A stretch of DNA of 62,060 nucleotides, taken from positions 1-62,060 of the forward strand of contig CACBRY010000002.1 of NCBI GenBank assembly GCA_902541825.1. Direction: 5' to 3'. Numbering within the stretch: position 1 is the first letter of the stretch; each line of letters begins with the position of its first letter. Below are positions 1-62,060 of the stretch, one piece after another. The position numbers and the translations under genes were made by a program. Under the pieces are notes generated by a model. The model was not told where the DNA came from and ran no database searches. It saw only the letters and a list, made by a program, of their open reading frames with translations. This DNA is from an uncultured Pelagibacteraceae bacterium. GTDB taxonomy: Bacteria > Pseudomonadota > Alphaproteobacteria > Pelagibacterales > Pelagibacteraceae.

Positions 1-2
1 AG

Positions 3-209
3 AAAAAAAAGATAGATAGGTGTCTTAAAGAATGCAAAAAATTTAATCCTGTAATTTTAGACAAAACAAATAAATCAGTGGTTGTACAAATAACTGCTTT
101 AAGAAGAGAAATTGATAAAATGAGTAAAAAATTAAAGCCCTTAGGTCTTACAAGCACTTCTAGAACTGGGGCAATAGCTATGACCAGAGGTGCTCAAACA
201 TTCAAATAA
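3..209 (+). CDS. ilvN: Acetolactate synthase small subunit, C-terminal end (partial)
   Basis: Open from the window edge to a TAA, so only about 68 residues of the C-terminus are visible. The translated end (...KPLGLTSTSRTGAIAMTRGAQTFK) resembles the conserved tail of alphaproteobacterial IlvN, the regulatory subunit that pairs with IlvB to make acetolactate or acetohydroxybutyrate for valine, leucine and isoleucine. It lies 20 nt upstream of ilvC, which acts on its product, so co-transcription is expected. The ORF track omits it because its start lies outside the window. Confidence 0.82.
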   Translation, partial: KKKIDRCLKECKKFNPVILDKTNKSVVVQITALRREIDKMSKKLKPLGLTSTSRTGAIAMTRGAQTFK

Positions 210-217
210 ATTGATAA

Positions 218-1252
<1,035 letters not shown>

Positions 1253-1337
1253 ATATTGATTAAATTGGGCTAAAACAATTATTTTATTTTGCAATCTAAA
1301 CGATAGGTTGTATATTTCGAGCACTAAAAATATTTAT

Positions 1338-3949
<2,612 letters not shown>

Positions 3950-3954
3950 GAAAG

Positions 3955-5175
3955 ATGGCCGAAAGCAGAGATGATTTTATAATAGCAATTAGATCTGCTT
4001 TTTTAAATAAAAGTACAAAACAAAAATTTTCTTTATTAACTTTAGTTTTTTTTTCAGTTGTTATCATTGTTTTATCTAGTTTTAATTTCAAGGCAATAAC
4101 TGTAACAAAGTCAGTAATAAAAGAAATTGTTTATCGATCTTCATTTATAGTCTCGATCCCAGAAAATTTTATTAAATCTTCTTACTTTAATTTAAATGAA
4201 TACACTAATTTTTATAAAGAATATAAACAAACCAAAGAGGAATTAGATCAGTTAAAATCTGAAAATATTTCAACCAAAATTATTAAAAGTGAAAACGAGG
4301 AACTCAAAAGCCTTATTGATGGTTATACTATTACTTCTAATAAGATTTTAGCAAAGGTAATTGTGGATCATGAAAGTCCTTTTTTAAGATCAATTATTAT
4401 CAACAAAGGCAGTAAGGAAAAAATAAAAATTGGAACAAATATTTATGATCGAAGCTATCTTGTAGGACGGGTCATCGAAGTAAATTATACAAATTCAAGA
4501 GTATTGTTATTAACTGATTTAAATTCAAATATTCCTGTTTCTATCACGCCTGGAAATGTTCAAGCAATTGTTGTTGGTAATGGAGATAAAAAAGGTGAAA
4601 TTAAATATATCAAAAATGATCTTATAAACAAAATCGATGATCAAGGGATTGCATATACATCAGGAACTGGCTCAATTTTCAAAAGTGGAATTCCTGTTGG
4701 TACGATTGATTTAAAAGATGAAAATGAAAAAATTTTGATTAACTTTTATAGTGATTTTAGCCAATTAAAATATGTTTTTGCAGAGATTGATGAGTTAATC
4801 CCAACACCTGTTGAAACTGAAGAAAATAATCAAACACAAGTCTCTTCAAATACTGAGCAAATAAAATTAGACTTAATAAGCGATGAATTGCAAATTTTAG
4901 AGGATAGTAACACTAAATTTTTAGAGGAAAATAAAGAATTAAATACTTTAACAAACGAATTAAATAAACAAATTGAGATATTAAAGTCAGAAAATGAGTT
5001 TCAAAAAAGTGTTATTCAACAGCATAATTTAGACCAAGAAGAGCTAGAATTCTTAAGATTAAATTTAATCTATAGTTCAAAATGTCAATCAAAAAAACTC
5101 TTTAGCACTGGTTTTAAAGTAGGCACTGAAGAATATAAAAAATGTATAATGCGAAAAGGAAAGATAAGTGATTAG
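3955..5175 (+). CDS. mreC: Rod shape-determining protein MreC with long C-terminal coiled coil
   Basis: Bitopic scaffold linking MreB to the periplasmic elongation enzymes. One membrane segment lies near residues 24-48, then a coiled coil (about 80-110), then the MreC beta-domain with GSKEKIKIGTNIYD and LVGRVIEV. At 406 aa it is longer than common MreC. The extra C-terminus (about 295-406) is a second predicted coiled coil (ISDELQILEDSNTKFLEENK), ending in a two-cysteine block with the pattern C-x8-TGF-x2-GTEEYKKC. Neighbours are mreB (5 nt upstream) and mreD (8 nt overlap). The domain core is well supported; the role of the tail is unknown. Confidence 0.92.
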   Translation: MAESRDDFIIAIRSAFLNKSTKQKFSLLTLVFFSVVIIVLSSFNFKAITVTKSVIKEIVYRSSFIVSIPENFIKSSYFNLNEYTNFYKEYKQTKEELDQLKSENISTKIIKSENEELKSLIDGYTITSNKILAKVIVDHESPFLRSIIINKGSKEKIKIGTNIYDRSYLVGRVIEVNYTNSRVLLLTDLNSNIPVSITPGNVQAIVVGNGDKKGEIKYIKNDLINKIDDQGIAYTSGTGSIFKSGIPVGTIDLKDENEKILINFYSDFSQLKYVFAEIDELIPTPVETEENNQTQVSSNTEQIKLDLISDELQILEDSNTKFLEENKELNTLTNELNKQIEILKSENEFQKSVIQQHNLDQEELEFLRLNLIYSSKCQSKKLFSTGFKVGTEEYKKCIMRKGKISD

Positions 5176-5674
5176 ATTTCAAAAGAAAAATTTACTTTAT
5201 AAGATATACACTTGGTTACCAATTCTCGCTTTATTTATATCTGTATTTAATGAATTTGATTTTAATTATTTAAACATTGATTATTTTTCATTTAATTTTC
5301 CATTTATATTAATTTTTTATTTCGCTTTAAAAGCATATCAGCGATTTGATTACTTTTTAGTTTTTTTAGCAGGGTTATTTAATGATACTGTTGTGGGTTT
5401 ACCCTTAGGCATAAGTTCTATGTCATATATATTAATTTGTATATTTGCCACTTACCTAAGAAATATAACAATTAGTCCCAATTTAATAAAAGATTGGTTC
5501 TATTTTTTGTTTATCATTAGTCTGATAAATTCAATTAATTTTTCAGTTTTATTTTTGTTTTTTTCTTATGAATTGGATATTACACTTTTTATTGTGAACA
5601 ATTTTTTTACATTTTTATTTTACATTATATTTTCAATATTTTTTAAGAGGTATTTAAAAAGTTTAGATGATTAA
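5168..5674 (+). CDS. mreD: Rod shape-determining membrane protein MreD
   Basis: Small, very hydrophobic protein (168 aa) with about five membrane helices, including the MreD-like segment FLAGLFNDTVVGLPLGISSMSYIL around residues 64-87. It starts with GTG inside the mreC 3' end (8 nt overlap), and its own end overlaps the mrdA start by 8 nt, so it is translated as part of the elongasome operon. MreD is poorly conserved, and the call rests on hydrophobicity, the FNDxxxGxPLG motif and its position between mreC and mrdA. Confidence 0.88.
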   Translation: MIRFQKKNLLYKIYTWLPILALFISVFNEFDFNYLNIDYFSFNFPFILIFYFALKAYQRFDYFLVFLAGLFNDTVVGLPLGISSMSYILICIFATYLRNITISPNLIKDWFYFLFIISLINSINFSVLFLFFSYELDITLFIVNNFFTFLFYIIFSIFFKRYLKSLDD

Positions 5675-7547
5675 TATTAATATAAGTGATAGCGCGACTA
5701 AGTTAAATTCATTAAATCGAAGAATGTTTATTCTTGCGACAGCTAAAATTATCATTCTAGGCGGAATAGTTAGCAGATTATTTTTTTTACAAGTCAAAGA
5801 GAATAAAAAATATTTAACACTATCTGATAAAAATAGAATTCGAGAATGGAAATTACCCCCTATCAGAGGAGAATTTCAAGACTATTTTGGAAACACGATT
5901 GCTGGAAATTTTGAGGCTTACCAACTCCATATCATACCTGAGGAGGTTGAGGATTTTAGATATGTAATTTATCGTGTGAAAGAATTATTGGAATTAAGTG
6001 ATAAACAATTTAAAAAAATTGTAAAAAAAAAGAATGAAATAAAACCTTGGGAAACATTAATTGTAGCAGATAATTTAAGTTGGGAAAAATTTTCTAAAAT
6101 TAATAATCACCTTTATGATCTTAATGGTGTTAAACCAGTCATTTCAATATCAAGAGATTACCCGTATAAAGAAAATTTTACTCATGTTTTGGGCTATGTT
6201 AGCCAAGCTAATGAAAATGACCTTTTAACAAATGAAAATATAAAAGAAAAATTTGTACCTGGATTAAAAGTTGGAAAAACAGGTTTAGAAAAATCATTTG
6301 AACAGAAATTAATTGGATCTAATTCTGTGGAGCGATATGAGGTTAATGCTTATGGTAGAAGAATTAGTCAATTAGCATTTCAAAAAGGAGATAAGGGAGA
6401 AACAATCAAACTTACAATAGATACAAAAATTCAAGAGTTAACAAATGAGTTACTTAAAGAAAAAGCTGGATCGATATGCGTAATGGATATTTATACAGGT
6501 GCAATTATTGCAATGCATTCTTCCCCGTCATTTGACCCCAACTCTTTTGTCTTTGGAATAAGCCAAGATGAATGGCAACTGATAAGAAACAATCCAATGA
6601 AACCTCTAGTAAATAAATCATTATCAGGTAATTACTCACCAGGATCAACCATAAAACCTATAGTTGCCTTATCTGCTTTAGAAAATGAAATTATTAAACC
6701 AGATTTTACTGTTCAATGTAGAGGACACAAAAATCCATTAGAATTGTACGGGCAGACTTATCATTGTTGGAAAAAAGAAGGACACGGATTTGTAAATTTA
6801 AGAGAAGCAATGAAGCAATCTTGTGATACATATTTTTATGAAGTTGCAAGGCGATTAGGTGTAGATCGATTAAGTGTTACTGCAAAAAAATTTGGACTGG
6901 GGCAGAAAGTTTTTAAAGATGTATTCGATAATGAAAAGAATGGTTTAGTTCCTAATACAGAATGGAAAAAAAATGCATTAGGAAGAAATTGGGTGCTTGG
7001 TGAAACTATAATTACTGGTATTGGCCAAGGATTTATTCAAACAACTCCAATACAATTGTGTTTGATGACCGCTCAAATAGCTAATGGTGGATACAAAATT
7101 TATCCTAAAATAGTGGCAAATGATGACAATCAATATGCAGATAAGTTTACACCATTATATAAAAAGTCTCGAAATATTAAGATTGTTCAAGATGCAATGT
7201 TTAGTTCTACAAATGAAGTGAGAGGAACTTCTTACAGATCTCGTTTGGATGATCCTAAATATCGATTTGCTGGAAAAACTGGAACTTCACAGGTCAAGAA
7301 AATAACTGAACGAGATCGTGAGTTAGATCTTAAAACATTTCAAATTCCTTATGAGGAGAGAGATCATGCTTTATATGTAGCATTTGGTCCCTATAAAAGT
7401 CCAAGGTATGCGTTAAGCATAATTATAGAACATGGTGGATCTGGAGGAACTGTTGCAGCTCCTTTAGCTAAAAAATTATTTAAAATGATTATTGATAGAC
7501 ACGAAATTAGAAAAAATTACGATAACAAAAAATATTTGGATATCTAA
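5667..7547 (+). CDS. mrdA: Penicillin-binding protein 2 (elongasome transpeptidase)
   Basis: Class B PBP that cross-links peptidoglycan during side-wall growth. One N-terminal membrane helix (about 22-42) is followed by the dimerisation/pedestal domain and the transpeptidase domain. Catalytic motifs are visible: SxxK as STIK with Ser327, SxN-type SCD in QSCDTYFYE, and KTGT with Lys537. Length 626 aa is normal. It overlaps mreD by 8 nt and touches rodA, its glycosyltransferase partner, with a 1-nt overlap (TAATG). Confidence 0.96.
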   Translation: MININISDSATKLNSLNRRMFILATAKIIILGGIVSRLFFLQVKENKKYLTLSDKNRIREWKLPPIRGEFQDYFGNTIAGNFEAYQLHIIPEEVEDFRYVIYRVKELLELSDKQFKKIVKKKNEIKPWETLIVADNLSWEKFSKINNHLYDLNGVKPVISISRDYPYKENFTHVLGYVSQANENDLLTNENIKEKFVPGLKVGKTGLEKSFEQKLIGSNSVERYEVNAYGRRISQLAFQKGDKGETIKLTIDTKIQELTNELLKEKAGSICVMDIYTGAIIAMHSSPSFDPNSFVFGISQDEWQLIRNNPMKPLVNKSLSGNYSPGSTIKPIVALSALENEIIKPDFTVQCRGHKNPLELYGQTYHCWKKEGHGFVNLREAMKQSCDTYFYEVARRLGVDRLSVTAKKFGLGQKVFKDVFDNEKNGLVPNTEWKKNALGRNWVLGETIITGIGQGFIQTTPIQLCLMTAQIANGGYKIYPKIVANDDNQYADKFTPLYKKSRNIKIVQDAMFSSTNEVRGTSYRSRLDDPKYRFAGKTGTSQVKKITERDRELDLKTFQIPYEERDHALYVAFGPYKSPRYALSIIIEHGGSGGTVAAPLAKKLFKMIIDRHEIRKNYDNKKYLDI

Positions 7548-8671
7548 TGTACCAGTACAGAAGATTTAATAACAAAAATGGTTTTTTCCAAAAATTTGGA
7601 AATTTAGATTATATCCTTTTATCATGTCTTTTGATTCTTGGATTTGTTAGTCTTGCAACAATGTATTCTACTGACGGGGGTGAAGTTTTATTTCATACAA
7701 GAAGTCACTTCATAAAATTTGTTGTTTTCTTTTCAATGATGCTGGTGATTTCATTTATCAACATCAAATTTTGGTTCTCTCTTGGTTATTTATCTTATGC
7801 AGTTATTTTAGGAATGTTAATTTGGACTATAAATTTTGGTATTACTGCATCAGGATCTAAAAGATGGATTGATTTATATTTTTTAAATATTCAGCCGTCT
7901 GAATTGATGAAAATTTTTATTATTTTATGTCTAGCAAAATATTTTCATCGAATGAAAGCGCAACATGTTAACTCTTTTTATAGCCTATGTTTTTCCTTAA
8001 TAATCATATTTGTTCCAATGAGTTTAGTAATTATACAACCAGATTTAGGTACTTCATTACTTATTGCAATAAGTGGAATAGTTGTATTGTGGTTTGCTGG
8101 ATTAAATCATAAATATTTTTTTTATTCTTGTTTACTATCAATCATTTCATTGCCAATTATCATTTCTTTTCTAAAACCTTATCAAAAACTTAGAGTATTA
8201 ACTTTTCTAAATCCAGATAGAGATCCTTTAGGAGCCGGTTATCAAATTATTCAATCAAAAATTGCTGTTGGATCAGGAGGTTTTACTGGTAAAGGTTTTC
8301 TAAAAGGAACACAAAGTTATCTAGAATTTTTACCAGAGAAACATACAGATTTTATATTTACCCTTTTTTCGGAAGAATTTGGTTTTATAGGGTCAGTTTT
8401 GTTACTTTTAATTTATAGTATAATAATTTACCGAGTTATCAGAATAGGTGCGCTTTCTAGAAGTTATTTTGCAAAATTATTTTGTTACAGCTTTGGAACA
8501 TCAATTTTTATATATGTTGTAATAAATATGAGCATGGTTTTAGGTCTACTTCCTATTGTAGGTTCACCTTTACCGATAATGTCATATGGTGGTTCATCAA
8601 TGTTAGCCACAATGATAGGATTTGGAATTGTGATGAGTGCCAAAACTCATAGTCAACAATCCATTGCATAA
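7547..8671 (+). CDS. rodA: Peptidoglycan glycosyltransferase RodA
   Basis: SEDS-family integral membrane enzyme (374 aa, about ten helices) that polymerises lipid II in the rod complex with PBP2. Family signatures are GSKRWIDL, IQPSELMKIF, VIIQPDLGTSLL and PLPIMSYGGSSML, the last being the SEDS C-terminal hallmark. Its ATG overlaps the mrdA stop. It is the last wall gene; the next gene follows after 50 nt of AT-rich DNA. Confidence 0.96.
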   Translation: MYQYRRFNNKNGFFQKFGNLDYILLSCLLILGFVSLATMYSTDGGEVLFHTRSHFIKFVVFFSMMLVISFINIKFWFSLGYLSYAVILGMLIWTINFGITASGSKRWIDLYFLNIQPSELMKIFIILCLAKYFHRMKAQHVNSFYSLCFSLIIIFVPMSLVIIQPDLGTSLLIAISGIVVLWFAGLNHKYFFYSCLLSIISLPIIISFLKPYQKLRVLTFLNPDRDPLGAGYQIIQSKIAVGSGGFTGKGFLKGTQSYLEFLPEKHTDFIFTLFSEEFGFIGSVLLLLIYSIIIYRVIRIGALSRSYFAKLFCYSFGTSIFIYVVINMSMVLGLLPIVGSPLPIMSYGGSSMLATMIGFGIVMSAKTHSQQSIA

Positions 8672-8721
8672 GTATAATTTGTCGCTTAATCTTAATTAAT
8701 ATTTCATTATATAGTCTTTGG

Positions 8722-9960
8722 ATGAATAAACTTAAGATAGGTATAGTTGGAGCTGGTATTCAAGGTATTTCTAATGCTTTATTTTTGCAGAAAAAAGGTT
8801 TTGATGTAACGATATTTGATCGAGAAAATCCAGGAAGCCCTGTAGCATCTTACGGAAATGCTGGTCATTTTTCTCCCTATGCTTCATTGTCTTTAAATAG
8901 AACTGATATTTTACTAGATGTTCCTGCAATGTTAATGAGCTCAACAGGACCTCTTGCTCTTAAATGGAACTATGTTCCAAAAATGATCCCTTGGTTTATG
9001 AAATTTATATTGAACACCACAAAAAATAAAATGATGCACACTGCAAAAAATATGCATCAAATCTTAGATTTAGCCTTACCAGCCTATGATGAATTATTTG
9101 ATGAAGTTGATATTGAAGGTTTAGTTGAAAACAAAGGAATTTTGTATATTTGGAACGATCAAGATTTGAAAAGCAGAGAATTAGAAATTAATGTTAGAAA
9201 GGAATTAGGAGTTCAGCAACAACTTGTGAATAAAAAAGAAATTCATGATTTAGAGCCTAATATAAAACCTTTTTATCATGCTGGTGTTTATTATCCTTAC
9301 GCAAGACATGCAAGAAATCCAAAAAAAATCCTGCTTAAATTTTTTGATTTATTTCTTAAAAAGGGTGGGCAATTTAAAAAAACGGAAGTTAAAAGCATAG
9401 ACTTTCAAGATGAACTACCAATCTTAAAAACGGAGTCTGAAAAATTTTCATTTGATAAATTGGTGATAGCCTGTGGAGCCTTTTCAAAAAAATTAACTGA
9501 TAACTTAGATGAAAAAATACCTTTAGATACCGAGCGTGGTTATCATGTTCACTTTAAAGATTGCGACCATCTTTTACAAAGACCAGTTATTTTTTCAAAT
9601 CGAGGATTTGGAATTACTCCAATGGAACAAGGATTAAGAGTTGTAGGCACTGTCGAGTTTGGTGGATTGAAAAATCCTTTATCAAAATCTCGTATTAAAA
9701 ATTTGATTAATAACGCCAAGTACATGTTAGGAGATTTACCCGATCATGAAGATGAATGGTTAGGATTTAGACCAACATTACCCGACTTTTTACCTGTTAT
9801 GGGTCCGTCAAAAAATCATAAAAATGTATTCTATTGTTTCGGTCATCATCATTTAGGATGGACATTAGGTCCAATATCTGGAAAGATTGTCTCCGGAATG
9901 ATAGCTAAAGAAAACACCAATTTAAATTTAGCCCCTTATAGCTCAACCAGATTCAATTAG
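8722..9960 (+). CDS. FAD-dependent D-amino-acid dehydrogenase-like oxidoreductase (DadA family)
   Basis: DAO-superfamily flavoprotein of 412 aa. The N-terminal dinucleotide motif GIVGAGIQGISNALFLQKKG (residues 7-26) and FDRENPGSPVASYGNAG match the DadA-type FAD site. The C-terminal part has GFRPTLPDFLPVMGPS and FGHHHLGWTLGPISG, typical of D-amino-acid dehydrogenases. It probably oxidises a D-amino acid or related secondary amine and passes electrons to the membrane chain. The exact substrate cannot be read from sequence. The next gene starts 5 nt after its stop, so it leads an accessory operon of exporter, D-2-hydroxyacid dehydrogenase, HDAC-like hydrolase and MsrB. Confidence 0.85.
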   Translation: MNKLKIGIVGAGIQGISNALFLQKKGFDVTIFDRENPGSPVASYGNAGHFSPYASLSLNRTDILLDVPAMLMSSTGPLALKWNYVPKMIPWFMKFILNTTKNKMMHTAKNMHQILDLALPAYDELFDEVDIEGLVENKGILYIWNDQDLKSRELEINVRKELGVQQQLVNKKEIHDLEPNIKPFYHAGVYYPYARHARNPKKILLKFFDLFLKKGGQFKKTEVKSIDFQDELPILKTESEKFSFDKLVIACGAFSKKLTDNLDEKIPLDTERGYHVHFKDCDHLLQRPVIFSNRGFGITPMEQGLRVVGTVEFGGLKNPLSKSRIKNLINNAKYMLGDLPDHEDEWLGFRPTLPDFLPVMGPSKNHKNVFYCFGHHHLGWTLGPISGKIVSGMIAKENTNLNLAPYSSTRFN

Positions 9961-9964
9961 TAAA

Positions 9965-10858
9965 ATGCAAAATACCAAAGCATATATCATGCTGGTATGC
10001 GCAACTTTATTCTGGGCTGGTAATTTTATGGTCGGCAAGTATGCTTTCTTGGTTGAGATACCTCCTCTAACTTTAGTGTTTTATCGATGGTTACTTGTTT
10101 GGATTATATTGTTACCTTTTACTTTTAAAGAAATAATTAAATATAAAGATACAATTTTAAATAATTTACCTTTATTATTTTTTTTGGGTTTTACAAGTGT
10201 TGGTTTGTTTAATTCTTTTACTTACTTATCTTTAATTCATACCCAAGTCATTAACGCATCTCTTTTTAATACGGCTATTCCAGCTATAATAATTTTGCTT
10301 TGTTTTTTATTTAAAGTTGAGCAAACTAATAAGTATCAAATTTTAGGGCTTATCATTTCAGTGTGTGGTATTCTAGCGATTATTACCAGACTTAAGTTGG
10401 ATATTTTGCTTTCCCTAAATTTTAATAAAGGCGATTTGATAATGATAGGAGGTGTCATTACTTGGGGAGTTTATTCAACTCTTTTAAAGAAAAAAAAGTT
10501 TACTCTTCCGTTATTAACTTTAGTTCATGTTATTTGTACATTCGGTTTGATAACTGTGTTGCCCCAATTTTTATACGAATACTCTAGTGGAGAATTAATT
10601 AAGTTCGATATAAATTTAATCTACACTTTAATATTTTTAGCTCTTTTTCCTAGTATAGGCTCTTACTATTGTTGGGCAGGTGCTGTTTCTATTATCGGAG
10701 CAAACAGAGCAGGTATTTTTTTATCTTTAATTCCTTTGTTTAGCACCATAATGGCAATACTTTTTTATAACGAACAATTCAAATTTTTTCACTTGATTGG
10801 TGCAATTTTAATTATATTAGGTTTATTTTTATCAAATAAGGAAATTAAAAATGCTTAA
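9965..10858 (+). CDS. EamA/DMT-family inner-membrane transporter
   Basis: 297 aa with ten predicted helices built from two EamA repeats (about 7-140 and 155-290). MLVCATLFWAGNFMVGK and SIIGANRAGIFLSLIPLFS are typical drug/metabolite transporter segments. Such proteins usually export amino acids or metabolites; the substrate is unknown. It lies between a DadA-like oxidase and a D-2-hydroxyacid dehydrogenase (8 nt overlap), so it may move a compound handled by those enzymes. One of three EamA proteins in the window. Confidence 0.87.
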   Translation: MQNTKAYIMLVCATLFWAGNFMVGKYAFLVEIPPLTLVFYRWLLVWIILLPFTFKEIIKYKDTILNNLPLLFFLGFTSVGLFNSFTYLSLIHTQVINASLFNTAIPAIIILLCFLFKVEQTNKYQILGLIISVCGILAIITRLKLDILLSLNFNKGDLIMIGGVITWGVYSTLLKKKKFTLPLLTLVHVICTFGLITVLPQFLYEYSSGELIKFDINLIYTLIFLALFPSIGSYYCWAGAVSIIGANRAGIFLSLIPLFSTIMAILFYNEQFKFFHLIGAILIILGLFLSNKEIKNA

Positions 10859-11801
10859 AGTTGCTATTTTAGACGACTATCAAAATGTCTCTCAACAATT
10901 TGTTGATCTTGAAAAATTAGCAGGAAAGTACGAGATCAAAATTTTTAGTGAGCCTTTCGAGGATGAAGCAGATGCTCTTGATAAATTGTCTGAATTTGAG
11001 GCTTTACTGATTATGAGAGAGAGAACACCAATTACAAAAAACTTAATAGAAAATCTGACTAAATTAAAATTTATTATTACCAGCGGTTTAAAAAATAAGT
11101 CAATCGATCTTGTTTCCGCGAAAAAAAGAAAAATCATTGTTAGTGGGACGGATAGCAACATAAATCCAACACCTGAATTAACCTGGGCTTTGATACTTGG
11201 ATTGGCGAGAAACCTTAAAGAAGAAATAGACAATATGTATCAAGGATATTGGCAGTCTACTATTGGAGTAGAATTAAAAGGAAAAATACTTGGTTTGATT
11301 GGTCTTGGAAAAGTTGGATCTCAAGTTGCTAAAATTGGAAAAGCATTTGGTATGCAAGTGATGGCATGGAGTGAAAATCTTAATTTAGATACCTGCAAAG
11401 AATTAGATGTTTTACCTTGTAGCAAAGAAGATTTAATCAAGAACTCAGATTTTTTATCTATACATGTCCAAGGGGGTGATAGATACAAAGACTGTATTAC
11501 AATTAAAGAGATGGATAAAATGAAAAAAACAGCTTTTTTAATTAATACCTCAAGGGGACCAATCATAAACGAGGACGATTTAATAATTGCATTATCCACA
11601 AATGAAATAGCTGGAGCTGGGTTAGATGTTTACGAAAAAGAACCCTTACCAGAAAATAATAAACTCAGATTTTTACCAAATGTATTATTAACTCCTCATA
11701 TTGGATATGTGACTGCTGAGAATTATCAGATTTATTACAGTCAAATGATCGAGTCTTTGGAGGCTTGTGTAAATGGTGAACCAATTCGTGTCATTGAATA
11801 A
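10851..11801 (+). CDS. D-isomer-specific 2-hydroxyacid dehydrogenase
   Basis: 316-aa NAD-dependent enzyme of the D-2-hydroxyacid dehydrogenase family (SerA/LdhA-like). The nucleotide fold GLIGLGKVGSQVA lies at residues 148-160. The catalytic triad of the family is visible as Arg235 (NTSRGPI), Glu264 (DVYEKEPLP) and His283 (LTPHIGYV). It lacks the ACT domain of many SerA proteins, so the substrate could be a hydroxyacid other than 3-phosphoglycerate. It overlaps the EamA gene by 8 nt and is followed after 2 nt by the HDAC-like gene. Confidence 0.9.
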   Translation: MLKVAILDDYQNVSQQFVDLEKLAGKYEIKIFSEPFEDEADALDKLSEFEALLIMRERTPITKNLIENLTKLKFIITSGLKNKSIDLVSAKKRKIIVSGTDSNINPTPELTWALILGLARNLKEEIDNMYQGYWQSTIGVELKGKILGLIGLGKVGSQVAKIGKAFGMQVMAWSENLNLDTCKELDVLPCSKEDLIKNSDFLSIHVQGGDRYKDCITIKEMDKMKKTAFLINTSRGPIINEDDLIIALSTNEIAGAGLDVYEKEPLPENNKLRFLPNVLLTPHIGYVTAENYQIYYSQMIESLEACVNGEPIRVIE

Positions 11802-11803
11802 TA

Positions 11804-12697
11804 ATGGAATTACCAGTCGTTAATCATAAAGATTATTTTGCAAAAATTGGCGATGATCATAAATTTCCAATAAATAAATTTGGTGATCTTGCAGATTATT
11901 TAATAAGCAAAAAAATTGTAAAAAAATTTCACAAACCATATCCTTGCTCAATAGAAACTTTGAAGAGAGCTCATTCGGAGGAATATATTAACCATATTAA
12001 AAATAAAACCTTGGATGAAATTGGTATAAAAAAAATAGGATTTCCATTAGTGGATAGTGTAGTTCAAAGATCTTTTATAGCAACTGGTGGCACAGTTTTA
12101 GCCTCCAAGTTAGCGATAAATTATGGTGTAGCTTGTAATACTGCAGGCGGCAGTCATCATGCAAATTACCAAGGAGGTGCTGGTTATTGTGTTTTTAATG
12201 ATGTGGCGGTGGCATCACAATATTTATTAGATAGAGGGTTAGCTGGAAAAATTTTAATTATAGATTTAGATGTTCATCAAGGAAATGGTAATTCAGATAT
12301 ATTTAAAGATAATAGAAATGTTTTTACTTTTAGCATGCATTCTAAATCAAATTATCCTGCAAAAAAATCTATTAGTGACTGTGATGTAGAGCTCGAAAAC
12401 GACTTAGAAGATAAAGAATATTTAAAGATACTAAAATTTTATTTAAATCAATTAAATGAAGAAAATTTTGATTTTGTTTTTTATATCGCAGGTGTTGATA
12501 TTCATTTTAATGATAGACTTGGAAAACTAAAAATTTCTGATGATGGGGTTAAAAAAAGAGATGAAATTGTTACCGAAAACTTTTTTTCAAAAGGAATACC
12601 TCTTTGTGGTGTTTTAGGTGGCGGGTATAATAAAGACGCTAAAAAGCTTGTAGAATTACATTCTTATTTACATCAATCATGTGCTAAATTAGTCTAA
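11804..12697 (+). CDS. Histone-deacetylase-family hydrolase (acetoin-utilisation/acetylpolyamine type)
   Basis: 297-aa zinc hydrolase of the arginase/deacetylase fold. Active-site signatures are AGGSHHANYQGGAGYCVFND (His118-His119 pair), LIIDLDVHQGNG with zinc ligands Asp154 and His158 (Asp156 lies between them), a later acidic ligand in IAGVDIHFND, and GGGY with the candidate catalytic tyrosine. Bacterial members deacetylate polyamines, acetoin-pathway proteins or other N-acetyl compounds, so the substrate is open. It starts 2 nt after the dehydrogenase stop. Moderately sure of the family, not of the reaction. Confidence 0.9.
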   Translation: MELPVVNHKDYFAKIGDDHKFPINKFGDLADYLISKKIVKKFHKPYPCSIETLKRAHSEEYINHIKNKTLDEIGIKKIGFPLVDSVVQRSFIATGGTVLASKLAINYGVACNTAGGSHHANYQGGAGYCVFNDVAVASQYLLDRGLAGKILIIDLDVHQGNGNSDIFKDNRNVFTFSMHSKSNYPAKKSISDCDVELENDLEDKEYLKILKFYLNQLNEENFDFVFYIAGVDIHFNDRLGKLKISDDGVKKRDEIVTENFFSKGIPLCGVLGGGYNKDAKKLVELHSYLHQSCAKLV

Positions 12698-12701
12698 TAG
12701 T

Positions 12702-13073
12702 ATGAGTAAAAAGAACTCAAATTTAACTGCAGAACAAAAATTAGTTATGTTTGAAGATGGCACTGAGCCACCAGGTTCAAGTGAGTTAAATAATGAAAAG
12801 AGAGAAGGAAGTTATCACTGTGCAAATTGTGATGTAAAGTTATTTGACTCTAAAACTAAGTATGAAAGTGGATCAGGTTGGCCATCATTTTATCAATCAT
12901 TGCCAGATGTTTTTGAAACTAAAACTGACCATTTAATAGGTTATGCAAGAACAGAGTATCACTGTAAAAATTGCAATGCCCATCACGGACACATTTTTGA
13001 TGATGGACCTTTGCCAACTGGAAAAAGATATTGCAATAATGGTGTATGTTTAGTTTTTAAAGAGACCAAATGA
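12702..13073 (+). CDS. msrB: Peptide-methionine (R)-S-oxide reductase MsrB
   Basis: Repairs oxidised methionine (R epimer) in proteins. The 123-aa SelR domain shows two zinc CxxC pairs (Cys40/Cys43 and Cys88/Cys91), SGSGWPSFY, and catalytic Cys111 in GKRYCNNGVCLVF. The usual family text is RYCINS, so NNGVC is a mild variant with an extra Cys116 that might act in resolving. No signal peptide, so cytoplasmic. It is the fifth gene of the run starting at the DadA-like gene. Confidence 0.94.
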   Translation: MSKKNSNLTAEQKLVMFEDGTEPPGSSELNNEKREGSYHCANCDVKLFDSKTKYESGSGWPSFYQSLPDVFETKTDHLIGYARTEYHCKNCNAHHGHIFDDGPLPTGKRYCNNGVCLVFKETK

Positions 13074-13084
13074 TTTAAATTAAA

Positions 13085-13429
13085 ATGAGTAAAATAAAGT
13101 TTGTCTTTTATTTAATCTTAGCTTTTGTTGCATACAAAGGTTTTGTTGCATTTAAAGATTTTGAGATTGGTGTTGATAATCGTGTAGCAGAAATAGAGGA
13201 GAAAGCAGGTTTTGAGAAAGAGGGTGAAGTCATTGGTCTTATGATGTACTTAGGTAATCCTCCAGAATTAACAGAACATTTGTATACGGAAAACAGATCA
13301 AAATGTTTGGAAATGAAAGAAATAGCAGAAGAAACCTCGTTTGCGTATTATGAATGTGCGAGAGTAAATGCCGTAATTAGCGGCAAAAAAATTGTGAGTA
13401 TAATTGAGGAGCTAGAAGTAATTGAATAA
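13085..13429 (+). CDS. Small membrane-anchored protein of unknown function
   Basis: 114 aa with one hydrophobic N-terminal segment (residues 5-23), then an acidic soluble part with two cysteines (KCLEM and YECAR) about 17 residues apart that could form a disulfide if periplasmic. I do not recognise a family. It follows msrB by 11 nt and is probably co-transcribed. A weakly coding-looking stretch without a start codon follows in the 94-nt gap before the next gene. Confidence 0.7.
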   Translation: MSKIKFVFYLILAFVAYKGFVAFKDFEIGVDNRVAEIEEKAGFEKEGEVIGLMMYLGNPPELTEHLYTENRSKCLEMKEIAEETSFAYYECARVNAVISGKKIVSIIEELEVIE

Positions 13430-13523
13430 TTAATAATTTAATAGATAAAACGCCAAAAGTAGATGTTATTCAGTTAAACTTAAAAGATGAAAATTAAGGT
13501 TAAATTTACTATAAATCGCTTTT

Positions 13524-15296
13524 ATGTGTAAAAATTTAAAGCACCTAATTAAAATTATATTTTTTGTCATAATCTATCAAAATTTGGCTTATTCAATTGA
13601 TATTGATGATGGTGGGGTTACTACCGCCAAACAAACTTTTACTTCAGCAAATACAACTATAACAATATCTAATTCATCTACATTAAGAAATTCACTAAAT
13701 AATATGATTAACATTAATGGACAGGATAATGGAACAGTTATTATTGAGGCCGGTTCAACTGTAGAAACGACAGGAGGTAAATCAAATCCTATTAATGGTA
13801 ATGCCGCTTCTGGCTTAACTATAACTAACAGTGGAACAATCAAATCAGCATCTTCCAAGGCTATTAATTTAACTGACGCAACAACTGGTACTACATTAAC
13901 AAATAATAGCGGTGGAGTAATTGAGGCAAACACAAACACTATCTCCATGTTTGGCGGGTCGACTGACGATGTCACTATTCATAACAATGGAATAATTTTT
14001 GCTACCGATGATGATGATGATCAGACTAATACAATTAAAAGTCATGAAGATTCTACGAACATAACTATAAATAATAATAGTGGTGGACATATTTATCATA
14101 CTTCTCAAGGTGCAGTTATCTATTTGGCGGGTGGTGCTACTTTAAATAACAGCGGAAAAATTGAAAATAAAGATGGTCCAACTGTAAATTCAATTGCTAT
14201 GTTAGGATCAACTGGAGTAACACTAAACTTAAAGGATGAGGGTATAGTTATTGGAAAGATCAATATCGCAGGCTCTGGCCACACGATAAAAGTAAACCAC
14301 GGTATGGGACGATCATATTATTATAATACTTCAGGTACAGGGACTTATGATTTAGAAGATCTTGATGGAAATATTATAGTCAAAGGCTCTGTTGGTTCAG
14401 TAGCACAAGGAGGAAATGAAATTTTAGATGAGCAACTTGGACATAAATCAATTAACTTAAGAAAATCAATTGGTAAATTTAAAAGAAGTGAACAATATTT
14501 AAATCAAGAAGATGCATGGACAGAGATGTTTACATCTTTTGAAAAAAGACAAGGAGAAAAAGAATCCTTAAGACTGGAACATAATAATTTGAGAGCTGGA
14601 GCAAACATAATTCAACCTGGGCAAAACTCAAATCAGATATTATCTATTGAAACTGGAAGACAAGAATTTGCTAAAGATCATAACATAGATCGTATTAGTT
14701 TATCAGCTGGTCTGCTGTTAGATGAAAAACAAACAAAATTTAATTCAAATTCTGAAACTTTTTTCGTAATTGGAGTTACGTTAAATAAAAGTACAAGAAG
14801 AATTCTTACAAACACAACCACTAGCGGATTTTTAGATATAGAGGATGAGTATTTTAATTATGATGCTGTTTTAGGAACTAAGTTTTTAAATTATATGATA
14901 CCTGACATTAGCTATTCCATAGGTTACAGCTTCACTCCTAAACATGAAGAAAGTCACTTTTACAAATGGGAAAAAAAGGATTTTATAAACGCATCAATAG
15001 CATTCAGCGATGAATATTTGATTTTAAATGATGATAAATCAAAATTATATTTCAATTGGCTAGCTGATTTCAGAGAAGCAATTATGGAAGAAACTCAAGA
15101 GTTTCGTGTTAACAATGTATTAGCGGAGTATCAAGCAGATGATGATTTATCAAGAGAAATTACTATCACTGCTGGATTAGATTATGAATTTCAACCTTTA
15201 GACAATAGTTTATTTTCTATAAATTTAGATGGTCTTTATTCGAGCCAAGAGACCTTTGGTGCTCAAGCAAAACTATATTACAAATCAATATTTTAA
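13524..15296 (+). CDS. Autotransporter-like outer-membrane adhesin
   Basis: 590 aa. An N-terminal signal peptide (about 1-27, cut near AYS) precedes a passenger of imperfect repeats of the type NNSGxI (TITNSGTI, LTNNSGGVIEAN, NNNSGGHIYH, LNNSGKIEN; about 90-240), the pattern of a short beta-helix. From about residue 330 come alternating hydrophobic strands typical of an autotransporter barrel, ending in the terminal aromatic KSIF. Inferred role: surface attachment. It sits 84 nt upstream of pilT, at the start of the pilus locus, with a counterpart at the far end (42779). No homologue is named because similarity is structural rather than motif-based. Confidence 0.75.
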   Translation: MCKNLKHLIKIIFFVIIYQNLAYSIDIDDGGVTTAKQTFTSANTTITISNSSTLRNSLNNMININGQDNGTVIIEAGSTVETTGGKSNPINGNAASGLTITNSGTIKSASSKAINLTDATTGTTLTNNSGGVIEANTNTISMFGGSTDDVTIHNNGIIFATDDDDDQTNTIKSHEDSTNITINNNSGGHIYHTSQGAVIYLAGGATLNNSGKIENKDGPTVNSIAMLGSTGVTLNLKDEGIVIGKINIAGSGHTIKVNHGMGRSYYYNTSGTGTYDLEDLDGNIIVKGSVGSVAQGGNEILDEQLGHKSINLRKSIGKFKRSEQYLNQEDAWTEMFTSFEKRQGEKESLRLEHNNLRAGANIIQPGQNSNQILSIETGRQEFAKDHNIDRISLSAGLLLDEKQTKFNSNSETFFVIGVTLNKSTRRILTNTTTSGFLDIEDEYFNYDAVLGTKFLNYMIPDISYSIGYSFTPKHEESHFYKWEKKDFINASIAFSDEYLILNDDKSKLYFNWLADFREAIMEETQEFRVNNVLAEYQADDDLSREITITAGLDYEFQPLDNSLFSINLDGLYSSQETFGAQAKLYYKSIF

Positions 15297-15380
15297 ATTA
15301 TATCAAACAACGACCTATTCTGGTTAATTTGATGAAACTATATTATTGTTTTTTTATAATATCTGTGAATAAATAATAAA

Positions 15381-16394
15381 ATGTTTGAAAAATTAGAAGA
15401 ATTAGCCAAAAACAATAAAAAAATTTCTGATTTTCATATTAGATCAGGCTCTCCACTTGCTTATAGACAAACTGGAGAAATCATAATGGTTAAGGATGTT
15501 GTAGTTAAACCACAGGATCTAATCGATATGATGACTACAAATTGTAATGAGCATGAAACTAAAAAATTTCAAGACACCCACGAATTAGACTCTGCTGTTA
15601 CTATAAGTGGGTTAAGATTTAGAGCTAATTTCTATAAAACTCTAAATGGTCCAGCAGCAGTTTTAAGGCGTGTAGAAAGCAAAATACCAGAGATGGGTCA
15701 ATTTGATTTGCCAGATGTTCTTTATGATATAATTGATATGCATAAAGGATTAGTATTGGTTACTGGACCAACTGGATCTGGAAAATCAACTACGCTGGCT
15801 GCAATTGTTAATGAAATCAATAAAACAAGAACTGCTAATATTATAACTGTAGAAGATCCAGTAGAATTTATTCATACTGACCAAAAAAGTATAGTTTCTC
15901 ATAGAGAAGTAGGAAAACAAACACAATCCTTTGCAAGCGCATTAAAGGCTGCTCTTAGAGAAGACCCTGATGTTATATTAGTAGGTGAGATGAGAGATTT
16001 AGAAACTGTAAGTTTAGCTTTAACTGCTGCAGAAACTGGACATTTAGTATTTGGAACACTTCATACTAGTGGAGCACCCAATACAATTAACAGAATTATT
16101 GACGTATTTCCTCCAGAGCAACAAGCTCAAATACGTGCACAATTATCAACATCTTTAAAAATGGTTGTAACTCAAAGATTATTAAAAACTAAAGATGGAC
16201 TCGGTCGAGTTGGTGCTTTTGAAGTAATGAAATGTAATGCTCCAATACAAAACTTAATCAGAGAAGCAAAAATTCATCAAATACCAAGCATCATGCAGAC
16301 TGCAGTAAAAGATGGAATGATCACGATGACAAAATCGTTGGAGAATCTAGCTCAAGCAGGAAAAATTGATGCACTCAACACCAAAGAAAATTAA
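15381..16394 (+). CDS. pilT: Type IV pilus retraction ATPase PilT
   Basis: 337-aa hexameric secretion ATPase that powers pilus retraction at the inner-membrane base. Walker A GPTGSGKST at residues 129-137, an Asp box with VEDPVEF, Walker B region EDPDVILVGEMRD, and a His box TGHLVFGTLHT. The C-terminal IQNLIREAKIHQ matches the PilT AIRNLIRE retraction motif, separating it from PilB. Its 3' end overlaps the first minor pilin gene by 26 nt. The only PilT-type gene in the window; no PilU is present. Confidence 0.96.
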   Translation: MFEKLEELAKNNKKISDFHIRSGSPLAYRQTGEIIMVKDVVVKPQDLIDMMTTNCNEHETKKFQDTHELDSAVTISGLRFRANFYKTLNGPAAVLRRVESKIPEMGQFDLPDVLYDIIDMHKGLVLVTGPTGSGKSTTLAAIVNEINKTRTANIITVEDPVEFIHTDQKSIVSHREVGKQTQSFASALKAALREDPDVILVGEMRDLETVSLALTAAETGHLVFGTLHTSGAPNTINRIIDVFPPEQQAQIRAQLSTSLKMVVTQRLLKTKDGLGRVGAFEVMKCNAPIQNLIREAKIHQIPSIMQTAVKDGMITMTKSLENLAQAGKIDALNTKEN

Positions 16395-17091
16395 AGGTTT
16401 TACAATTTTAGAGGTAATAATTGTTCTTTCACTGGTAGGAATAATTTCAGCAATAGGTATTCCACAATTTAATTCTTGGAATAAAGACAGAGTAGTAAGA
16501 GCTGAAGCAGAAAGAGTAAGAGATATAGTAACTAGTATTACCTCCCAAGTTCAAAGGGGATTATATGGATTTGGACAGTTTCAAGTAGACGTTACAGGAG
16601 CCAATGTATCTTTCAGTACTAACGGAATGTTAATGGCCAACATTGCAACAAGAGTTTTTCGAGATGGTACAGATGTATGTCTATCTGGCGATCTTGCTGA
16701 AGATTACTGGGATCATTTTGGTACTGATAGACAAAATGCAGAGGTCAGATTTTATCAAACAGATGAAATTAAAGTCGATATAACAAATGGTGTTGTATGT
16801 TTTTCGAAAGATGGTTCTTTATTTAGTGGTGGTTTAGATTTTGGTGATAACGCGGAAGTAGTTGAAACTATTTTTATTTGTTCCCGTAATACTGAAACTT
16901 GTGAGGACCCAGAAGGAGAAGGAGAGGACATCGAATTAACTGGGACAGAAGAAGGGGGTGCTCAACCAGAGGAAGCGGATGACGATGACGATGACGATGA
17001 CGACATTATTTATGTTGTTAGCTGGTCAAGATTTGGTAACGTTAAATTAGAGAAATGGAATTCAAATTCAAGTCAATGGATAGTTCAATAA
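16369..17091 (+). CDS. Minor prepilin, GspH/FimT-like, with polyaspartate tract
   Basis: About 240 aa. Class III prepilin signal MHSTPKKIKG^FTILEVIIVLSLVG with cleavage after Gly10 and Glu at mature position 5, then the pilin helix and a GspH-like globular part. Near the C-terminus is an acidic region EEADDDDDDDDD encoded by GAT/GAC repeats. The ATG at 16369 is preferred to the TTG three bases upstream used by the track. It overlaps pilT and begins a chain of four minor pilins likely to prime fibre assembly. Confidence 0.87.
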   Translation: MHSTPKKIKGFTILEVIIVLSLVGIISAIGIPQFNSWNKDRVVRAEAERVRDIVTSITSQVQRGLYGFGQFQVDVTGANVSFSTNGMLMANIATRVFRDGTDVCLSGDLAEDYWDHFGTDRQNAEVRFYQTDEIKVDITNGVVCFSKDGSLFSGGLDFGDNAEVVETIFICSRNTETCEDPEGEGEDIELTGTEEGGAQPEEADDDDDDDDDIIYVVSWSRFGNVKLEKWNSNSSQWIVQ

Positions 17092-17928
17092 ATGAAAAAT
17101 ATTAAGCAAAAAGGTCTGACTATAATAGAAGCATTGATATCAACTGCTCTGATAGGAATAGGTTTTATAGCCATATTTCAAATGGTAAATTTTTCTGTAA
17201 CTTCCATAAATACTTCTGGTGAAAGAACCAAAGCAAACTTCTTATCGTCGATGATAGCTGAGGGTTTTATCGGTTATAAAGATTCGATAGGTGGTTTGAA
17301 TAACGTAGATAAGGAAGAGATTTTTTTCAAGGATGGAAAAGCTTTTATTAATAAAGATGATGAGGACGTTAGGTGTCTCAAATTTTCAGAATATTATATG
17401 GCGCTTTCAAGAGGAAATAGGCCTCAATGCTCAACATCAACAGGGGGAGAAGAACCAGAAATGGGGGATAATCCAGGTTGGAGTAACCACGCCTATACAG
17501 CTGGAACAGTTACACCTGGATCACTAAAATTTGATAATTGTGATCAAAGAGCCGCCAGCGGTTACAACAAAGATAATTTAAAACCAATTCATGGACCAGG
17601 AGCTCAAACAGACGAAAATGTTGTAAATAATAAAGTGATCAAATGGACACGTATGTTAGGAGAAGATAGATCAATACGGTGCAAAAGCAAAAAAGATTTT
17701 AAAACTGTTGATATGTTTGAAATGTGTATTTGGGATTGTCAAATATTTAATCCTAATATTTATGATGAAGCAATGTATGTTGGAAGAATTCAAATAAACT
17801 TGAACGATGGTAAAAAAAGAAAATTTTTATATTTTCAATCAGATTATAAAATTAAAAATACTTATTCAGATTATATTTCATCAGAAGGTGATCGAGATGA
17901 TGATGAACTAGAGGGGTTCGGTGGCTAG
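17092..17928 (+). CDS. pilV: Minor prepilin, PilV-like
   Basis: 278 aa. Prepilin signal KQKG^LTIIEALISTALIGIGFIAIF with Glu5, followed by ERTKANFLSSMIAEGF, a pattern common in PilV-type minor pilins. The globular part has several cysteines (GNRPQC, KFDNC, RSIRCK, MCIWDCQ) that could form disulfides. The ATG directly abuts the previous stop and the 3' end overlaps the pilW-like gene by 8 nt. The PilV name rests on the signal and its order in a fimT-pilV-pilW-pilX-pilY1 array. Confidence 0.82.
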   Translation: MKNIKQKGLTIIEALISTALIGIGFIAIFQMVNFSVTSINTSGERTKANFLSSMIAEGFIGYKDSIGGLNNVDKEEIFFKDGKAFINKDDEDVRCLKFSEYYMALSRGNRPQCSTSTGGEEPEMGDNPGWSNHAYTAGTVTPGSLKFDNCDQRAASGYNKDNLKPIHGPGAQTDENVVNNKVIKWTRMLGEDRSIRCKSKKDFKTVDMFEMCIWDCQIFNPNIYDEAMYVGRIQINLNDGKKRKFLYFQSDYKIKNTYSDYISSEGDRDDDELEGFGG

Positions 17929-18901
17929 ATATAAAAATAATATTACTGGATTTACATTAATCGAAATTCTAATTGGAGTAGTTATTTCTGCGATTATGAT
18001 GGCAGCAATGTTTACGACCTATACTGTAGTAAGCAATTCATACAGTCAAGTAAGTGATGTAGCTGGAATAAGTAGATCAGGTAGAGACATTGTTACACTA
18101 ATGATGAGAGATATTAGATTGGCAGGCTTTAAGTATCATTATGGTACTTTTTCAAATGCAAATACAGACTATCCAAAAAGAGATTATCTTGAATTTGTGG
18201 CTGGTGATACAGAGGCAACAAGAGCAGACAGTCATGCGCCAATAATAATTTATAAGAATACATTAAATTACGCAGATATTGAGCCTGACCTTGATGCAGG
18301 AGGATCGTATGTTCAAGGGTTAGATGGAAAACATAATCCAGATGATTTTTGTTGCGATAGAATTCACATTGTTTATGGAGACTTTGTTGAAGGAGATACT
18401 GCTCAACCTTACAAAAGATATAAAATTACTTATTATGCTGTGCCGATGCAAAGAGTATCTAGCAAAGAATATGGGGTAAACGAGGAGGATCCAACAAAAT
18501 ATTACGGATTATATAGATCTAAAAGTAGTTGGATCCAACCATTGGGTGATGACACTGGTGGAGAATGGGTTCATGACTCTGAAAGTGGTGAGTGTCTAGA
18601 TTGTTATCGTGCAGAACTAGTTCGAGAATACTTAGAAGATATGGAATTTATAGCGTTAGATGAAAATGGAGTGATGGTTGAAGCTCTACCTTCAAATATG
18701 GAAAAAATAATGAGTATAAGAACAATAGATTTAAGATTAACTTTTAGATCGTCTTCACAAAAAGGATATTTCAAAAATAAAATTAATAGAATGGTAAAAT
18801 CTTTTACAGATGAGAGAACTAAACAAATTGATACCAGATTTCATAGAGACACAATTTTTCTGACTGTACATACAAGAAATATTGGAGGAGGAGATATTTA
18901 A
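17921..18901 (+). CDS. pilW: Minor prepilin, PilW-like
   Basis: 326 aa. Prepilin signal NNITG^FTLIEILIGVVISAIMMAAMFTTY with Glu5, then SDVAGISRSGRDIVTLMMRDIRLAGF, the PilW-like region in which a helix leads to a conserved RLAGF. GTG start inside the 3' end of the preceding gene. PilW proteins form part of the tip/priming complex with PilV, PilX and PilY1, and the order here is the canonical one. The stop overlaps the pilX ATG by one base. Confidence 0.87.
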   Translation: MARYKNNITGFTLIEILIGVVISAIMMAAMFTTYTVVSNSYSQVSDVAGISRSGRDIVTLMMRDIRLAGFKYHYGTFSNANTDYPKRDYLEFVAGDTEATRADSHAPIIIYKNTLNYADIEPDLDAGGSYVQGLDGKHNPDDFCCDRIHIVYGDFVEGDTAQPYKRYKITYYAVPMQRVSSKEYGVNEEDPTKYYGLYRSKSSWIQPLGDDTGGEWVHDSESGECLDCYRAELVREYLEDMEFIALDENGVMVEALPSNMEKIMSIRTIDLRLTFRSSSQKGYFKNKINRMVKSFTDERTKQIDTRFHRDTIFLTVHTRNIGGGDI

Positions 18902-19845
18902 TGAGACAAAATTCTGAAAAAGGTTTCGCTTTAGTTTTATCACTTGTCCTTTTGCTAGTGATGTCTTTGATGGGTGGAGCATTAATTGTAGTAGCCTCTG
19001 GAGATCATAAAAACAATAATACAAGTGACGAGTATCAACAAACTTTTTATGTTGCAGAAACTGCTTTAATAGAAGGTGAAAAATATATTGTTGATAATTA
19101 TTTGGGACACTGGATCTCATCCAAGGATGATTTAGTTTATGATGAAGTAGGTGATGATTTCTTTGATAGTACCTGGAGAAATAGATGTGAGCGAGAAGAC
19201 GAAGATCTTGCTAGTTGTGCCAAGAGTGATGAAGAGACAATTGAACTTACTGAGTTAAAGAATGCAAGGAAAACAAAATTTGATGATTACAGAGATAATT
19301 TAGAATTTGGAGAAATTGCAGTTAAGGATGATGCACCAATAAGTTTAGCAAGAAATGATTGGGGTAAAGGAATCATGTATAATACTGTTGAAATAGATAG
19401 GGACGACATGTCGTTATGTATGCAAAGTTTCAAAAATTTTAAAACATCAGATCCCCCAATTAAAATTGCATATGAGTTACCAGATGATCATCCAAGACTT
19501 GGAGATTTTTGGAATATTGTTGGCCCAATTGTTACAGCTAATCATTTAATTGAACTTAATACGCCTCGTTTAGGATTTTCTGCAGCAGAACAGGCAAGAG
19601 TATTAGAGCAAGAAAGGGAATATTTAAGAAGGTTTAGATATACGTTTTTTATCCAACATGTGGGGTATTCAACTTTTCGTGGAGGCACAGTTATGGGTGG
19701 GAGTGTCAGAACCGCATCAGCTGCTGATATGGCAAGACAAGGCTCAGCCTACAAAGTATATGGATGTGGTTTAATGTTTAACCGAAATATGACCAGGGTG
19801 AACATCATAGTCCCTTTGACATCAATGACTGTTATGCCATATTAA
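18901..19845 (+). CDS. pilX: Minor pilin, PilX/GspK-like
   Basis: 314 aa. N-terminus SEKG^FALVLSLVLLLVMSLMGGALIV is a prepilin signal in which mature position 5 is Leu, not Glu, as in GspK/PilX tip pseudopilins. It continues with the PilX-like SDEYQQTFYVAETALIEGEKYI. The globular domain is acidic. TAATG coupling to pilW. In characterised systems PilX works with PilY1 at the pilus tip, and pilY1 is two genes downstream here. Confidence 0.84.
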   Translation: MRQNSEKGFALVLSLVLLLVMSLMGGALIVVASGDHKNNNTSDEYQQTFYVAETALIEGEKYIVDNYLGHWISSKDDLVYDEVGDDFFDSTWRNRCEREDEDLASCAKSDEETIELTELKNARKTKFDDYRDNLEFGEIAVKDDAPISLARNDWGKGIMYNTVEIDRDDMSLCMQSFKNFKTSDPPIKIAYELPDDHPRLGDFWNIVGPIVTANHLIELNTPRLGFSAAEQARVLEQEREYLRRFRYTFFIQHVGYSTFRGGTVMGGSVRTASAADMARQGSAYKVYGCGLMFNRNMTRVNIIVPLTSMTVMPY

Positions 19846-19848
19846 CGT

Positions 19849-20361
19849 ATGATCAAAAAAATTAATTTTAAACTCTTAATATTTATATTCCTCTTATCTA
19901 CTTCATATTCAATGTCTAGCGAATGTGAATTAGAATTCGATATAGGTGATAATGTTGAAAAAATATTTAATGATATGGGTTTAGAAAAAGAAAGCATAAT
20001 TGAAGAAACTTATCTTGATTATTACGAACAAGAAACAAATTACGTGTGTCCTGATAGTGGTATGAATGGTGGGATTATGCAAGTTTATATAAAAGATAAT
20101 GAGGTAATAGGCATTAAATTTAAAAACTTCACCTATGATGAGGAGAATTTTAATGAAGATAATTTGATCTATTATTATGTTAAAAAAAATTTTAAAATCC
20201 AAGAAGTGGAAAAAATTAGCCCTATAGATACAAATGGAGGAGCTAGTTGGAAAGTAACGGGAAAATTCTACATTTATGATAAACTTTATGTGAAGGAAAA
20301 ATTAAAATTGGCAGAGGAGTTACTAATAACAAATGAAAAATTCTTTTATTCATATTTTTAA
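19849..20361 (+). CDS. Secreted orphan protein between pilX and pilY1
   Basis: 170 aa with a clear signal peptide (residues 1-23, cut near YSMSS). The mature part is acidic, with Cys near its start (SECELEF) and a second in NYVCPDSG, suggesting one disulfide, then alternating strands. I do not recognise a family. The start lies 3 nt after the pilX stop and its TAA overlaps the pilY1 ATG by one base (TAATG), so it is translated in the minor pilin-PilY1 unit. A role as a periplasmic or tip accessory of PilY1 is inferred from position only. Confidence 0.75.
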   Translation: MIKKINFKLLIFIFLLSTSYSMSSECELEFDIGDNVEKIFNDMGLEKESIIEETYLDYYEQETNYVCPDSGMNGGIMQVYIKDNEVIGIKFKNFTYDEENFNEDNLIYYYVKKNFKIQEVEKISPIDTNGGASWKVTGKFYIYDKLYVKEKLKLAEELLITNEKFFYSYF

Positions 20362-23300
20362 TGATAAATAAATTTAAAATAATTTTTATAGGCTTTTTAA
20401 TTTCACTCTTAAATATTACTGGAGTTGGAATTGCTAAACCTTTGCCACCGGGATCTGGAGCAGGAGATATTCCAGCGAATATACTTATACTTTTAGATAC
20501 TTCAGCTAGTATGAATGCAAATCCATTGGGAGGAGACACCTTAGAAGTTGTAGGCGATGTTGTTTTATTAAATAGCGGCGATGTTCTTGTTGGGCAAATG
20601 AATAATGGTGGCATCGTTAAAATGAATTATGATGATGAGGAATTTGATAGGGATTTTGGTACCAACGGATCAGTCCGTGCAAATAAAACTATTACCACTT
20701 GTGCTTTAGAGTATGGTACGAGCCAAGCTTATGGCTTTTCAACAGTTACAGCTATGGCCAAAGCATCAAATGTAAAAGATCACACGGGTGAGGCTATATA
20801 TGTTTCAGGTCCAGACGCTAAAGTAATCGGGATGGATGCAGATGGAAATTGTTTAGAAATCATATGGGGTGGTGAATTGGGTAGAACTCATTTTAAAAAA
20901 AAAGATAAGTTTCATCCTAAATCTTTAACAATCAGATCAATTGGTGGAGAGGATCACCTTCTAATTTCATCTATGGAGATATGGTGCTTTAAGTATAAAA
21001 ATCATAAAAGATGTAAAAATAATTCTTATAAACATGATTTAAAATTGTATTCAAAAAATTTGACTACTGGAACTGTTAAACAATATAACTTAAATGACAA
21101 ATATAGGCAGGCCCTTCAGCACACTACTTCAATGACCATAGATCTTAATGGAGAGTATTTATATTCATCAGCTAATGGATTTATATATAGAATAAAATTA
21201 AAAAAAGATGGTGATAATTATACTGTAGATGGAGATGTTTATAAATTTGAAAGAGCTCCAGGAAAATCAGATTATAATACAGCCTCTCAAATAGAAATTG
21301 ATCCTCAGGATACAAATGTAATGTATGTTTCAAGTGCAAACTCAAGCTCACTGCAAAAGCTAACAATTTCAAGTGATAAAAATACTTTAACACAGAGTAT
21401 TATAATTGGTGGAGCTGACGACAACAATCAAACGCCTGCTGCGGCGGCTAACGATGATGAAAGTACATTAATTAACATGTTTAGAACAAATGCCTTGTTT
21501 GTAGGAACAGATAGAGTTTGGACTGGTGGTGATAAAGTTTCTATACAGGAATATGATGTTAGCGCAGACAGAATTAAATGGGTTGATGAAATGGGATCTA
21601 GTAGATTAAGTAGGATTGACGGGGCGATCAAAGCCATAAGAGCAGTAGTGACGGACAGTTCTTTATTACAAGGCGCTCGATTTGGATTTGGTGAATGGAA
21701 TGCTGGAGAAGTAGAAGTAAAAAAAACTGGTAAGGCAAGCAGCTTATGGATAAAAAATGGTGATTATGCATGTAACTGCGAAAAGAAGAAACCAGGTGCA
21801 CCTAAGCATGTGCAATGCAACCCAAATTGCAATTATTATCAACATGGTGGATGGAAAGGCGATCATCCACTAGGAAGAACAGCTCAATGCACTAATAACT
21901 CTTGTATAAGAGTGGGTATAGATAAAAATAACTCTCAACTTATAATTAATAGACTTAACACCTTAAAACCAAAAGGTATTAGATTTGGAACTGATGCTAG
22001 AGCTTTTGCGCAACTTGCATATGGTTATTACTCTGATGATAAGGTTGTAGATAGAGAGGGTAAACAATTAGCTCCACAGAACGCATCTGAAAGAATAGAA
22101 TGCCAACAAAATTATGTAATTGTAATTGGTGATGGCGCGTGGAGAAACCATGATTATGCTGAACAAAAAATAAGAGATTTAAGACTTGAGAGAGGTGTCA
22201 AAACTTTAGTTATTGCTTATGGCAAAGATATCAGCGAAGGAGGAAAGACAAAATTCCAAGAAATTGCTATTGCAGGTACTTGCGATAGTGAAAATAGTTC
22301 TGATTGCAGAGATAGAATAGATGCTGAAACTCCTGGTGATTTATTGACTAAGTTAAAAAGTGAAATTGAAAGAATAGTGGCGAGCAGATTGTCATTTACA
22401 GCTCCATCTATTACTGCAGAATTATCTGGGGAAGAAGGTGGAAGTTTATTTCAAGCACAATTTAAATATGCATTACACGGTGAATGGGAAGGTACACTTA
22501 TAAGAAAGCATGTAAGAGAAGATGGAACAATTGTAGATGATGTGGCTGATCAACGTGTTTACGATGTTGCATCAATAATTCAGGGGCAGGCATTAAGTGA
22601 TAATAGAGATATTTGGACTGTATATGAAGGTTTAGATTATACATCAGACTATAATAATTTTACTGAAGATAAAGCTGATACCTTAAATGGACTATTTGGT
22701 CTTTTTGGTGATGTTGTTCCAAATTTTCATAACTCTTCCTCGTATTGTGGACCTAAGCTTGCAAACGTTGAAGGTTTAGATACTAACGCTGATGATATTA
22801 AAGGACTAATTAATTTTGTAAGAGGAAAAGATTATTTTGCTTACGGAGGCTGTGATAATACTAATAATGTGAGAGCATCAGTCCTTGGAGATATTTACCA
22901 TTCACAAATTATAGAAGTTGGAAGACCTAAAGCAAATACAAACTTTACATCTACACACCAAGAGGCGTACTGGAGATATATTAATAATTATGATACTTGG
23001 GCAAGAACTGTTGTTCGAGATGATGTAATGTATTTTGGTGCAAATGATGGAGCACTTCACGCAGTAAGAACTGGTACAGGAAAAATAAGATATGGTGGAG
23101 ATATTGGTCAAGAACTTTGGGCATTTGTTCCCCCATTCATTGCTGCAAAGTTACCGACTATAGTAAATGAGGGATTAAATGATGTTCTCGGGCAAGGAAG
23201 AGGAGGTACCAATGCTATCTTTGCAGTTGACGGATCGCCAGTTGTTCACGATGTTTATATAAAAGGATTTAGATTAGGTGACGCAGGAAATATTATGGAA

Positions 23301-25199
23301 GAAGACTCAAAAAGCTGGCATACGATTTTATTTATTCCATATGGAAGAGGTGGACCCGGATTCTCAGTTTTAGATATTACAGATCCGGAAAATCCTATTC
23401 ATATGTATTCCATTTACAATGATAGAGCAAATGGAAGAGTTTTACATTCAGATGAAAATGGAATGATTACTGCTTATCCTTATGGAAGTGAAACTTTAAG
23501 CATAGACCAATCTTTAGAAGCTATTACTGCAAGAAGAATCGAACAGCAAGCGCGAGATGCAGATATACTTTTAGATGCGGATGGAGATGATTTCACTAAT
23601 AGAGATACAAAATCTTCATGTATGTCAAATTCAGATGTCGGCACAGATGCGAAATTTTTCAATGCTAGCTATGATGATGGTAGCGCATGTTACTCAGGAT
23701 TAACATTCACTTTTATTACTGATTCTTTAGAAAATTTGACTACAGTAGATGCATCTAAATTTACTGTGATTTTTGAAAAAGACGGATCAATTACAGAGGT
23801 CCCAGTTGCAAAAGTAAATAGACAGGGCAGTGAAGTTGAATTTACCTTCTCTTCTGAAATGGTTTATAATGCAAGTACAGGCTTAACTTCAGATAAAGAA
23901 GATGTTCCTTTCACAATTATGCTACCTGCAGGACTGGAAGCAGAGAATATAGAGTATGATTACTCTATGCTAGGTGAGACTTGGGCAACTCCAAGAATAG
24001 TAAGAATACCAACAACAAAAAGTGGTTCTTTAAATGATGATAACTATGTAGCCGTTTTACCCGGCGGCTTTGGTGCTACTAACGGCATAGGTTCTAATCT
24101 GTTTTTAGTTGACCTTGAGGATCCAGCCAACAATGGAGGGGCTATATTTGGGTCTGATGATAACCTAGGTCCAATAAAAATTGCTGATGTACCTGATAAC
24201 GGTATAATCAATTCTGTTACTGGTGATCCTGTTGTTGTGACTCCTGATACATTTAGAGGCGTGCCTTGGAGAGGTGCTATGGTTTACATTAATGATTTAG
24301 AAGGAAAAGTTACAAAGATTAATTTAACAAATCAGCAAAAGGATAATTCAGAAATTGATATATTTGATCAAAGAACCTTATTTAATATAAATGCAAACGA
24401 TATAAATCAAAGAGTGAGTTACTTTGGTATGGAAGCTGCATATGGTCAAAGTACAAGAAATTTATGGTTGTTTGGTGGAACTGGTGATTTTAGAGATGTT
24501 GGTGCTAGGATTGATGGAATGGATAACTTATTATTTGGTATTAGAGATGTAGACTTTCCGAATTTTATTCATGGTGAAATCAAAGTTCCAAAAGCATCCT
24601 CTGCAGATGAAAATGGAAATTCTAATTTTACAGAAGGAGCTCTTAAAGCGATTGCAAACGCACCTATTGTTGATGACAAATTCCCAGATCTAGCTGATTG
24701 TGGTTATACAAGAGGTAGGAACAGAATGGAGGATTGTCCTGGGGCAGGAAGACTTGGATGGATATTTAAACTTGATAACCCAGAATTTAATAAAAATCCA
24801 AAAGGAGATGCGAATAATAGATATAGAAAGGCTACAGCAATACCAACTATTTTTGGTGGAACTGTTTACTACCCTGTTTATGAGCCACCGCCAAAAGGAG
24901 AAACAACTTGTAGTGTTGGTAAAGCATTTATTTGTGCAGCTGATGATGAGTGCGGTATTAATCAAGCAGAAAAAATTCAGTTTGCAGAAAAAAATGTGAG
25001 ATCTGAAAGTGAATTTGATGAAAGAGCAGGATGTTATTTTTTACAAAAAGGAATTCTTTCACAGTTTGTAATTTCAGGAAATAAACTGTTTGCTAACGTA
25101 ACAACAGAGTCGGATGATCAAGCAGATACCTTAGTAACCTTGTTAGGAAGTGATAAAGATATTCAAGTGTATAGAGGTAGCTGGCAAGAAAACTTTTAA
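20361..25199 (+). CDS. pilY1: PilY1-type tip adhesin with an apparent insertion in its VWA domain
   Basis: 1612-aa exported protein (signal peptide about 1-25). A VWA strand with MIDAS motif LLDTSAS (Asp46, Ser48, Ser50) is followed by about 355 residues of propeller-like strands, then the next VWA helix at SRIDGAIKAIRAVVT (about 415) and the rest of the VWA fold (YVIVIGDGAW, VKTLVIAYGKD). A cysteine cluster lies near residues 470-515. The C-terminal half carries the PilY1 beta-propeller signature VMYFGANDGALHAVRTG and acidic loops such as DADGDDFTNRD that may bind calcium. Known PilY1 proteins cap the pilus tip, bind surfaces and gate retraction. It is the last gene of the pilT-to-pilY1 run. 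Confidence 0.9.
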   Translation: MINKFKIIFIGFLISLLNITGVGIAKPLPPGSGAGDIPANILILLDTSASMNANPLGGDTLEVVGDVVLLNSGDVLVGQMNNGGIVKMNYDDEEFDRDFGTNGSVRANKTITTCALEYGTSQAYGFSTVTAMAKASNVKDHTGEAIYVSGPDAKVIGMDADGNCLEIIWGGELGRTHFKKKDKFHPKSLTIRSIGGEDHLLISSMEIWCFKYKNHKRCKNNSYKHDLKLYSKNLTTGTVKQYNLNDKYRQALQHTTSMTIDLNGEYLYSSANGFIYRIKLKKDGDNYTVDGDVYKFERAPGKSDYNTASQIEIDPQDTNVMYVSSANSSSLQKLTISSDKNTLTQSIIIGGADDNNQTPAAAANDDESTLINMFRTNALFVGTDRVWTGGDKVSIQEYDVSADRIKWVDEMGSSRLSRIDGAIKAIRAVVTDSSLLQGARFGFGEWNAGEVEVKKTGKASSLWIKNGDYACNCEKKKPGAPKHVQCNPNCNYYQHGGWKGDHPLGRTAQCTNNSCIRVGIDKNNSQLIINRLNTLKPKGIRFGTDARAFAQLAYGYYSDDKVVDREGKQLAPQNASERIECQQNYVIVIGDGAWRNHDYAEQKIRDLRLERGVKTLVIAYGKDISEGGKTKFQEIAIAGTCDSENSSDCRDRIDAETPGDLLTKLKSEIERIVASRLSFTAPSITAELSGEEGGSLFQAQFKYALHGEWEGTLIRKHVREDGTIVDDVADQRVYDVASIIQGQALSDNRDIWTVYEGLDYTSDYNNFTEDKADTLNGLFGLFGDVVPNFHNSSSYCGPKLANVEGLDTNADDIKGLINFVRGKDYFAYGGCDNTNNVRASVLGDIYHSQIIEVGRPKANTNFTSTHQEAYWRYINNYDTWARTVVRDDVMYFGANDGALHAVRTGTGKIRYGGDIGQELWAFVPPFIAAKLPTIVNEGLNDVLGQGRGGTNAIFAVDGSPVVHDVYIKGFRLGDAGNIMEEDSKSWHTILFIPYGRGGPGFSVLDITDPENPIHMYSIYNDRANGRVLHSDENGMITAYPYGSETLSIDQSLEAITARRIEQQARDADILLDADGDDFTNRDTKSSCMSNSDVGTDAKFFNASYDDGSACYSGLTFTFITDSLENLTTVDASKFTVIFEKDGSITEVPVAKVNRQGSEVEFTFSSEMVYNASTGLTSDKEDVPFTIMLPAGLEAENIEYDYSMLGETWATPRIVRIPTTKSGSLNDDNYVAVLPGGFGATNGIGSNLFLVDLEDPANNGGAIFGSDDNLGPIKIADVPDNGIINSVTGDPVVVTPDTFRGVPWRGAMVYINDLEGKVTKINLTNQQKDNSEIDIFDQRTLFNINANDINQRVSYFGMEAAYGQSTRNLWLFGGTGDFRDVGARIDGMDNLLFGIRDVDFPNFIHGEIKVPKASSADENGNSNFTEGALKAIANAPIVDDKFPDLADCGYTRGRNRMEDCPGAGRLGWIFKLDNPEFNKNPKGDANNRYRKATAIPTIFGGTVYYPVYEPPPKGETTCSVGKAFICAADDECGINQAEKIQFAEKNVRSESEFDERAGCYFLQKGILSQFVISGNKLFANVTTESDDQADTLVTLLGSDKDIQVYRGSWQENF

Positions 25200-25244
25200 T
25201 TAAAATTAATTAATAAGCATTAAGAAAATAAAATTTCATTTCTC

Positions 25245-25994
25245 TCAGATCATATGTTTTATAAAAACATAGAGTGTTATGCCAAGAATTATATACGGAC
25301 CAAATGGAATTTGAGATGACAAGTTTTTAGATTTGTTAATCAATGATGGCAAAGATAATCCTAAAGCTATTACGGATGATAGAAATAATACAAAAGGTAT
25401 TGAAACCCAGCCAAACCAAAATCCAATAGCCGATAATAGTTTAGCATCTCCTAAACCCATACCTTCTTTATTTCTTACTTTTTTATATACAAAAATAATT
25501 AACCATATAATTAAATATCCAATAACACCTCCAATTAATGAATTGATATAGTTTGGAAATAAAAAATTATCTAAATTAGGATCAAATGATTTTATAAAAC
25601 CAATAAACATTAATGGAAATGTTAAAGAGTTTGGAATAATGAAATGTTTTAGATCAATAAAGAAGATAATAACAAAAAAAACACTTAGTATTACTAGTAA
25701 TAATGAGGTGATGCTAATTCCATAGAAATAATATATAATAGTAAATGAAATTGCAGTTATTAGTTCTACAATAAAATATTGAAAGCTAATCTTGTAGTCA
25801 CAGTTTCTGCACTTTCTTTTTAATAATAAAAAGGAGATTAAAGGAATATTATCGAACCATTTGATTGTTTTTTGACAACTAGGGCAAAAAGATCGAGTAA
25901 ATATAACACTTTTATTCATGGGTAAACGATGGATACAAACGTTAGAAAAACTACCCCAGATGCAGCCTAAAACAAAAAATAGTACGAAAAACAC
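25245..25994 (-). CDS. pilD: Prepilin peptidase / N-methylase (A24 family)
   Basis: 249-aa inner-membrane aspartic protease that cleaves and methylates prepilins. The N-terminal domain has the paired CxxC motifs (CPSCQKTI and CRNCDYKI). The catalytic aspartates are in FFIDLKHFIIPN and MGLGDAKLLSAIG (GxGD). About eight helices. It is convergent with pilY1 and divergent from the GAF-PP2C gene. It is the only prepilin peptidase in the window and would process all six pilin-like proteins. Confidence 0.95.
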   Translation of the reverse strand: MFFVLFFVLGCIWGSFSNVCIHRLPMNKSVIFTRSFCPSCQKTIKWFDNIPLISFLLLKRKCRNCDYKISFQYFIVELITAISFTIIYYFYGISITSLLLVILSVFFVIIFFIDLKHFIIPNSLTFPLMFIGFIKSFDPNLDNFLFPNYINSLIGGVIGYLIIWLIIFVYKKVRNKEGMGLGDAKLLSAIGFWFGWVSIPFVLFLSSVIALGLSLPSLINKSKNLSSQIPFGPYIILGITLYVFIKHMI

Positions 25995-26009
25995 TAATTA
26001 AATTTTAAA

Positions 26010-27440
26010 TTGGGAGGCAATATTAATAATTCCGTCAATACAGTATTGAATAAGCACAACAGCGTCTTGCAAATGTATGTAAAGACCAGGAGTATTAATT
26101 ATGATTTCCATAAAGGTTTAAATTATCAAAAAAAAAGTGTAATTCCAAATACAAAAATGTTTTTTAGACAAAAAAAAATTGAGCCAAACAAAGAAAACAT
26201 AGCCTTAAATGAAGATTTAGCAATTATTACAAAAATGAATCAAGAGTTTGCAACATCTCTTGATTTAAAAGAAACTTTACAGACTGCTCTCGAAGTAATT
26301 ATAAAAAGAATCGATGCGCAGGCTGCAAATATTTTTTTAATTGATGAAAAGAAACAAGTTTTTCAATGTATCGCTTCGAAATATCAATCGTATCTAGATG
26401 AATATGAAATACCTTTAACACAAGGTGTAATGGGTAAAGCAGTTTTACAAAAAAAATGTATAAGAGTTGGAAACGTTCGAAAAGATGTAAGAGAAATTGC
26501 AGAATTTTATTTTGATTTAGATAACAAAACAAATTTTACAACATATTCTGTTTTATGTTCACCACTCATTGCAGCAAATGAATGTATTGGAGTAATTCAT
26601 TGCTTAAATAAAAAAAGTAATTCAAAATTATTTGAGGAGAGTGATAGAAAATTATTAGAAACTTTATCAGCACCTGCAGCATTAGCAATTAGAAATGCAA
26701 AGATGGCAAAAGAACTCGTTGATAAAAATAGAATTCAAAAAGAAATAGAGATTGTAGGTGAAATACAAAAAACTTTATTATCAAAAAACAAAAAAGAAAA
26801 TTTTCCTATTGCTGGAATAAATATTCCGGCAAAGATTGTATCAGGAGACTTCTATAATTTTTCTGACTTAGGAGATGGAAAGTTTGGTTTTGGTGTTGCA
26901 GATGTTTCTGGTAAAGGAATTAAATCTTCTTTGTTGATGTCTAAAGCATCAAGTTTGTATAGATGTCTTAGTAAAACAATTTATTCTGCATCTGACTTGC
27001 TAGATCTTTTAAATAAAGAAATATGTGAAACAACTTCACGTGGGATGTTTGTAACAATGTTAATTGGAATTTATGATAGCAAAAAAAATGAATTACTTTT
27101 ATCAAATGCTGGTCACGAACCTCCACTTATCTTTTCTAGGGATGGAAAATTTTCTAATCATACAGAAGCAGGACCACCTTTAGGTATAATGTCAAAAATA
27201 AAATATAAAGAGACAAAAATTAACTTTGCAAACAGCTCAATGTATGTTTTCACTGATGGAATTACTGAAATTAAAGATCCAAATGGAGAAATGTTAGGTG
27301 CAGATGGTTTTCAAAATTATATTATTAAACATAAAGACAAACCAAATCATGAAAGATTAAAAATAATTGTTGAAGATATAATTAAATCAGGAAAAATTCA
27401 GAAAGATGATCTAACAATTCTTGTTGTGGATGGAAATTAG
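26010..27440 (+). CDS. GAF-domain PP2C (RsbU/SpoIIE-type) serine phosphatase
   Basis: Up to 476 aa. A GAF sensor domain (about 72-230: AQAANIFLIDE, GVMGKAVLQKK, CSPLIAANECIGVIH) is joined to a SpoIIE-type PP2C domain (about 250-476) with SGDFYNF, ADVSGKGIKSSLLMSKA, NAGHEPPLIF and YVFTDGITE, covering the metal-binding aspartates. In Rsb partner switching such phosphatases dephosphorylate a STAS antagonist. Candidate partners are the kinase and STAS genes at 36181-36896. The start is uncertain: TTG at 26010 is immediately followed by GGGAGG, with later ATGs at 26073 and 26157. The gene is divergent from pilD. Confidence 0.88.
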   Translation: MGGNINNSVNTVLNKHNSVLQMYVKTRSINYDFHKGLNYQKKSVIPNTKMFFRQKKIEPNKENIALNEDLAIITKMNQEFATSLDLKETLQTALEVIIKRIDAQAANIFLIDEKKQVFQCIASKYQSYLDEYEIPLTQGVMGKAVLQKKCIRVGNVRKDVREIAEFYFDLDNKTNFTTYSVLCSPLIAANECIGVIHCLNKKSNSKLFEESDRKLLETLSAPAALAIRNAKMAKELVDKNRIQKEIEIVGEIQKTLLSKNKKENFPIAGINIPAKIVSGDFYNFSDLGDGKFGFGVADVSGKGIKSSLLMSKASSLYRCLSKTIYSASDLLDLLNKEICETTSRGMFVTMLIGIYDSKKNELLLSNAGHEPPLIFSRDGKFSNHTEAGPPLGIMSKIKYKETKINFANSSMYVFTDGITEIKDPNGEMLGADGFQNYIIKHKDKPNHERLKIIVEDIIKSGKIQKDDLTILVVDGN

Positions 27441-27442
27441 TA

Positions 27443-27523
27443 GAAATGTTAGGTGTAGATAGTTTTCAAAATTAAATTATTAAACATAAAGACAAACCAA
27501 ATCATAAAAAATTAAAAATAATT
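27443..27523 (+). pseudogene. Decayed partial duplicate of the preceding phosphatase gene
   Basis: An 81-nt stretch starting 3 nt after the phosphatase stop repeats 27288-27368, inside the same gene, at an offset of 155 nt with five substitutions. Four of the five are GC-to-AT and one is T-to-A. In the original reading frame the copy soon hits a TAA (ENQ-like ...SFQN*), so it cannot encode a protein. It is a remnant of a short tandem duplication rather than a separate gene. Confidence 0.85.
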
Positions 27524-27750
27524 TTAAAAAAAATAATTTAAACACGGAAAAGGCAGAAAGATTGCTAAAAAATTATTATTTTGATAAAAATTAATTGAAA
27601 TTCAGAAAAAATTTAAAAATTCACCTCAAATTAGAAAAAAAACATCAATTTTGAATTGTATTTTTAAGTTTTTTTGGATTTAATCTTAAAATTTCATTTT
27701 AAAGGTGTGTTCCCATGATAAAAGGTATAAAAAATTTTATCTTTTTTTTT

Positions 27751-28066
27751 CTCTAACACAAAAAAATTTTACTCTAACACAAAAAAAATAAAAATTAGAA
27801 AAAATTAGAAAAATGTTGTAAATACAAGCTTTTTTAAATTTTGTTCAATTTTAATAACTCTAACACAATTCTTTAAAATTTAATTGTGTTAGAGTCGAAT
27901 TCAATAGTCTTAAAATATTTCAAATAATATTTTAAATGTCATTTTAGCGAAAATGGCTAATTTATTAGCTTTTTTGACATTTTAGACAAATTTTTTTAGT
28001 CTTAGGTAAGTTTGTGTTGGACAATATTATATTTTGTGTTAGAGTTTTAGGAAAATTGTGTTAGAG
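27751..28066. repeat. Nested inverted array of CTCTAACACA repeats
   Basis: Three exact forward copies of the 10-mer CTCTAACACA (27751, 27772, 27858) face three exact reverse copies TGTGTTAGAG (27885, 28035, 28057) plus a degenerate one (28013, TGTGTTGG). The outer pairs are spaced 21 and 22 nt, about two helical turns. The inner pair forms a perfect 14-nt inverted repeat, ACTCTAACACAATT / AATTGTGTTAGAGT (27857-27870 and 27882-27895). The block could be a multi-site operator, a MITE-like element with compound terminal repeats, or an invertible segment. The 10-mer was not noticed elsewhere in the window by eye. Confidence 0.88.
27956..28002 (+). promoter_or_regulatory. Candidate pilMN promoter with upstream palindrome
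   Basis: TTGACA (27974-27979) with a 17-nt spacer to TAGTCT (27997-28002) resembles a sigma-70 promoter with a perfect -35 and a weak -10. Just upstream is the palindrome GCTAATTTATTAGC (27956-27969), whose centre would be about 46 nt before the predicted start site, a usual place for an activator. It is enclosed by a wider inverted pair AAATGTCA / TGACATTT (27934-27941, 27975-27982). Transcripts would start around 28009 and carry the reverse-oriented repeats in the leader. Confidence 0.4.
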
Positions 28067-28087
28067 AAATAGAAATTTTGAAAAATT

Positions 28088-30604
28088 ATGGATGATAAAG
28101 AGAAAGAAAAATTTGGTGTCATTATAGACAAACAGAATCAATCTGAGAGTGAACAACCAAAAGTTGAAGAAAAATCTCCAGAAAATAAAAATATCGAGAG
28201 TGAACAACCAAAAGTTGAGGAGCAAGCTCCAGAAAATGAAATTTTAAAGACTGAAAACGAAAATATTGGTGTTTCAGACGTTAAACAAGCTGAAGATGAA
28301 AATAAAACTGAAAACACACCTCAAAATCAAGATCAATTTTCTGATGATGATGCAAATAATAATTTATCCTCGGCTGAACCAACAAATTTAAATGAAAATA
28401 TTAATAATAATGAAAACAATGATGCTGAAAAGATAAATAAAGAGAATAGTAATGAAGAAGAAAAAAAAGATCATCAAGTAATCCATAAAAAAGATGGGAG
28501 ATTACATATTTATGTAAGACAAGATAAGTACAAAGGGGAGCTTAAATCTAAAAATTGGGTCGGAAGAATTTATTTAGATGGTAAACAAAAAATTTTCTCC
28601 TCGGGTACACCAAATTTAGATGATGCAATACCAATTTTAGAAAAATGGTTTGATGATTTACACGCACAAAAAGAAAAAGAACAAAATAACAATGATCAAA
28701 CTGAAAGTAGTGATAAAACAAAAATTGAAAACATACAGTCGGAACAAGTTAAAGAAACTATTTCTCCCAATATTGATACAACAACTTTACAAAATCAAAA
28801 TAATGAAAATTTAAAAAGTAATTTAGAAAATATTTCTACAACTAATCAAAATAATCAAAACGAAGATCAAAAATCAAATGTCACTACAAGTTTATTAGAT
28901 AAATTAAAAAGTATAAAATTAAAAAAACCTGAGTTTGGAAAAAAAGATTCTATAAAATTATCTGGTGGTAAATCAATATCTGATATTAAAAATAAACTTG
29001 GTGGTTTCTTTAAATCTAAAATTGGAAAATCTTCTGTTCAAGGTGAAGAAATTGTTGGAGTAGAACTTACTAATAAAGAAATAAGACTTGCCCAGATAAC
29101 TTCAAACAAAGCAAATCAGTGGATACTCGAAAAATTTTATACTCATAAAGTTGACTTACCTGAAGATGCATCAGTATTAGATAATGCAGATAAAATGGGT
29201 GAGGAATTATCTCTTGCAATACAAAAATCAAAAATTGCAACACCAAACGCTGCAATTGCAATACCAGTTACGAGTGCAATTATAAGAGTCGTAACTGCTC
29301 CATTAATGACAGATGAAGAATTACAAAAAGCAATAGACACAAATTCGTTATGGGAAAACTTGGTTCAACTAACTGATAACTTAGATGATTATTCAATATT
29401 CCATCAAGTGATTAATAAAAACGATAAAGAAAATACAATGGATATTTTATTTGTAGCTTCAAAATTGGCAGATATTAATAATTACACATCTATTATAAAG
29501 AGAAGTAGCTTAAATCCAGTTATAATTGACGTTAAATGTTTTGCACTTAAATCAGCTGTTGACCAAATAAATCAAATTTCAAAAAATGCTGAGGATGCAA
29601 ATTTAACGGCAGTTCTAGAATTTGGATTAGATGAAAATTATTTAATGATATTATATGAAAATAACCCAATAATTACTGACATTTTTATAAGAAACCAAGA
29701 TAGAGAAATTTTACAAAATTCACAAGATCAAGAGGAGAAAGAGGCTTTAGTAAGAAGATTTATTACTCAAGTTAAGCAAGCAGTGCAAGATTTTGAGACA
29801 AAATATGAAAAAAGAATAAGAAATATAAAAGTAGTTTCTGATTTAGTTAATGTAGAAGATTATTTATCTACTTTTAGAAAAAGTATGGCCAATGTTGGCT
29901 TCAATTTATTTGATCCAATAGATGGATTAAAAATTCCACAACAAAATGTTGAATCAACAAACTTACAAAATAGATCTTACTTATCTACAGTAATAGGTCT
30001 TGCTTTTAGAAAATTGGATGTGTTTGGTTATTATAAATTTGTAACAGCAGTAAAAAATATCAACCTTCTTCCTGACAGAGCAGGTATGATAAAACAGAAA
30101 AAAATGAAAGCATTTTCTAAATTTGCTTTCAAAGGAGTAGCAGGAGCTGTTGTTGCAATTTATACTTTATTGTTCGGATTATCATTTTGGCAAATTTATT
30201 CCTACAATTCAAAATTACAAGATTATGATAAAATTGTAAAAGAACATAAATTAAAAGAAAAACAAAAAAAGAAATTTAGTAAAGAGTTAGGTGTAATGAC
30301 TAAAACATTACAACTAAGTAAAACTCTTAAGTCTAACAAAAGTTTAAGTTATAGATACTTGGCACAGATAGCTATGAGTGTACCGAAAAGAGTAAAATTC
30401 AATTCTATACAATATGATGGAAAAAAATCTATTGTTCTTCTAGGCTCTGCTGCAACTGATCAAGATATATTAAAATTAGTAAACAATTTAAATACTCAAA
30501 AGTTAGTACAACAAGCGTCCTTGGGTTCTATGAATTTACCAAAATCCAAAGCTGGGTCTAACACGAAAAAAAGATTTCAAATTTTAGTGCAGGTAAAAGG
30601 ATAA
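28088..30604 (+). CDS. pilM: Fused PilM-PilN pilus inner-membrane protein with long disordered N-terminus
   Basis: 838 aa. Residues 1-130 are acidic, Asn/Glu-rich and likely disordered, with a 17-residue tandem repeat (ESEQPKVEE). Residues about 135-195 form a compact domain (GRLHIYVRQDKYKG ... NWVGRIYLDGKQKIF) of unknown function. After another linker comes a PilM/ASKHA ATPase-like domain (about 319-650, EEIVGVELTNKEIRLAQI). PilN follows: the membrane-proximal peptide NINLLPDRAG (about 657), one TM helix (680-705), and a periplasmic coiled coil with ferredoxin-like fold. PilM is normally cytosolic and binds the PilN INLLP peptide; here both are one chain. pilO follows by 5 nt. Confidence 0.88.
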   Translation: MDDKEKEKFGVIIDKQNQSESEQPKVEEKSPENKNIESEQPKVEEQAPENEILKTENENIGVSDVKQAEDENKTENTPQNQDQFSDDDANNNLSSAEPTNLNENINNNENNDAEKINKENSNEEEKKDHQVIHKKDGRLHIYVRQDKYKGELKSKNWVGRIYLDGKQKIFSSGTPNLDDAIPILEKWFDDLHAQKEKEQNNNDQTESSDKTKIENIQSEQVKETISPNIDTTTLQNQNNENLKSNLENISTTNQNNQNEDQKSNVTTSLLDKLKSIKLKKPEFGKKDSIKLSGGKSISDIKNKLGGFFKSKIGKSSVQGEEIVGVELTNKEIRLAQITSNKANQWILEKFYTHKVDLPEDASVLDNADKMGEELSLAIQKSKIATPNAAIAIPVTSAIIRVVTAPLMTDEELQKAIDTNSLWENLVQLTDNLDDYSIFHQVINKNDKENTMDILFVASKLADINNYTSIIKRSSLNPVIIDVKCFALKSAVDQINQISKNAEDANLTAVLEFGLDENYLMILYENNPIITDIFIRNQDREILQNSQDQEEKEALVRRFITQVKQAVQDFETKYEKRIRNIKVVSDLVNVEDYLSTFRKSMANVGFNLFDPIDGLKIPQQNVESTNLQNRSYLSTVIGLAFRKLDVFGYYKFVTAVKNINLLPDRAGMIKQKKMKAFSKFAFKGVAGAVVAIYTLLFGLSFWQIYSYNSKLQDYDKIVKEHKLKEKQKKKFSKELGVMTKTLQLSKTLKSNKSLSYRYLAQIAMSVPKRVKFNSIQYDGKKSIVLLGSAATDQDILKLVNNLNTQKLVQQASLGSMNLPKSKAGSNTKKRFQILVQVKG
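28145..28246 (+). repeat. Two 51-nt tandem repeats in the pilMN N-terminal coding region
   Basis: Two consecutive 51-nt (17-codon) units beginning GAGAGTGAACAACCAAAAG encode ESEQPKVEE[K/Q][S/A]PENxxx twice in the disordered acidic N-terminus of the PilM-PilN fusion. The unit is in frame, so slippage would change tail length without breaking the gene. Confidence 0.8.
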
Positions 30605-30609
30605 ATTTT

Positions 30610-31290
30610 ATGGATTTAAAAAATATCGATTTAAAAAATATCAAAATTGATGATCTTGTATCGAAAATTAAGACTATTGAAAAAAAAGTATTAATTAAAA
30701 TTGGTATCGGTGTTGGTTCAGTTGTTGTTTTCTTAATTATTTATTATGCCATTTTAAGTCCAATAGTTGAAAAAAAGAAAATTCAACTAGAGGATATGAA
30801 TGTAAAAAAAACAGAGATTACAAAATTTAATAATGATATCGTATCAATTAAGAAGAAGATTAAAAAAGTAAAACCAGAATACGAAAATTACTCAACACTT
30901 TTTCATTCAAAAGCAGAGGTTGAGGGTCTTTATCAAACTTTAAGTGAATATGCTTCAATAAACGGATTAATTATTTCCAAAATAAATAAGGGCACCCCTT
31001 CAGCTGTTTCTAAAAGCTCTTTATCAAAATCAAAAAAGAAAAAGAAAAAAAAGAAATCGAAAAAAAAACAGACACAGAAAAAAAGTATCGCTTATTACAG
31101 GATACCGGTTAGTTATGAAATTAAAGGCAATTTCCTTGGATATATTAAGTTTAAAAGACAAGTCTCCCTTTCTCAAAAGATGTTAAACTTTGACAAAGAA
31201 TCCATAAAAGTGCTAAAAGGGGATACAACTAACGCGATAGTTGTAACAGGAGTATTAACAATAGTGGGGTTACCAGATGAGTTTTTTTAG
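30610..31290 (+). CDS. pilO: Type IV pilus alignment protein PilO with a lysine tract
   Basis: 226 aa. One TM helix (about 32-50) followed by a coiled coil (54-95) and a periplasmic ferredoxin-like domain, the standard PilO plan. It pairs with PilN and binds PilP. Between the coiled coil/first strand region and the final strands is an inserted basic run, SKSKKKKKKKKSKKK (about 139-153), encoded by A-rich DNA. Such a tract is not part of the family core. It starts 5 nt after pilMN and overlaps pilP by 14 nt. Confidence 0.85.
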   Translation: MDLKNIDLKNIKIDDLVSKIKTIEKKVLIKIGIGVGSVVVFLIIYYAILSPIVEKKKIQLEDMNVKKTEITKFNNDIVSIKKKIKKVKPEYENYSTLFHSKAEVEGLYQTLSEYASINGLIISKINKGTPSAVSKSSLSKSKKKKKKKKSKKKQTQKKSIAYYRIPVSYEIKGNFLGYIKFKRQVSLSQKMLNFDKESIKVLKGDTTNAIVVTGVLTIVGLPDEFF

Positions 31291-31672
31291 AATTGCTCTT
31301 TTGACTTTATTATTAATGTCTTTTCCCAAAATTGGCTTGGCTGATAGTCATGAAGAACCATTGCCTTTAAATGACCCATTTGCGGGTGATGATGGAACCG
31401 CCAGCTCAATAGTATCGGATGTTACTCAAAAAGAGGAATTAATGAATTTGAGTAAATATAAATTAGTAGGAGTTTTTAACGGCTCTATAAAATCGTTTGC
31501 AACTTTTGTGGATGAGTCAGGAGAATTTATAACTCTTGAAGAGCAAGAAGAATTATCAAATGGATTAAAATTAGTTGAGGTAAATATTAAAGAGGCAATA
31601 TTTCAAAAAGGTGTAGACAATTTTATATCCCTTAACTTTAAAAACCAAATTAGAGAAAAAAATGAATTTTAA
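31277..31672 (+). CDS. pilP: Type IV pilus assembly protein PilP
   Basis: 131 aa. Signal peptide (about 1-22, ends GLA-DS), a Pro/Asp-rich linker (PLPLNDPFAGDD) and a small beta domain (KYKLVGVFNGSIKSFATFVDESGEF) matching the HR domain of PilP that binds the secretin. It lacks the lipobox cysteine seen in many PilP proteins. Overlaps pilO upstream and pilQ downstream (11 nt). The identification rests strongly on its place between pilO and pilQ as well as the KLVGV...A pattern. Confidence 0.85.
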   Translation: MSFFRIALLTLLLMSFPKIGLADSHEEPLPLNDPFAGDDGTASSIVSDVTQKEELMNLSKYKLVGVFNGSIKSFATFVDESGEFITLEEQEELSNGLKLVEVNIKEAIFQKGVDNFISLNFKNQIREKNEF

Positions 31673-33188
31673 ATTTATTACACCCACAATTTTATTATTA
31701 ATTTTTTTAACTGGATGTACTACAGATGGTAAATTTAAAAAGGGTGGATTTAAACATAACACACCACTAATAAAAGAAGATATAAGAATAACAGGAAAAG
31801 AAACTGTTGATAAAACAGTAGAACTAGGACCTCAACCTATCGAGGGTGATGTAATAAAACTTGGAAAGAGAAAACAAATATCTTCTCAACAAAAAACAAA
31901 TTACCTATTAATTCCTGAAAGTTATAAATCCTTAAAACAAAACGTATCATTTAAGTTTCAAAACTTAGATTACAAAGAGGCCATGAATCTTATGGCTCAG
32001 GCAGGGAATATTAACATTTTAGTTGGTGAGGAAGTTGCAGGGTCAATAAACGCACAATTAGTCGATGTTCCATGGGACAAAGCTTTTAATGCAATATTAG
32101 ATTTAAAAAATTTTGCTGCTGACTTTGATGTTTCAAGTAATTTAATTAGAGTTCATTCCCCAGCTAATTTGACAGCACAGGAAAGTACTAAATCAGCTCG
32201 AGCTTCAGCAGTTAAGAAAAAAGTAGAACTAGAGGACTCGGTTGAACCAATAATTTCAGAGATATTTAGACTTTATTATATAACTCCAGCGGAAGCAAAA
32301 AAAACTTTAACAGAACTTTTCGCATCAATTGATGATAATTTTTCACCAATCAAAATTACCGAAGAAAAAACAACAAGATCTGTTATTGTAAGAGGAAAAG
32401 AAACTGATTTAGATATTGTTGATAAAATTATTAAAGAAATAGATGTAAGAACTAAACAAGTTTTAATAGAGGCATTTATTGTTGAGGCCAATTCTGATTT
32501 TGAAAGAGCATTAGGCACAAGACTTGGCGGATACTATAATAGACAAGGAAGAATTATCGGAGGTGTACAAAATGCAAGTACTGGTGATGGACCAGCTAAT
32601 GCAGGTACAGCAGTTCTTGGTGCAGCTACTGATAGTCTCACAGATTTTTCTGCTGCAGGAGCTACTAGTGGTATTGGTATTTTAAAAAAGACGGGTTCAG
32701 CAGTACTTAAAGCAGAGATTACTGCTCTAGAGACGCAAGGTTTAGGCAAAACAATTTCAAATCCAAAAGTATTCACTTTAGATAATCAAGTTGCAACAAT
32801 TACTCAAGGTGAGGAAATACCTTATGCATCTAGCGGTGATGGGGGAACTGATACACAATTTAAAGAGGCAGCTTTAAAAATGACAGTTACGCCAAGTATA
32901 ATTGGAGATGGAAATGTACTCTTAACTATACAGGTTAATAATGACACTCCAAACAGATCAAATGCAGGTGATCCCGCTATTAACAAAATGGAAATAAGCA
33001 CCAAATTACTGGTAGCTGACGGTGATATTGTCGTAATCGGTGGTATCAAAAAAAATTCAACAACTAATAGTAAACAACAATTACCAGGCGTTGGTGATAC
33101 CCCGGTTTTAGGAAATTTGTTTAAAGGAAAATCAAAAACTGATAATTTAGACGAGTTATTAGTATTTATAGCACCGAGAGTTTTATAA
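31662..33188 (+). CDS. pilQ: Type IV pilus secretin PilQ (lipoprotein form)
   Basis: 508 aa. A lipoprotein signal ends in FLTGC (Cys19). An STN/N0 domain (about 86-150, FKFQNLDYKEAMNLMAQAG), an N1-type domain (190-270) and the secretin pore domain (270-508) follow, with VLIEAFIVEAN, a glycine-rich gate region, VTPSIIGDG, LLVADGDIVVIGGI and LPGVGDTPVLGNLFKG. It forms the outer-membrane channel for the pilus. It is shorter than common PilQ because no AMIN domains are visible. pilB begins 1 nt after its stop. Confidence 0.94.
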   Translation: MNFKFITPTILLLIFLTGCTTDGKFKKGGFKHNTPLIKEDIRITGKETVDKTVELGPQPIEGDVIKLGKRKQISSQQKTNYLLIPESYKSLKQNVSFKFQNLDYKEAMNLMAQAGNINILVGEEVAGSINAQLVDVPWDKAFNAILDLKNFAADFDVSSNLIRVHSPANLTAQESTKSARASAVKKKVELEDSVEPIISEIFRLYYITPAEAKKTLTELFASIDDNFSPIKITEEKTTRSVIVRGKETDLDIVDKIIKEIDVRTKQVLIEAFIVEANSDFERALGTRLGGYYNRQGRIIGGVQNASTGDGPANAGTAVLGAATDSLTDFSAAGATSGIGILKKTGSAVLKAEITALETQGLGKTISNPKVFTLDNQVATITQGEEIPYASSGDGGTDTQFKEAALKMTVTPSIIGDGNVLLTIQVNNDTPNRSNAGDPAINKMEISTKLLVADGDIVVIGGIKKNSTTNSKQQLPGVGDTPVLGNLFKGKSKTDNLDELLVFIAPRVL

Positions 33189-33189
33189 T

Positions 33190-34941
33190 ATGTTGAAGAT
33201 AAGTCGAGAAAGCGAAATAAATCTTATAAATGTACTTATAGATAACGATATTATCTCAGGCAAAGACTTAGTTAATATAAAAAAAATTAGCACCGAAGGT
33301 AATAAGTCTCAAATTGATGCCGTCTTTGAATTAAAACTTACTGATGAAAAGCAAATAGTAGATGTGTTAGTTAAAGAGCAAAGTTTAGACATTGTCGATT
33401 TGTCAAAACATGCAATTACAGATGAAATTAAATCTGTGCTTCCTTCAAATTATATCAATGTAAATTTTGTGGCGCCATTTAAAGTTGAGGGCAATACTCT
33501 GCACATTGCAATATCAGACAGTTCAAAACTTGGTTTGATGAGAAATTTAAAAGCTATCACTAAAAAAAATATTGAACTACATGCAGCAAAAGTTTCAGAA
33601 ATATCAAAGTTTATAGATAAGCTTTTAAGTGAGAGTGGTGATGTAACAACAGAAACTATACGAAAAGACAATAGAGAAAAAACTAAAACTTTTGACTCCG
33701 AACTAGGTGAAGCGGGGGAAGTTTTAGATAAAAAACCAGAAGAAGATATTGAAGCAATAGAAAATGAGTCAGAAGTTATAAAATTTAGTACAGCTGTTGT
33801 TGCAGAGGCAATTAAACTAGGTGTTAGTGATATTCACATTGAGCCTTATAGATTCTCATCAAGAGTAAGATATAGATTAGATGGTATGTTACAAGAACAG
33901 GATCAGTATCAAAAATTTTTACACGATAATTATGGTGCAGTTGTTACTCGATTTAAAATAATGGGTAAATTAGATATCGCAGAAAGAAGATTGCCACAAG
34001 ATGGAGCAATCAATTTTAAAATTGAAGGTAAAGTTGTAGATTTACGTCTATCTATTTTGCCTACTGCAAATAATGAGAGAATTGTAATGCGTATCTTAAA
34101 TAAAGATGCAGGAGATATAACTTTAGAACAATTAAATTTTGATGACTCCGACTTAAAAAATCTTAGAAAAGCAATTCATAGCACACAAGGTTTAGTTCTT
34201 GTAACCGGTCCAACAGGATCAGGAAAAACTACAACCTTATACAGTATTTTAAAAGAAGTAAGCAAACCACATTTAAATATTTTAACTGCAGAGGATCCAG
34301 TTGAATACGAGCTTGATGGTGTTGGACAAGTTCAAATTAAAGATGATATTGGATTAAATTTCGCAGCTGCCCTAAGATCATTTTTACGTCAAGATCCTGA
34401 GATTATTCTGGTTGGTGAGATGAGAGATAAAGAGACAGTTGATATTGGTTTAAAGGCTGCTCTAACGGGCCACCTTGTTTTTAGTACTCTTCACACTAAT
34501 GATGCACCTAGTACTATTACAAGATTACAAAATATGGGTACACCAGATTATTTAATAAGTGCAGCTTGTACTTTGGTATTAGCGCAAAGGTTAGCAAGAA
34601 AATCATGCAAAGACTGTAGGGTACCTGATGAAGATGTGACGCCAAAAGTTTTAACAGATCTTGGTTTCTCACCTGAGTTGGCATCAAGAGTAAAAGCACA
34701 AAAAGGTAAAGGATGTCCTAAATGTAAAGATACAGGATTTAAGGGAAGAATGGGTATCTATGAGATTTTAAATGTAACAAAACCAATCAAAGAAGCAATT
34801 TTAAAGAAAGCAACTACTCCAGAGTTAAAAGAAATCGCTACAAAAGAGGGTTTTCAAACTATGGCTGACATGGGTAGAAAAATGATTGCAGCTGGAGATT
34901 TAAACTTTAGAGAGTTTGAACGAGTGCTTTCAACTTCATAA
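33190..34941 (+). CDS. pilB: Type IV pilus extension ATPase PilB
   Basis: 583 aa. N-terminal MshEN/GspE-N domain (about 1-155), then the ATPase core with Walker A GPTGSGKTT, AEDPVEYELDGVGQ, Walker B region QDPEIILVGEMRD and TGHLVFSTLHTND, plus the zinc tetracysteine CKDC ... CPKCKDTG typical of PilB/GspE. It powers pilus polymerisation, opposite to PilT. It sits between pilQ and pilC (7 nt gap), completing the pilMNOPQBC operon. Confidence 0.96.
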   Translation: MLKISRESEINLINVLIDNDIISGKDLVNIKKISTEGNKSQIDAVFELKLTDEKQIVDVLVKEQSLDIVDLSKHAITDEIKSVLPSNYINVNFVAPFKVEGNTLHIAISDSSKLGLMRNLKAITKKNIELHAAKVSEISKFIDKLLSESGDVTTETIRKDNREKTKTFDSELGEAGEVLDKKPEEDIEAIENESEVIKFSTAVVAEAIKLGVSDIHIEPYRFSSRVRYRLDGMLQEQDQYQKFLHDNYGAVVTRFKIMGKLDIAERRLPQDGAINFKIEGKVVDLRLSILPTANNERIVMRILNKDAGDITLEQLNFDDSDLKNLRKAIHSTQGLVLVTGPTGSGKTTTLYSILKEVSKPHLNILTAEDPVEYELDGVGQVQIKDDIGLNFAAALRSFLRQDPEIILVGEMRDKETVDIGLKAALTGHLVFSTLHTNDAPSTITRLQNMGTPDYLISAACTLVLAQRLARKSCKDCRVPDEDVTPKVLTDLGFSPELASRVKAQKGKGCPKCKDTGFKGRMGIYEILNVTKPIKEAILKKATTPELKEIATKEGFQTMADMGRKMIAAGDLNFREFERVLSTS

Positions 34942-34948
34942 TTAGCAA

Positions 34949-36184
34949 ATGGAATCATACACATATAAAGGAATTTCAGCTGGTAAGTACATAGAGGGCG
35001 AAATTGAGGCTTTAAATCAAGACGAGGCTTCTCACAAACTAAAAGAACAAAAAATAATTATAACTAATTTAACAAGAGGTAAGAAAAAAAAAGACGGCAC
35101 AAAAGATAAGCCTAAAGGCAAAGGCTTTAGCTTATTTAAAAAGAAGGTAAAAAACGAGGACTTGGTTGTTTTTTCAAAGCAATTTGCAACCATGGTAAAG
35201 GCTGGACTTCCAATTTTGAATGTACTTGAAATGCTAAGAGATCAAGTAGAAAACCCAGCGATGAGGGATGTGGTAGAAGATATTAGAAAAAGCCTAGAGG
35301 GAGGTGTTTCGTTATCAAAATCATTCGAAAAATATCCTGATCTATTCGATAACGTATATGTAAATTTAGTTAAAGCTGGTGAGGCCAGCGGTAAACTAGA
35401 TGTTTTTCTTTTAAAAATCGTCGATGCATTAGAGAAAAGAGAAAAAATAAAGAAGAAGATTAAAAGTGCCTTAATGTATCCAAGCATAATGTTTACAGTT
35501 GCTATAGTAGTTAGTGCATTTATGTTGATCAAAGTGGTACCTGTATTTGCAAAAATGTATGACGGAATGGGTATTGCTTTACCCACACCTACAGCAGTTA
35601 TTCTAGGTATGAGTGATTTTTTAAGGGGAACAGGCGGGCTAGTAATGCTTATCTCTATTATTTCTTTCGTAGTGGCTTTTAAATACTTAACAACTAAAAA
35701 TGCAGCAATACGATACAAATGGCATAGACAAGTTTTACGACTGCCAGTGTTTGGTGATTTAATTTTAAAATCTTTGATTGCAAGAATTTCTTTAATACTA
35801 GGGAATTTAAGTGCAGCAGGTGTCAACTTATTAGAAAGCTTAGATATCGCAAAGTCAGTCAGTAACAACGTAGTTGTGACAGAGGCAATTGACAATGTTA
35901 AGAAAGGAGTTTTTTCTGGAGAAACTTTAACTAAACTTTTTTTAAAAGAACCTTTGTTCCCACCTACTTTCAGTCAATTAATATCGGTTGGTGAACAAAC
36001 TGGTCAACTTGATGAAATGTTTAATTCTGTTGCTATGTATTATGAAGAAGAATTCGATGGGGCAGTAGATAACATGTCTAGTTTAATTGAACCTATAATG
36101 ATTGTATTTATGGGTTTAATGATCGGCGGTTTAATGATCGCAATGTACTCACCAATATTCAATGTTGGTGCATTAATAAATTAA
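34949..36184 (+). CDS. pilC: Type IV pilus inner-membrane platform PilC
   Basis: 411 aa GspF-family protein with two homologous cytoplasmic domains (about 65-190 and 270-380) and three TM helices. FSKQFATMVKAGLPILNVLEML and LARISLILGNLSAAGVNLLESL-like segments are the repeat signatures. It transmits PilB/PilT motion to pilin subunits. The N-terminal about 65 residues contain a basic linker (RGKKKKDGTKDKPKGKG). Its stop overlaps the stop of the convergent kinase gene by 4 nt. Confidence 0.95.
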   Translation: MESYTYKGISAGKYIEGEIEALNQDEASHKLKEQKIIITNLTRGKKKKDGTKDKPKGKGFSLFKKKVKNEDLVVFSKQFATMVKAGLPILNVLEMLRDQVENPAMRDVVEDIRKSLEGGVSLSKSFEKYPDLFDNVYVNLVKAGEASGKLDVFLLKIVDALEKREKIKKKIKSALMYPSIMFTVAIVVSAFMLIKVVPVFAKMYDGMGIALPTPTAVILGMSDFLRGTGGLVMLISIISFVVAFKYLTTKNAAIRYKWHRQVLRLPVFGDLILKSLIARISLILGNLSAAGVNLLESLDIAKSVSNNVVVTEAIDNVKKGVFSGETLTKLFLKEPLFPPTFSQLISVGEQTGQLDEMFNSVAMYYEEEFDGAVDNMSSLIEPIMIVFMGLMIGGLMIAMYSPIFNVGALIN

Positions 36185-36597
36185 TTTATTTTTTTTGTTA
36201 ATACTAAGTGGTTAACCCAACCCTTTTTATCTTTTTTAAATACAGCTGCATCCATAATTTGCTTAATAAAAAAAGTTCCTAAGCCCCCCGGTTTAATATC
36301 ATCTAGTTTTCTATGTTGTACATTTCCAGGAACAACAGCTTTACCTTTATCAAAAAAACCTATTTCTAATTCTGAGTCTTTCATTGAAATTTTAATTTGC
36401 ATTCTGTCAGTTGTGTTATCCACACCTTTATAGCCATGCTTAACTATATTTTGTGCCGCCTCTGCAATTGCTAAAACTAATTCGTCTTTTAACTCTTGTT
36501 CAAGTTTTAATTTTTCAAATACTTCTCGAGAAAAAACTCTCACTTCTTTTAAACTTGCGGTGCTGACTAAAAAATCTTTAGACTCTTCTATATTCAT
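36181..36597 (-). CDS. Anti-sigma-factor-type serine kinase (RsbW-like, HATPase_c)
   Basis: 138 aa GHKL kinase. N-box ELVLAIAEAAQNIVKHGY (Glu46, Asn50), G1 box FFDKGKAVVP (Asp83, Gly85) and G2 box GGLGTFFI (104-111). In Rsb/SpoIIA partner switching this kinase phosphorylates a STAS protein and sequesters a target, often a sigma factor. Start abuts the STAS gene stop (1-nt overlap), so both form a two-gene unit on the minus strand between pilC and pilA. The target protein is not evident in the window. Confidence 0.92.
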   Translation of the reverse strand: MNIEESKDFLVSTASLKEVRVFSREVFEKLKLEQELKDELVLAIAEAAQNIVKHGYKGVDNTTDRMQIKISMKDSELEIGFFDKGKAVVPGNVQHRKLDDIKPGGLGTFFIKQIMDAAVFKKDKKGWVNHLVLTKKIN

Positions 36598-36896
36598 TAT
36601 TCAAGGTTAAGAATCTGTTCAAGTTTTGCCATCATAATTACTTTTAAAACAGATTTACTTACTTCTTTGACTATTACTTTAGTATTATTTTCTAGAGCCT
36701 TTTGATGGCTTTCAATTAGAACAGAAATTCCTGAAGAGTCCATGTAAGAAACATCTTTCAAATTAAGGTGAACTTCTTTGCCTGACTCCACTAAAGGTAA
36801 AATTACCTCTTTGGCCTTTTCAGTAACGTCCATATCAATTTCACCATTTAGAAAGACTGTGCTGACATTACCTTCTTCTGTTACTTTATATGTCAT
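36597..36896 (-). CDS. STAS-domain anti-sigma-factor antagonist (RsbV/SpoIIAA-like)
   Basis: 99-aa single STAS domain. The phosphorylation motif SYMDSSGISVL places the likely phosphoserine at Ser55. EGNVSTVFLNGEIDM is the family N-terminal strand pair. It would be phosphorylated by the neighbouring kinase and dephosphorylated by the GAF-PP2C (26010) and/or CHASE2-PP2C (40721) proteins. Divergent from pilA with a 171-nt shared upstream region. Confidence 0.93.
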   Translation of the reverse strand: MTYKVTEEGNVSTVFLNGEIDMDVTEKAKEVILPLVESGKEVHLNLKDVSYMDSSGISVLIESHQKALENNTKVIVKEVSKSVLKVIMMAKLEQILNLE

Positions 36897-36972
36897 AAAC
36901 TTTAAATTTTTTTACTGATAACATAAATTAAACTCAAAATGTATAATTTTTGCTCAATCTGGGTGAAATCTA

Positions 36973-37003
36973 TTGTTTTTATTAGATTATTTGATGCTTA
37001 TAA
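36973..37003 (+). promoter_or_regulatory. Candidate pilA promoter
   Basis: In the 171-nt region between the divergent STAS and pilA genes, TTGTTT (36973-36978) and TTATAA (36998-37003) form a weak sigma-70-like pair with a long 19-nt spacer. A clear AAGAGGA Shine-Dalgarno lies just before the pilA ATG. No convincing sigma-54 (GG-N10-GC) element was seen. Confidence 0.25.
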
Positions 37004-37067
37004 AGTATTTACATATCAAACAAATTATTATTAATTATCGGTTAATAATTAAAAAGAGGAATAAAAA

Positions 37068-37565
37068 ATGAAAAATAATAAAGGTTTTACGCTTATCGAA
37101 TTGTTAGTTGTTGTAGCAATTATTGGAACTTTAGCTGCTGTTGGGGTTGTAGCTTATAACGGTTACACTGAAGCTGCTAGAAAAAATTCATCAAAGGCTA
37201 TTCATGCAAATGTAGTGAAATATATTTCATCTGAACTTGCTAAGTGTGGCTTAGGTAATGTAGATGAGTTATTTGGGGTAGATCAATCTGGTGAAAGTCC
37301 AACCGTAAGTTGTGACACACAACCAGGAGACATAATTACTCACCTCACAGGTACTGACACACCATTCCAAGATAAAAACCCACATTCATCTTCTGGAGAA
37401 GATGCTGTAGCTGAAGCTTCTGCAGCAGATGCTACACTTACTAAAGGCTTTACAACGTTATTTGGCACTGATGATTCGGGAGAAGGTGCTACTGGAGGGA
37501 CAATACTTGTAAGAACTAATTATGGTGGTACTGAGCCTTTGGAAAATACGATAGATAAAGACTAA
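37068..37565 (+). CDS. pilA: Type IV major prepilin PilA
   Basis: 165 aa. Prepilin signal MKNNKG^FTLIELLVVVAIIGTLAAVGVVAYNGY with cleavage after Gly6 and Glu at mature position 5. The globular domain has two cysteines (LAKCGLGN and VSCDTQPG), a plausible disulfide, and a Thr/Ser/Asp-rich C-terminal part. Strong Shine-Dalgarno and its own upstream region suggest the main fibre subunit. It is followed without any gap by a second pilin gene with an almost identical N-terminus. Confidence 0.92.
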   Translation: MKNNKGFTLIELLVVVAIIGTLAAVGVVAYNGYTEAARKNSSKAIHANVVKYISSELAKCGLGNVDELFGVDQSGESPTVSCDTQPGDIITHLTGTDTPFQDKNPHSSSGEDAVAEASAADATLTKGFTTLFGTDDSGEGATGGTILVRTNYGGTEPLENTIDKD

Positions 37566-38003
37566 GTGAAAGTTAAAACTTTAAAAGGTTTTACACTTAT
37601 AGAACTATTAGTTGTTGTAGCCATTATAGGAATTTTAGGTGCAGTCGGCACTGTTGCTTATAATGGCTATACTAAAGGCGCAAGAATTACAGCTGCCAAA
37701 AATACTTTAATGCAAATATCTTTGGCTCAATCAGAATTTTTTTCTAATTCTGGTTTTTACTGGACAAGTGGTGAAGATTGTTCGAGCAGTTATTCAAAAG
37801 AAGCAGGCAAGGCTGTTAATCAAGAAGTTGGAACGAACCTTTTTTCAAAGGCAAATTATATTGACAGTAAGATTGAATTTTATTTCTGCATTGAAGAACC
37901 AGATGAGGGGGCTTCAGGTTTTATAGCAACTGCTGTATATAGAGATGGTTCTTGTACACTCACAATTGGTGACTCAAACGTTGTTGATGACAGTTCTTGC
38001 TAG
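37566..38003 (+). CDS. Second type IV pilin (PilA/PilE-like), tandem to pilA
   Basis: 145 aa with prepilin signal MKVKTLKG^FTLIELLVVVAIIGILGAVGTVAYNGYTKGAR, then pilin core AAKNTLMQISLAQSEFFSNSGFYW and three or four cysteines (GEDCSSS, FYFCIEE, GSCTLT, DSSC). The SGxYx and C-terminal Cys pattern is like PilE-type pilins. It begins with GTG immediately after the pilA TAA (TAAGTG), so it probably depends on coupled translation and is made at lower level. It arose by duplication of the pilin signal region with a diverged head. Confidence 0.88.
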   Translation: MKVKTLKGFTLIELLVVVAIIGILGAVGTVAYNGYTKGARITAAKNTLMQISLAQSEFFSNSGFYWTSGEDCSSSYSKEAGKAVNQEVGTNLFSKANYIDSKIEFYFCIEEPDEGASGFIATAVYRDGSCTLTIGDSNVVDDSSC

Positions 38004-38063
38004 TTTTTCCTTATTATCTTAATAGTTGAAAAAAAATAATATACCAAATATCCTCCAGTGTTT

Positions 38064-39371
38064 ATGTTTTTAAAGTTAAACAGATTTAAGCTAGTTTTAA
38101 TATCAACCTTTTTGTTGATCACGACTTCCGTATTTTCTTCTGAAAAAAATATTACCTATATGCAAATTTTACAAAAACCAAATGATTTGGATTTGAATTT
38201 AAAATATGCACAGCAACAAGGTAAAGTGGGAAACTTCAAACAAACCATCTCAACTCTTGAACGATTAACGATGATTTATCCAGAAAATATTGAAATCAAG
38301 TTATACCTATTATCGGTTTTAGTCCAAGTAGATTCACCCGAGAAAGCCAACACAATTATTGAGGAGATGAAACTAAGAACAGATCTTAGCCCAGAGGATT
38401 TAGAAACTTTAAAAGAAATTGAAGAGGAAATGTCAGATAGAGAACCTAGTTTATGGAATATTACAACAGATATTGGTTTTGGTTTAAACTTTACTGATAA
38501 TATTAATAGTGTTTCAAAGTCTAGATTTAAAATGGATTCTGATGCAAAAGCAGAATTTAATTCAGCAAAATTTGATAGAGTAGAAAGTGCATCTATGGGA
38601 ATAACTGCAACAAGACCTGTTGGTGAAGAGTCTTCTTTATTATTAAATTTAGCTCATACAACATCTAACCAATATAAAGAAGCGGATGATGATTTCCAGA
38701 GTTATGGATTTACTTTAGGCTTTGATACTACTTTAGGAAATCAAAGTTTAAGTCCTTATTTAATAGCTAATAAATCTGATGCTCAACATGATGCTGATAG
38801 TTTTTCTTTTATGTATGGTATTGGAGGATTTTTTTCAGTTGGGGAGAGAAATTCTTTTAGTTACGGATATTCATACTCAGACTCAAAAGCTAATCGTAAT
38901 TCGGAGGACGACACTGCACATGAAACTAATTCAATATCACACAATTATACTTTAGGTTATGATTTGATCATTACTCAAATTATTTCTTCTTCTTTAAGTT
39001 TGGGTTATACAGATAATGACTCTGTTGTTGATGCAGGAAATGATGCAGAGACTTATGATATTGGCCTTGTATTAAATTTTGCATTTCCTTGGGCATATAT
39101 ATCTGTTGGTAATTCTCATAGTTTTAATGATTATAAAAAAGTGGATACTTCTGTAACTTCAAGTAGAATTAGATCAGATTATTCTATGACTTCTGACATT
39201 ATGATTACAAAAGCATTAGGAGATTTTTTCCCTGCATTAGATCCAAACAGAACTCTTTTTATGAACTTATCTTATGAAAAATTAATATCTGAGGCGAATA
39301 TATTGAACTATGACTATATTGCAGATTCTTTTGCAGTTAGTTTTACTAAATCTTTAAATATTAATAAGTAG
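38064..39371 (+). CDS. TPR-containing outer-membrane barrel protein
   Basis: About 435 aa. Signal peptide (ends VFSSE), then about 100 residues with TPR-like helices (DLDLNLKYAQQQGKVGNFKQTIS, PENIEIKLYLLSVLVQ), then a beta-rich part of alternating strands (GFGLNFTDNINS ... NFAFPWAYISVG) consistent with an outer-membrane barrel. The plan resembles Slam-like or other TPR-barrel proteins, but I cannot assign a family. The track's GTG at 38058 is two codons before an ATG at 38064. It sits between the pilins and a FecR/CHASE2 pair. Confidence 0.7.
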   Translation: MFLKLNRFKLVLISTFLLITTSVFSSEKNITYMQILQKPNDLDLNLKYAQQQGKVGNFKQTISTLERLTMIYPENIEIKLYLLSVLVQVDSPEKANTIIEEMKLRTDLSPEDLETLKEIEEEMSDREPSLWNITTDIGFGLNFTDNINSVSKSRFKMDSDAKAEFNSAKFDRVESASMGITATRPVGEESSLLLNLAHTTSNQYKEADDDFQSYGFTLGFDTTLGNQSLSPYLIANKSDAQHDADSFSFMYGIGGFFSVGERNSFSYGYSYSDSKANRNSEDDTAHETNSISHNYTLGYDLIITQIISSSLSLGYTDNDSVVDAGNDAETYDIGLVLNFAFPWAYISVGNSHSFNDYKKVDTSVTSSRIRSDYSMTSDIMITKALGDFFPALDPNRTLFMNLSYEKLISEANILNYDYIADSFAVSFTKSLNINK

Positions 39372-39487
39372 ATTCTGCAACTTTTCTTTAAAAATCATTA
39401 AAAATGGTTATTTTAAGCCATTTTAAAAGACCCATTTTGAATATAAAATATTTTATTTTTTTAAGAAGTCTGTTACTTTTCAACCGT

Positions 39488-40663
39488 ATGAAGAAAATTT
39501 TAACAATAATTTTAGCTTTATTGTTTTTTGGAAGCTTAAGCGCTAAAGCGAACGAAGAGCTCACTATAGAAAAACAGTTAGTTGGAATTGTTGGAGCAAT
39601 ATCAGGTACGGTTAAAACTGAAACCAGAGAATTAAAAACTGGTGACAAAATTTATTTAAATGAGACTATTTTAGCGGGTGCAGGTTCTGGTACTCAAATT
39701 TTATTATTAGATCAATCAACATTTACTATTGGTGAAGACTCAGAAGTTGTAATGGATACATTTATTTATGATCCAGCTACAAATGATGGAAAAATAGTTG
39801 CAAGTGTAAAACAAGGAAGTTTAAAAGTAATATCAGGACTAATAAGTAAGAAAAATCCTGATAGCCTAACTGTAGAAGTTCCAGAGGGTACTCTAGGTTC
39901 TAGAGGAACTGAGTTCCAAACAATTGTTTCAAGAGGAAAGACTGATACTTTATTAATCGGTCCAGGAAAAAATAACACCCTAGGTATGAGACCTGGCTCA
40001 GTTCTTGTTGGAAACAATTTTGGATCCACTCTATTGGATAACCCTTACAGCATCACATCAATGACAAAAGGTAAAGCTCCTGGTCAGGCAAAAAAGATTA
40101 CTAAAAACCAGTTAAAGAAATTTAATAAGAAAATGAAGGCATTGCGAGTTGCAAAATATACCTCTGACGACCCAAAAGCTGAGAGAAAAAAGATTAAAAA
40201 AGAACTTAAAAAAGAATTAAAAGCTCTAGGATTTGAAAAAGAAGAAATTAAATCAATTATAAAAGAAAATATTAAAAAAGATAAAAAGAAAAAAGTAGCT
40301 ATCAAAACTGAAAGAGCCGAAAAAAAGAAAAAAGCTAAAGCAGAAAAGAAAAAAAATAAAAAGAAAAAAGCTGTTAAGAAAAAAGGGTCTAAAAAGAAAA
40401 AAGCAGTTAAGAAAAAAGGCTCTAAAAAGAAAAAGGCTGTAAAGAAAAAAGCTTCTAAGAAGAAAAAGGCAGTGAAAAAGAAAGCTACTAAAAAGAAAAA
40501 AGTAGTGAAGAAAAAAACTAAAAAGAAAAAAGTTGTTAAGAAAAAACCTAAGAAAAAGAAAAAAGTAGTTAAGAAAAAACCTAAGAAAAAGAAAAAAATT
40601 CAAAAGAAAAAAAGAACAGCTAAGAAAAAAGCTAAGAAAAAGAAAAGAAGAAAAAAGAAGTAA
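39488..40663 (+). CDS. FecR-domain periplasmic protein with a polylysine C-terminal tail
   Basis: 391 aa from the ATG at 39488, which gives a clean signal peptide (MKKILTIILALLFFGSLSAKA); the 28 residues upstream in the ORF track look untranslated. A FecR domain (about 30-180) has GAISGTVKTETRELKTGDKIY, GSGTQILLLDQSTFTIGEDSE and PEGTLGSRGTEF. The last 120 or so residues are almost entirely Lys with Ala/Val/Ser/Gly in an 11-residue pattern KKKKAVKKKGS, like histone H1 tails. Upstream and downstream are the TPR-barrel and CHASE2-phosphatase genes. What the cationic tail binds (wall, LPS or DNA) is unknown. Confidence 0.83.
   Translation: MKKILTIILALLFFGSLSAKANEELTIEKQLVGIVGAISGTVKTETRELKTGDKIYLNETILAGAGSGTQILLLDQSTFTIGEDSEVVMDTFIYDPATNDGKIVASVKQGSLKVISGLISKKNPDSLTVEVPEGTLGSRGTEFQTIVSRGKTDTLLIGPGKNNTLGMRPGSVLVGNNFGSTLLDNPYSITSMTKGKAPGQAKKITKNQLKKFNKKMKALRVAKYTSDDPKAERKKIKKELKKELKALGFEKEEIKSIIKENIKKDKKKKVAIKTERAEKKKKAKAEKKKNKKKKAVKKKGSKKKKAVKKKGSKKKKAVKKKASKKKKAVKKKATKKKKVVKKKTKKKKVVKKKPKKKKKVVKKKPKKKKKIQKKKRTAKKKAKKKKRRKKK
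40364..40600 (+). repeat. Lysine-rich tandem coding repeats in the FecR-protein tail
   Basis: Imperfect units of about 24-33 nt of the form AAAAAGAAAAAAGCxGTTAAGAAA repeat here, encoding KKKKAVKKKGS / KKKKVVKKKPK. They are in frame with the FecR-protein gene, and the A-rich strand is a likely slippage substrate. Confidence 0.8.
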
Positions 40664-40696
40664 TCTTCAATAAATACTCAATACCATTTACTTTAC

Positions 40697-40702
40697 TATA
40701 AT
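40697..40702 (+). promoter_or_regulatory. Candidate -10 element before the CHASE2-phosphatase gene
   Basis: A perfect TATAAT at 40697 lies 19 nt before the GTG start of the CHASE2-phosphatase gene, within the 57-nt gap after the FecR gene. No good -35 hexamer is at 17 nt, so the support is weak and the gene may simply be read through from upstream. Confidence 0.25.
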
Positions 40703-40720
40703 TAGAGTTAAATTCCTTTT

Positions 40721-42772
40721 GTGAAAGCTTTTTTTCAAAAACATACTAATTATTTTGTCTTTTTAACCTTATTAGTTTTCCTCATTTTAATAAAAATAAT
40801 TAATCCTGCATTTGTGAAATCAATTTCATACTTAAGTTTTGATTTATATCAAAAAGTATTTGCTGAAAAAAAAGACTCGGATGTTGTTATAATAGATATT
40901 GATGAAAGCAGTTTGGGAAAGTTTGGTCAGTTTCCTTGGAATAGAAAAGTTTTTGCAGATATTTTGGATAAAATAAATGAGTCCAATCCAAAAGCGATAG
41001 GTTTCGATATTTTTTTTACTGAGAAAGATAAACAGTCTCCTGATGAAATTATAAAATCATATGGTTTAGTTCCGGCTGATATAGCAGAGCTTCAGAATTT
41101 AAAAAGTCCAGATGAAATTTTTTCTGAGAAACTTAAACAATCTAAATCAATAATTGCAGTTTTAGGGAGCAATGTTCCTTCACATTCCAATTATGATCGA
41201 AAAGCTAAGGCCAGATTTTTATCTAAAGGTGGTGATCCAAAGAAATTTACTTATCAATATCCATATTCAATTGGTTCACTTGAAGTATTAGAAAAAGATG
41301 TAAAAGGCTTAGGTTCAATTTCTTTCTTAGATCAATTAGATGGTATTATCCGATCATTACCACTAGTGGTACAGTTTGATAAGAAGATATATCCAACCAT
41401 GGGATTAGAAATGGTTCGAGTGGGCTCAAAACAAAAAAATATTTATGTTGAATTAAACGAAGTTGGCATTCAAAGAATTAGTGCCCGACCCTATAAAATT
41501 AATTCAGACCCTAATGGTATAATTTGGATTAAATACAAAAAGTCAGATAAAAATCAGTATATATCTGCTGGTGATGTTTATGACGGCAAATTCCAATCAG
41601 ATTTTTTTACAGATAAATATGTTTTGATTGGTGCCTCTGCACAAGGTCTTTTTGATTTAGTCAAAACTCCTCTTGGGATAACTATTCCAGGAGTTGAAGT
41701 TCATGCTAATGTTATTGAGAATATTTTAGATCAATCCTATTTAATAAGAAATCCTAATACGTATATATTTGAGCTGTTATTTTCTATTATTGTAGCTCTG
41801 ATTACATTTATCTTATCTCAAAGAGTAAAACCTAAATTAAGCTTATCTATTTTTTTTGGAAATATTTTAGCGATAATAGTTATCGGTTTTTATATCTATA
41901 AATTTAGATCTGAATTGGTCGATATGAGTTATCCAATTTTTATTGTAACAGTAACTTTTTTAACGGGTTTATATTTTAGATTTATTGAGGAAAATAAAAT
42001 AGCTTTAGATAACTTACAAAAAGAAGCTAAACTTTTAAAAGAACGTGAGCTTGCAGCCGGAGTTCAAAAAAGTTTATTCCCAGATATATCAAAATTTGAA
42101 AACTTCATTTTTGCCAAAAACGTGCCAGCCCGAGATGTATCTGGAGATTATTTTGATGTTGTAAGATCAACACCAGAAGAATACTTTTTTACCTTAGCTG
42201 ATGTATCAGGAAAAGGAGTTAAAGCGGGTATGTATATGGCAAAAGCATCTTCAATATTTAGAACGCTAACAAATTTAAAGTTTTCGTTAGAAAAAGTAGT
42301 CTTTGGAGTAAATAATGAACTTGTTGAAGCAAAATTTAAAGGAATGTTTGTGACTGCTGTTTTTGGTAAATTGAATATTAAAACAGGAGAACTCGTATTT
42401 ATTAATGCTGGTCACGAAAGTATTTTAACTTTTGATCAAAATAAAAATTATGAATACATCAAATCAGAAATGCCACCCATTGGAATTGTTAAATATTTTA
42501 CCGAGTCGATGGTCAAATCTAATACCATGAACCTTAAGGATAAGACATTTGTGGTTTATACTGACGGTGTAACCGAAGGTTATTTAAAAAATGGTGAGGA
42601 GTTAGGGGCCGAAGGAGTTCAAAAAATTATAGATGGCATGTCAGAAGTCACACCGAAAACTATTGTCGAGTCTATTGAAAAAGAATTAAATTGGGGTGCT
42701 GAAAAGTTAAGAGATGATATTACTTGTATGGCTATAAATATAAATAATACTGAATTAATAAAGAAAAAATAA
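40721..42772 (+). CDS. CHASE2-sensor PP2C (SpoIIE-type) serine phosphatase
   Basis: 683 aa. An N-terminal TM helix (about 12-30), an extracytoplasmic CHASE2 domain (about 45-335: VVIIDIDESSLGKFGQFPWNR, AIGFDIFFTEKD, ISFLDQLDGIIRSLPLV, YVLIGASAQGLFDLVKTPLG), three TM helices (345-425), and a cytosolic SpoIIE phosphatase (about 445-680: SGDYFDVV, ADVSGKGVKAGMYMAKA, NAGHESILTF, VVYTDGVTEG, RDDITCMAI). It would relay a periplasmic signal to a phosphorylated STAS protein. GTG start. It follows the FecR gene; FecR and CHASE2 genes are often neighbours in other genomes, usually with a cyclase output rather than a phosphatase. Confidence 0.92.
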   Translation: MKAFFQKHTNYFVFLTLLVFLILIKIINPAFVKSISYLSFDLYQKVFAEKKDSDVVIIDIDESSLGKFGQFPWNRKVFADILDKINESNPKAIGFDIFFTEKDKQSPDEIIKSYGLVPADIAELQNLKSPDEIFSEKLKQSKSIIAVLGSNVPSHSNYDRKAKARFLSKGGDPKKFTYQYPYSIGSLEVLEKDVKGLGSISFLDQLDGIIRSLPLVVQFDKKIYPTMGLEMVRVGSKQKNIYVELNEVGIQRISARPYKINSDPNGIIWIKYKKSDKNQYISAGDVYDGKFQSDFFTDKYVLIGASAQGLFDLVKTPLGITIPGVEVHANVIENILDQSYLIRNPNTYIFELLFSIIVALITFILSQRVKPKLSLSIFFGNILAIIVIGFYIYKFRSELVDMSYPIFIVTVTFLTGLYFRFIEENKIALDNLQKEAKLLKERELAAGVQKSLFPDISKFENFIFAKNVPARDVSGDYFDVVRSTPEEYFFTLADVSGKGVKAGMYMAKASSIFRTLTNLKFSLEKVVFGVNNELVEAKFKGMFVTAVFGKLNIKTGELVFINAGHESILTFDQNKNYEYIKSEMPPIGIVKYFTESMVKSNTMNLKDKTFVVYTDGVTEGYLKNGEELGAEGVQKIIDGMSEVTPKTIVESIEKELNWGAEKLRDDITCMAININNTELIKKK

Positions 42773-42778
42773 TCCAAG

Positions 42779-44986
42779 ATGATAAAGAGGTTATTTTTAA
42801 TTTCATTTTGTTTATGTTTTGTAATGCAAACTGTTCATGCAGGAATAGTTGAGCCTGTTTTTAAACAATTTAAAGATCCAAATCAAGATGGTGTAGATAA
42901 TGTACCATCAACAGTTTCAATACAAATTACTCCTGATGGAAAAAAAATGTTTTTATTGGATCATCTTGAAAATGCAGGTTCTAAAAAAGTTTATATTTAT
43001 GATTTAACAACACCATTTGATATTAGCACTTTGGATGTCACAAATAGAACAATAGTAAGTTTAGATGGTTATGGAGATAATATGGGAGGCAATAATGACA
43101 ATAAAGATATAGAATTTAATAATGATGGAACAAAAGTGTTTTTTTTTAGTGAATATGGTACATTGCAAATTCATAATTTAACAACTCCATATGATGTAGC
43201 TTCAATCTCATCTTCAACAGTTGTAGCTGATGATGGACTTAATTATAAAACTAAGTATTCTGTAAATAACATTAAAGGTGTCGAATTTAATAATGATGGA
43301 ACAAAAATGTATTTTGTTGATGGAACGCAAAATGCAACTAAAATAGCACAAATTAATCTTTCCACTCCATTTGATCCCACGTCAGGAACTAAAGTACATA
43401 CTCTTGATACAGAACCTGCGGGAGTCGCATTTTATACAATGGAACCATCTTTTGATGACGATGGTACAAGATTATACATAAGTGAAGCTCTTAATAATTC
43501 AACTGGTGCTACTACTTATATGTATGTTTACAAATTATCTAATCCATTTGAATTAAGTTCTGCGACTTTTGCTGGCAAATGGCCAATTACTGCTAATGGT
43601 CGAAATATTTCTGCATACTCATGGACTTTTGGAAATAATGGTATGAAGGCTTATATTGCAACTGAGGATGCTAATGCTGATGGAGACGATATAATTTATG
43701 AATATGATTTAACTTGTCCTTATGGAATTGTAATTTGTGAAACAGATGCTGTTACAGCTATAGGGGCTCAAGTAGAAATTGCTAAAAATGTAATTCATCA
43801 AAATTCTTCAACAATTTTCAAAAGATTTGATTGGTTACGAAGAAATGATGAAAGAGCTAATTTAACTAATCATGAAGTTAAATTGAATATTAATAATCCA
43901 ATTTTAGCAGCATTAAAAACTAACTTTGAAAATTCATTAAAAAATATTCAATTTACACCAGCATCATTAAAAAAAGAAAATACTAATAAAAATAAAAAAA
44001 ATTGGTCTCATTGGTCTCACGTAGATGTTTCATTTGGAAGAGTAGGCGATACAGGATCTTCTAAACCTAAAGAAGTTGATACTTGGGGTGTAATGTATGG
44101 TTTAGACAAATTAGTAAATAGTAAGATTTTTGGTTATGCATTTCGATATGGTATAGATCAAGTTGATTTAGAAGATGGATCAAGCAATGAATTAGAATCT
44201 CACACATTCTCTCTAAATATGTACAGCAGCGTACCTTTAAAAAGACAATCCAATTTAAATTTATTATTAGGAGTTAGTTATTTAAGAATAGACCAGTTAG
44301 ATAAAAAAAATCGTGAAACTGGTGAAAGAAATGGAAAACAAATTTACACATCAATTAGTTATGAAAATGAAAATGCATTTACCAAATATGATTTAATTCC
44401 ATTCGGTAAGTTTGAAATGGGTATCACTCAATTTTCAGATTATACTAATTTTGATGTTGTTTCCAATAATATCGAAAATCATGAAAGACTTAGATTTAGA
44501 ACAGGTAGTGCCTCAGCAGGTTTAAAATTTGATAGTATTTTATATTTAAAAGATAAAACTTTAAGTCGAAATGGTTTTATTGAATATATTTATGATTTAA
44601 CACCAGATATTGATCATAATGTTAGAAGCCATATCGATAATGTTTCTGTAAAAAAAACAATCAAGACACATTCATTACACAATGTAAAAGGAAATATAGG
44701 CTTTGAATATATGAATTCAAAAGGCTCAACTATAGCTATAAATTACGAAAGATTTCAAAGTCTTCACGAATCCGGACATAAAGACAGTTTACTTATTAAG
44801 CTTGGAACAGCGAAGAAACAAAATGCAAATTTTGATGTAATTTATGATCCAACAAACAATAATAAGACTGAGTTAAGTTATACAAAAAAGTTTAATAATT
44901 TTAATGTCAAAATAGACTCAAACTACAGTTTATTCAGTAGGATACCTGAATATGGTGCAAATTTGCAAATTTCTGGAATTTTTTAA
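42779..44986 (+). CDS. Propeller-type passenger with autotransporter barrel (surface protein)
   Basis: 735 aa. Signal peptide (ends VHAG). The passenger (about 25-330) is built of repeated pairs, FNNDGTKxxFxx followed by YxLTTPFDxST (e.g. IYDLTTPFDIST, IHNLTTPYDVAS, INLSTPFDPTS, YKLSNPFELSS), a beta-propeller-like pattern seen in marine and phage-associated proteins. A linker follows, and from about residue 400 a beta-barrel domain of autotransporter type ends in the terminal aromatic SGIF. Likely displayed on the cell surface. It starts 6 nt after the CHASE2-phosphatase gene and closes the surface locus. Confidence 0.8.
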   Translation: MIKRLFLISFCLCFVMQTVHAGIVEPVFKQFKDPNQDGVDNVPSTVSIQITPDGKKMFLLDHLENAGSKKVYIYDLTTPFDISTLDVTNRTIVSLDGYGDNMGGNNDNKDIEFNNDGTKVFFFSEYGTLQIHNLTTPYDVASISSSTVVADDGLNYKTKYSVNNIKGVEFNNDGTKMYFVDGTQNATKIAQINLSTPFDPTSGTKVHTLDTEPAGVAFYTMEPSFDDDGTRLYISEALNNSTGATTYMYVYKLSNPFELSSATFAGKWPITANGRNISAYSWTFGNNGMKAYIATEDANADGDDIIYEYDLTCPYGIVICETDAVTAIGAQVEIAKNVIHQNSSTIFKRFDWLRRNDERANLTNHEVKLNINNPILAALKTNFENSLKNIQFTPASLKKENTNKNKKNWSHWSHVDVSFGRVGDTGSSKPKEVDTWGVMYGLDKLVNSKIFGYAFRYGIDQVDLEDGSSNELESHTFSLNMYSSVPLKRQSNLNLLLGVSYLRIDQLDKKNRETGERNGKQIYTSISYENENAFTKYDLIPFGKFEMGITQFSDYTNFDVVSNNIENHERLRFRTGSASAGLKFDSILYLKDKTLSRNGFIEYIYDLTPDIDHNVRSHIDNVSVKKTIKTHSLHNVKGNIGFEYMNSKGSTIAINYERFQSLHESGHKDSLLIKLGTAKKQNANFDVIYDPTNNNKTELSYTKKFNNFNVKIDSNYSLFSRIPEYGANLQISGIF

Positions 44987-44993
44987 ATAATTT

Positions 44994-45248
44994 TTATTTT
45001 AATAAGTCTTGAAGCTTATTTTCTTTTTCTAAAGCTCTAACTTCATCATAACCACCAATGTGTTGATCATCAAAAAATATTTGTGGGATCGTTCTTTTTC
45101 CATTAGCTTTTTTAATCATCTCATCCATTGCACCGTCAACTGTTGCAATATCTATTTCTTTAAAAGGAGCATTATTTCGGGTAAGTAATCTTTTTGCAGC
45201 ATCGCAATAATTACAAAATGGACCTGTATATATTACAACATTTTTCAT
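44994..45248 (-). CDS. grxC: Glutaredoxin 3-like dithiol glutaredoxin
   Basis: 84 aa thioredoxin-fold reductant. Active site GPFCNYCDAA (Cys12, Cys15; CNYC where CPYC is usual), cis-proline segment RTIPQIFFDD and GGYDEV glutathione-site loop. Cytoplasmic disulfide/glutathione redox. Convergent with the autotransporter gene (7 nt gap) and 3 nt downstream of the DUF2805-like gene, in one minus-strand unit. Confidence 0.93.
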   Translation of the reverse strand: MKNVVIYTGPFCNYCDAAKRLLTRNNAPFKEIDIATVDGAMDEMIKKANGKRTIPQIFFDDQHIGGYDEVRALEKENKLQDLLK

Positions 45249-45251
45249 ACT

Positions 45252-45548
45252 TTAAAAATAGTCACCTTTTTTTAATTTACTAGTAATTAGTTTTCTAGAA
45301 TATTCAAATTTCTTTCTATGTTTGATACTTTTTTGATTTACTCTTTTTCTCCATAGTCTAAATGAAGAAGGCTTAATAGACCTTCTCATTATTTTGATAA
45401 CATCAGATTCTTTGTAACCAGTCTTTTTTTCAATTTCTTCAAAAGTGATACGATCTGCCCAGGCAGCCCAAATGACCCAATCTGGATCTTCGATATTTGG
45501 CTCAGGATTTTTGACCCTGGTGACAGGCCTGTGACCTTTTTTTTTCAT
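45252..45548 (-). CDS. DUF2805/TIGR03643-like small protein
   Basis: 98 aa, basic, with DPDWVIWAAWADRITFEEIEKKTGYKESDVIKIMRRSIKPSSFRLWRKRV, the pattern of the TIGR03643 (DUF2805) family with an HTH-like middle. Function is not established. Shine-Dalgarno AAAGGA precedes the ATG. Co-transcribed with grxC. A small ORF and hairpin lie directly upstream (45556-45658). Confidence 0.85.
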   Translation of the reverse strand: MKKKGHRPVTRVKNPEPNIEDPDWVIWAAWADRITFEEIEKKTGYKESDVIKIMRRSIKPSSFRLWRKRVNQKSIKHRKKFEYSRKLITSKLKKGDYF

Positions 45549-45555
45549 AAATCCT

Positions 45556-45630
45556 TTATATTTGAAAAAAAATGATAATGCATTTTTTTTGGAATATGCT
45601 ATTGTAATTTTGATAGTCCTTCTTAGCCAT
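45556..45630 (-). CDS. Possible 24-aa leader ORF upstream of the DUF2805 gene
   Basis: On the minus strand CGGGAGCTAAAGATG gives a good Shine-Dalgarno 7 nt before an ATG that opens MAKKDYQNYNSIFQKKCIIIFFQI, ending 7 nt before the next gene's start. Both Shine-Dalgarno and ATG lie in the loop of a 10-bp hairpin. It may be a short leader peptide or chance; coding evidence is limited to the ribosome site. Confidence 0.35.
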   Translation of the reverse strand: MAKKDYQNYNSIFQKKCIIIFFQI

Positions 45631-45667
45631 CTTTAGCTCCCGGTTTTTAAGGACTATCTTTTTTTTT
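45612..45667 (+). terminator. Hairpin with T-run (intrinsic terminator or end of a small RNA)
   Basis: Perfect inverted repeat GATAGTCCTT (45612-45621) / AAGGACTATC (45649-45658) with a 27-nt loop, followed on the plus strand by nine T's. No plus-strand gene ends nearby, so it would terminate a small RNA or read-through from 42779. Read on the minus strand, the same hairpin is in the leader of the DUF2805-grxC unit. Confidence 0.5.
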
Positions 45668-45668
45668 A

Positions 45669-46100
45669 CCTATTTCAAAAATATCCTTATCAAGCCTTGT
45701 CGGAATTTAGCATTTTCAATGAACTGATTTTAAATTATTGTAAATTTTGATATCAACTCAATGCTTAGTTTTCAAAATATTTACTTAAATTAATTAATTG
45801 GAATAAGTGTTCTCTTAATATTTCATTTAAATACTTCAGAAATTAATTTTAATTAATACAATTAAAGCGAGTATAAGAATCATTTTTAATTAAAATCTTT
45901 AAATTTTAATATTTTGATGTTTTTTTAAAAAATTAATTTTGGATTAATTGTAAATGAGATCAAAAAAGCCTAAAAATCTTCATTTTTTTTGTTGCATTAA
46001 TACAACATTTGTAAAAAATCATTGTAATTCCCGCACTACTTAAGGCATTAAACTAGTAAAAAATTGAAGTTTGTGTTAATTAAACTCTAATTAATTAATT
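45669..46100. other. AT-rich intergenic region, no gene seen
   Basis: About 430 nt between the hairpin and the outer-membrane protein gene, strongly A/T-rich. Two copies of TTAATTAATTGGAA(T/G) occur (about 45788 and 46094), the second overlapping the Shine-Dalgarno of the next gene. I see no convincing ORF, tRNA or strong promoter. The long leader suggests regulation of the downstream barrel protein. Confidence 0.5.
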
Positions 46101-46114
46101 AATTGGAAGATAAT

Positions 46115-46774
46115 ATGAAAAAAATACAAACAATTTTAATAACTTTGCTATTTGCAGGTTTTTCAACGTTTTCTTATGCTGAGGGTAAGATGGGTCTTAC
46201 AATCACAGGATTAGATGCGCGTGCTGATGGTGAAGAAATGACAAGAGGCACTAAACAAGTTAGAGGTGAGGATATTCATGGTATTTTTGCTTCTTTCTTT
46301 ATCGAAAAAGATTTAGGAACAATGTCTGTTGGTCTTGATATAAACCCACTGGATATTGCCAAGGGTTCAGTTACTAACGTAAGATCAGGAACAAACGGTG
46401 CTGTTGTCCAAACAAACACTGCTACAGTAGAAATTACTGATAACATTGGTGTGTATGGAACTATGGATCTAGGTGATACAGGTGCTTACATTAAAGCAAT
46501 GGTGTCTTCACATAATATGGAAGCAACAACTGATATAAAAAACAAAACTACAACTGATACACAAACTAATTCTACTTACCCAAGCGAAAGATTTTTAGGT
46601 GGACACATAAGTATAGGTGTTGAAAAAGATCTAGGTGATGTATTTATTAGAGGTGAAGCAGGATTAAGTGAATACGAGAAAGTAACAAGTAAATCTAGCT
46701 CTGGTAATACAACAGTAGAGGCTCAGATTGAAAACGGAATTCACGCAAGAATCAGTATTGGTAGAACTTTTTAA
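46115..46774 (+). CDS. Small outer-membrane beta-barrel protein
   Basis: 219 aa from the ATG at 46115 (GGAAG Shine-Dalgarno), which gives a signal peptide MKKIQTILITLLFAGFSTFSYAE; the TTG at 46103 in the track is less likely. The mature protein is made of alternating amphipathic strands (GIFASFFIEKDLGTMSVGLDI, NIGVYGTMDLGDTGAYIKAMV, GHISIGVEKDLGDVFIRGEAGL) and ends in Phe (ISIGRTF), the outer-membrane insertion signal. Fits an eight-to-ten-strand OMP of unknown ligand. It is monocistronic, with a strong terminator 20 nt after the stop. Confidence 0.8.
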   Translation: MKKIQTILITLLFAGFSTFSYAEGKMGLTITGLDARADGEEMTRGTKQVRGEDIHGIFASFFIEKDLGTMSVGLDINPLDIAKGSVTNVRSGTNGAVVQTNTATVEITDNIGVYGTMDLGDTGAYIKAMVSSHNMEATTDIKNKTTTDTQTNSTYPSERFLGGHISIGVEKDLGDVFIRGEAGLSEYEKVTSKSSSGNTTVEAQIENGIHARISIGRTF

Positions 46775-46795
46775 TTAAAGTTTTATTAAAAATTT

Positions 46796-46832
46796 AAAAA
46801 AGACCAGCTTAAATAAGCTGGTCTTTTTTTTT
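46796..46832 (+). terminator. Intrinsic terminator after the OMP gene
   Basis: AAAAGACCAGCTT / AAGCTGGTCTTTT stem with a 4-nt AAAT loop, followed by a long T-run: a textbook rho-independent terminator. The A-run on the left arm could make it work in both directions. Confidence 0.93.
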
Positions 46833-46857
46833 ATTTTGGAAAGTATATATTGTTTCA

Positions 46858-47616
46858 ATGAACTTAGGCTTTATAGGAACAGGAAATATTGTTTCAGATG
46901 TAATAACTGGTATAAGCAAATCAAAAATCAAATATCAAAAAATAATAATTTCACCAAGAAATAAAAAAAAAGCACTTTACTTAAAAAAATATTTCAAAAA
47001 AGTTATTATTGCTAAAGATAATCAAGATGTTATCAATATGGCAAACTGGGTATTTCTTGGGGTGTTACCTAAGGTTGGAGAAGCAATACTGCCCAAACTT
47101 CGCTTTAGAAATAAACAAATAGTAGTGAGCTTTATGTCTACTACAAATTATGAAAAATTAAAAAAATTAATTAAAACAAAATCTATCATTATTAGAGCCA
47201 TCCCCATGCCTCCCATTAGAATGGGCAAAGGTCCGGTCGCAATTTTTCCACCGAATAAAAAAGTAAAAAGTTTTTTCGATAAAATTGGTACAACTATTGA
47301 GATAAAAAATGAAAAATTATCAAAAAATTTTTGGGCAATTTCAGGAACTATGGCTTCGTTTTATGAGCTATTAGATATTTTATCAAAATGGTTGATAAGA
47401 AAAAAAACAAATGAACTAGACTCTCAAAAATATGTAACTTTATTATATTCTGCTTTGGCAGAACTGGCAGTGACTAATTCATCTAAGCCATTAAAAAATT
47501 TGGTAAATGAACAAACACCAGGAGGACTTAACTGGCAGGGTCTTAATGAACTGAGAAACTCTGGCTATTATAGATTATTGGAAAAATCACTTAAGAAAAT
47601 TTATAAGAGATTATAA
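46858..47616 (+). CDS. Pyrroline-5-carboxylate reductase-like NAD(P) oxidoreductase
   Basis: 252 aa of ProC type. N-terminal MNLGFIGTGNIVSDVITGI is a Rossmann dinucleotide site. RAIPMPPIRMGKGPVAI corresponds to the ProC R-x-MPN region, and the C-terminal helical domain has NEQTPGGLNWQGLNELRNSG, similar to the ProC signature (PGGTT..GL..L). The changes from MPN to MPP and the unusual signature suggest a paralogue rather than the housekeeping ProC. It lies 6 nt upstream of livG, so it may act on an imported amino acid or its derivative. Confidence 0.8.
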   Translation: MNLGFIGTGNIVSDVITGISKSKIKYQKIIISPRNKKKALYLKKYFKKVIIAKDNQDVINMANWVFLGVLPKVGEAILPKLRFRNKQIVVSFMSTTNYEKLKKLIKTKSIIIRAIPMPPIRMGKGPVAIFPPNKKVKSFFDKIGTTIEIKNEKLSKNFWAISGTMASFYELLDILSKWLIRKKTNELDSQKYVTLLYSALAELAVTNSSKPLKNLVNEQTPGGLNWQGLNELRNSGYYRLLEKSLKKIYKRL

Positions 47617-47628
47617 TCTGATGTGGTA

Positions 47629-48414
47629 ATGCAAGATAATATTTTAGAAATTAAAAACTTATCAAAATATTTTGGAGGATTGGCTGCCGTATCTAATTGT
47701 TCTTTGAAAGTAAAGAAAGGAACAATAACTGGTATTATAGGACCTAATGGTTCAGGAAAAACCACCTTATTTAATTTAATCGCTGGCAATTTAAAATCTT
47801 CTGCTGGCAATGTTCATTTTAATGATGAAAACATCACTGACATTCCGTCTTATGAACTTTTTTCAAAAGGATTGCTCAGAACTTTCCAAATAGCCCATGA
47901 ATTTACTAATCTATCGGTATTAGAAAATTTGATGATGGTACCAGGTAATCAATCTGGAGAAAAGTTAATGAATGCTTTGCTAAAGCCTGGATTGGTTGCA
48001 AAAGAAGAAAGCCAAATAAAGGAAAAAGCATTAGAAGTGGTAGATTTTCTTAATTTAAGTCATTTAAAGAATGAATTGGCTGGAAATTTATCAGGAGGTC
48101 AAAAAAAACTATTAGAATTGGGAAGGACGATGATGGTGGATGCAAAATTAGTTTTACTTGATGAAGTTGGCGCAGGAGTAAATAGAACTTTATTGAAAGA
48201 TTTAGGTACAGCTATTGAGAAATTAAATAAAGAGAAGGGTTATACTTTTTGTATGATTGAACATGACATGGATTTTATTGGAAGATTATGTGACCCAGTA
48301 ATTGTAATGGCAGAAGGATCTGTTTTATTTGAAGGTTCAGTTAAAGATGCAAAAAAAGATGAGAGAGTTATTGAGAGTTACTTAGGCAGAGGTTCAAAAA
48401 TAAAAGATAATTAA
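47629..48414 (+). CDS. livG: Branched-chain amino-acid-type ABC transporter ATPase LivG
   Basis: About 261 aa from the ATG at 47629; the track's GTG two codons upstream is also possible. Walker A GPNGSGKTT, signature LSGGQKKLLELGR, Walker B KLVLLDEVGAGVN and the LivG-type C-terminal FEGSVKDAKKDERVIESYLG. It energises import with LivF, LivH and LivM. Substrate class is inferred; Liv/HAAT systems import branched-chain and other amino acids, amides or urea. Confidence 0.93.
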   Translation: MQDNILEIKNLSKYFGGLAAVSNCSLKVKKGTITGIIGPNGSGKTTLFNLIAGNLKSSAGNVHFNDENITDIPSYELFSKGLLRTFQIAHEFTNLSVLENLMMVPGNQSGEKLMNALLKPGLVAKEESQIKEKALEVVDFLNLSHLKNELAGNLSGGQKKLLELGRTMMVDAKLVLLDEVGAGVNRTLLKDLGTAIEKLNKEKGYTFCMIEHDMDFIGRLCDPVIVMAEGSVLFEGSVKDAKKDERVIESYLGRGSKIKDN

Positions 48415-48416
48415 GT

Positions 48417-49124
48417 ATGGCATTTTTTGAGGCAAATAACATGACAGGTGGATATGGCAAAGGTCCAGACATACTTAATTCATGTTCCGTAAATGTAAAT
48501 AGAGGGGAAATAGTATCTATTTTAGGACCTAATGGTGCAGGAAAATCCACTGCAATGAAAGCAATGTTAGGTTTATTAAATTTAAAATCAGGCTCTGTAA
48601 TTATTGATCGTAAGGACATTTCAAAACTTTCCCCACAAGATAGAGTAAAAGAGGGCATTTCTTTCGTACCACAAACCAAAAATGTATTTGCAGGAATGAC
48701 AGTTGAGGAAAATTTAGAGATGGGAGCTTTTTTACTAAATCAAGATTATACAAATGTAATCGATGAAATTTATAATCTTTTTCCAATTTTGAATGAAAAA
48801 AGAAAACAATTTGTTGGAGAATTGTCAGGAGGTCAAAGACAACAAGTCGCTTTAGGAAGAGCGCTGATGATTAAACCATCTGTGCTCATGTTAGATGAAC
48901 CAACTGCTGGAGTTTCTCCAATAGTAATGGATGAACTTTTTGATCATATTATAAAAGTAAAAAAAACAAATGTTGCAATCTTAATGGTTGAACAGAATGC
49001 AAAACAAGCTCTCAATATTTCTGACAGAGGATATGTATTAGTCACTGGTGAAAATCGTTATTCAGGGACAGGTAAAGAGTTGTTAAATGATCCAGGGGTA
49101 AGAAGCTCTTTTTTAGGTGGTTAA
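48417..49124 (+). CDS. livF: ABC transporter ATPase LivF
   Basis: 235 aa. Walker A GPNGAGKST, LivF-type SFVPQTKNVFAGMTVEENLEMGA, signature LSGGQRQQVALGRAL and Walker B SVLMLDEPTAGVSP. Partner ATPase of LivG, from which it is separated by 2 nt; its stop abuts the livH ATG. Confidence 0.95.
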   Translation: MAFFEANNMTGGYGKGPDILNSCSVNVNRGEIVSILGPNGAGKSTAMKAMLGLLNLKSGSVIIDRKDISKLSPQDRVKEGISFVPQTKNVFAGMTVEENLEMGAFLLNQDYTNVIDEIYNLFPILNEKRKQFVGELSGGQRQQVALGRALMIKPSVLMLDEPTAGVSPIVMDELFDHIIKVKKTNVAILMVEQNAKQALNISDRGYVLVTGENRYSGTGKELLNDPGVRSSFLGG

Positions 49125-50135
49125 ATGGATTTTCTCAACGCATTAATTCTTTTATTAAATTATATTTTTGTTCCTGCTCTTGCGTACGGATCACAATTAG
49201 CCATCGGAGCTATATTTGTTACTTTAATATATGGAATACTCCGTTTTGCAAATTTTGCAACTGGAGACATGATGTCATTTGGCACAATGGTTGCCATACT
49301 TTTTACCTGGTACTTTCAGTCTCTTGGTTTATCCCTTGGGTTTTTACCCACCGCACTTTTAGCAATACCTTTTGCAATTCTCTTTATGGGTTCATACATG
49401 CTAATGATTGATAAGTTTGTATTTAAATATTACAGATTAAACAAAAGTCCTCCTGTTCAATTAGCAATGGTAAGCATAGGGGTAATGTTCGTTACTCAGG
49501 CAGTAGTAAGAATTATAATTGGTCCATCTGATAGAAGATTTTTCGATGGTGAAAAATTTCTCATTAGAGCAAGTGAATTTAAAAATATAACAGGTTTAAA
49601 TGAGGGACTTGCTATTAAGTCAACTCAAGTAATTACAATTGTTGTTACAATAATTCTAGTTTCAACTTTATTCTGGTTTTTAAACAAAACAAAAACTGGA
49701 AAAAGTATGAGAGCTTATTCTGACAATGAAGATTTAGCATTACTTTCTGGAATAGATCCAAAAAAGATTGTTATGATAACTTGGATGATTGCTGCAATTT
49801 TAGCTACAATAGGTGGAGTTTTATATGGTTTAGATAAAAGTTTTAAACCATTTACTTATTTCAATAATATGCTCCCAATATTTGCTGCTGCTATAGTTGG
49901 AGGAATTGGTAACCCTTTTGGAGCTTTCTTAGGAGGTTATGTAATTGCTTTCTCAGAAATACTATTGACATACGCATATAAAAAATTCTTCATGTATGTA
50001 TTACCAGAAAGCATGGAACCTGATAGTTTAATTCAGTTACTTTCAACTGATTACAAATTTGCAGTATCATTTTCGATATTAGTAATCGTGTTGCTCTATC
50101 GTCCATCAGGAATATTTAAAGGAAAGATATTGTGA
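49125..50135 (+). CDS. livH: ABC transporter permease LivH
   Basis: 336 aa, about eight to nine helices. Family signature ATIYGILRFANFATGDMMSFG-like segment (residues about 33-54), and GVLYGLDKSFKPFTYFNNMLPIFAAAIVGGIGNPFGAFLGG near 225-265, the conserved permease loop. Overlaps livM by 4 nt. With LivM it forms the membrane pore. Confidence 0.93.
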   Translation: MDFLNALILLLNYIFVPALAYGSQLAIGAIFVTLIYGILRFANFATGDMMSFGTMVAILFTWYFQSLGLSLGFLPTALLAIPFAILFMGSYMLMIDKFVFKYYRLNKSPPVQLAMVSIGVMFVTQAVVRIIIGPSDRRFFDGEKFLIRASEFKNITGLNEGLAIKSTQVITIVVTIILVSTLFWFLNKTKTGKSMRAYSDNEDLALLSGIDPKKIVMITWMIAAILATIGGVLYGLDKSFKPFTYFNNMLPIFAAAIVGGIGNPFGAFLGGYVIAFSEILLTYAYKKFFMYVLPESMEPDSLIQLLSTDYKFAVSFSILVIVLLYRPSGIFKGKIL

Positions 50136-51502
50136 GAAAAAATTTAAATGTAATTGCAGCTTACTCCATTATGATGGGATTAATTATTCTTGTAGGTATA
50201 TTTCAATCTTGGAATATTGCTTTATCCATATTTAATTTATGTTTGATATCAGCTGTTATGACGATGGGCGCTAATATTCAATGGGGTTATGCTGGCTTAA
50301 TTAACTTTGGAATAATGGGCTTTACTGCATTAGGTGGTTTAGCTGCAGTTTTAATTTCTGTAAATCCAGTTCAAGAGGCTTGGAGCGCAGGAGGTACTAA
50401 CATTTTATTGAGTTTATTACTCATTATTGGAATTGTTTTAGCTGTAAGATTAGTTCTTAAGAAATATCAGAAATCTAAAATTAGAGGTTACATTATAGCT
50501 GCAATAATTATTTCAGGAATAATTATCATACGATTTGTCTCTGAACCTGGTATTGAGGCAATTGAGGAAGTTAATCCAGCAAAAACAGGATTTCTAGGTG
50601 GACTAGGGCTTCCAATAATTTTTTCATGGATTGCGGGCGCTTTCTTTGCGGGTGGATTAGCTTTTGTAATTGGTAAAGTAGCCTTAGGATTAAGAGCTGA
50701 TTATTTAGCAATCGCTACATTATTGATTTCAGAAATAGTAATAGCAATTATTAAGCATGAGGATTGGCTTACTAGAGGTGTTAAAAATGTTATTGGTTTA
50801 AAACGTCCTGCGCCTTATGAGGTAAATTTACAACAAACAGATTGGTTCATAAATTTAGTCGAAAAATTTAATTCAGGAAAACTAGCTTTGATTTCTGATA
50901 TTACGGAAAGACAAGCAGCTCTTAATCAATTTGTAATAGAGGGATCATCAATATTTGTAAAACTTTGTTATTCAGGATTATTTTTAGTTGTTGTGATAAT
51001 TCTTTTAATATTAACTCAAAAAGCTCTTTACTCTCCTTGGGGAAGAATGATGAGAGCTATTAGAGATAATGAAGAAGCTGCAAATGCCATGGGAAAAAAT
51101 GTAGTTAAACAGCATTTATTAATTTTTGTTTTAGGATCAGCTATTGTTGGTATCGCAGGAGCTATGCTTGTAACTCAAGATGGATTATTTACACCAGGAA
51201 GCTATAGACCTTTGAGATACACTTTTTTAATTTGGGTAATGGTTATTGTTGGTGGAAGTGGAAATAATTTTGGAGCAATTCTTGGAGGTTTTGTAGTTTG
51301 GTTCTTATGGATTGAAGCAGCACCAATCGGATTGTATTTAGTCAATTTAACAACAGCAGGTTTAGAAGACACACATTTTTTAAAAGTTCATTTAATTGAA
51401 AGTGTTCCTTATTTCAGATTTTTAATGATGGGAATAGGTTTATTATTAATTATGAGGTATAGACCAAAGGGTATACTTCCTGAAAAAATAGAAATAAAAT
51501 AA
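50132..51502 (+). CDS. livM: ABC transporter permease LivM (long form)
   Basis: 456 aa, longer than many LivM (about 300-425). Conserved LivM pieces: NIQWGYAGLINFGIMGFTALGG (about 48-69), ALGLRADYLAIATLLISEI and GRMMRAIRDNEEAANAMGKN, VGGSGNNFGAILGG. Extra length comes from a hydrophobic insert at about 85-165 and a soluble loop near 215-270. GTG start overlapping livH. Last of the transporter operon apart from a 23-aa ORF. Confidence 0.92.
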   Translation: MRKNLNVIAAYSIMMGLIILVGIFQSWNIALSIFNLCLISAVMTMGANIQWGYAGLINFGIMGFTALGGLAAVLISVNPVQEAWSAGGTNILLSLLLIIGIVLAVRLVLKKYQKSKIRGYIIAAIIISGIIIIRFVSEPGIEAIEEVNPAKTGFLGGLGLPIIFSWIAGAFFAGGLAFVIGKVALGLRADYLAIATLLISEIVIAIIKHEDWLTRGVKNVIGLKRPAPYEVNLQQTDWFINLVEKFNSGKLALISDITERQAALNQFVIEGSSIFVKLCYSGLFLVVVIILLILTQKALYSPWGRMMRAIRDNEEAANAMGKNVVKQHLLIFVLGSAIVGIAGAMLVTQDGLFTPGSYRPLRYTFLIWVMVIVGGSGNNFGAILGGFVVWFLWIEAAPIGLYLVNLTTAGLEDTHFLKVHLIESVPYFRFLMMGIGLLLIMRYRPKGILPEKIEIK

Positions 51503-51506
51503 AATT

Positions 51507-51578
51507 ATGAAATATATTATTACAGGTGCTGCAATTGCTTGGGCTTTGTATATGGCAGATAAATATTTATTTTTTTAA
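51507..51578 (+). CDS. Putative 23-aa single-helix membrane protein
   Basis: MKYIITGAAIAWALYMADKYLFF, one hydrophobic helix with a central Trp and a Lys/Asp end, starts 4 nt after livM and stops just before the terminator hairpin. It is too short for the ORF track. The clean helix, ATG and tight placement inside the transcript support translation. It might be a small transporter subunit or regulator; no homologue is claimed. The Shine-Dalgarno is weak. Confidence 0.55.
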   Translation: MKYIITGAAIAWALYMADKYLFF

Positions 51579-51581
51579 AAA

Positions 51582-51620
51582 AAACCCCTAACATCAAAGA
51601 TGTCAGGGGTTTAATTTTTT
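51582..51620. terminator. Bidirectional terminator between livM and livK
   Basis: AAACCCCT-a-ACATC / GATGT-c-AGGGGTTT stem with one mismatch and a 3-nt loop. T-runs follow on the plus strand, and A-runs on the left give U's on the minus strand. It ends both the livGFHM transcript and the convergent livK transcript. Confidence 0.9.
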
Positions 51621-51633
51621 TTAAGATAAAAAA

Positions 51634-52815
51634 TTATCTTTGTTTCTTAGTTTTGAATTTTCCACCTTTAACTTCTTGCTCTAAGAATGAACCTTCAGCT
51701 TCACCGACGCTAGTAAAAGTAACTCCAGTTGCACCTTCGTAGTCAACTTTTTTACCTTTAGCTAATAAATCTAAAGCTTTTTTAAGTTCACCTGGATATA
51801 TTTTTTTTCCAGGGCCGTTAGCAACATCCATAATATTTTTCGCAATTGATGCTCTATCAGCTGAATTACCTGCTTGCATAGCTAAAACTATTAAAGCAGC
51901 AGCATCATAAGACTCTCCGGTGTACGGACCTGAACTATCTATACCAGCAGCACTTGCTACTTTAGCAAATACTCCAGCACCTTTTCCAGTTGAACCTGGC
52001 ATTGAACCAAAAGATTTTTTAAGATCTTTTCCAAATGCATCAACCAATGATTGGCCGATCATACCATCTGATAAAACAAATTTATCAAACGCGCCAGAGT
52101 CCAAAGAAGCTTGGATAATTCCTTTACCACCTTGGTCTAGGTAACCAATTACAGCTACTGCATCACCACCTGCTGAAGCAAGGGTTGCTACTTCAGATGA
52201 ATAATCTGCTTTACCATCTTCGTGAGCAACTACAGTTGTTACTTTAATACCATGAGCTTCAACAGCTGCTTTATAAACATTTGTTAAACCTTTCCCGTAG
52301 TCATTATTAGTATGTGTAATCGCAAGACTTTTAATTTTTCTATCTTTTGTTATATCAGCTAAAATTTGACCACCTCTAGCATCAGATGGAGCCGTTCTAA
52401 AGAAATACCCCTTGTCATCTAAATCAGTTAGTCCTGGTGATGTAGCTGATGGTGAAATCATTACAACACCGTTTGGTACTGCAACGTTAGATGCAATCGC
52501 ACCTGTTACACCTGAACAGTCAGCTCCCATAATTGCTGCAACACCTTGTGCAATAACACCTTCTGCTGCTGCTGTCGCTGCCGCTGAATCAACACAAGTT
52601 GAGTCTGCTCTTACAACTGAAATTTTTTCACCACCAAGTAATGATCCAGAATCTGATGCCTCTTTAAAAGCAAGCTCAGCAGATGCCGCCATCGCTGGTG
52701 TAAGGGATTCAATCGGACCAGTAAATCCTAATATAATTCCCATTTTTACTTCTGCAAAAACATTTGTTGTAAAAGTAGAAACAAATATAAATGCAGCCAC
52801 AAATAGTTTTTTCAT
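51634..52815 (-). CDS. livK: Liv-type periplasmic amino-acid-binding protein
   Basis: 393 aa. Signal peptide MKKLFVAAFIFVSTFTTNVFA, then a Peripla_BP_6 domain starting VKMGIILGFTGPIESLTPAMAASAELAFKEA, with DSTCVDSAAATAAAEGVIAQGVAAIMGADCSG and a second lobe (AAIMGADCSGVTGAI; FVLSDGMIGQSL). It delivers substrate to LivHM. It is convergent with livGFHM and separated by the shared terminator, so it has its own promoter. That fits its need for high expression. Two cysteines (CVDS, ADCSG) may form a disulfide. Confidence 0.93.
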   Translation of the reverse strand: MKKLFVAAFIFVSTFTTNVFAEVKMGIILGFTGPIESLTPAMAASAELAFKEASDSGSLLGGEKISVVRADSTCVDSAAATAAAEGVIAQGVAAIMGADCSGVTGAIASNVAVPNGVVMISPSATSPGLTDLDDKGYFFRTAPSDARGGQILADITKDRKIKSLAITHTNNDYGKGLTNVYKAAVEAHGIKVTTVVAHEDGKADYSSEVATLASAGGDAVAVIGYLDQGGKGIIQASLDSGAFDKFVLSDGMIGQSLVDAFGKDLKKSFGSMPGSTGKGAGVFAKVASAAGIDSSGPYTGESYDAAALIVLAMQAGNSADRASIAKNIMDVANGPGKKIYPGELKKALDLLAKGKKVDYEGATGVTFTSVGEAEGSFLEQEVKGGKFKTKKQR

Positions 52816-52854
52816 TATTATCCTCTTTTATTGTTAACAATTTTTAAAAACCAA

Positions 52855-52882
52855 ATTAAATCTGATTTATAAAAAGTTGCAA
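52855..52882 (-). promoter_or_regulatory. Candidate livK promoter
   Basis: On the minus strand, TTGCAA (52882-52877) and TTTAAT (52860-52855) are separated by 16 nt, followed about 40 nt later by GAGG and the livK ATG. It matches sigma-70 spacing with moderate hexamers. Confidence 0.4.
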
Positions 52883-52890
52883 TAAGCAAA

Positions 52891-53748
52891 TTATTTAATT
52901 TTGTGTAAAAAATACACAGAAGTGATTACAATTATACCACCCAATATGAACAAAATAGTGGGTACTTCACCGAATACTAGATATGTAAGAATTATTCCAA
53001 AAATTGGAAAGAGGGAATAAAAAGGAAAAATCTTACCGACAGTATAAAATTTATATAGATAAAACATCAGCAGGTGTGCACATAAAGATACTATCACTGC
53101 TTGATAAGATATGAGTATCCACGACTCAAAATTTATTTGCTCAATATTTTCTTGAACATTACCCTCAATGAAAACTGAAATAATTATGAGTATTATAAAA
53201 CCAAAAATACCAGTGCTTGCATTTATCATACTTATTGGCAACTCTTTTAGTTGCCTAGAATAAACTTGTGCTAGTCCAAAAAATAAAGCCATAAGACTAG
53301 CAAAAAATAAACCTAAATAGTTTTCTGTTAATTTCGGATCAAAAAAGATTATGACTATTCCAATAAAGGAGGTGAAAATCAAAATCCATTTATTTTTACT
53401 TATATTTTCATTTAAAAGAAAAGCACTTGCAAGTATTCCAAACGGTATCGCAAGCTGAGATCCTAAAATTATAGGAGCAATTATTGAGGAATGAAATAAC
53501 GATAAATTCATAAATACATAAACCAAAACACCCATAGATATTGAAAATAAAATTAAAGGTTTAAAAAACTTTTTATTTGGTAATTTAAACTTCCAAAAAG
53601 GTATTAATAATAAAAAGACTAGTCCCATTCTTAATGAAGCCATTAAGATTGGTGGAACAGAATTATTAAGAGCTAACTTAGCTACAGGAAACGCACTCCC
53701 GTGAGCTATCATTATAAAAATTAAAATGAGTAAGTGTTTAAGTGGCAA
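52891..53748 (-). CDS. EamA/DMT-family transporter
   Basis: 285 aa, ten helices, two EamA repeats (HGSAFPVAKLALNNSVPPILMASLRMGL; SLMALFFGLAQVYSRQLKELP). Probable metabolite exporter of unknown substrate. 9 nt downstream of the TerC-like gene on the same strand. The sequence differs clearly from the other two EamA proteins in the window. Confidence 0.87.
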   Translation of the reverse strand: MPLKHLLILIFIMIAHGSAFPVAKLALNNSVPPILMASLRMGLVFLLLIPFWKFKLPNKKFFKPLILFSISMGVLVYVFMNLSLFHSSIIAPIILGSQLAIPFGILASAFLLNENISKNKWILIFTSFIGIVIIFFDPKLTENYLGLFFASLMALFFGLAQVYSRQLKELPISMINASTGIFGFIILIIISVFIEGNVQENIEQINFESWILISYQAVIVSLCAHLLMFYLYKFYTVGKIFPFYSLFPIFGIILTYLVFGEVPTILFILGGIIVITSVYFLHKIK

Positions 53749-53757
53749 TTTTTCTGA

Positions 53758-54369
53758 TTAGAAGTATTTTTTAAAGGTTTCATTAATTGATAAAACACCA
53801 TAATCATTTAATCCACCAATAATCAACTGTAAAGCAACAAGTAAAATAAAACCTAAACCAATATAGGCAATCCAAAGATGTCTTTGAATATAATTAGCTA
53901 GATAGGTAGCTAATGCACCAGTAAGAACAACTGACAAGATAAGTCCAAACATCATGTACCCAAAATTTCCTTTTGCAGCACCCACAACCCCAATGACGTT
54001 ATCAAAACTAATAGTTATGTCTGCAAAAAGGACTTTATAAATACTTTTAATAAAAGAGGGCTCTTTTGATTTTTTAGTAGGTGATTTGATCTTTTTAATT
54101 TCAAATAAATCTTTTCTTAAATCATTAACAATCCAGATTAAAAGAAGACCACCAATTATTTTAACCCAATAAAATTGAAAAAGGTAAGTAGCAAAAATAG
54201 CAAATAAAACTTTAAAGACAAGTGCACCGACTACACCCCAAAAAATGATTAATTTTCTATTTTTAGGAACAAAATTTGCAGCGATTAAACCAATTATAAT
54301 TGCATTATCTGCAGCCAAGATAATATCAATAAATATGATCTGTAAGAGTATGAGTGATTCTTCTAACAA
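53758..54369 (-). CDS. TerC/YjbE-family integral membrane protein
   Basis: 203 aa, about seven helices. Characteristic acidic helices LLQIIFIDIILAADNAIIIGLIAA and FADITISFDNVIGVVGAAKG carry the paired Asp/Asn that define TerC (metal export or metalation of secreted proteins). The family match is good; the metal or partner is unknown. Located between the EamA and TPR genes. Confidence 0.9.
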   Translation of the reverse strand: MLEESLILLQIIFIDIILAADNAIIIGLIAANFVPKNRKLIIFWGVVGALVFKVLFAIFATYLFQFYWVKIIGGLLLIWIVNDLRKDLFEIKKIKSPTKKSKEPSFIKSIYKVLFADITISFDNVIGVVGAAKGNFGYMMFGLILSVVLTGALATYLANYIQRHLWIAYIGLGFILLVALQLIIGGLNDYGVLSINETFKKYF

Positions 54370-54383
54370 GGTAGTATCATTTT

Positions 54384-54405
54384 AAAAAAAACAATTATAA
54401 TTGTT
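54384..54405 (-). terminator. Probable terminator after the TPR gene
   Basis: Palindrome AACAATTATAATTGTT (54390-54405) is followed on the minus strand by a run of U's (plus-strand A8). The stem is short and AT-only, so weak, but it separates the pxpA-TPR unit from the TerC-EamA pair. Confidence 0.4.
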
Positions 54406-54431
54406 AGTTTCCTGTTGTCTATTAATAGTAA

Positions 54432-54920
54432 TTAATATTTCGATTTTTCGCCAGCTATAACTGCTTTTAACTGGTCATATTCTTTACAATTACAATCTTT
54501 TAAAACTTCAAGTCTTTCAACTGCAAGATTATGTCTATTTGTGGCTACGTATAGTTCACCAAGGTATTCATTTATACCAGTATGCTTTGGATCAATTTTT
54601 AATCCTTGTAAATAAAATTTTTCCCCATTCTCAAAATCACCAAGCTTTCGAGTTGTAAAACCAAGATAATTTAATGTATCAGCTTTATTTGGAAAATTTT
54701 TATTAGATTGAACCAGTAATTTTTGCGCTTTCAAATAACTTTTTTTTGCTTTTTCTAACTTATCTTTTTTTTCAAAGTTTTTTGCTGCTTTAATATGTGT
54801 AACAGCCATATCATATTTTGTTTTAGTTTTAGAGGAACCACTATCGCTTGATCCGGCAGCATATGAGCTTGAGACTACTAAAGTAGATATAAATAGTGAA
54901 ATAAGTAACTTTTTAATCAT
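54432..54920 (-). CDS. Exported TPR-repeat protein
   Basis: 162 aa. Signal peptide (cut at SYA-AG), a Ser/Gly/Lys linker, then about two to three TPR units (ADTLNYLGFTTRKLGDFENGEKFYLQGLKIDPKHTGINEYLGELYVATNR) and a C-terminal CNC. A scaffold role in the periplasm is inferred. Its start overlaps the pxpA stop by 4 nt (ATGA), so it is translated with pxpA, though no functional link is known. Confidence 0.82.
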   Translation of the reverse strand: MIKKLLISLFISTLVVSSSYAAGSSDSGSSKTKTKYDMAVTHIKAAKNFEKKDKLEKAKKSYLKAQKLLVQSNKNFPNKADTLNYLGFTTRKLGDFENGEKFYLQGLKIDPKHTGINEYLGELYVATNRHNLAVERLEVLKDCNCKEYDQLKAVIAGEKSKY

Positions 54921-55696
54921 ATAAATTTTTTCATTTTATTTAATGTTTCTAGTTTTAGTCCATTATCCAGTAAATTTTTTCTTATAGATTTAGCTGTTTC
55001 CAGGGAACTAATATTATCGCCATGTATACATACAGAATCGATTTCACAAGGTATTTGTTTCCCACTGTGACAATTAAGTGACTGATTTTGTACCATCTTT
55101 AACACATGTTTTTTTGCTTGTTCTGGGTCAGTTATTAAAGCATGAGGTTTTTTTCTTGATACAAGATTTCCATCATCTTCATAATTTCTGTCAGCAAATA
55201 TTTCACAAGCAATTTTCATATCTAATTTTTTAGCAGCTTGTTCCATTTTAGATCCAGTCGGCACTAAATAAATTAACTCTGGATTTATTCTTTTAATTAC
55301 TTTTGCTAAAGTCGTTGCTAAATCAATATCCTCACATGCCATATTATTTAAAGCTCCGTGTGGTTTTATATGAGTTACATTTTCACCATGGTTAGACGAA
55401 ATTGTTTGAAGAATTTCATATTGATTAGTTATTAATTTTTCTAATTCAGAAGAGGATAAATTCATTCGTTCTCTCCCAAAATTTTCAGGATCATTAAAAG
55501 ATGGATGTGCTCCAATACTGACACCATTTTTTTTTGATATTTCTACAACTTGATTCATAGTTTCCTCATCGCCTGCATGATAGCCACATGCTATATTTGC
55601 CGAATTAACTATTTCAAGTAAGTCAGGATCATGCTTGTTAGAATGATGTTTAGATTTCTCGCCTAAATCACAATTTATATTAATTTCAATACTCAT
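54917..55696 (-). CDS. pxpA: 5-oxoprolinase subunit A
   Basis: 259 aa LamB/YcsF family protein: NINCDLGEKSK, NSANIACGYHAGDEETM, GVSIGAHPSFNDPENFGRERM, ITHIKPHGALNNM-like and CIHGDN segments. With PxpB and PxpC it hydrolyses 5-oxoproline to glutamate using ATP. It is divergent from pxpB with only 21 nt between their starts, so the two transcripts share one regulatory stretch. Confidence 0.95.
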   Translation of the reverse strand: MSIEININCDLGEKSKHHSNKHDPDLLEIVNSANIACGYHAGDEETMNQVVEISKKNGVSIGAHPSFNDPENFGRERMNLSSSELEKLITNQYEILQTISSNHGENVTHIKPHGALNNMACEDIDLATTLAKVIKRINPELIYLVPTGSKMEQAAKKLDMKIACEIFADRNYEDDGNLVSRKKPHALITDPEQAKKHVLKMVQNQSLNCHSGKQIPCEIDSVCIHGDNISSLETAKSIRKNLLDNGLKLETLNKMKKFI

Positions 55697-55717
55697 TATT
55701 CTTCAGTATAACATGGC

Positions 55718-56392
55718 ATGATAAAAAATATATCAAATCTTGGTGACGCAGCTTTATATTGTGATTTTGGTAAAGATGTAAATAAAGACATTAACACACA
55801 AGTAATCAAATACTTTAAGACTATTCAAAAAAAAAATATTTCAGGGGTAAGCAATATTACTCCATCTTACAATAAATTAATTATTTCTTTTGATCTTAAA
55901 AAAATTAATTTTAATAAACTTAAAAAGATAATTGATAATATTGAGATTATCAAAGGTGATAGTATTCAAAATAAAAAATTTGAAATTCCTGTTTGTTGTG
56001 AGAAAGAATTTTCTCTAGACATAAAAAGATTAGAAGAAAAACTAAACATGAAAGAGGAAAAAATATATGAAAGTTTTTTTGAGAAAGAATTTTTTTGCTA
56101 TATGACAGGTTTTATTGCAGGAATGCCTTTTCTTGGAGATTTAGATGAAAATCTTCGAGCAAAACGTCTTGATACTCCTAGGGTTAAAGTTCCAAAGGGT
56201 TCAATTGGTTTGACTGAGCAATTTGCCAATATCTACACTTTTGAAAGCCCTGGGGGATGGAATATCATTGGAAATACTCCATTAAATATTTTTGATAGCA
56301 ATAAAGAAAAAGAACCCAATTTAATTAATCCGGGCGATTTAGTTACATTCAAAAGAATTAGTAAAGAAAAATATCAAAATTATCATGAATAA
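55718..56392 (+). CDS. pxpB: 5-oxoprolinase subunit B
   Basis: 224 aa allophanate-hydrolase-subunit-1 domain. LGDAALYCDFG at the N-terminus and, in the second half, YMTGFIAGMPFLGDL, RLDTPRVKVPKGSIGLTEQFANIYTFESPGGWNIIG are family hallmarks. Overlaps pxpC by 8 nt. Confidence 0.94.
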   Translation: MIKNISNLGDAALYCDFGKDVNKDINTQVIKYFKTIQKKNISGVSNITPSYNKLIISFDLKKINFNKLKKIIDNIEIIKGDSIQNKKFEIPVCCEKEFSLDIKRLEEKLNMKEEKIYESFFEKEFFCYMTGFIAGMPFLGDLDENLRAKRLDTPRVKVPKGSIGLTEQFANIYTFESPGGWNIIGNTPLNIFDSNKEKEPNLINPGDLVTFKRISKEKYQNYHE

Positions 56393-57329
56393 AAATTATT
56401 TTGAAATTATAAGGGCTGGTATTAATTCAACTTTCCAAGATCTTGGAAGAAGTAATCTTCATCATATTGGTATCCCATTCAGTGGAGCTATGGATAATAG
56501 AAATTATTTATTGGCTAATAAACTTACTGGTAACAATCATAATGATCCAGTTATAGAATTTGCTTATCAAGGCCCTCATTTAAAATATCATGGAGATAAG
56601 ATTAATATTGCTATCACTGGTGATGTCAGTTTTAAAATTAAAAAAGGTGATAATCTAATTAATGGAGAATGTTATCAATCATTTATTTTAGAAAATGATG
56701 ACGAGTTGGATATTATATCAACTAATAAATCTGTGTATGGATATCTAGCAATCAGTGGTACATTTAATTTAAAATTTCAATGGTCTAGTTGTTCAACTAA
56801 TACTAAAGCAAAGATAGGATCCAATAATGGTGAGAAGTTATCTGTTAACCAAAAAATTAATGTTAAAGAAATTAATAATAACTTTGTGCTTAGAAAACTA
56901 AATTATGTTAATACAAAGATAGAAAATATTAGAGTGATTAAAGGCACAAATTTCAATTATTTTTCTGAAGAAGGTAAGAAAATTTTTTTTAAAAATGAAT
57001 TTAAAGTTTCTAAATTATCTGATCGTATGGGAATGAGATTGGAGGGAAAAAAAATAGAAAATATGGTTGATACTAATATTAGATCTGAAGGCTTAATTAA
57101 GGGTGTGATACAAGTGCCGGCTGATGGCAATCCAATAATCATGCTCTCAGATCATGGTACTATAGGGGGGTATCCTAAAATCGGTGTCGTTGTGAGTGCC
57201 GATTATGACAAATTGGTTCAATTAACTCCTGGCTCAAAAGTCAAATTTCAAGAGGTCGATTTAAGTAGTGCAGAAACTCTTTTTAAATTGTATGACTTAG
57301 AGACTCAAAATTTAATTTCACAAATTTAA
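56385..57329 (+). CDS. pxpC: 5-oxoprolinase subunit C
   Basis: 314 aa biotin-dependent carboxylase-like (AHS2) domain. RAGINSTFQDLGRSNLHHIGIPFSGAMD at the N-terminus and SDRMGMRLEGKKIE, GVIQVPADGNPIIMLSDHGTIGGYPKIGVV near the C-terminus are the PxpC signature. Its stop overlaps the following EamA ATG by one base. Confidence 0.95.
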   Translation: MNKNYFEIIRAGINSTFQDLGRSNLHHIGIPFSGAMDNRNYLLANKLTGNNHNDPVIEFAYQGPHLKYHGDKINIAITGDVSFKIKKGDNLINGECYQSFILENDDELDIISTNKSVYGYLAISGTFNLKFQWSSCSTNTKAKIGSNNGEKLSVNQKINVKEINNNFVLRKLNYVNTKIENIRVIKGTNFNYFSEEGKKIFFKNEFKVSKLSDRMGMRLEGKKIENMVDTNIRSEGLIKGVIQVPADGNPIIMLSDHGTIGGYPKIGVVVSADYDKLVQLTPGSKVKFQEVDLSSAETLFKLYDLETQNLISQI

Positions 57330-58207
57330 TGAATATTTTAAAAAGTTTACCCGGTCCATTACTGATATTTTTTGGCGCTCTTAGTTTAAGCTTTGGTGGA
57401 CTTATAGTAAAATCTTTTGAGGGAGCAACATTGTGGCAGATATTATTTTGGAGATCCTTATTCTTCTCTCTTACGGTTTTAACTTTTTTGATTATCACTT
57501 ACAAAAGCAAAGTTTTAAAATCGTTTTATGACTCTGGATTACCAGGTTTTATTGGTGGATTAATATTATCTATTGGTTTCTGTGGTTATGTTTTTGCCAT
57601 GTATAACACCACTGTTGCTAATACTAATTTCATCATATCACTTCAAATCTTATTTTTAGCTATATTTGGTTTTTTTTTCTTAAAAGAAAAAATTAATTTA
57701 ATTACGTTAATTTCAATTATTTTAGCAATGTCAGGAGTGCTGTTGATGGTTGGAAATTCATTATCTCCAGGAGAATTATCTGGAAATTTAGCAGCTTTCA
57801 CAATGCCAATTACTTTTGCAGTTTTAATAATGATCGTTAGAAAATTTCCATCAGTTGACATGGTCCCAGCACAGTTTGTTGCAGGTATAAGTTCATGTCT
57901 TATTGGTTTATCACTTTCACCTACAATAATGATTTCACCTCATGATATTTTTTTAGGTTTTTTAGCAGGATTTTTTCAAATAGGTTTCGGTTTTATATTT
58001 ATAACAATTGGTGCAAGAACAACTCCTTCTGCGATGGTTGGAATAATCATGCTATCCGAATCCGTTCTTGGTCCTGTTTGGGCTTTTCTTTTTGTAAACG
58101 AAATACCCTCATTGTATGGATTGATAGGAGGAGCAATAATACTTTTTGCTGTATTACTACAGTTTTACACACTTTTAAAAAAGCCCAAGGCAATCGTTTC
58201 CAATTGA
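57329..58207 (+). CDS. EamA/DMT-family transporter in the pxpBC operon
   Basis: 292 aa, ten helices, two EamA repeats. GALSLSFGGLIVKSFEGATLWQILFWRSLFFS and TPSAMVGIIMLSESVLGPVWAFLFVNE are typical. Coupled to pxpC by TAATG. Its stop codon lies within the -35 hexamer of the gcv promoter. Might move 5-oxoproline or a related compound, by context only. Confidence 0.87.
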   Translation: MNILKSLPGPLLIFFGALSLSFGGLIVKSFEGATLWQILFWRSLFFSLTVLTFLIITYKSKVLKSFYDSGLPGFIGGLILSIGFCGYVFAMYNTTVANTNFIISLQILFLAIFGFFFLKEKINLITLISIILAMSGVLLMVGNSLSPGELSGNLAAFTMPITFAVLIMIVRKFPSVDMVPAQFVAGISSCLIGLSLSPTIMISPHDIFLGFLAGFFQIGFGFIFITIGARTTPSAMVGIIMLSESVLGPVWAFLFVNEIPSLYGLIGGAIILFAVLLQFYTLLKKPKAIVSN

Positions 58208-58232
58208 CATTTTATGTCACTTATAGGACTAT
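58204..58232 (+). promoter_or_regulatory. Promoter of the gcv operon
   Basis: Perfect -35 TTGACA (58204-58209), 17-nt spacer and GACTAT (58227-58232) place the start of transcription at about 58239, just where the glycine riboswitch begins. The -35 overlaps the stop codon of the EamA gene. Confidence 0.6.
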
Positions 58233-58238
58233 TGTTTC

Positions 58239-58311
58239 ACGGGAGAGACTACAGATTATCGTAGCGCCGAAGGAGCAACCGCCCAGGAATCTCTCAGGCA
58301 AAAAGGACCGT
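58239..58311 (+). ncRNA. Glycine riboswitch, aptamer I
   Basis: First aptamer of a tandem gcvT-type glycine riboswitch. CGGGAGAG is followed by GCGCCGAAGGAGCAA and CTCTCAGGCAAAAAGGACCG, the conserved core of the class. It lies in the gcvT leader, directly after the promoter. Confidence 0.95.
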
Positions 58312-58313
58312 AA

Positions 58314-58400
58314 CATATTAACTCTGGAAAGAGATTTAATTCTCGCCGAAGGAGCAAAACTCTCAGGCAAATATACAGATGGGTATAAAGAGTTAATATG
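58314..58400 (+). ncRNA. Glycine riboswitch, aptamer II, with stem reaching the gcvT start codon
   Basis: Second aptamer: GGAAAGAG, CGCCGAAGGAGCAAAACTCTCAGGCAAATATACAGAT. Its closing stem is extended: CATATTAACTCT (58314-58325) is the exact reverse complement of AGAGTTAATATG (58389-58400), which contains the weak Shine-Dalgarno and the gcvT ATG. This suggests control of translation initiation. Glycine riboswitches on gcv operons usually switch expression on with glycine; how this stem does so is unclear. Confidence 0.92.
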
Positions 58401-59504
58401 GGAACAAAAAAAACATCGCTTTACCAATTACATCAAGATTGTAACGCAAAGTTTGTTGAATTTGCAGGTTATCATATGCCAATCCAATATTCTGAAGGTA
58501 TTGTAGAGGAGCATAAATTCACAAGAAATCACTCTGGTATTTTTGATGTTTCACATATGGGTCAATTATTTATTTATGGTAGCGATGAATTAATTAAAGA
58601 TTTAGAAAAAATTTTTCCATTAGATTTGAAAAATTTGAAACTAAATCATTCTAAATACAGCTTCCTGATGGATAAAGATGCTGGGATACAAGATGATTTA
58701 ATCATTACAAAAATTGATGAAGGTTTTTTAATAATTCTTAATGCAGCGTGTAAAGACAATGATTTTAAAATTTTAAAGGAACTTTTAAAAGAAAAGTACA
58801 AAATGGTTTTGGATGAAAATAGATCTTTAATAGCAATTCAGGGACCTAAATCATCACAAATCTTAAATGAAGTTGTTGATGGGGTAAAAGATTTAAATTT
58901 TATGTCTGGAAACTGGTTCTTATTTGATAATCAGAAAGTATACATTACTCGATCTGGGTATACAGGTGAAGATGGTTTTGAAATATCAATTCTAAACAAT
59001 TACGCAGATAAATTGACCAGAGAATTAATTAATAAAGGATCTAAATTAGCAGGCTTAGGAGCAAGAGATACTCTAAGACTAGAAGCTGGTTTATGCTTGT
59101 ATGGTCATGACCTTGATAAAGATAAAACTCCAGTTGAAGCGAATTTGAAATGGGCAATTTCAAAAGAAAGAATTTCCAAAGGTGACTTTATTGGTTCGGA
59201 CATAATTATTAAACAATTAAATGATGGTGTCAGCAAAATAAGAGTTGGGATTAAACCTGAGGGAAGAATAATTGCTAGAGAAAAAACAAAAATATTCAAC
59301 CAATCAGATGTTCATATTGGAGAAATTACTAGTGGTACATTTGGGCCAAGTGTAAATGGACCTGTAGCAATGGGCTATGTGGAAAATGAATTTTCAAAAA
59401 AAAACACTAAAGTATTCTTAGAGGTACGAGGTAAAAAATATGCAGCAAACATTTGCAGTTTACCATTTTATAAAAAAAGTTACGTAAAAGGAGTAAATCA
59501 ATGA
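58398..59504 (+). CDS. gcvT: Aminomethyltransferase (glycine cleavage T-protein)
   Basis: 368 aa. Transfers the methylene group from H-protein-bound aminomethyl lipoate to tetrahydrofolate, releasing ammonia. Family segments: [35 protein letters not shown] (about 17-52), [33 protein letters not shown] and [18 protein letters not shown]. Its start codon is inside the riboswitch stem. Overlaps gcvH by 4 nt. Confidence 0.97.
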
Positions 59505-59881
59505 GTGAAGTGAAATATTCTAAAGAGCATGAATGGATAAAATTAGAGGGTGATGTTGCAACAATCGGCATTACAAAGCATGCAACAGAGATGCTAGGAG
59601 ATATTGTTTTTGCAGAGCTACCAGAAAAAGGTTCTAATGTTGAAAAAGATGGTACAGCAGGAGTTGTAGAGTCTACTAAAGCTGCTAGTGATGTTTATAC
59701 TCCAGTGAGTGGTGAGGTTGTAGATACAAATCAAGAAATTGTAGATGATCCATCCAAAATAAATCAAGACCCTGAAAATTCAGCTTGGTTCTTCAAATTA
59801 AAAATAAAAGATAAATCTGAAATGGACTCTTTAATGAACAAAGATGACTATGATAAATTTGCAAAGGAGAATAATACCTAA
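59501..59881 (+). CDS. gcvH: Glycine cleavage H-protein (lipoyl carrier)
   Basis: 126 aa lipoyl-domain protein that shuttles the aminomethyl group between P, T and L proteins. [21 protein letters not shown] and the lipoylation motif [20 protein letters not shown], with Lys64-type residue in ESTKA, are intact. The TAA overlaps the gcvP ATG. Confidence 0.97.
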
Positions 59882-62060
59882 TGTTACATAATTCTGAAAA
59901 AGATTTTATAAAAAGACACATTGGTCCATCTGAAGATGATCAATCTAAAATGTTAAAAAAATTAAATTATAAATCATTAGATGATTTAATTAATAGTACT
60001 GTTCCAGAAAAAATACAGTTTAAGGGTGAACTTAATATTGGTGAGTCTAATTCAGAATACGAAGCATTAAGAAAATTAAAGGCAATTTCTAAAAAAAATG
60101 AAATTTACTCAAATTTTATTGGCATGGGCTATTATGGTACATACACACCTTACGTAATTTTAAGAAATATATTGGAAAATCCAGGCTGGTACACATCTTA
60201 TACGCCTTATCAACCAGAAGTGGCTCAAGGAAGACTGGAGATGCTTTTAAACTTTCAACAAATGATCGTTGATTTTACAGGAATGGATATTGCAAATGCA
60301 TCTTTACTCGATGAAGGAACAGCGGCAGCAGAAGCTATGGGTTTAAGTTATAGACTTGATAAAAGTGATAGTAATTTAGTTTTTGTCTCAGAAAATTGTC
60401 ACCCCCAAACTGTTGAGGTTATAAGAACTAGAGCAGAGCCTATGGGTCTCAAAGTTTTTGTTGGAAATGAAGATAAAGTTTTAGAACAATTAAAAGAGGA
60501 TATAGTTTGTGGAATATTACAGTATCCTGGAACTTTGGGAGATATTAAAGATCCAAGCGAGGCAATAAGTAAAATTCATAAAAAAAATGGTAAAGCTATT
60601 TTAGCTTGCGATCTTCTTGCGCTTGCAAAGCTTAAAACACCGAGAGAACTTGGCGCTGATATTGCAGTTGGTAGTTCACAAAGATTTGGTATTCCAATGG
60701 GTTATGGAGGACCACATGCAGCATTTTTTGCAACAAAAGATGAATACAAAAGATCTATGCCAGGTAGAATAGTTGGCGTTTCAGTAGATAGGCATGGAAA
60801 CAAGGCTTATAGATTGTCACTACAGACTAGAGAGCAGCATATCAGAAGAGACAAAGCTACAAGTAATATTTGTACCGCTCAAGCATTGTTAGCGATAGTA
60901 TCAGCAGCCTATGCTATTTATCATGGTCCAGATGGAATTAAGAAAATTTCTGAAAGAGTTTCTCAATTAGCAAAAAATTTCGCTGATAAAATAAAACAAT
61001 CTGGATATGAAATATATTCTGATTACTTTTTTGATACTGTTACAATTATTACCAAAGAAAAGACTGATCAAATTTATAAAAATGCTTTAAATCAAAAAGT
61101 TAATATTCGAAAAGTAAACTCTGAAATGCTTGCTGTTTCTTTTGATGAGAAAAAGAATGTTTATAGAGTAAATCAACTATTAAAAATTTTTAATGCAGCA
61201 GAATCTATAAAAAAAGAAGATCCAACAGTAAGTTTACCCAATTTACCAAAAAGTTTACTGAGAACTTCTAAATATTTAGAACATCCTGTTTTTAACTCAT
61301 ATCGTTCTGAGACAGAAATGCTCAGATACCTTAAAAAGTTAGAGGATAAGGATATAGCTCTTAACAGAACCATGATAGCGTTAGGCTCTTGCACTATGAA
61401 ATTAAATGCCACTGCAGAAATGATACCTATCTCCTGGAGAGAATTAGCTGAGCCCCATCCATTTGTACCTATTGAGCAGATGGAGGGATATAGAACATTA
61501 TTCACAGATTTAAAAAACTGGTTAAGATCAATTACTGGTTTTTCGGGAGTTTCACTTCAACCAAATGCAGGTGCCCAAGGCGAATATGCAGGACTAATGG
61601 TAATTAGAAAATATCATTTAGATAGAGGTGAAAAAAATAGAAACATATGTTTAATACCAAGTTCTGCACACGGAACCAATCCTGCTAGTGCACAAATGGT
61701 TGGAATGAAAGTGGTTGTAGTTAATTGTGATAAAGAAGGTAATGTTGATTTTGATGATTTAAAGAAAAAAGCAGAGCTTCATTCAGAAAATTTAGGAGCC
61801 TTGATGGTCACATATCCATCTACTCATGGAGTATTTGAAGAAAAAATTATGGATATATGTGAACTAATTCATAAACATGGTGGGCAAGTTTATATGGACG
61901 GGGCAAACTTGAATGCATTAGTTGGTATCGCTAAACCTGGAAATTTTGGTCCGGATGTTTGTCATATAAATTTACATAAAACATTTTGTATCCCTCATGG
62001 TGGGGGTGGACCAGGTATGGGACCTATTGCATGTAAAAAACATCTACAAGTTTATTTGCC
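59881..62060 (+). CDS. gcvP: Glycine dehydrogenase (decarboxylating), P-protein, 3' end outside window
   Basis: Open reading frame from ATG at 59881 (Shine-Dalgarno AAAGGAG) to the window end, 726 codons visible; absent from the ORF track because it has no stop here. PLP enzyme that decarboxylates glycine. Single-chain form: N-terminal half (DFIKRHIGPSEDDQ, GMGYYGTYTPYVILRN, GPHAAFFATKDEYKR) followed by the C-terminal half (MALGSCTMKLNATAEM-like, PSSAHGTNPASAQMVGMKV). The PLP lysine is Lys700 in LHKTFCIPHGGGGPGMGP. Confidence 0.97.
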   Translation, partial: MLHNSEKDFIKRHIGPSEDDQSKMLKKLNYKSLDDLINSTVPEKIQFKGELNIGESNSEYEALRKLKAISKKNEIYSNFIGMGYYGTYTPYVILRNILENPGWYTSYTPYQPEVAQGRLEMLLNFQQMIVDFTGMDIANASLLDEGTAAAEAMGLSYRLDKSDSNLVFVSENCHPQTVEVIRTRAEPMGLKVFVGNEDKVLEQLKEDIVCGILQYPGTLGDIKDPSEAISKIHKKNGKAILACDLLALAKLKTPRELGADIAVGSSQRFGIPMGYGGPHAAFFATKDEYKRSMPGRIVGVSVDRHGNKAYRLSLQTREQHIRRDKATSNICTAQALLAIVSAAYAIYHGPDGIKKISERVSQLAKNFADKIKQSGYEIYSDYFFDTVTIITKEKTDQIYKNALNQKVNIRKVNSEMLAVSFDEKKNVYRVNQLLKIFNAAESIKKEDPTVSLPNLPKSLLRTSKYLEHPVFNSYRSETEMLRYLKKLEDKDIALNRTMIALGSCTMKLNATAEMIPISWRELAEPHPFVPIEQMEGYRTLFTDLKNWLRSITGFSGVSLQPNAGAQGEYAGLMVIRKYHLDRGEKNRNICLIPSSAHGTNPASAQMVGMKVVVVNCDKEGNVDFDDLKKKAELHSENLGALMVTYPSTHGVFEEKIMDICELIHKHGGQVYMDGANLNALVGIAKPGNFGPDVCHINLHKTFCIPHGGGGPGMGPIACKKHLQVYL

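Follow-up and report, generated by a model that had tools for sequence, protein, structure and literature searches.

The sequence TTGTGTTAGAG occurs in six exact copies and a seventh near-copy upstream of a pilM-pilN fusion gene of a SAR11 bacterium (Pelagibacteraceae), and we consider it probable, judging from sequence comparisons, that an island in the encoded protein (PilMN) is a captured integrase arm-binding domain, that the array consists of its arm-type sites, and that PilMN binds the array and controls its own operon. What the sequences show is that the array is conserved, that its sites are helically phased and restricted to one locus, that array and domain strictly co-occur, that the domain is homologous to the N-terminus of an integrase and that like sites are present at integrase genes. 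Taken as they stand, the sequences suggest that a pilus apparatus may directly control its own gene. The host of the window (the whole 62,060-nt stretch of DNA that was analysed) is a SAR11 bacterium: a domain-alignment scan of GTDB genomes returned almost only Pelagibacteraceae records, the exception being one titled as a Gammaproteobacteria MAG.

The exact 10-mers (CTCTAACACA/TGTGTTAGAG) lie at 27751, 27772 and 27858 in the forward orientation and at 27885, 28035 and 28057 in the reverse one, where an initial annotation had placed six copies, three per orientation. The full forward sites F1 (27751-27761), F2 (27772-27782) and F3 (27858-27868) match TTGTGTTAGAG exactly on the minus strand; F2 lies 21 nt past F1 (a spacing of 20-22 is kept in relatives) and F3 86 nt past F2 (85-88 in 38 pairs). 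On the plus strand, site R1 (27884-27894) bears TTGTGTTAGAG and pairs with F3 as the perfect central 14-nt inverted repeat described previously (27857-27870/27882-27895), and R4 (28034-28044) and R5 (28056-28066) are exact matches, the latter with the pilMN ATG about 22 nt downstream. The outer pairs are indeed spaced 21 and 22 nt. What had been overlooked is a seventh, degenerate copy, R3 (TTGTGTTGGAC, 28012-28022, plus strand), located 22 nt ahead of the 28035 copy; most relatives have TGTGTTAGAC at this site. Because of this copy, the right arm reads as three sites at 22-nt steps.

The impression that the array is too regular for chance was justified, and a chance origin was rejected: all seven matches of the relaxed 9-mer TGTGTTRGA in the window fall inside the array, against 0.97 expected. 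A genome-wide search showed that the 10-mer is neither frequent nor randomly placed, since six of its seven exact copies in the 873-kb assembly belong to the array and one lies elsewhere. All six assembly copies of TTGTGTTAGA are inside the array, and so are all seven copies in the array of the single-contig genome G383 (1.28 Mb). A DNA uptake sequence, for which hundreds of copies would be expected, was rejected on the same counts. The paired-site pattern was present in 46 of the 250 genomes of the genus (most of the compared genomes being incomplete single-cell or metagenome assemblies), and a control with the reversed pattern gave 0 matches. Three interpretations had been offered for the block. 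A MITE-like element or compound transposon end is rejected, as these genomes hold one locus each, with no second copy of the array, and no matching target duplication was found at 27751/28066. An invertible segment is unsupported, the orientation being the same in 39 of 39 non-redundant loci. The conserved and helically phased sites, confined to one locus per genome, agree with an operator to which a regulator binds cooperatively, and the candidate regulator is the N-terminal domain of PilMN.

Three or four genera keep the array ahead of pilMN, and its spacers do not align, even among the same-genus orthologues in which its conservation was checked. Among 80 further loci it was found wherever the upstream DNA was readable, except in L118, where the start codon is misplaced. 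In 39 non-redundant loci the sites are arranged F F F R (R) R R R, apart from minor variations, and the full site is TTGTGTTAGAG; T precedes the search core in 97% and G follows it in 83%, at positions that the searched 9-mer does not include. Same-orientation spacings approximate multiples of 10.7 bp (21/22, 86, 118/128/139/149), and the gaps between same-orientation neighbours in the 39 loci are 20-23, 85-88, 118, 126-130, 138-139 or 148-150 bp; their period lies near 10.7 bp with a vector length of 0.90, obtained from 209 gaps of related loci, which are hence not independent. Between F and R the gap measures 25/26 or 35/36, i.e. values one helical turn apart, with a single exception. The gaps fit a period of about 10.7 bp, therefore indels come as whole helical turns. 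Such phasing is the expected signature of mutually touching proteins on one face of the duplex, to which it points, and it argues against a role as RNA.

An element acting at the RNA level, in which a protein would bind the UGUGUUAGAG repeats of the leader as RNA or as hairpins, is extremely improbable. The leader RNA may include the reverse copies, as was annotated initially, three copies being located between the probable promoter and the ATG, and the predicted fold of the island gave weak dsRBD-like matches in Foldseek (E about 1). However, the leader is not predicted to fold better than shuffled sequences and had no match in Rfam, half of the sites lie upstream in the opposite orientation, and the spacings follow the DNA helix. 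The helical phasing, together with the forward copies, suggests that the site acts as DNA rather than as leader RNA.

Two accessory elements accompany the sites. B1 (27814-27835, plus strand) is degenerate in the window (GTTGTAAATACAAGCTTTTTT), and relatives have GTTGATTTTA 43 bp ahead of F3 and again ahead of R3. B2 (27954-27976, plus strand, GGCTAATTTATTAGCTTTTTT), about 57 bp ahead of R3, corresponds to the second palindrome that had been noticed inside the array. Element B is within one mismatch of WATCAANNNNTTR in 26 of 38 loci, where shuffling expects 10, and is weakly indicated to be an IHF-like site; two HU/IHF-family genes are present in the genome. The probable promoter interval (27980-28012, plus strand) is situated between the two site clusters. 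Anchored alignment of relatives revealed a conserved promoter-like stretch there, TTGACCNANAATGNGCATACAACTT, which is degenerate in the window, where no clear sigma-70 promoter was recognized (five promoter-like sites versus five expected).

The pilM-pilN fusion gene (28088-30604, plus strand) encodes a protein of 838 aa with PF11104 and PF05137 domains and one hydrophobic segment near aa 683-701, in the PilN part. The rest of the pilus cluster (30610-36184, plus strand) comprises pilO, pilP-like, pilQ secretin, pilB-like ATPase and pilC-like genes; Pfam supports pilM, pilN, pilO and the secretin, and pilP, pilB and pilC were assigned by reading the translations. The cluster is flanked by genes for a GAF-SpoIIE phosphatase (26010-27440, plus strand) and an RsbW-like HATPase (36181-36597, minus strand), which suggests that a partner-switching system adjoins it. 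Directly after the GAF-SpoIIE gene, at 27441-27560, there is an apparent decayed partial copy of the 3' end of that gene (compare 27290-27400).

The array was found only with PilMN proteins that have an N-terminal extension: within the genus, proteins of about 570-580 aa lack it and those of 690-840 aa have it. The extension contains a 66-aa island (aa 129-195, 28472-28672, plus strand; predicted beta-beta-beta(-beta)-alpha), which is the putative integrase-type arm-binding domain. The island is 91% identical between loci, compared with 25-28% for its flanking linkers, 82% for PilM and 63% for PilN. Among the 250 genomes of the genus, 48 PilMN proteins and a single integrase contain it. The 46 strict-array genomes all carry the island and belong to these 48; the remaining two carriers (G183 and G244) have a diverged array with another geometry and variant sites, and the array is absent from about 40 genomes with a short PilMN. 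The pattern recurs in other genera (g7, g8 and g9).

In the group of the window, pilMN neighbours a pilD-like peptidase gene and the GAF-SpoIIE phosphatase gene, whereas in the short group, and also in a diverged group that carries the domain, pilM is divergent from pilT. With the same pilT neighbour, the array is present only together with the domain; it therefore follows the domain and not the neighbouring gene. The possibility that the array serves that gene was rejected, as the neighbour varies (pilD/spoIIE versus pilT) and domain and array stay together. On the tree, two changes of state are needed for domain and array, the root being uncertain because the outgroup branch is long. They are best read as probably one gain and one loss, with domain and array moving together. 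As the co-occurrence amounts to only two changes, shared descent accounts for part of it.

Besides PilMN, the only bacterial proteins found with the island were those of 418-423 aa encoded by genomes G154 and G315, which are 69% identical to each other. The G154 protein, the one of the two tested against PF00589, is a phage-type tyrosine integrase (9.8e-8, above the cut-off), and the PilMN islands share 54-58% identity with its N-terminus, so that the island is homologous to the N-terminal part of a genuine tyrosine integrase. A complete tRNA-Leu(CAA) adjoins the downstream side of both integrases and a tRNA-Leu-like 5' part is visible upstream. Both genes have an upstream pair of F-orientation sites 11 bp apart and a downstream pair of R-orientation sites 27 bp apart (consensus TTGTGTWAGAG; P 0.002-0.018 per flank versus dinucleotide shuffles). 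Since like sites flank the integrases, domain and motif are associated in two protein contexts that are unrelated to each other. Candidate arm-type sites are located near the own gene of both integrases and of the domain-PilMN genes with readable upstream DNA.

Arm-binding domains bind accessory sites close to the attachment-site core (PMC8138268). The AlphaFold model of the island (pLDDT 86.4; E3-6 E11-20 E23-35 E38-43 H49-72), the sole source for its arrangement of three beta-strands followed by a helix, predicts a fold that agrees with the published description of such domains (PMC8138268). The N-terminal arm domains of Tn916 Int, lambda Int and IntSXT (Pfam clan CL0081, PMC8138268) are alike in position and in predicted strands plus helix, but the PilMN island matches no Pfam arm model and is joined to PilM in place of the core-binding and catalytic domains. 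With the two SAR11 integrases, on the other hand, it shares direct homology and the same flank motif. The island resembled no known arm-domain profile or solved fold: it had no match in Pfam, any arm-domain model included, and Foldseek returned nothing significant from PDB and BFVD. Its identity as an arm domain therefore rests on homology to two related integrases, and it should be labelled a homologue of the N-terminal domain of the G154/G315 integrases rather than assigned to a Pfam family.

Weak domain matches in other genomes (CaiB-type, SecD and histidine kinase proteins) were judged to be due to chance, and no phage record contained the island domain or the integrase. In marine virus contigs of IMG/VR (L188-L192, e.g. 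L191:3992-4342), small proteins of about 116 aa contain the island domain, 62-68% identical to the integrase version, followed by a C-terminal hydrophobic helix. They may represent a membrane-anchored form of the domain; no array was found near the domain gene on these contigs. In L148 (2200-3960) and in L224 (the G315 counterpart), the integrase gene lies by tRNA-Leu(CAA) and is followed by a serine resolvase-type recombinase gene (Pfam match in L148); a second tRNA-Leu, of which the 5' part is present, lies on the opposite side. This region is apparently an integrative element or a tandem insertion, and the phage collection held no match to it.

The arm pairs of the integrases are inverted about int in the same way (F,F / R,R), and the domain is of integrase origin, so the array could be a relict attachment site or a pair of mobile-element ends, i.e. 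an attP-like remnant of the element that supplied the domain. As an account of the present array this is very improbable, because the array has been kept in three or four genera while its spacers diverged, no tRNA or integrase adjoins it, and PilMN has no catalytic domain. A relict attachment site may well be the origin of the array, but not its present role.

Nor is it likely that the array is the operator of a separate, unlinked regulator, the PilMN domain having another role (e.g. protein-protein contact) and sharing only its descent with the array. The two evolutionary changes spanned by the co-occurrence and the missing Pfam or PDB match of the island leave room for such a regulator, and another protein of the same phylogenetic spread could use the sites. 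On the other hand, the domain corresponds to the N-terminus of integrases that have the same sites, it is far more conserved than the remainder of PilMN, and a regulator of the separate kind would normally act on more than a single target, but each genome has just one array.

The explanation that we prefer is that the block is a cis-acting nucleoprotein site built of arm-type sites. Its likeliest ligand would be the product of the gene downstream, acting through the captured domain, which sits in the disordered N-terminal extension of the PilM-PilN fusion. Several PilMN copies, anchored in the inner membrane through the transmembrane segment of PilN, would occupy the seven phased TTGTGTTAGAG sites in a cooperative manner, perhaps aided at the B elements by a bending protein of the IHF type, and the complex would wrap or loop the region round the pilMNOPQ promoter, most likely repressing it. 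In this way the amount or assembly state of PilMN would feed back on the operon, and the membrane segment, by placing the complex at the inner membrane, could link it to pilus assembly. The DNA binding, the sign of the regulation and the coupling to the state of the pilus are parts of this best explanation that we infer.

A precedent is provided by prophage KplE1, whose integrase IntS binds arm sites overlapping its own promoter and represses it, a layout common among tRNA-linked integrase genes (PMC2951348). As proposed here for PilMN, an arm-binding protein has several arm sites that overlap the promoter of its own gene, and IHF takes part in the recombination reaction of KplE1 (PMC2951348). 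PilMN differs from IntS in that it is a pilus assembly platform and has no recombinase domain, its sites flank no attachment core, and repression by it is putative.

ToxR and CadC are membrane-bound one-component regulators. Like them, PilMN would combine a cytoplasmic DNA-binding domain, putative in its case, with a membrane-anchored protein; unlike them, it has no winged helix, and its remaining part is a structural component of the pilus machine.

In the parC/ParR/ParM system of type II plasmid partition, direct repeats form two clusters round a promoter upstream of an actin-fold gene, and ParM and ParR act on these parC repeats. The PilM family is actin-like as well, and the PilMN locus likewise has two repeat clusters, a promoter interval between them and an actin-fold gene downstream. 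However, it is chromosomal, its repeats are about 21-22 bp, there is no ParR, and a putative DNA-binding domain is fused to the actin-like protein itself. By analogy, the membrane-fused PilMN might serve tethering or segregation, holding the locus at the pilus machine, with regulation being secondary. The membrane anchor and the single site per genome would suit such a device, but we regard it as quite improbable: the array stays with the gene where the latter has changed its genomic position (pilT side versus pilD/spoIIE side), it is far from the single near-exact parS-like site (199 kb vs 378 kb in G383, 76 kb vs 345 kb in G288), and array-less relatives do without it.

A broader claim, that a type IV pilus platform protein became a sequence-specific, membrane-anchored DNA binder through a captured integrase arm domain and keeps its operon where the pilus is assembled, seems rather unlikely. 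If true, gene position, expression and machine assembly would be physically coupled. In the open-access literature that was searched, no report was found of a PilM DNA-binding domain or of this array, nor of any structural component of a pilus that has a sequence-specific DNA-binding domain of its own and the matching array beside the gene encoding it. SAR11 bacteria, among the most abundant groups of marine bacteria, have few regulators and are hard to manipulate; PilMN and its array would offer a directly testable regulator-target pair in this group. They would likewise illustrate clearly how the arm domain of an integrase was domesticated for gene control, most of the site motif being retained (TGTGTWAGA).

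In some relatives (L153, L154, L111 and G288:C1:75815-76595), the array upstream of pilMN is duplicated or extended and reaches up to about 900 bp, which means that it can expand. A diverged group (L146, L147 and L226-L231) has another array geometry, fixed in most of its members, and a recurrent variant site, TTGTGTTATAA, which together might constitute a natural test case for the co-evolution of domain and site.
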